Source of the DNA: a virus
Length of the DNA: 20,792 bases
Reading direction: 5' to 3' (one strand)
IMG/VR virus record: IMGVR_UViG_3300033144_002384
Location: 1 to 20,792 of that record
The translations under genes were made by a program, and so were the position numbers. Of this stretch, positions 1 to 20,792 are shown in pieces; positions within the stretch are counted from its first letter, which is position 1, and each line of letters starts with the position of its first letter. The notes under the pieces were generated by a model. The model was not told the origin of the DNA, made no database searches, and saw only the letters and a list, made by a program, of their open reading frames with translations.

Positions 1-1137
1 GTCACCGATACCAGTGGGACGGATTATGATGTGGTGGGGAGTGCTACGGATAGTTGGACAATAGATTTCTGGGTGCAGCATACTGACCATGCTGGGACAG
101 AATTGTATATGACGCAGGGTTCAGACGATAATAATGCTTGGTCGCTTGAACACGTTCACGGTTTCGGGATTGGGTTTAGGGCATTTGACACTTCTGCTTT
201 GATAATCTCTACTGGTTGGGCGGGTGAAATTACAGACCTAAAGTGGCACCATGTAGCTGTTGTAAAGTCTGCTAATCATTATGGAGTGTATCTTGATGGT
301 GTTCAGGTTAATTATACTAATGATTCTTCAACAACAACACCGACTGGTTCTTTAATCATAGGGAAGTCTATTGCTGCTGTAAATTACTTTAACGGCTACA
401 TGGAACAAGTCCAGATCACCAAGGCGAATAAGTTTGGTGTGGTTCCGATTGAGCAGCCATTCACCTGGCTTGCTTTAGAGAACTCAACTGACGATGGATC
501 AGGAGCTAATTCATTTACCGATATAGGAACGCCTACATATACAGCAGGTAAGCTAAGCAACGCTCTGACGTTAGATGGGTCAACGGATGCTCTTGGTGCA
601 GATGCACTACAGACAGACATAGCCTCAGACACTACTGGCTCTATAGCTTTCTGGTATAATCCTGATACGGCTAGTGCTGACGGAACATTCTTCGCTATTT
701 CTGACAAGGATGCTCCACAGAATATCCTTTGGTTAACTTATCTACGCAACGCAAACCCAAGGATTCAACTTGCAATTAAGCAAGGTGGTTCAAATCTAGT
801 CATCACGCAGTCGGCTAATAATAGTATTCCTAACTCAGACACTTGGACTCATGTGGTTATTGTTCAAGACGGTGTTGAGCCAACAATCTATATCAATGGA
901 GCAGAAACTGTCAAACAGGATATTGTAACTACCACTGAGTCTGCTTGGATGTCATCCGTCACTAATTCTGACAGTGGAAGAATTGGTTGTTACATTCAGA
1001 ATGGTGGAGGAAACACAGAGTTCTTAGAAGGGCAGGTCGACGACTTCAGGTATTACCAGAACACAGCTTTAACGGCAGAACAGGTTGCACAGCTTTATAA
1101 CTTAGGCAACGGAACAGAAGGATACGGGATACTATAA
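1..1137 (+). CDS. Tandem LamG/concanavalin A-like virion protein, 5' partial
   Basis: The frame is open from the first base of the window, so the gene begins upstream; a GTG at 31 is only an internal codon. The visible 378 residues hold two laminin-G-like (concanavalin A-like) beta-sandwich domains, at about residues 15-135 and 150-370. Each shows the family's pattern: a W-x-H-V/HHVAV strand (W82-H83-H84 and W282-T-H) followed by a 'Y-x-D/N-G' turn (YLDGVQV; YINGAE), and an ending of the type 'G-x-(V/M)-(D/E)-x-(F/V)-(R/Q)'. Such domains bind carbohydrate or protein and are common in phage tail fibres and tail-associated adhesins, so a host-surface-binding or decorating virion protein is the likely role (inference). 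The stop overlaps the next ATG in TAATG. The domain call is good; the exact virion role is unknown. Confidence 0.75.
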   Translation, partial: VTDTSGTDYDVVGSATDSWTIDFWVQHTDHAGTELYMTQGSDDNNAWSLEHVHGFGIGFRAFDTSALIISTGWAGEITDLKWHHVAVVKSANHYGVYLDGVQVNYTNDSSTTTPTGSLIIGKSIAAVNYFNGYMEQVQITKANKFGVVPIEQPFTWLALENSTDDGSGANSFTDIGTPTYTAGKLSNALTLDGSTDALGADALQTDIASDTTGSIAFWYNPDTASADGTFFAISDKDAPQNILWLTYLRNANPRIQLAIKQGGSNLVITQSANNSIPNSDTWTHVVIVQDGVEPTIYINGAETVKQDIVTTTESAWMSSVTNSDSGRIGCYIQNGGGNTEFLEGQVDDFRYYQNTALTAEQVAQLYNLGNGTEGYGIL

Positions 1138-1841
1138 TGCCAGTACCAACAGAAGTCTTAACGCAGAATACAATCACACCACCGGTAGAGGAGTATGGGC
1201 CTCCTGATGTAAGCTTCGATGCTCCTGATACGCCCTTTGCGTTATCTCTATCGTTGCTTGTACCGGTTGCTGCGGTGTCCTATTCTAGTCCTGGGCAGTT
1301 CCCGTTGACATTGGCTTTACCTGTTCCAATGGTAGAGACAGAAGTAACTGTTCTACCGGCAACACAAGCTCTAACGTTGACTCTTAATGCTCCTTCGTTG
1401 ACTATAAGCAGTACTGAAGATGCGGCAGGACCACAGACATTAGCGTTGACATTACTTGCACCAAGCTTGGTCATTGACTCGAACCCAAGAGCACCTACAT
1501 TTAATATGCTTCTTACTGGGCCTAATCAACTTAAGCCTGATTATGGTTATTTATCAGTAACAATCAAACGTTACATTAGTGACCCCATCAGAACAGGTGG
1601 CTGTCCGCAGTGTGGAACGTTCTTATACCCGGAGTACGGAGCAAAGGAACTTAGGTCAGAAGCAGTACTCTCTGGAAGAAACTTTGACATTGAAGGAGAA
1701 GACAGATACATTAGGTGTGCTAGATGTAATTGGCTGGTAAAACCAAAGAGATCTCCATCGCATCGTAAGGGTTCTTATACAGGGTGGGGATTACAGTACG
1801 ATGAAATAGAAGCAGGGGAATCGGACATTTCGTTCCCATAA
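1137..1841 (+). CDS. Beta-repeat protein with C-terminal zinc ribbon, unknown function
   Basis: I do not recognise this 234-residue protein as a named family. Residues 33-135 contain about four to five copies of a short unit, an alternating hydrophobic strand then a Pro turn (FALSLSLLVP at 36, FPLTLALPVP at 55, ALTLTLNAPSL at 78, TLALTLLAPSL at 101), with a period of about 21-23 residues. This suggests a repetitive beta structure. Residues 156-197 carry a C-x2-C-x34-C-x2-C arrangement (C156, C159, C194, C197) typical of a zinc ribbon; the tail 201-213 is basic. It is translationally coupled to the LamG gene by TAATG and precedes the lysis genes, so it is probably a virion or tail-tip component. 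No catalytic motif is visible. Confidence 0.6.
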   Translation: MPVPTEVLTQNTITPPVEEYGPPDVSFDAPDTPFALSLSLLVPVAAVSYSSPGQFPLTLALPVPMVETEVTVLPATQALTLTLNAPSLTISSTEDAAGPQTLALTLLAPSLVIDSNPRAPTFNMLLTGPNQLKPDYGYLSVTIKRYISDPIRTGGCPQCGTFLYPEYGAKELRSEAVLSGRNFDIEGEDRYIRCARCNWLVKPKRSPSHRKGSYTGWGLQYDEIEAGESDISFP

Positions 1842-1859
1842 CCAAAAGGAGAAACAATC

Positions 1860-2072
1860 ATGGAAGAACTGAACATTATTCAAAAGTTGTTAGGTAATGA
1901 CATGGTGAACATAATCACTGCAATCGTTACCGTAGGAGCCGCAATCTCGGCTGTACTACCATCTAAGATAGGCAAAGACGGTTGGTTTGGACAACTGCTA
2001 CAGCTTGTCGTTGACGTTGGGAATGCCGTTGGCTTAAACTTTGGTAAAGCAAAGAATGCGGATGACGCCTAA
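1860..2072 (+). CDS. Small membrane protein, candidate holin
   Basis: This 70-residue protein has one clear hydrophobic segment (about residues 15-34, from MVNIITAIV through SAVLP), then a Lys-containing turn, an amphipathic stretch (about 43-61) and a charged end. An AAAGGAG ribosome binding site sits just upstream. Size, the single membrane span and its place directly ahead of a spanin pair make a holin or holin-like protein the best guess. Small proteins with a similar 'LNFGxAKN' end occur near phage lysis genes, but holins share little sequence, so this rests mainly on topology and context. Its stop overlaps the start of the next gene. Confidence 0.5.
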   Translation: MEELNIIQKLLGNDMVNIITAIVTVGAAISAVLPSKIGKDGWFGQLLQLVVDVGNAVGLNFGKAKNADDA

Positions 2073-2260
2073 TGATGCAGATCATTGGTACCGTCTTAAC
2101 TATTATCAAGTTCTTATTCAAGCTCAATAGCGAGAGCAATAAGAAGAAAGCTAAAGAGAAAGCAGAACTTGGGAAGGAGCTGATCGATGCATTGGCAGAA
2201 ACTAACAAGGCTCGGCGTGCTTCTTATCTTAACAATGTCGTTGTCAAGTTGCGTAAGTAG
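2072..2260 (+). CDS. Rz-like inner-membrane spanin (i-spanin)
   Basis: A 62-residue protein with an N-terminal hydrophobic segment (residues 3-17) followed by a highly charged, probably coiled-coil stretch (about 20-55, rich in Lys, Glu and Ala). That is the plan of an i-spanin: an N-terminal anchor in the inner membrane and a periplasmic helix that meets the o-spanin. It is short compared with lambda Rz (about 150 residues). The main support is the next gene, a lipoprotein that starts inside this one in another frame, as Rz1 does in Rz. Translation probably depends on coupling, because the start overlaps the preceding stop and no strong ribosome binding site is visible. Role inferred from topology and arrangement. 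Confidence 0.6.
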   Translation: MMQIIGTVLTIIKFLFKLNSESNKKKAKEKAELGKELIDALAETNKARRASYLNNVVVKLRK

Positions 2261-2378
2261 TGGCATAACCCTCTACCCAATACAGACGACAGACTTCTAC
2301 GTTGAAGATAATGGAGACGTGTGCATGTCCGAGTTCTACTTCAAAGAAGTATTGCAAGCAAAGATAAAGGAGAAATAA
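2187..2378 (+). CDS. Rz1-like outer-membrane lipoprotein spanin (o-spanin)
   Basis: A 63-residue protein with a textbook lipoprotein signal: basic N-terminus (K5, R8), hydrophobic core (about 9-18) and lipobox L-S-S-C with the acylated Cys at 22. The mature part would be only 42 residues, anchored in the outer membrane with its end in the periplasm. Its first 74 nt overlap the i-spanin gene in a different frame, the embedded or overlapping Rz/Rz1 arrangement known from many phages of Gram-negative hosts. A GGAAGGAG ribosome binding site lies within the i-spanin gene, 5-8 nt before this ATG. Together the pair would disrupt the outer membrane in the last step of lysis. No endolysin is visible in this window. 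Confidence 0.75.
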   Translation: MHWQKLTRLGVLLILTMSLSSCVSSGITLYPIQTTDFYVEDNGDVCMSEFYFKEVLQAKIKEK

Positions 2379-3391
2379 TGACAAGAGGAGAGATCAGAGA
2401 TATAGCCCGAAAGAGGCTAGGTGAAACCACCTCAGCCTTCTGGACGGACACAGAGCTGAATACCTACATAAACCTCGGGTGTAAAAACATTGCTTGGAGA
2501 ACTAAGTGTCTTAGAGACGTTGGCTACATAAACGTCGCTAGTTGTGACCCGAACTCTACAGCAGCTGTCACTACAGAGTGGGTTATATCCTCTGATCTCG
2601 ATACCAATGCTTTTGCCATTAATGAGGTTTATTTCAAGAGGGAGAACACTACCTACCGAAGAATACTCCCTGCAGCTAGGGAGGAGCTTGATGTTGAGAC
2701 AGAGGAATGGCAGAGTCTTGTAGGGTACACCAATATCCTTGACGCAGGAACAAACCTGTCCTTCACAGGAAGTGGTTTAGATGACATGACCTTTGGTGGA
2801 ACGTACAGTGGTGATGCTGCATCAGAGATATTGTACCGAGTGGTAATCGATGCGACAGGGACGCCTGATACTTTTGAATGGTTTAAGGGTGGGGTGTCAC
2901 AAGCATCCGGAGTATCTATTACTGGCTCCGCTCAGTCCTTATCTGATGGGTTCACTGTTACCTTCTTAGCTACCACAGGACACACGGTAGCTGATTACTG
3001 GGAGTGGGGTTCACCTACGATTACCTACAACTATAACTCACAGACAAGTGAGCCGTTGCAGTATTACTGGGTTTACGAAGAGGATGTGTTTGGTATCTAT
3101 CCTCCTCCAAGTGACCTGCATGATGGTGCGCCTCTGAAGATATATTATTCTAAAGACCATATTGATATGTCAGCAGACTCGGCAGTTCCAACGTTACCTA
3201 TCAACCTCCATCTTGCTGCCATAGATTACACGGTGGCATCAGGACTTGAGGATCGTGGTTGGGGTGAACGGGCTAACGACCATTGGAACAAGTACATCAA
3301 GAAGCTTCAGGACTATGGTATTGAGAAGGGCAAGCAACGTGAGGACGAGGAGATCATAATGAAGAACTACCGTAACGTAAGGATTAGTTAA
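2378..3391 (+). CDS. Head-tail adaptor/connector protein with inserted beta domain
   Basis: I start this at ATG 2378, which overlaps the o-spanin stop (TAATG) and has AAAGGAG upstream; an in-frame ATG at 2321 would lie inside the o-spanin gene. The 337-residue product begins like phage adaptor proteins of the gp4/SU10-type family: a helix 'MTRGEIRDIARKRLG', then 'FWTDTELNTYIN' and a Trp-rich helix. The later part has 'YYWVYEEDVFGIYPPPS' and a helical C-terminus (about 275-325), also family-like. Residues about 126-212 are an extra beta-rich module containing 'GTPDTFEWFKGG' and 'GFTVTFLATTGHT', a pattern seen in other phage tail and virion proteins. It would sit between portal and tail nozzle. 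The following gene, a nozzle-like protein, agrees with this order. Confidence 0.65.
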   Translation: MTRGEIRDIARKRLGETTSAFWTDTELNTYINLGCKNIAWRTKCLRDVGYINVASCDPNSTAAVTTEWVISSDLDTNAFAINEVYFKRENTTYRRILPAAREELDVETEEWQSLVGYTNILDAGTNLSFTGSGLDDMTFGGTYSGDAASEILYRVVIDATGTPDTFEWFKGGVSQASGVSITGSAQSLSDGFTVTFLATTGHTVADYWEWGSPTITYNYNSQTSEPLQYYWVYEEDVFGIYPPPSDLHDGAPLKIYYSKDHIDMSADSAVPTLPINLHLAAIDYTVASGLEDRGWGERANDHWNKYIKKLQDYGIEKGKQREDEEIIMKNYRNVRIS

Positions 3392-6300
3392 TGACAATAT
3401 CATCTATCGTAAAAGAGTGGTACATTAAGACCATGCCTGGCATGAACTCTAAGGTTGAGGACTTTGACCTTAAAGACAAGTGGGCTGAGATTGCACAGAA
3501 CTGTCGGTTTGAGGATGAGCCAGGTGCTTTGAACAAGAGAGAGCCATCCTCTTACCTAAACACTACAGCTTTGGGTGGCTCTTTAGGTGACCCAATGGTA
3601 GGACTGTACCGATATTATACATCAACTGGGTTGATTACGTGGGTAGCCGTATCCGGAACAAGTGCCTACACTGTGACTGATGCGGGTGTTGCCACAGAGA
3701 TTAGAGCTAATTTATCAGATGCCAAGAGATGTTCGTTCGAAACCTACCAAGATCAGCTAATCGTCTCAAATGGCTTTGACGACGCTTGGGTGTGGGATGG
3801 TGCCTCAGACAACGTTACTTGGGAATTAGGTGGCTGTAAGGCTATCCTAGGCGCAGCAGGAGGCAACCTAGATGCGTCTAGCGACTATTATTACGCTGTA
3901 ACCTATGATGATGATGCTGTCAACACAGGTGCCGTGTCTAATACCGTATCCACTGATGGAACAAACTTCAGGATAGAGCTGTCCAATATCCCGCGTGGCC
4001 CCGTAGGAACAACCAACCGTAAGATTTATCGTACGGAAGGTGACGGCTCTGCATTAAAACTCCTAACAACCATCGCAGATAATACCACAACCACATACTC
4101 AGATAACGTTGCGGATGGATCATTGACGACAGCCTATCCAGCAGTTACTGATGATATGCCCAAAGGTTCTATCCTGAAAATGCATAGGGAGAGGCTATTC
4201 ATTACAGCCGATCCTAACAACCCGAACACCATATATTACTCTAACCCTTACCTGCCTCATTTCATACAGCAGACACAGGGTCTTGATTTCATGGAGATTA
4301 ACCCTGATGATGGTGATGAGATCATGGGTATTCCCATCCAGCTTGAGAAGATGGTCTGCATTAAGAAGAACACGATCAGGAAAGTCCACGTTACCTCCGC
4401 TGTCTCTGGTGCAGATCCGACAACGTGGTACGCTGACGATCCTATTGCATGGATAGGAAGTCCAGCTCAGTGGTCTATTACTCAGACACCTAATGGTGTA
4501 GTCTTTCTTGGGTGGGATCACTGGTACCTGTTTGATGGAGCAAGCGCGCAACCGGTCTTTGATGAGTTTGACACAGGAGATATTCTTGAGTCCAACTTCA
4601 ATGATGTTGTAGGGTACTGGCACAAGGAGAACTTCATTGCTGGTTACACAGACAAGACCTCTGCTGCAGCAACGCACAACAGGTTGCTTGTGTATAACTT
4701 AAAGAGGCAAGCTCTATCCTTTGACCTATGGACAGGCGTTGACATCACTGGTCCTAACTGCTTTGGTTCAAGGATTGGAGATGACGAGCAAGGTGACCTA
4801 TACGTTGGTGACTCTGTGAATGGTTACATCATCAAGGAGAAAGACACGGACAGCGTTTACAGACTAAGGACAAAGACAGAGGCTAACGATTACTTTAACG
4901 AAGGACTGTCAGGTTCAGTTGACCCTGATGAAACACACGATATATTTGTCGGAGGAACAGAGAACGCTCCGTACATAGAACTGGGTGCAGAGGTATCAGC
5001 CGACGTTATTCCTGATGACATTGTAATCTTTTGGGACAACGAAGTGACAGACCCTGGCTCTGGTTGGACAGAGATAACCGGTAACGAAGACAAGCTGATT
5101 AAGATAAATGCAACGGCTGGTACTTCCGACGCTGGTACTTCACACAATCACTTATTGACTGGTTCAATTCCTCAATGGACTGCTGCTGTCACTAACGTTG
5201 GAGATGGTAACCCTAATGCAATTGCTCAACACACGCACGAAGTCTCGGCTAACTCTGACGGTGCAACTCCTATACCACGAAGCATTGTGTACAGAATGTT
5301 TAAGAAGAACAACTCTACTGTTGAGAATGAGTTTCCTGATGGAGCTTTAATCTTCTGGGATCAAGCAACACCACCAGAGGGATGGATTGAATCAACGGAC
5401 ATAGGATATTATGTGGTTCAAGGAACAGCAGACTTAGCCACTCAAGTACCTTCTCAGCATGACCATACGTTCACTAACATACCAACTGGGACAGCAGCAG
5501 GTAACTTAGCTCAGTCTGACAGTGGTGACTTGGCTCCAAGATTTGGTCACAACCATACAATAACTGGGATCATAAGCACCGAAACGTTGGAAACTTGGGA
5601 AGTTGATTACGTTGCTATGGCACTCATCAAGAAGGTTGGTGAGACAAGTTCTTGGGATGGCATAGATAAGTATTGCTATGCTCTCTTTGCCTCTGCGACT
5701 GCTGCTAGTGATGGGTGGACTGATGAGACTGCAACCTATACCGGAAGGTTCTTAAAGATTGGTGATGGTGCGCCAGTAACAGGGGACGCAGCCAACGCTA
5801 GCCACAACCATACGGCTGGAGTATTCACCACCAGCACAGAGAGTGCGACTTGGGGGAATGGTGGGTATCATGCTCATGGGTACGTGGCTCCTCATACTCA
5901 CCAAGTTACGCTATCGAGCACAGCAAAGGATTTAGGAACGCCACCTTCTATTACTTTCAGGCTTTTCAAGAGAGTGCTAGGGACGATGAAGCCTTACAAC
6001 AATGCGGGCACTGTTTCCGTAACAGCAGGGACATGGGTATCTCCATGCGCTCAGATTGATTCTGACTCTTTGTTAAAGATATACTGGAATGAAACTCTCG
6101 TAGGATCTGATGATATAATTTTACACACAAGGACCGGTCTGACCCAAGTTGCCTGCGAAGCAGCTTCGTGGTCAGCCGGCCTAACCAATCCTAACGGCTC
6201 TGACATCCTCTCGTCTGCCAGTAGTTTTCTTCAGTACAAGATAGAGTTCACGGCTACTGACTCGACAGTCTCTAATCCAAGAGTTTCCTTTACTGATGGA

Positions 6301-6654
6301 TATGTGGTAAAGTATGAGTACCACGGAGGAGTGACCGTTGCTGAAACATCTGTGAACTTTAGGTACAGAGTAGGATTAAGGAACTTTAACATGCCCTCTA
6401 TGGACAAAATCTTTAAGAAGATTATCAGCCGGCACGTTGGAGAGTTTGGGTCTTTCAATGTTTTGTGGGAGACAGAGAACGCTACTGGAACGTTTCTTGT
6501 TTCTCTTGACGACTACCCTACTCAGTGGGATAGTTATTTCCCGTCGACAGCGTATGGGAAAGAAGTTAACTTTGAAGTACAGAAGAATGACCTTTACAAC
6601 TTTAAGATGTCAGAGATTAAAGGGTTGTTCTCACCGCATAGGACTATCATATGA
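3391..6654 (+). CDS. Tail nozzle/tubular-like protein with three collar-like units
   Basis: This 1087-residue protein starts at a TAATG junction with the adaptor gene. Residues about 1-490 are beta-rich with repeated Trp/Tyr-Gly-Asp strands (for example 'YLFDGASAQPVFDEF', 'DLYVGDSVNGYI') and resemble podovirus tail nozzle (gp12-like) proteins, thought to be propeller-like. Residues about 539-862 contain three successive units of about 100 residues, each starting with a 'D-x-x-(I/L)-F-W-D...GW' strand and ending in 'R-x-F-K', and each carrying His-x-His motifs (585/587, 614/616; 690/692, 720/722; 805/807, 827/829, 835/837). Such motifs recall phage tail-collar and fibre domains that bind metal. 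Residues 870-1087 return to a beta-rich body domain, so the collar-like block is inserted in the protein. Role inferred from size, fold hints and gene order. Confidence 0.6.
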   Translation: MTISSIVKEWYIKTMPGMNSKVEDFDLKDKWAEIAQNCRFEDEPGALNKREPSSYLNTTALGGSLGDPMVGLYRYYTSTGLITWVAVSGTSAYTVTDAGVATEIRANLSDAKRCSFETYQDQLIVSNGFDDAWVWDGASDNVTWELGGCKAILGAAGGNLDASSDYYYAVTYDDDAVNTGAVSNTVSTDGTNFRIELSNIPRGPVGTTNRKIYRTEGDGSALKLLTTIADNTTTTYSDNVADGSLTTAYPAVTDDMPKGSILKMHRERLFITADPNNPNTIYYSNPYLPHFIQQTQGLDFMEINPDDGDEIMGIPIQLEKMVCIKKNTIRKVHVTSAVSGADPTTWYADDPIAWIGSPAQWSITQTPNGVVFLGWDHWYLFDGASAQPVFDEFDTGDILESNFNDVVGYWHKENFIAGYTDKTSAAATHNRLLVYNLKRQALSFDLWTGVDITGPNCFGSRIGDDEQGDLYVGDSVNGYIIKEKDTDSVYRLRTKTEANDYFNEGLSGSVDPDETHDIFVGGTENAPYIELGAEVSADVIPDDIVIFWDNEVTDPGSGWTEITGNEDKLIKINATAGTSDAGTSHNHLLTGSIPQWTAAVTNVGDGNPNAIAQHTHEVSANSDGATPIPRSIVYRMFKKNNSTVENEFPDGALIFWDQATPPEGWIESTDIGYYVVQGTADLATQVPSQHDHTFTNIPTGTAAGNLAQSDSGDLAPRFGHNHTITGIISTETLETWEVDYVAMALIKKVGETSSWDGIDKYCYALFASATAASDGWTDETATYTGRFLKIGDGAPVTGDAANASHNHTAGVFTTSTESATWGNGGYHAHGYVAPHTHQVTLSSTAKDLGTPPSITFRLFKRVLGTMKPYNNAGTVSVTAGTWVSPCAQIDSDSLLKIYWNETLVGSDDIILHTRTGLTQVACEAASWSAGLTNPNGSDILSSASSFLQYKIEFTATDSTVSNPRVSFTDGYVVKYEYHGGVTVAETSVNFRYRVGLRNFNMPSMDKIFKKIISRHVGEFGSFNVLWETENATGTFLVSLDDYPTQWDSYFPSTAYGKEVNFEVQKNDLYNFKMSEIKGLFSPHRTII
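5005..5976 (+). repeat. Three diverged collar-like protein units in the nozzle-like gene
   Basis: The units cover about 5005-5304, 5329-5631 and 5662-5976. They are repeats at protein level only; the DNA has diverged. Shared landmarks are an opening strand with Trp or Phe then a Gly-Trp ('FWDNEVTDPGSGW', 'FWDQATPPEGW', 'LFASATAASDGW'), a first His-x-His (SHNH, QHDH, SHNH), a second one (QHTH, GHNH, PHTH) and a closing 'YRMFKK' / 'MALIKK' / 'FRLFKR' strand. Unit 3 has an additional H827-A-H829. The order of landmarks matches the phage tail-collar type of fold as I know it, but the family call is by eye. Confidence 0.55.
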
Positions 6655-6884
6655 TCGATAAGAATGCTGACATGACAAGCATGGAGAACTCACAGGTCAA
6701 TACTCTTAACAGTATTCTTGATAGCATCAGGACTCAAGCGTTGTCGGTTAAGGTATCGTCTATACTACCAACAGCACAAACGGTTGCAGAAGGACAGGTT
6801 GTTATTTATGACGACGGAGCAGGAACAAAAAGACTTTACGTCGTTACGGCAAAGAAAAATCTAGGTTACGTAACATTAACATAA
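6651..6884 (+). CDS. Small phage protein of unknown function
   Basis: A 77-residue protein whose ATG overlaps the stop of the nozzle-like gene (ATGA). The N-terminal 35 residues are polar and probably helical; the C-terminal half has three likely beta strands ('GQVVIYDDG', 'KRLYVVTAK', 'GYVTLT'). There is no signal peptide, membrane span or metal-binding motif. Another in-frame ATG lies a few codons in (M8), so the start could be slightly later, but the ATGA coupling favours 6651. Its position between the tail nozzle-like gene and the internal virion proteins suggests a minor tail or assembly component; this is context only. Confidence 0.6.
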   Translation: MIDKNADMTSMENSQVNTLNSILDSIRTQALSVKVSSILPTAQTVAEGQVVIYDDGAGTKRLYVVTAKKNLGYVTLT

Positions 6885-6894
6885 GGAGGATAAT

Positions 6895-7752
6895 ATGCCA
6901 GCATGGTTAGCCCCAATGTTAGCTTCCGCAGCAGTCGGAGCTGGACAATCAGCATTAAATAATTGGATGTCGAAGGATGGGGAGCAGGGATATGATATGC
7001 CAATGCTGACTAACTCCCCTTATGATGCAACAAATATGCAGTTGATGGCTCAGATGGGTCAGCAAGGTGCTATCAATTCTCAAGCTGGTAGGCTTGATCC
7101 CGGAGCACAGATACTCTTAGAACAGATACGCAAGCGTCAGCAAGCAGAACTGGACAGACAGTACTTCGGTGACCCCGGTCAAAGAGGTGGGTCTATGATG
7201 GATATGGCTATGTCTGCTGGTTCTATGTCAGGCGTGGGTCCAAAGGGTCTTAACAAATCAATACTGCCACGTGTTATGAATGATTATGCCAGTAGGAACT
7301 CACAGATTATGAACTATATTGACAGCTTAGAGTTCTCTGGTTTGCAAAAGAATAAAGAGCAGTCCTACAACATGATGAAGGGTATGCCCAGAAGCAATGA
7401 GCTTCCTTACCAAGGTCAAGTGGTCAGCATGAACACTCCCGGACAGCAGGGTAACCTTGACTTGAGTGGGATTGATTGGGTTGAGGCGTTAGCTAAAGGA
7501 GGAGATAAGAACAAGACAGATGGTACTGGGTCTCCTTACACGTATGATCACCCTATTGGGCCAGTACAGTCTCAGTATGACACATGGGCTCCGGTTGCAG
7601 GTGGAGGGTATGTAGCTGGGAATCAACAGCAGGTAACTCCACAAGCGTTGCCAGCATTGCCGGCACAGTACCAAGCACCTGGGAGTAATATACCTCAGAA
7701 TTATGATTGGATGAAGATACCTCAGTATGACTTACCGATAGGAGGGATGTAA
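6895..7752 (+). CDS. Probable internal virion (ejection) protein
   Basis: Preceded by the strongest ribosome binding site in the window (AAGGAGG at 6883-6889), which overlaps the preceding stop codon, so high expression is likely. The 285-residue product starts with a hydrophobic Ala/Gly-rich helix (about residues 3-24), followed by a Met- and Gln-rich helical region (about 45-175, many Met-Met/Met-Gln pairs) and a Pro/Gln/Tyr-rich, probably disordered tail from about 200. Small Ala/Gln-rich helical proteins between the tail genes and the giant internal protein are typical of podovirus ejection proteins (like T7 gp14 and gp15 in position, not in clear sequence). No enzymatic motif is seen. 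Role inferred from composition and order. Confidence 0.5.
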   Translation: MPAWLAPMLASAAVGAGQSALNNWMSKDGEQGYDMPMLTNSPYDATNMQLMAQMGQQGAINSQAGRLDPGAQILLEQIRKRQQAELDRQYFGDPGQRGGSMMDMAMSAGSMSGVGPKGLNKSILPRVMNDYASRNSQIMNYIDSLEFSGLQKNKEQSYNMMKGMPRSNELPYQGQVVSMNTPGQQGNLDLSGIDWVEALAKGGDKNKTDGTGSPYTYDHPIGPVQSQYDTWAPVAGGGYVAGNQQQVTPQALPALPAQYQAPGSNIPQNYDWMKIPQYDLPIGGM

Positions 7753-8648
7753 TGGTTAACGTTAAATCAGTTAGACAATCAGTCCCTGCTCAGACCACAC
7801 CTCTGATAGCAGGCGCAGCTCAAGGCTTCGGAAAGTTCTTTGAGGTGCAACAAGCAAAGAAGGCACAGGAACAGGAGAACATGATGAGCATTCTCCCTGC
7901 TCTTGCCTCCATACGGGCACTACAGCCTGCTATGGAAGGAGAGGAAGGTGCTATTGACATGGGTGGTGGAAACTATCTCAAGATCGTAACACCTCAACAA
8001 ACATCACAGGACAAGCTTGCTGATGCAAGGACAAAGCAAGTGGAGTATTCCATGTCAGCTAAAGGTCAGGCAGCGGAAGCTACCATTGAGTTTCAGAATG
8101 ACAACGCTATCATGCTCGATGGACAAGAGCGTAAGAAGAAGGGTAGTAGACAGAAGATAATTGATGAGTTCTATGCCAGTGCTCTAAAAACTTTTGGAGA
8201 TGAAGAGTCAACTGCAGGTGGTACTGTTCCTGTCTTTAATCCCAAAACAGGTGAAACGGCTATGGCTCCTCCTGATGTAGCTGCACAACTCATAGCTTCA
8301 GGGGAATACACTTCTCCTCCTGGTGATCAGGAAGAAGGTGGGGGGTTACTTGGACCTGTTGCAAAGGGATTGATTGGGTTACCTGCTGCTGCTGGAGCAA
8401 TGCGTATGGGATTCAAAGCATTGCCTCATATGATCAAAGGTGGAGGTAGAGCGTTTGGCCCTTGGGGTATGGGAGCATCAGCTCTCGCAACTGGAGGTTT
8501 GATGTTGCATGATTACATGAATAAGAACAAAGATGCCTCTAACATAAACCAAGCAGCACCAATTCCAGTAACACCACAACAACAGTTACCAATGCCAGTA
8601 CCACAACAAGCACAACAGTCACCACCAGTTCTTTACCCAGATAGGTAA
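7752..8648 (+). CDS. Probable internal virion protein with hydrophobic segment
   Basis: The start overlaps the preceding stop (TAATG). The 298-residue product has a helical Gln/Lys-rich N-terminal part (about 20-45), a polar middle, a Gly/Ala/Met-rich hydrophobic stretch (about 198-255, with candidate membrane-inserting segments around 'GPVAKGLIGLPAAAGAM' and 'WGMGASALATGGLML') and a Pro/Gln-rich tail (about 265-298) encoded by short imperfect CCA/CAA-rich repeats. Together with the gene before and the giant gene after, this fits proteins that leave the capsid with the DNA and line a channel across the host envelope. It shows no catalytic motif. Assignment rests on composition and position. 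Confidence 0.5.
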   Translation: MVNVKSVRQSVPAQTTPLIAGAAQGFGKFFEVQQAKKAQEQENMMSILPALASIRALQPAMEGEEGAIDMGGGNYLKIVTPQQTSQDKLADARTKQVEYSMSAKGQAAEATIEFQNDNAIMLDGQERKKKGSRQKIIDEFYASALKTFGDEESTAGGTVPVFNPKTGETAMAPPDVAAQLIASGEYTSPPGDQEEGGGLLGPVAKGLIGLPAAAGAMRMGFKALPHMIKGGGRAFGPWGMGASALATGGLMLHDYMNKNKDASNINQAAPIPVTPQQQLPMPVPQQAQQSPPVLYPDR

Positions 8649-8649
8649 T

Positions 8650-11600
8650 ATGCCAAACCTACATGAAATCTTTAAGAACTTACCTAAGCAGCCTGCACCT
8701 AGGTCTAAGAATCCCTTTGCTCAAGCAGCCACACAGATAACAGGTGGTGTGAAAGAGGGAACTCTTGGGATCATGAAGGGTATGTCTGACCTTGGAGTCG
8801 CTACTGGCTCTGTGTTCGGTGATGAGAAGCTTAAGAAGAAGTCCGAGAAACTCTCCCAATACTTTGCAGGACAATTAAACAGACCTGATGTTGTCAAGGG
8901 CCGTGAGGTTATGGCTAACTGGCAGAACCCGGTACAGAAGTCTCTGCGCCTACTGGGTAACGCTGCGCCTTCTATTGTATCAGCATGGACAGGTGGAGGC
9001 ATAGGTGCTGCTGTTGGTCGTAAGGCTTTAGCTGGTAAGGCAGGGAGATCCCTACTAGCTGGTGGGTTGAGCAAGTTTGGGAAGGATGTAACGAGAGCAA
9101 ACCTAACCAAGTATGCTCCGAAGGTAACAGGGTATCTTGGTGCTGTCGCTGGCTCTATACCACTGGGTACTTCCATTGCTGGTTCGTATTGGGAGGAAGG
9201 TGTTGCACATGGCAAAGACCCTAAGGACAAAGGTCACTATGCTATGGCTCTCACCGACGGGGTTGCACAGTCCTTACTTGAAGCCATGCCATTCATGGGT
9301 TGGATGAAGGGTGGGAAGCTCCATAAGAGAGTGCTAAGAACAGCACTACAAGAGGGTGGTGAGGAAGTTATACAAGGGTTTCTTGAGAACTCCTTAAAGA
9401 TCGTTGGTTGGAAGGGAACAGAGAACCTTTACAATGACATGATGACAGGCATAGCTGAAAACTTTGTAGCTGGTGCGCTGTCTGGTGGTTTACTGGGTAC
9501 AGTCCCACGCTTGTCTGTTACCAGAGCTGATATGATCCACGACATTAAGAACAACGTTGGTAAGACAGTCTATAAACAAGCAACAGAACAAGGACACATG
9601 ACCAACGGTGAGCCTACCACACTTGAGCAAGTCATGGAAGTTACGGAAGCCCTTGTTAAAGAAGTTGACATCCACGATGACCTCTTACTACCAGTGCTGC
9701 AGAAGAAGTTAAAAGAATCTATGGGTATGAAGAGTGAGAAGAAAGCTACCGGAGACCACGAGGTTGTTCAGAGAGCGAAGATACAGGACGGTGCCATTGC
9801 TTCTACATCAGATGATACCTACGCACGTAAGCCTATTGGCAGAGATGTTAAGCGAGAGGAGAACAGACGGTCAAGGATTGAGTTTGTTTGGCAGGACATA
9901 CAATATAAGATTGGTGGTAAGTTTGTGGAGTGGTCTAAGATACCGGAGATCATTCGTTGGAACATACAGAACAACCCCAAGATGAACATTGTTAAAGACA
10001 TTGCAGGTAACTTAAAACAAGTTGCCGACGAGGAATTAGATAGATTTATTGTACACACTAAGGGACGAGAGAACTACAGCAACCCATTAGCAGATGTATT
10101 CTTTGGACCATTAAGACAGCAAGAGACTCAGACATGGAAGAACAGCTCCGTAGAACAAGAGGAGAAGGCCGGCATACATGGTGACATATGGATACGTGAC
10201 TTACCAGAGCAGATCAAGAAGCTAGGGTTAAACCCTCGTGAGATTGAGTTCGTAGGTGCAGGTTCAGACGATGCTCTTAAAACTTTCATACAAGTATGGA
10301 ACAAGCAGAACCCCGACAATCAAATAGTCCTCACCAAGCAGGCGTTGGGAGCTAAGGTCAGACCAGGCAAGAGAGGTAAGGCTACTCTTCCTCTATGGGA
10401 TTACTTTAAGACCAGCCAAGAGAAACTGGTAGAAGATGGCACAGACTTGCTTGACCTTGCAGCAGAAGAAGCTATGGAAGGGTCTGAGAAGAAGGCAGCC
10501 TATGGCGACCAGCCTACTTACTTGAGGATGGTACACTCAGCCATAGAGAACGCTTGGAAGGCTGCTAATGATGTGGCTGATGGACACCCGGTAAAAGTAG
10601 CTGCTGAGATGTTGGCACAGATAGCCAATGGGAGAGTGTTCGTTGCTGCTGGTCTTGAGTTACCTACTGTCCAAGACGTAGCCGCGCTGTTCAGTGTATT
10701 TAGAAACCCCTTCCTTGAGATAACACAAGTCGTCTATGTCAACCCAGATACCAACAAGATCATTGAGCATGAAGCTATCACTGTAGGACTTCCCGGTAAA
10801 ACTGTTATAGACACAATAGGTACAGCCGAGAAGGCTAAGCGTATGGGAGCACAGTACTACGTCCTTCATAATCACCCTGGAGGAAAGGTTGCTCCATCTA
10901 AACAAGACATGACTACCCACAAGTCGCTGACAAAGGACAAGGCGTACAGAGGACACATAATCCTCGACCATAAAGACTTTGCTTTTATCAATAGAGATGG
11001 AACAGTGGATACTAATGTTCATGAGAAAGCTAAACTTACTGACTTCAACGTGGGTAAGAAACCAATACAGAAGCCGTTAGATTCTATTGAAAAGATAACT
11101 GATTTCACAAACAACCAGTTCAGGAATGGTAAGATCACCCTGTTCCTAACCAACATTGATAACCTCATTAGCGTTGTTTACATTGGTACTGACAATGTTG
11201 TAAAGGATATTCGTAGAGCTATGAGAGATAACATGGCTCAGGGTTATTTGATAGGAGCTAAAGAGGAAGCTGTAATACCTGACAACATACCCGAAGGTGC
11301 TCAAGGCGTTATCATCCACAATACTGATGGGTCATATGACGTTAGACCAGTTGACTTAGACAAGCAAACTTTAGTTGGGTGGCCTAGTGTTAAGAGTCAA
11401 CCGAAGGTATCGTTGACCACCATGCTCACCGAGCAACAGCCAGGCGAGGCTATCAAGGATGAGGAGCGTGTGCCTGGCATGTTGGGTCAGGGTTGGAAAG
11501 CAGAGGACAGGATATTCCCAGAAGGTACTCCAAGAGATGTGGTTGCTAAGCAAAGCCTGACACCTGAGACTAAGGAGAAGGGCAAAGCATTCAAAGATTT

Positions 11601-14600
11601 GATGAGGAAGAAGCAGGTCAAGTTCCCACCGGTTACAGAGGTGCCTGAGAAGGCTAAGGCACAGACACGCAACGCTAACCTAGTCAACGATGCTATGCGT
11701 ACGATCAATAAGGGCACGACACCTGTACCTGACGTCAAGTCTGTACCGGGTATGCTACGTCAAGCAGGGTTCTCTGTTGTCAGCAACGAAGAGTTTGAGA
11801 CGATGGAACAGCCTGTGGGTCAAATCATATATCACACCACCAATTCAGACGTGGCAGCACAGATAAGGGAGAAGGGTTTTTATCGTTCTTCTGATCCTGA
11901 ATGGTTTGGTAATTTTGGTAAACCTTCTGGTACGTGGTTTGGAAACCCTGCAGATTGGCAGTTCCTATGGGACGAGAATCTTGGTGGTAGGGATGCCGAC
12001 AAGAGAGAGGTTGTAGAGGCTAAGCTTGCAGACGATACTAAGGTGTGGGAAGGTGGCACTCTTGAGGATGTTGAGAAATACCTTGGCAAGAAGATAAGCT
12101 CCTATAGTTATAAGACAGAGCCTATTGTTGTTAGCGCACGCATGAAAGAGGCTATAAAGGAAGATAACCCACAATATACTGATGCAGAAGTAAGGGCACA
12201 TGCCTTAAAGTGGACCAAGGATGGTACTACTGTCAGAGGTGAGACGTTCCAAATGATGCGTGACCTTGTTCATAAGCTTAAGAAGGACGGCTATGATGGA
12301 ATCCATTACGTTCCTTCATTCCAGAGTCAAGACTACAGCATAAGTAACATGAGTTATATTATGAATAATCCTTGGGAAGGATGGGATGCTGAGTCCACAG
12401 TCATATGGAATAACGAGAAGATTTATGTGGCAGGTCAGCAAGGCACAGTTGACCCCAACAGTCAGAGTGAAGGTGGTGACATAGCTGAGCTTGCCCAAAC
12501 CATCAAGCCTGTACTATCTGAGGTGGTTGGTAACATCAAGGTTCCGCTTGGCAGGGTAGGCGAGACCACTCCGGGCAAAGGTATATGCGACAGGACGTGT
12601 CAGGTCATGGTGGAGACGCTCAAGAAGGCTGGCTTCATTGCCAATGTCAAGGAGATCAAGGCTAAGTCACCTGTGGGACCCTTCCAGATTACCCATAGAG
12701 TAGCTCAGGTTGTCCTCAATGGTGCGAAGTACCTCATAGATGACCCTCAGCATAGGTTTATAAAGGAAGGCGGTAAGGACGAAGGTGGCTGGTTGTCAGG
12801 TCATGACCCAATGAGGCATGGGTTTGAGGGGCCCTTCCAGCCATACGGTGGGATGGTTGAGGATATTGGCGACTTGGCTCAAATGTTCACAAAGGAAGGG
12901 TTATACCTAGAGGACTTTGACACTACTCTTAAGTTCACTGACATTGAAAAGAGAGGTGCTTACACCTACGGTAAGATTAAAGGTGACCCCAACCATGTTG
13001 TAAGAATACAGACGCAAGACATAGAAACTGGCTCAGGATATTCCATTGAGTACAGGATGATAACTGGTGCAGCCGTGTGGATCAAGGAGTTCTTCCAGCC
13101 TGAAGTCTTTGAGGAGAACGAGGTAACGTTGAAGGCGTACAAAGACGGTACCATAGGAACGGACATCAAAGGGGTGGAAGTGTTGAGCCATAACACATGG
13201 CAGGTAGGCGACAAGTACATACCAGGTGCTAAAGGCACTGCTAAACAGCCAGGTCCTATCCAGCTCCCACAACAGACTCCGGGTAAGAAGCTCAAGGGTG
13301 AGGAGAAGTGGAAGGCAGAGCAAGCCTACCGAATGACTATTACTGATGCGATTAACGAGAGGATACTGAAGGAGGAGAAGGCAGACCTAGAGCTGACCAA
13401 ACCTAGCAAGACGAAGGAACAGCTCATCAAGGAACGTGAGGCTATGGCTAAGGCACCGGTTGAGGAGAAGGCGAAGCGTATCACCCAAGAGGATTTGCAG
13501 AGGATATTTAAGACTGGGGTCAAGCCTGACCTAAAGGTTGGCTTTGGTAAGAAGACAGGTGTAGAGCCAGTAGGAGCAGAGGCAGGTACTAAGTTAGGGT
13601 TTAAGGCAGACCTATTCCCATCTCACACAGCACTGATGGAAACGTTGGACGAGTTAAGCCGGCTTATGGATAGAGTTGAAGGCATTGGCACAGACGCTAC
13701 CATGAAGGTACGTAAGTTCTTCAAGAAGTTTGGTGGAGGGAAAGAGCTTGGGTACTTGCTGGATGACTTTATCAGAATGAACACGGCTCCGTTAGCTGAC
13801 CCACTTGCCAGTCCTGAAGGGTTCAAGGAAATCAACTCCTTCTCTATTATAGACCTGCTCAACGAACTGGGTGAGCTTGGGTTCATGCCCGGTGATGAGA
13901 TACACGCCACTGGAACGAACTTAGCCAAGAGCATACACGCAAGACTTGAGAAGATATTTTCAGAGGTTGATGACAAGAAGAAGATGAGAGCTAACGCAGA
14001 GGCTATTGAACAGATCCGTTCTATCCTATGGCACATCAACTCTGACCCTGACATCATGACACGCTATGAACTGGAAGCCAGCGTACGAGGTGAGTACCAA
14101 ATCTTTGGAGAGAGTGGACAGCTCGTCAGTGAGATAGCAAGAGCCAGTAGGTTTAAGACCTACGTCATCATGCGTCGTGTCCTGTCATACTACAGCAAGT
14201 TAACCGGTATGACTGATGCTCAGATGAATAAGAAGTTCGGTACTAACTTCTCCAGTAACCCCAACGATGCCATGCTCAACATGGATAAGGTTGAGACACC
14301 ATTCCGACAACAAGCTAAACAGACAGCCAAAGAGATTAGAGAGGGTGAGACTGGGTACACATGGTTTGGAGCAGTAGGTAGAATCGGTACCAAACGTGTT
14401 GGTATCATACCTCACCTTAAGTCATTCCTTAAAGACAAATCTCTCAGCTCCCAAGACGCTGAAGCCATACAGACTAAGATTGATGAGCTAGAGAAGGTCG
14501 TTAAGTGGATGGAAACAGGCTCTGAGACAGAGTTAAAGGGTGAAGCTAAGTATGAACTAGGCAGGTTCAAGGGGATAACAACTCTCCGTGATGAGTTTAC

Positions 14601-17600
14601 CGACGAGCAGAGAGCAGCAATGAGAGAGGAGTGGAAGAAGGCAGGTGGTGTATGGTTCTTTAAACCACACGCAGTCTTTGACATCATTGACAACTCCCAC
14701 AACGTATTGCAAGCAGGAGCTTATGAGATTATACCAGCCGATCCAAAGAACGAGTGGAGAGTCCGGTTATCACAAGATGGTGGGAAGACTGGGCCTGTCA
14801 TATTACTGACTGACATAGAGTCAGAGTTTGTGACAAGGAATCAAGGCAAGGGTACACCAGCTCAAGGTAAGAAGTATGCTGTCAAGAGCTTTACTAAAAA
14901 CATTGCCCTCTACACCAAGGCAGAGATAAGAAGCATCATTGATAACAAGCTCATCCCTGGTCGAGCACCGGTCAATGAGTTCTTGGAAGCTCAGAAGAAG
15001 AAGAAGAACGCACGCAAGAAAAAGTACGCTTCCCTTATATCAGAGATCAAACGGCTGTCTGGTAAGAAGCGTGACGCAACAACCGCCAAAGCATTCAAGA
15101 GTTTGGAAGCCAAGCATGGCAAGTGGGAGTTCAAGATAGCCATGTCTATGGTTGAGAATGAGATGGTTAAGACAGCAGATGCTAAGGCACGTCAAGCAAT
15201 GCTCATGGAGATGAAGCGAGAGAACGCAGAGGAGGCAGAGCGTGAGAGGATAGCTGAAGGTGGTAAGCCACAAGGTATCAAGAAAACATTTGCCGTACAG
15301 TCAGAGTTCACGATAGGTGATGAGAGTGAGATAGATAAACCACAGGCACAGCGTGAAGAGGAAGGTCTCACCGAAGAACCTATCCAGCCTAACACTGACT
15401 TTGAATTAGGACAGGACACATCTCAGGCAGCAGTTGACCAGAACAAGACGTTCAACGGTACGCCTACTGACAAGAAGGGAGAGAAGCATCCTACCAACGT
15501 GGCTAGGTTTGAGTCACGCAAGCTGAAGATGTACAAGAAGGTGGTTAACTTCTTCCTTCAGGACAGCGACGCTACCATGGACTTCTTAGGTAAGTGGGTT
15601 AAAGGTGGGGAGGAAGAGATCAAGAAGATGCAGGGTGAGGTTGCACCGGCTAGCAAGACTGTTATGGACATGGTCATTGAGACTGCCATTAAGGACAAGA
15701 ACTATGTCAAGTTGGCACAGCTCAAAGGATTCCAAGTACAGAACATTATCAGTCAAGAAGTCTTGAAGGAGATGAAGCGACTATACCCTGACCTATCGTT
15801 GGATGAGCAGAAGAAGAAACGCCTTGAGTGGATGGATTACATGAACGATTCTGGTGAGGAAATCATCCTTATCCCAGGCAACACCTTACAATACACGGTG
15901 TCTGACAAAGGCATTCGCCATCCTTACGAGGCGGGTGAGAAGCGTGTTCACGGTGAGAGAGATGCCAACGTTAAGAGGCTTACGGCATTGTACACGTTAA
16001 GGCATGGTAAAGAACCAACAGCTCAACAGAAAGCTGTATGGAAACACCACAGACCAGGGTTGGCTTATTTCAGTATGCTGACACCTGCCTTACAGAACAT
16101 TATTCTATGGAACAAGGCTAACGTTGAGGACACCATTTTCTTCGCTGCCACACCTGACGTACTGACCAGAGCTGACAACGTTAACAACAGAGCGGCCGGT
16201 TACTCACCGCGCATGTTCTACAAAGACGCAGAGAGCATGAACTCTAGCAATGGTGTATCACAGACCATAGGCTCTCAACGTGTCGCTGCTCGTAAGATGA
16301 GAACGTATGCAGAGTTTGCTGAAGAAACAGGTGGAGCTCTTAAGCCTGTTAAGAACTACGCTGCTAGCGCAGGTTGGTATACCAAAGAATATCTTATTCG
16401 TATCCACCAACAGAGCATCATTGAGCAGTTCAAGGGTGTACGTAATGCATCCAGTGACCATGACATAGCTGTCATCACCTACACGGAGGATGTTAGGACT
16501 CTATCAGAAGCTCTCGGGTACAAGTCACCTGCTGACTTCCTTGTTGACCAAGGGTATGATCGTATGGACAACGCTCAAGGACTGACAAAGCATTGGAGAG
16601 GTAAGTTCCTTCGTCCGTGGGTACACCGTAGCGTCCGGCACACTATCAACAGGTTCTATCTTGAACCACAGGAGAGGGTTGGAGTCATAGCTGAAATAAA
16701 TAAGTGGGCGGGTAGGATGAAGCGATTGATTATGATGATGCCTCACCAATTCGCCTTACAGATTACCTCGTCCTCTTGGTTGTGGGGTGAAGGTGACGCT
16801 GGTGAGAAGATGAAGAAGGCATGGGTCAATGGACTAGAGCCTATGTTTAATCCTGTCAAGATAGCTAAGGGCATGAAGCTTGGTAGAGACAGGCTGGAAG
16901 ATCCGTTTAAAGGACAGTCGGAGGACTACGAACAGAATGTTATAGACCAGAAGCTCCTAGAGTTATTCATCCGTCATGGACTACGAGCCATGAACCAGAG
17001 CTGGATGCAGGAAGCTCTCTTTGACACAGAGAAGTACGCTAAGCACCCTATGGATATGAACAAGCGTGAGAAGTATGAGGAGCTTGTCTTTGGTAAGGGT
17101 GGGCTGGACAACTATATCTTTGAGCAGTACATGGGCAAGGCTATCTATCGATACGCACAAGCCATGATGAACAGGTTTCAGAAGCAGAACTCTAAGCTGA
17201 CAGACGACGAAGCCGCACAGCTCGCCGTTAAGTTTGTCAACGATACCTCCGGTACTCTACCCAGCTACATCTACGGATCAGAAGGACAGTGGTTACAGTT
17301 CGCTTTGTTTGCTCGTGACTTCACCATGAACTTTGACCGACAGCTCACAGGTGGTGCGTATGGACTCATGCCTACTGCTGTAAGGGACAATCTCTACAAG
17401 ATGCATCCCAACGCTAAGATACTCAACCCGCTGTTCCATGGGGAGTCTACGACAGCAGAGATGGTGTTCCTTTCACCTTGGTACCGTAAGCATCTCGCCT
17501 ACACGACTGCTATTAAGGTAGGGTTGTTTGCTATGCTCCAGTTTGCCTTGTGGCATCACAGACCTGAGGATGAGAGGGAAGAGAAGGACAAGTGGATGTG

Positions 17601-18261
17601 GTTCAATGAGGTGAGCAAGAAGGCATCGATCAAGATGCCAGGCATAGGCCCTGATGACCATGACTACTACCTTGACCCTATCATTTGGCGTGAGCTTTCC
17701 CAGTTCATGAACCTCTTACCAGAGGAGTACGGTGGAAGAGGGATACCGGGAGTGGCTGTGTCTAAGATGGCTGTACCACTGAAGCTTATCTTTGATGCGT
17801 GGGCTAACGAGGACTACATGGGAACACCTATCAGAGACCCCGGTGCTAACCCAGGCAAGAAACTGGCTCAACAACTGTGGTATTCTGTCAAGCAGGTGCA
17901 ACCATCAGCATACAAGAGGCAACCAAAGGAACTAGGAGAGAACATACCAGCTCGTGTTGGTCAGGTGTTCGGTGTTCCTACCAAGCGTAGCGCGTACCCA
18001 AGAGGTACAGATGCGAAGGAGATGCGTGACCTTAGGAAACGACAGGCAACAACGACCTTCAAGAGAGGGAAGATCAGAGGGGATGTGAAGAATGCCTCTA
18101 TGGATCAGCTGGTAGACATGATGCTTGATGGGAAGATCGGTCAGGAGCAGTACAATAATGAGATCCTGCGCCGCAAGTTTACCCAAGGATACTTCATGAA
18201 AAGGAACTACAAACGACTGCTTCAAGATGAACTAAAATACGAATCTTTATATGGTGAATAG
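8650..18261 (+). CDS. Giant polyvalent protein: RadC-JAB, ART-like, papain-like domains
   Basis: One uninterrupted frame of 3203 residues, about 46% of the window, starting 1 nt after the preceding stop. Visible order: helical region with Gly/Ala-rich hydrophobic stretches (about 1-300); unknown globular part (about 390-600); RadC-like JAB/MPN+ domain (about 680-785; E690, H740-N-H742-P-G-G, S750, D753); ADP-ribosyltransferase-like domain (about 1055-1260; Y1061-H1062-T, G1214-Y-D-G, E1248); candidate papain-like domain (about 1300-1380; C1313/C1317, H1349, D1364/D1365); long helical, charged region with a Lys-rich stretch near 2113-2130; and a conserved-looking C-terminal helical part (about 2400-3203) with one hydrophobic stretch near 2953-2969. 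This matches the 'polyvalent protein' class of phages and plasmids, where enzymatic domains acting on host targets are joined in one protein delivered with the DNA. Delivery in the virion is inferred from its place after the internal virion genes. No lytic transglycosylase or HExxH motif was seen. Confidence 0.85.
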   Translation: MPNLHEIFKNLPKQPAPRSKNPFAQAATQITGGVKEGTLGIMKGMSDLGVATGSVFGDEKLKKKSEKLSQYFAGQLNRPDVVKGREVMANWQNPVQKSLRLLGNAAPSIVSAWTGGGIGAAVGRKALAGKAGRSLLAGGLSKFGKDVTRANLTKYAPKVTGYLGAVAGSIPLGTSIAGSYWEEGVAHGKDPKDKGHYAMALTDGVAQSLLEAMPFMGWMKGGKLHKRVLRTALQEGGEEVIQGFLENSLKIVGWKGTENLYNDMMTGIAENFVAGALSGGLLGTVPRLSVTRADMIHDIKNNVGKTVYKQATEQGHMTNGEPTTLEQVMEVTEALVKEVDIHDDLLLPVLQKKLKESMGMKSEKKATGDHEVVQRAKIQDGAIASTSDDTYARKPIGRDVKREENRRSRIEFVWQDIQYKIGGKFVEWSKIPEIIRWNIQNNPKMNIVKDIAGNLKQVADEELDRFIVHTKGRENYSNPLADVFFGPLRQQETQTWKNSSVEQEEKAGIHGDIWIRDLPEQIKKLGLNPREIEFVGAGSDDALKTFIQVWNKQNPDNQIVLTKQALGAKVRPGKRGKATLPLWDYFKTSQEKLVEDGTDLLDLAAEEAMEGSEKKAAYGDQPTYLRMVHSAIENAWKAANDVADGHPVKVAAEMLAQIANGRVFVAAGLELPTVQDVAALFSVFRNPFLEITQVVYVNPDTNKIIEHEAITVGLPGKTVIDTIGTAEKAKRMGAQYYVLHNHPGGKVAPSKQDMTTHKSLTKDKAYRGHIILDHKDFAFINRDGTVDTNVHEKAKLTDFNVGKKPIQKPLDSIEKITDFTNNQFRNGKITLFLTNIDNLISVVYIGTDNVVKDIRRAMRDNMAQGYLIGAKEEAVIPDNIPEGAQGVIIHNTDGSYDVRPVDLDKQTLVGWPSVKSQPKVSLTTMLTEQQPGEAIKDEERVPGMLGQGWKAEDRIFPEGTPRDVVAKQSLTPETKEKGKAFKDLMRKKQVKFPPVTEVPEKAKAQTRNANLVNDAMRTINKGTTPVPDVKSVPGMLRQAGFSVVSNEEFETMEQPVGQIIYHTTNSDVAAQIREKGFYRSSDPEWFGNFGKPSGTWFGNPADWQFLWDENLGGRDADKREVVEAKLADDTKVWEGGTLEDVEKYLGKKISSYSYKTEPIVVSARMKEAIKEDNPQYTDAEVRAHALKWTKDGTTVRGETFQMMRDLVHKLKKDGYDGIHYVPSFQSQDYSISNMSYIMNNPWEGWDAESTVIWNNEKIYVAGQQGTVDPNSQSEGGDIAELAQTIKPVLSEVVGNIKVPLGRVGETTPGKGICDRTCQVMVETLKKAGFIANVKEIKAKSPVGPFQITHRVAQVVLNGAKYLIDDPQHRFIKEGGKDEGGWLSGHDPMRHGFEGPFQPYGGMVEDIGDLAQMFTKEGLYLEDFDTTLKFTDIEKRGAYTYGKIKGDPNHVVRIQTQDIETGSGYSIEYRMITGAAVWIKEFFQPEVFEENEVTLKAYKDGTIGTDIKGVEVLSHNTWQVGDKYIPGAKGTAKQPGPIQLPQQTPGKKLKGEEKWKAEQAYRMTITDAINERILKEEKADLELTKPSKTKEQLIKEREAMAKAPVEEKAKRITQEDLQRIFKTGVKPDLKVGFGKKTGVEPVGAEAGTKLGFKADLFPSHTALMETLDELSRLMDRVEGIGTDATMKVRKFFKKFGGGKELGYLLDDFIRMNTAPLADPLASPEGFKEINSFSIIDLLNELGELGFMPGDEIHATGTNLAKSIHARLEKIFSEVDDKKKMRANAEAIEQIRSILWHINSDPDIMTRYELEASVRGEYQIFGESGQLVSEIARASRFKTYVIMRRVLSYYSKLTGMTDAQMNKKFGTNFSSNPNDAMLNMDKVETPFRQQAKQTAKEIREGETGYTWFGAVGRIGTKRVGIIPHLKSFLKDKSLSSQDAEAIQTKIDELEKVVKWMETGSETELKGEAKYELGRFKGITTLRDEFTDEQRAAMREEWKKAGGVWFFKPHAVFDIIDNSHNVLQAGAYEIIPADPKNEWRVRLSQDGGKTGPVILLTDIESEFVTRNQGKGTPAQGKKYAVKSFTKNIALYTKAEIRSIIDNKLIPGRAPVNEFLEAQKKKKNARKKKYASLISEIKRLSGKKRDATTAKAFKSLEAKHGKWEFKIAMSMVENEMVKTADAKARQAMLMEMKRENAEEAERERIAEGGKPQGIKKTFAVQSEFTIGDESEIDKPQAQREEEGLTEEPIQPNTDFELGQDTSQAAVDQNKTFNGTPTDKKGEKHPTNVARFESRKLKMYKKVVNFFLQDSDATMDFLGKWVKGGEEEIKKMQGEVAPASKTVMDMVIETAIKDKNYVKLAQLKGFQVQNIISQEVLKEMKRLYPDLSLDEQKKKRLEWMDYMNDSGEEIILIPGNTLQYTVSDKGIRHPYEAGEKRVHGERDANVKRLTALYTLRHGKEPTAQQKAVWKHHRPGLAYFSMLTPALQNIILWNKANVEDTIFFAATPDVLTRADNVNNRAAGYSPRMFYKDAESMNSSNGVSQTIGSQRVAARKMRTYAEFAEETGGALKPVKNYAASAGWYTKEYLIRIHQQSIIEQFKGVRNASSDHDIAVITYTEDVRTLSEALGYKSPADFLVDQGYDRMDNAQGLTKHWRGKFLRPWVHRSVRHTINRFYLEPQERVGVIAEINKWAGRMKRLIMMMPHQFALQITSSSWLWGEGDAGEKMKKAWVNGLEPMFNPVKIAKGMKLGRDRLEDPFKGQSEDYEQNVIDQKLLELFIRHGLRAMNQSWMQEALFDTEKYAKHPMDMNKREKYEELVFGKGGLDNYIFEQYMGKAIYRYAQAMMNRFQKQNSKLTDDEAAQLAVKFVNDTSGTLPSYIYGSEGQWLQFALFARDFTMNFDRQLTGGAYGLMPTAVRDNLYKMHPNAKILNPLFHGESTTAEMVFLSPWYRKHLAYTTAIKVGLFAMLQFALWHHRPEDEREEKDKWMWFNEVSKKASIKMPGIGPDDHDYYLDPIIWRELSQFMNLLPEEYGGRGIPGVAVSKMAVPLKLIFDAWANEDYMGTPIRDPGANPGKKLAQQLWYSVKQVQPSAYKRQPKELGENIPARVGQVFGVPTKRSAYPRGTDAKEMRDLRKRQATTTFKRGKIRGDVKNASMDQLVDMMLDGKIGQEQYNNEILRRKFTQGYFMKRNYKRLLQDELKYESLYGE
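10687..11004 (+). other. RadC-like JAB/MPN+ metalloprotease domain in giant protein
   Basis: Residues about 680-785. The segment H740-N-H742-P-G-G-K-V-A-P-S750-K-Q-D753 is the MPN+ zinc site (HxH...S...D) in the form seen in RadC (HNHPSG-x-x-x-P-S-x-x-D). Upstream, E690 in the strand 'NPFLEITQVVYV' is placed like the catalytic Glu, and 'HIILDHKDFAFIN' matches the RadC 'LDHIIV' strand. In other polyvalent proteins such domains are proposed to remove ubiquitin-like or other peptide tags; the substrate here is unknown. Confidence 0.8.
11812..12429 (+). other. ADP-ribosyltransferase-like domain in giant protein
   Basis: Residues about 1055-1260. Three signatures appear in the order of H-Y-E-type ADP-ribosyltransferases: strand 1 'IIYHTT' (H1062) followed by a helix and 'GFYRS'; then 'GTWFGNPADW' around 1094-1103, like the 'G-x-Y-F-(A/T)' NAD-pocket strand; then 'KKDGYDGIHY' (1211-1220) and 'ESTVIWNNEKI' with E1248 as the candidate catalytic Glu. 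The arrangement resembles ART domains known from phage polyvalent proteins. Activity is not proved; the second aromatic residue is W/F rather than a plain Tyr. Confidence 0.65.
12547..12789 (+). other. Candidate papain-like thiol peptidase domain in giant protein
   Basis: Residues about 1300-1380. 'GKGICDRTCQVMVE' provides two possible catalytic Cys (C1313, C1317) at the start of a helix. It is followed by 'THRVAQVVLNGAKYLIDDPQH', where H1349 starts a strand and D1364/D1365 end the next. A helix-Cys, then strand-His, then 'Y-(L/F)-I-D-(D/P)-P-Q' is the layout of papain-like/transglutaminase-like toxin domains (Tox-PL-like). The call is by motif order only and needs a profile search. Confidence 0.4.
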
Positions 18262-18264
18262 TAT

Positions 18265-18293
18265 TTGACAACGTTACGGTCCGGTGTTAATAT
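18265..18293 (+). promoter_or_regulatory. Sigma70-type promoter after the giant gene
   Basis: A perfect TTGACA (-35) at 18265-18270 is followed after 17 nt by TAATAT (-10, 4 of 6 consensus) at 18288-18293. It starts 3 nt after the giant gene's stop codon. Transcription would begin near 18300. This is the best host-type promoter I see in the window, and it stands at the border between the virion and DNA-metabolism modules. It lies upstream of a terminator, so the product could be a short RNA or an attenuated leader for the downstream operon. Confidence 0.6.
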
Positions 18294-18331
18294 CATTACA
18301 CCATGAGATGCAACATAACAAATCCTATCCC

Positions 18332-18361
18332 AGCTCGTCACTTCCTCGACGGGCTTTTTTT
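18332..18361 (+). terminator. Rho-independent terminator
   Basis: An 8-bp stem, AGCTCGTC (18332-18339) with GACGGGCT (18348-18355), contains one G-U wobble and an 8-nt loop. Seven T residues (18355-18361) follow, then ATTT. It would end transcription from the giant gene and also any RNA started at the promoter at 18265. The U-rich tail marks it as a + strand terminator. Confidence 0.75.
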
Positions 18362-18365
18362 ATTT

Positions 18366-18422
18366 GGGAGGTCCTCTCATGGGTATAAAAACGTAAGGTC
18401 GCAAGCCTTACACCTCCCGCCA
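18366..18422 (+). ncRNA. Structured leader element resembling tRNA acceptor/T arm
   Basis: GGGAGGT (18366-18372) pairs perfectly with ACCTCCC (18412-18418). Inside, GTAAGG (18393-18398) pairs with CCTTAC (18406-18411) around a 7-nt loop, TCGCAAG. The inner hairpin touches the outer 3' strand with no gap, as the T arm meets the acceptor stem in a tRNA, and the outer strand is followed by GCCA. The 20 nt between 18373 and 18392 cannot form a D arm plus anticodon arm, and the loop lacks the TTCRA consensus, so this is not a normal tRNA. It lies in the leader of the nuclease gene, between the terminator and the ribosome binding site. The structure is seen in the sequence; its function is unknown. 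Confidence 0.45.
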
Positions 18423-18438
18423 TTTCAGAAAGGATGTC

Positions 18439-19344
18439 ATGCTAGAAATCAGTAACAACTCCACCAGCATCTATCGCTCCTGCCAAAAGAAGTACTACTG
18501 GAATTACATCATGGGACTCAAGCCCTACAAGAAATCTACCGCACTCACACTAGGATCAATCGTTCACTCCGCATTTGATATGTACTACAGTGGGTTCTCT
18601 GAGGTTGAGGTAATGCAGTGGTTAGGAAATACCATTGACGAAGAGATTGCCAAGGCATCACCAGAAGAATCCGAGGGGTTAGTGATAGTAAAGTACACGG
18701 CTCTTGCCATGTGGTTGAGCTACCCTAAAGACCTGTCGATATTTGAGGAGATTAAACCAGAGGTTGAATTAAAGGTTGAACTAATCCCAGGAGTAAAGGT
18801 AGTTCTGAAGGTTGATGGGCTCATTAAACAAGAAGGCAAGCATTGGATAAGAGAGCTCAAGACAACCGGCATGTCGTTCCCGCAATTTGAGAACCGTTGC
18901 AAGTCATCCCCGCAGTGTTCCCTATATACATGGGCTGTCCGAAAGACTGGCATCCCAGTTGAGGGAGTCGTCTACGATTTCATTAAGAAACCCCTCCTAA
19001 GAAAACGAGTCAATGATACCCAAGATGATTTCGGTAAACGCATAGTTGATGACATGAAAGAAAGACCGGAGTTTTATTTCAAGCGTCATTACTCTTATCG
19101 TTCCGACGAGGAATTAGATTTGTTTGAAGCTGACCTCATTGAAACAGCCAAGGATATGTTGGTAAGGTTTAAGTCTGACGTATGGTATCGTAACACTGAT
19201 GCTTGTTGGAACTTTAACTCTGCCTGTCAGTACATGCCTATCTGTTTCTCTAAGAAACCAGATGAATTAACCATCAATGTTTATTATGAAAAGAAACCAA
19301 TCAACCCAGAGAAGGGAGGAGTACCATGTCAGAAGAGCAAGTAG
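18439..19344 (+). CDS. PD-(D/E)XK nuclease, Cas4/AddB-like, likely Fe-S
   Basis: A 301-residue protein with ribosome binding site AAAGGA (18429-18434) 4 nt before the ATG. Family marks in order: 'SCQKKYYWNYI' with C15 and 'LGSIVHSAFDMYY' with H43 (the RecB-family N-terminal helix pair); E108/E110; D126 in 'LKVDGLI'; E139-L-K141 in 'IRELKTTG', the E-x-K of the metal site; and Q159 in 'QCSLYTWA'. C256, C263 and C269 near the C-terminus, with C15, form the one-plus-three Cys pattern of Cas4/AddB-type nucleases that hold a 4Fe-4S cluster. It probably acts as a DNA exonuclease in recombination or replication, beside a Sak4-like ATPase and an SSB. Its end overlaps the next gene by 19 nt. The family call is firm; polarity and substrate are unknown. 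Confidence 0.85.
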   Translation: MLEISNNSTSIYRSCQKKYYWNYIMGLKPYKKSTALTLGSIVHSAFDMYYSGFSEVEVMQWLGNTIDEEIAKASPEESEGLVIVKYTALAMWLSYPKDLSIFEEIKPEVELKVELIPGVKVVLKVDGLIKQEGKHWIRELKTTGMSFPQFENRCKSSPQCSLYTWAVRKTGIPVEGVVYDFIKKPLLRKRVNDTQDDFGKRIVDDMKERPEFYFKRHYSYRSDEELDLFEADLIETAKDMLVRFKSDVWYRNTDACWNFNSACQYMPICFSKKPDELTINVYYEKKPINPEKGGVPCQKSK

Positions 19345-19559
19345 TACCAGATGCAGTACACGTTGAAGCAACAGAGACAGTTGACTCAGGCGAGACAACT
19401 ATCATTGGAGACCCTGCACCTACACCTGACCAGCAGGTAGCAAGTAAGGCAGACGTTGACGCTGTACTTGATGCAGTAATAGAACTAACAAAGGTAGTCG
19501 CTGAGAACACAAAGGAAAGTTCTAAGTGGTTTAGAGCTGGTAAGATGGGAGGAGTATGA
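19326..19559 (+). CDS. Small acidic protein of unknown function
   Basis: A 77-residue protein with a good ribosome binding site (GGGAGGAG) inside the end of the nuclease gene, overlapping it by 19 nt. The first 40 residues are acidic and Val/Thr/Pro-rich, probably disordered; residues about 42-64 look like an amphipathic helix ('DVDAVLDAVIELTKVV'); the C-terminus is basic. It has no known motif. It is coupled to the ATPase gene by an ATGA overlap, so it belongs to the same operon and may be an accessory factor of the recombination module (context only). Confidence 0.6.
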   Translation: MSEEQVVPDAVHVEATETVDSGETTIIGDPAPTPDQQVASKADVDAVLDAVIELTKVVAENTKESSKWFRAGKMGGV

Positions 19560-20305
19560 ACATAAAAGATGAGTGCAAACCAATAGGTAGTAAGATTGAC
19601 AGAGGTATTAGCATGACAGTATTTGCTAACCCTGGCATTGGGAAGACAACCTTTGGCTCAGGTCACTACGTCCTGAACTTGCAGAAGATCATGGCTAACG
19701 GAACAAGCGTAGAAGATGCAATGAATGACATCTATCGTTCCATCAGAACGAAGGAGTTGCCGTTCAAGTACATTGTTCTTGATAATGTGAGTGAGTTGTG
19801 CGATCAGTTAGTGAACCACTACACCACGTCAAGGAACAAAGACTTCCCGGAGATACGTGAGCATGGAGACACGGCTTACAAGTTCAGGGAATGGATACAC
19901 AACTGGCGTGACCTCGTGGAGATGGGTATAACTGTTGTGTTCAATGCATGGGAGCAGGACTACGACGTTGCTGTGTCGGACGGTAACGTTGCAACACGCA
20001 CTTGCCCTAAGGTTGGTAAGTCTAACGTGCCAAGTATCTGTGGACTATGTGACATCGTCGGACACTTAGAAGTCCACGAGAAATCGGGTAAGCGTTGGCT
20101 AAGGATTGGGCCAAGCAGACAGTACGTAACAAAGAGTCAGTTCAGTGGGTTAGAGGATGGTGAGGTCGCCGACCTACCGTCAATCATTAACAAAGTAATG
20201 GAGTTTGATTACTCAAGGGGGGATAAAAAAGATGCCAAAGTTACCACCACCGTCGGAAGGAAACACGATAGTACCAAGCGGGACCTACAAGGTTCAGCTA
20301 AATAG
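19556..20305 (+). CDS. Sak4-like P-loop ATPase (AAA_24 type)
   Basis: A 249-residue protein with a Walker A motif 'ANPGIGKTT' (24-32, K30-T31) and a Walker B-like strand 'YIVLDN' (D76). Then come 'WIHNWRDLVEMGITVVFNAWEQ' and 'PSICGLCDIVGHLEV' with a following 'RWLRIGPS', which match the order of RecA-like Sak4/AAA_24 phage ATPases. Sak4 proteins are single-strand-annealing recombinases that work with an SSB; such a gene follows here. Odd point: the segment between Walker A and Walker B is about 44 residues and seems to lack the usual second strand with its acidic residue ('LFLDxE'), so it may be shortened. The C-terminal 24 codons overlap the next gene in another frame. Confidence 0.65.
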   Translation: MNIKDECKPIGSKIDRGISMTVFANPGIGKTTFGSGHYVLNLQKIMANGTSVEDAMNDIYRSIRTKELPFKYIVLDNVSELCDQLVNHYTTSRNKDFPEIREHGDTAYKFREWIHNWRDLVEMGITVVFNAWEQDYDVAVSDGNVATRTCPKVGKSNVPSICGLCDIVGHLEVHEKSGKRWLRIGPSRQYVTKSQFSGLEDGEVADLPSIINKVMEFDYSRGDKKDAKVTTTVGRKHDSTKRDLQGSAK

Positions 20306-20681
20306 TTTTGAGCATGGATTAGCAAAGACAGGGACACCACAAATCTGTTGGAAGGCTAGTATCGTGGAGCCTGCAGATCATCTTGGTGTTACAATTGTAG
20401 ACTACACAGCCATGACAGACGCTGCAGTTTGGAGAGTCTCCAACCTCATCGGAGGTTTCGGTCTTAACTTCACACCTAATGTCGATACATCAACACCGTA
20501 CTTCGACCAGCTCTGCCAGGCATGTATAGGCCGAACGGCATACTGGAGAAACGAGGTTGGAAAAGATAAGAATGGTAATGACCGGAACAACATCAAGAAC
20601 TTCGAGGTTGATAAAGACCAAGAGGTTGTTGACTTCGCCGAGGAGAAGGATGCAGCAGCACCAGCTCAGTTCGAGGACTAA
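20232..20681 (+). CDS. DUF669-like single-stranded-DNA-binding protein
   Basis: I choose ATG 20232 (149 residues) over an upstream in-frame TTG at 20205, because a purine-rich G-run ribosome binding site (20216-20223) lies 8 nt before it. The pattern 'P-S-G-T-Y-K-V-Q-L' at 15-23, then 'KTGTPQICWKASI', 'LGVTIVDYTAMTDAAVWRVSNLI' and a C-terminal 'GNDRNNIKNF' strand matches DUF669-type phage proteins, thought to be OB-fold SSBs. The acidic tail ending in 'QFED' is like the protein-binding tip of SSBs. It overlaps the ATPase gene by 74 nt in a different frame. SSB plus Sak4 is a known phage recombination pair. Confidence 0.65.
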   Translation: MPKLPPPSEGNTIVPSGTYKVQLNSFEHGLAKTGTPQICWKASIVEPADHLGVTIVDYTAMTDAAVWRVSNLIGGFGLNFTPNVDTSTPYFDQLCQACIGRTAYWRNEVGKDKNGNDRNNIKNFEVDKDQEVVDFAEEKDAAAPAQFED

Positions 20682-20687
20682 TCAAGA

Positions 20688-20744
20688 GGGGTGGCTAATA
20701 CCGTGGGCTCGGAAGGAGTATAATCGGCAGTCCCACCCCGACCA
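20688..20744 (+). other. 7-bp stem closing a 52-nt leader, followed by GACCA
   Basis: GGGGTGG (20688-20694) pairs perfectly with CCACCCC (20733-20739), and GACCA follows, running into the AGGAG ribosome binding site (20744-20748) of the next gene. Inside, only a weak 3-bp hairpin (CTC 20708-20710 with GAG 20716-20718) is evident. The outer stem has the same length and almost the same span as the stem at 18366. It fills the 71-nt gap between the SSB gene and the last gene. No T arm-like hairpin is seen here. Confidence 0.35.
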
Positions 20745-20752
20745 GGAGACAC

Positions 20753-20792
20753 ATGGCTAAAAGACAATTCGATACTAAAAAGTTTGAAGATC
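20753..20792 (+). CDS. Start of a further gene, 3' truncated by window end
   Basis: ATG 20753 is preceded by AGGAG at 20744-20748 and opens a frame that runs to the window end, giving the 13 residues MAKRQFDTKKFED. It follows the SSB gene on the same strand and probably belongs to the same recombination/replication operon. The N-terminus is too short for a family call. Confidence 0.55.
   Translation, partial: MAKRQFDTKKFED

Follow-up and report, generated by a model that had tools for sequence, protein, structure and literature searches.

The window analyzed here covers an IMG/VR virus record in full (20,792 bases), and the question it raises is what a single protein of 3203 residues, P0001, is doing downstream of phage tail genes. 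The answer we consider probable is that P0001 comes third in a podoviral ejection triad, is the largest of its proteins and would act there as a carrier with clade-specific cargo. The single 9.6-kb open frame described in an earlier note on this DNA was borne out, with an ATG start and 3203 uninterrupted codons; this frame and the other features are listed in Table 1. The gene order in the window is a LamG-type gene (within which the window starts), an SU10-type adaptor gene, a phrog_511 tail protein gene, two short genes and the giant, followed on the 3' side by a PD-(D/E)XK exonuclease-like gene and then a Sak4-like annealing protein gene. No terminase or portal gene was found within the 20,792-base window, and, among the matches listed, no tail gene of the window was directly similar to N4. 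A small protein encoded at 1137-1841, amid the tail genes, contains two CxxC pairs (aa 156/159 and 194/197) and is likely a zinc ribbon.

Table 1. Positions of the features of P0001 and its neighboring genes in the 20,792-base window.
Feature	Position	Strand	Basis and remarks
SU10-type adaptor protein, podoviral tail context	2321..3391	+	Pfam PF24175, 3.5e-9; 3 Cys in 356 aa
Nozzle-like/phrog_511 tail protein, conserved marker for finding syntenic relatives	3391..6654	+	phrog_511, 1.5e-8; 8 Cys
Small protein 1 of presumed ejection triad, 285 aa	6895..7752	+	0 Cys; position and zero Cys kept in 6/6 relatives examined
Small protein 2 of presumed ejection triad, 298 aa	7752..8648	+	0 Cys
P0001, giant polyvalent protein, putatively ejected	8650..18261	+	Open frame, 3203 aa
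N-terminal module (N-module), aa 8-364	8671..9741	+	blastp 1e-29 / 5e-25; resembles N4 vRNAP N-region (hhalign)
Motif EGGEEVIQ in N-module, aa 235-242	9352-9375	+	
Variable cargo region, aa 365-2295	9742..15534	+	No homology to any of 11 counterparts
RadC-type JAB domain, aa 674-774	10669..10971	+	PF04002 over cut-off; i-E 7e-20
ART-like region, aa 1060-1260	11827..12429	+	Block signature test; HMM negative
Possible papain/NlpC/transglutaminase-like thiol site, aa 1305-1375	12562..12774	+	Sole two Cys of protein; no profile match
Conserved helical C-terminal module (C-module), aa 2296-3195	15535..18234	+	blastp to 1e-105, alignments A1/A4, AF2, Foldseek BFVD

A tblastn search of the giant against 50,697 phage genomes gave no match, patterns taken from the single protein found no relatives in viral scans, and no bacterial genome relatives (host or prophage) were found in GTDB scans. 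The productive viral queries were a DNA pattern for the JAB domain, a pattern for the N-terminal motif, and the neighboring tail gene, which returned 19 and 39 loci in viral contigs and of which a slice is 62-83% identical in relatives (members of alignment A3); the C-terminal core as query returned nine loci. Eleven full-length counterparts of 1711-3038 aa were compared (L223-L229, L239, L240, L243 and L244). The C-module was common to all eleven, with P0001 residues 2296-3195 matching L223 at 6e-105 and other counterparts at 9e-90 to 2e-12 and 4e-73 to 7e-56 by blastp, while L229, the most distant, aligned to other counterparts and not directly to P0001. The N-module was additionally common to the two closest counterparts, L223 and L224. 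These conserved ends enclose a middle which in P0001 is wholly its own when compared with the eleven. In nine of the eleven (L223-L228, L240, L243 and L244) the middle carries an HExxH motif, which is similar between several of them; a zincin HExxH was looked for in P0001 and is absent, a JAB domain being carried instead. The stretch around HExxH is common to L227 and L228, and in L228 it weakly matched Peptidase_M78. The earlier view that about 1800 further residues of the giant hold no features was wrong, residues 2296-3195 being a conserved family module.

Structure prediction of the C-module with AF2 from ten sequences (pLDDT 66.5, pTM 0.62) produced a model which was nearly all helical. 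Foldseek comparison with BFVD viral models gave 46 matches at E<=0.001, many of which carry the name of a large-polyvalent-domain (LPD) phage protein; the best had an E of 5.1e-10 and a prob of 1.00, but TM to LPD-named proteins was only 0.3-0.4. No significant match was obtained to the PDB by Foldseek, and no Pfam LPD family, PF18857 LPD38 included, matched P0001. Assignment of the C-module to LPD38 by sequence was rejected, since hhalign to the LPD38 set performed no better than shuffles. In kind, the C-module probably corresponds to the LPD modules, though it is not a detectable member.

With respect to the contents of the middle, the JAB domain proposed from the sequence was confirmed as a RadC-clade domain. 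Pfam RadC (PF04002) matched aa 689-774 with 28.2 bits against a cut-off of 22.1, NCBIfam RadC models matched as well, and a jackhmmer family started from 74 phage JAB stretches recruited P0001 with the span and value given in Table 1. The zinc signature HNHPGGKVAPSKQD, of the HxHP(x)nSxxD type, is intact at aa 740-753 (10867-10908). In Pfam and NCBIfam only RadC models matched this domain, and no classic JAMM (Prok-JAB/JAB) model did so. The RadC JABs of polyvalent proteins have been argued to have no groove that would accommodate a ubiquitin tail, with nucleic acids or nucleotides as the likelier substrates (Iyer et al. 2017, PMC5512222). Because the P0001 domain belongs to this clade, tag removal, the role that the earlier note had given it, is the less likely reading and found no support, and the domain, judged from its sequence, probably acts on nucleic acid or a nucleotide.

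Downstream of the JAB domain, four blocks of an ADP-ribosyltransferase (ART) signature occur in order: IYHTT at 1060, GTWFG at 1094, LKKDGYDGI at 1210 and AESTVIWNNEKI at 1247. The blocks were short and were read by eye from ART-PolyVal members of other giant phage proteins, with P0001 excluded. P0001 scored 45.0 against a maximum of 37.1 among 3000 shuffles (mean 19.0, sd 3.3), a result which is partly post hoc because the blocks and gap limits were picked after the P0001 motif was known. It ranked 11th among 1478 proteins and, of the 1477 others, outscored every ORF not ART-like by its record. Nine of the ten proteins above it came from Pfam-family-positive records, and the tenth, L121, lay outside that Pfam search and had the same block score as the positive L126; some of these ten had themselves supplied blocks. 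Of the ordered signature H (strand 1), Y (strand 2) and D/E (strand 5), P0001 has H1061 and, at 1248, an acidic residue; its aromatic in the second block is W1096, at a position that most ARTs fill with Y, F or H. The ART-PolyVal HMM (PF18760) gave no match to P0001 at E<=10, and hence none at its gathering cut-off, and the region matched nothing in Pfam, PHROGs, NCBIfam or the PDB. A regular expression for ARTs was dropped as overfitted, having matched no other ORF of the set, Pfam-positive ARTs included. The ART proposed at this site was supported by its ordered blocks but not by any profile, and we are reasonably confident that aa 1060-1260 represent a putative ADP-ribosyltransferase. The model for such an activity is T4 Alt, a packaged and injected ART (PMC5512222).

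A polyvalent protein was taken to be one with at least two effector domains in one chain, encoded in a phage structural or packaging neighborhood. With its RadC domain certain, its ART recognized at block level, and adaptor and nozzle-like genes adjoining, P0001 falls within this class, as had been claimed for it.

The third site proposed in the middle was papain-like. Its residues are present (C1313, C1317, H1349 and D1364/D1365), but the region matched no profile (Pfam, PHROGs, NCBIfam), no PDB chain and no phage protein. More generally, the profile searches that the earlier note had suggested placed the RadC JAB over its cut-off but returned no ART or peptidase match. A loose C-H-D regular expression had one match in P0001 and was present in 9 of 5000 shuffles of the protein. 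The 3203-aa chain has no cysteines besides C1313 and C1317, and because both fall in the motif a thiol function is hinted at. A putative thiol enzyme at C1313/C1317 is plausible, with chances that we put at about even, while the CxxxC could instead bind metal or form a disulfide. One competing explanation goes further, taking C1313/C1317-H1349 for a metal or disulfide site or a chance arrangement and the ART-like region for a decayed or unrelated fold. It draws on the lack of any profile, PDB or family match in the region and on an AF2 model of aa 1041-1485, built without homologues, which reached a pLDDT of only 34 and was discarded; set against it are the placement of both cysteines of the chain in that one motif and an ART block score within the range of Pfam-positive ARTs. 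We regard this explanation as a serious one, to which we nevertheless give somewhat less than an even chance.

The N-module bears on how such a chain might reach the cell. An iterated N-module profile also covered many unrelated giant phage proteins with the motif EGxEExxQ, one of which weakly matched the PHROG of the N4 virion RNA polymerase (vRNAP). When compared by hhalign with the N-regions of ten N4-like vRNAPs, a broad N-module set, biased because its loci were picked by the EGxEExxQ motif, gave a prob of 94% and a score of 62.9, and a control set of three sequences not so picked gave 77%, a score of 45.7 and an E of 2e-5. Controls with shuffled columns scored at most 18.2 and a reversed alignment 18.5. 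N4 gp50 has RETVEEGVQ at the place corresponding to the N-module motif. A relationship of the N-module to the N4 vRNAP N-region is therefore supported at the level of sequence profiles. No vRNAP polymerase domain was detected in P0001, as neither phrog_2206 nor a Pfam polymerase family matched. In many otherwise unrelated giant phage proteins (L074-L193), EGxEExxQ is followed by a Gly-rich stretch, usually in the first ~650 residues.

The presumed triad is depleted of cysteine, with 2 in 3786 aa (2/3203 in the giant and 0/583 in the two upstream genes; Poisson P of about 2e-10 at 0.75%). The LamG, adaptor, nozzle-like and 1137-1841 genes together encode 16 cysteines in 2045 aa (~0.8%). At six counterpart loci the two genes preceding the giant were likewise without cysteine, and the nozzle-like gene had 4-13. 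Ejection of the N4, T7 and P22 proteins used here for reference (genes in L278, L279, L309 and L310) is established. Among these, N4 gp50, gp51 and gp52 have no cysteine in 4294 aa, T7 gp15 and gp16 none in 2065 aa with a single one at position 2 of T7 gp14, and P22 gp7, gp20 and gp16 none in 1309 aa. Cysteine contents are mostly normal in the portal, coat and tail proteins of these phages, although P22 gp26 has none. Across phage ORFs of at least 600 aa with the N-motif, cysteine made up 0.061% versus 0.814% in the remaining long ORFs from these loci (P 2e-18), the latter set still containing possible antisense frames. An oxidizing periplasm or unfolding on exit likely lies behind this avoidance, and cysteine scarcity could also have causes besides ejection. 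No mention of a cysteine signature of ejected proteins was found in the literature available as open-licence full text.

In N4-like phages, vRNAP ejection has likewise been supported, and in phage DEV the giant vRNAP gp71 is an ejection protein in the gp73-72-71 set (PMC10925440). By gene order the trio in the window corresponds to DEV gp73-72-71 and to T7 gp14-15-16, which we counted in favor of an ejection triad. Three observations favor delivery of P0001 with the DNA, previously suggested from its place after two ejection-like genes, and from them we infer ejection: synteny, an N-module like that of the N4 vRNAP, and the scarcity of cysteine in all three genes of the triad. It might be argued that P0001 is mainly a structural protein or ejection conduit in the manner of T7 gp16, with a middle serving assembly, cell-wall passage or self-processing. 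The giant does follow two cysteine-free small proteins, its conserved ends are the sole family-wide parts, and relatives carry a peptidase-type motif in the middle, where metallopeptidases (MPTases) of such proteins may self-process (Iyer et al. 2017, PMC5512222). RadC and ART-like cargo has, however, no known conduit role, and a host-directed function suits the cargo better because it differs wholly among close relatives with conserved tails; we consider a mere conduit unlikely. Quite improbable is that P0001 stays in the cell as a late DNA-processing (RadC) protein placed by chance in a structural operon since, although RadC domains also occur as small standalone phage proteins and in DNA-processing contexts (PMC5512222) and the PDDEXK nuclease and Sak4 genes directly follow the giant, the N-module is N4-vRNAP-like, the cysteine depletion equals that of proven ejected proteins and the triad order is conserved.

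Under the carrier reading, the proteins of 285, 298 and 3203 aa would form the ejection triad of a short-tailed phage, and the giant would be packaged in the head and ejected before or together with the DNA. The N-module and the helical C-module would serve packaging, passage and docking, and the ~1930 aa between them would be cargo that can be exchanged and that is released into the cytoplasm; in this phage, RadC, ART and thiol domains would replace the HExxH metallopeptidase of most relatives. Like T4 Alt, the ART would modify a protein of the host; the thiol enzyme may be directed at a host protein or serve to process the chain. It is possible that the cargo acts as a combined counter-defence set.

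P0001 shares with the phage polyvalent proteins (Iyer et al. 2017, PMC5512222) a very long chain encoded in a structural region, RadC and ART-type domains, helical linkers and predicted packaging, but differs in having no detected Pfam LPD family and no MPTase HExxH, and its possible thiol enzyme lies outside the four peptidase superfamilies described there (zincin, assemblin, DD and LonC). With the vRNAPs N4 gp50 and DEV gp71 it has in common the slot after two smaller ejection proteins, a length of 3.2-3.5 kaa and a related N-region, and with N4 gp50 also the near absence of cysteine, whereas it has no detected RNA polymerase domain and another middle and C-terminus. T7 gp16 and P22 gp16, likened here other than by direct sequence comparison, are also the last and largest of a three-protein ejection set and are cysteine-free; P0001 is much longer, with several enzyme-type domains. 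The IMG/VR polyvalent proteins L011, L049 and L019 have a RadC JAB and a long helical C-terminus as P0001 does, and the N-terminal region of L011 was picked up by the iterated N-module profile, but they carry Pfam LPD38, which is undetectable by sequence in P0001. Other giant phage proteins in the viral records included a cysteine-free JAB protein with a GGDEF (diguanylate cyclase) domain (L028:2-6793, E 2.3e-11) and one with a zeta-toxin kinase domain and a RadC JAB domain (L029:1897-7986).

The earlier note had thought the combination of domains possibly undescribed. Polyvalent phage proteins are already known, and a phage protein that joins a JAB to an ART has a precedent in L035, where RadC and ART-PolyVal occur within one frame; in the full viral record (G020) that frame has 8163 aa, exceptionally long for a phage protein. 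As far as our searches show, what is new is a family whose ends are conserved while its middle varies completely, the replacement of HExxH by RadC, a likely ART and a possible thiol domain, and the cysteine signature.

If the carrier reading is right, P0001 is a natural delivery scaffold, whose conserved ends move a chain of more than 3000 residues from the head into the cell while the middle is freely swapped. A more general proposal, towards which we lean slightly, is that phage proteins ejected through the envelope avoid cysteine and may be recognized as a run of cysteine-free genes, that leftover cysteines such as C1313/C1317 would mark active sites, and that the giants would be carriers whose ends stay fixed while the cargo is exchanged. 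If this is true, the long-standing question of which virion proteins are ejected would become answerable from sequence, and C1313/C1317 would be flagged as functional, a concrete starting point for work on a possible thiol enzyme among the polyvalent proteins.

Follow-up and report, generated by a model that had tools for sequence, protein, structure and literature searches.

The stretch of DNA analysed here, referred to as the window, is the 20,792-base virus record IMGVR_UViG_3300033144_002384, a linear fragment. It contains a 3203-codon open reading frame (ORF; 8650-18261) for a product with a RadC-like JAB domain (PF04002), whose end precedes a promoter-like site. After position 18261 follow, in this order, the promoter-like site, a terminator-like hairpin, the element reported here, an exonuclease gene, a small ORF, a Sak4-like gene and an SSB-like gene. 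The exonuclease, the first gene of the operon (18439-19344, + strand), belongs to the PD-(D/E)XK group and is Cas4/RecB-like (PF12705, E = 1.5e-17; phrog_1218, E = 1.1e-26). The same operon encodes a Sak4-like ssDNA-annealing ATPase (19556-20305, + strand; phrog_124, E = 7.7e-30) and an SSB-like protein (DUF669; 20205-20681, + strand; phrog_378, E = 2.9e-4; PF05037, E = 2.5e-4). The start of the SSB-like gene is uncertain, since its ORF overlaps that of the Sak4-like protein. The latter (19556-20302) reads GKTTF-GSGHYVLN where its relatives carry about 26 extra residues past the Walker A motif, a shortening that would stem either from deletion of codons in frame or from faulty assembly. Elsewhere in the window, small ORFs that overlap one another at 1860-2378 look, from weak PHROG hits, like genes for a holin and for two Rz-like spanin proteins with a lipoprotein signal. 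A search of phage records by direct DNA similarity to the window returned no match.

The promoter-like site (18265-18293, + strand) reads TTGACA-17-TAATAT with a TG before the -10 (10/12 matches) and places the predicted +1 at 18300. As read from the sequence, an inverted repeat GGTGT-N10-ACACC over the -10 and +1 (18283-18302) is a candidate DNA operator. The related loci L027 (TTTTTTGAGT...ACTCAAAAAA), L032 and L033 likewise have inverted repeats about the -10 in front of the nuclease, and all of these, the window's included, are candidate repressor operators. Downstream lies an intrinsic-terminator-like element (18332-18361, + strand), consisting of a hairpin at 18332-18355 and a T7 run at 18355-18361, with a fold of -12.2 kcal/mol (z = -2.76). 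A leader ORF of 50 codons (18303-18455, + strand) begins after a leader of 3 nt, is open through the terminator and the whole structure described below, and has its stop beginning 14 nt past the point where the nuclease start codon begins. We considered and rejected programmed frameshifting at the U-run: both shifted frames, -1 and +1, run into a stop within about 12 codons of this run, and neither fuses to the nuclease.

At 18366-18422, the first-pass annotation had described a structure resembling the acceptor and T arms of a tRNA. The parts that it listed are all present. A 7-bp stem is formed by GGGAGGT (18366-18372) and ACCTCCC (18412-18418), and a 6-bp hairpin stem by GTAAGG (18393-18398) and CCTTAC (18406-18411), or 7 bp counting a T-G pair. 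The hairpin adjoins the outer stem with 0 nt in between, GCCA follows at 18419-18422, and the T-run of the terminator ends 5 nt before the stem. Between the 3' strand of the stem and the nuclease ATG at 18439 lie 20 nt (GCCATTTCAGAAAGGATGTC, 18419-18438). As RNA, the element has a minimum free energy of -21.6 kcal/mol; shuffles average -13.05 (sd 2.52), which gives z = -3.39, and none of the 200 folds as well, while the fold of the opposite strand is ordinary (z = -1.4).

What the annotation overlooked is that the 20-nt loop between the two stems (18373-18392) contains TCTCATGG, which perfectly complements CCATGAGA at the predicted 5' end of the transcript. The stem is therefore part of a larger crossing structure. 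Its strands, all on the + strand, are A (CCATGAGA, 18301-18308, at +2 to +9 counted from the predicted transcription start, where the leader ORF also has its start codon), B (GGGAGGT, 18366-18372, the former 5' acceptor strand), A' (TCTCATGG, 18375-18382, 2 nt past B) and B' (ACCTCCC, 18412-18418, the former 3' acceptor strand). Loop 3 (18383-18411) comprises the A-rich GTATAAAAAC followed by the GTAAGG/CCTTAC hairpin, the supposed T-arm. A and A' are exact complements over 8 bp, and the order A-B-A'-B' spans the terminator, which lies in loop 1. By sequence comparison and shuffling, the crossing helices in a 5' leader thus have the arrangement of an mRNA leader pseudoknot. When the two crossing stems with the best score are searched for blindly, without regard to the A/A' idea, the result is exactly A and B in the window and in four related loci, L020, L022, L025 and L026. 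Per 100 shuffles, equal or better crossing scores occurred 3 times for the window and 12, 1, 0 and 3 times, respectively, for these four loci.

The window alone is also compatible with another explanation, namely that B/B' exists merely as a local hairpin, stabilising the mRNA or flanking the terminator, and that A-A' is a chance match. B/B' and the inner hairpin account for all of the -21.6 kcal/mol. Taken by itself, the A-A' pairing of the window is only moderately significant (p 0.02-0.04), and its strength, matched in 6% of 1256 real hairpins from these genomes, is unremarkable. Against this explanation stands what is found in relatives: orthologous leaders whose sequences are independent have the crossing pair again, and two of these leaders show synonymous compensatory changes. 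We therefore regard the explanation by a local hairpin as unlikely, though it keeps an appreciable share of the probability.

The relatives come from the viral collection and were chosen by their nuclease, which is 43-66% identical to that of the window. Six of them have a comparable stem between promoter and first gene. In five (L020, L022, L025, L026 and L055), the same topology lies between promoter and nuclease, with both stems unrelated in sequence. The pseudoknot of the sixth, L023, is less sure: it has a 9-bp A-A' that abuts B' (p 0.08), and the head of its operon lies two genes upstream of the nuclease. Given B/B', and taking the larger value of two shuffles, the p value for A-A' is 0.043 in the window, 0.018 in L020, 0.004 in L022, 0.007 in L025, 0.015 in L026 and 0.001 in L055. 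The combined value by Fisher's method is 1e-7 for seven loci, including the weak L037, in which A-A' has just 5-6 bp and is not significant; kinship between L025 and L026 makes the loci less than fully independent, the sequences are few, and the B stems were picked by eye before A-A' was tested. Pairings as strong as A-A' are found among the 1256 real hairpins at 2% for L020, 1.4% for L026, 0.9% for L022 and 0.4% for L055. The distance between A' and the nearer B strand is 0-3 nt in 6/6 leaders (product of the shuffle values 1e-3), as coaxial stacking of the helices would require. There are two loop layouts, with A' abutting B in the window and B' in the other leaders, and loop lengths vary.

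A comparison of L025 with L026 is the one case of compensatory change, next to the recurrence with unrelated sequence. A CGG codon in strand A (Arg) is replaced by AGG (also Arg), and this is matched in A' by a change from CCG to CCT (both Pro), so that pairing and protein are preserved alike. Stem B/B' also differs at several pairs between the two loci and is fully paired in both. Together, these results make it likely that the pseudoknots of the relatives are real and, with slightly less confidence, that the one in the window is.

The structure has a limited distribution. No leader pseudoknot above background was detected in L024, L027, L029-L036, L053 and L054, save that L031 scores at the borderline, within coding sequence; L032, L033, L027 and others of the wider family lack the structure, which counts against the proposed reading. 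The collections searched contained no close relative of the window that includes the leader region, and the nearest relatives by structural genes (L002, L009 and others) hold no nuclease. Nuclease relatives in sequenced phages were set aside: they are about 25% identical, and the two inspected sit behind a DNA polymerase gene, so that their leaders are not comparable.

Some leaders have short words in common. Those of the window (18315-18346) and L055 (1877-1919) share ATAACAAATCCTAT and CACTTCCT, the second of which is complementary in L055 to the Shine-Dalgarno sequence of the nuclease, AGGAGGTG. The only other hit of ATAACAAATCCTAT...CACTTCCT in the viral collection, antisense in a DNA methyltransferase gene of L057, was judged to be due to chance. 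L020 (2889-2935) and L023 (2726-2795) have a 15-nt word, GTTACTTGTCCTTTC, in otherwise different stems, and CACTTCCTCGACGG in the terminator of the window (18339-18352) reappears in the L004 leader (16565-16578) exactly reverse-complemented, as CCGTCGAGGAAGTG.

The elements surrounding the pseudoknot recur as well. Promoter-like sites are found at the equivalent place in L020, L025 and L026, by pattern in L022 and L037, and by eye in L055 and L023. The terminator is more variable: the scan misses the hairpins of L025 and L026 because their loops are long, and neither L022 nor L055 has a clear one, which means that attenuation would not be common to all of the leaders. The leader ORF opens at +4 in the window and at +1 or +2 in L025, L026 and L055; L020, L022 and L023 have its ATG at +20 to +38, preceded by what may be a ribosome-binding site. 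The frame is open through terminator and pseudoknot in the window, L020, L025, L026, L055 and L023, where it stops between -12 and +14 relative to the downstream start codon (product of the shuffle probabilities for the open frame 2e-6, uncorrected for the choice of start codon). The encoded proteins have no match in Pfam or PHROG and are dissimilar between loci, except for those of L025 and L026, which are homologous (43% identity). These two leader ORFs (L025 2801-2998, L026 2809-2997) code for small zinc-finger-like proteins ending in CGC...LCxxHxRY, as does L024 2483-2566, likewise with no Pfam or PHROG match.

In each of these leaders, strand A lies between -26 and +26 from the start of the leader ORF. 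A is therefore probably unable to pair while a ribosome initiates on the leader ORF, and vice versa. Sequence comparison establishes the crossing complementarity, the fact that it is found again in leaders of unrelated sequence, and the placing of A on or next to the start of the leader ORF, along with the locations of promoter, start codons and terminator-like hairpin. That related phages keep the shape of the leader with different letters indicates that it probably regulates the recombination genes. More specifically, we infer that the leader pseudoknot probably gates translation of the leader ORF and coupled expression of the nuclease. A ribosome on the leader ORF would keep strand A single-stranded, and translation of this ORF would suppress the terminator lying inside it and deliver ribosomes to the overlapping nuclease start. 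If the leader ORF were unoccupied, read-through RNA would close into the pseudoknot; since A' is made after the terminator, the pseudoknot should form only in transcripts that extend past it. The closed form would hide the start codon of the leader ORF and lower coupled translation of the nuclease. A phage protein, for example the SSB-like protein of the operon, may stabilise the closed form as gp32 does in T4, which makes this protein a possible autoregulator. In the best explanation, taken as a whole, the element supplies the 3' half of an H-type RNA pseudoknot that sits in the 5' leader of the nuclease-Sak4-SSB operon and gates its expression; we estimate the probability of this at about 0.5.

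Regulation by a leader pseudoknot is already known, as in T4 gene 32. The gene 32 operators of T4 and RB69 are pseudoknots in the 5' leader, stringent in structure and relaxed in sequence (PMC535899). They share with the window that a phage leader pseudoknot with diverging sequence precedes a recombination or ssDNA-binding gene and overlaps a neighbouring ORF. The T4 operator, however, combines a compact pseudoknot of about 28 nt with UUAAA repeats, whereas the structure in the window covers about 120 nt, has a terminator hairpin in loop 1 and strand A at the 5' end, and precedes a nuclease as the first gene. The parallel could still extend to the mechanism: an ssDNA-binding or annealing protein of the operon would nucleate on the leader, coat it and repress translation of the nuclease, the leader ORF being incidental. 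An SSB-like gene does sit in the operon, and the T4 structure overlaps a neighbouring frame, too (PMC535899). In T4, however, more than 40 nt of unstructured UUAAA repeats are available; only 20 nt separate B' from the start codon here, no UUAAA-repeat tract is present at 18419-18438, and the SSB-like gene comes last among the genes seen rather than first. Such an operator is a candidate that we consider doubtful.

Other leaders offer partial parallels to the pseudoknot gate. In the repZ and repA systems of IncI-alpha and IncL/M plasmids, a leader ORF and a long-range pseudoknot lie upstream of the coupled gene; the pseudoknot activates translation and an antisense RNA counters it. These leaders resemble the window in combining a leader peptide with a long-range pseudoknot before a coupled gene. 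As in the window, the pseudoknots of the E. coli alpha operon (uS4) and of rpsO (uS15) include or abut the translation start site, but they have ribosomal-protein ligands and contain neither an embedded terminator nor a leader ORF. The structure of rpsO regulators varies widely (PMC10931766).

The leader might also act in cis on RNA polymerase, as an antitermination RNA that, like put of HK022, modifies the enzyme for the downstream operon. Like putL and putR, it is an early phage leader RNA beside a promoter; it lies just past a strong early-type promoter, as putL does (PMC9378689), and the operon is reached past a terminator. The put RNAs, however, are two stem-loops of about 70 nt with shared sequence and without such a pseudoknot, and act on later terminators (PMC9378689), whereas the stems here have no common sequence, no put-type shared stem sequence is found among the relatives' leaders, and the nearest terminator precedes the completed structure. 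This makes the antitermination reading improbable.

The first-pass annotation was right in seeing an RNA structure, and a role in nuclease expression, one of the options that it named, is the best reading, but tRNA mimicry, RNase P processing and CCA recognition were not borne out. A 7-bp stem, an abutting arm and an unpaired G before CCA invite the comparison, and RNase P can cut an RCCA-ended pseudoknot in vitro (PMC12710915). ARAGORN, however, predicts no tRNA in the window and 28 loci, no Rfam family reaches its gathering threshold, and a permissive Rfam scan yields for the element nothing but a telomerase match to the opposite strand, put down to chance. The 7-nt hairpin loop, TCGCAAG, lacks the T-loop motif TTCRANY, and the CCA that was expected to be kept is lost after the 3' stem strand in all six orthologous leaders; the bases past B' in L020, L022, L023, L025, L026 and L055 are, in no particular order, TTCC, ATTT, CCTCA, CTTC, ACTTC and TTTTT. 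The GCCA tail (18419-18422, + strand) is thus unconserved, and cleavage by RNase P, should this phage have it, would not be a trait that its relatives keep. It is very improbable that the element is a minihelix for RNase P or CCA-recognising enzymes to act on; an abutting stem and hairpin with CCA can imitate half a tRNA by chance. A DNA cruciform or origin is disfavoured because the helices of L022 and L023 hold G-U pairs on the + strand only, and no repeats of a type III toxin-antitoxin RNA were seen.

It is a tentative suggestion, and on balance a doubtful one, that a pseudoknot free of sequence constraint, with strand A at the 5' end of the message as the leader-ORF start site and a terminator in loop 1, represents a class of phage leader RNA that has not been described before. 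If it does, a single ribosome-binding event would set both terminator read-through and coupled translation of the recombination operon. A leader that keeps its shape while its letters turn over is invisible to similarity-based motif searches; the window, L020, L022, L025, L026, L055 and probably L023 provide a concrete set for testing. Should the proposed mechanism be true, uncultured phages may time single-strand-annealing recombination via translation of a leader ORF.
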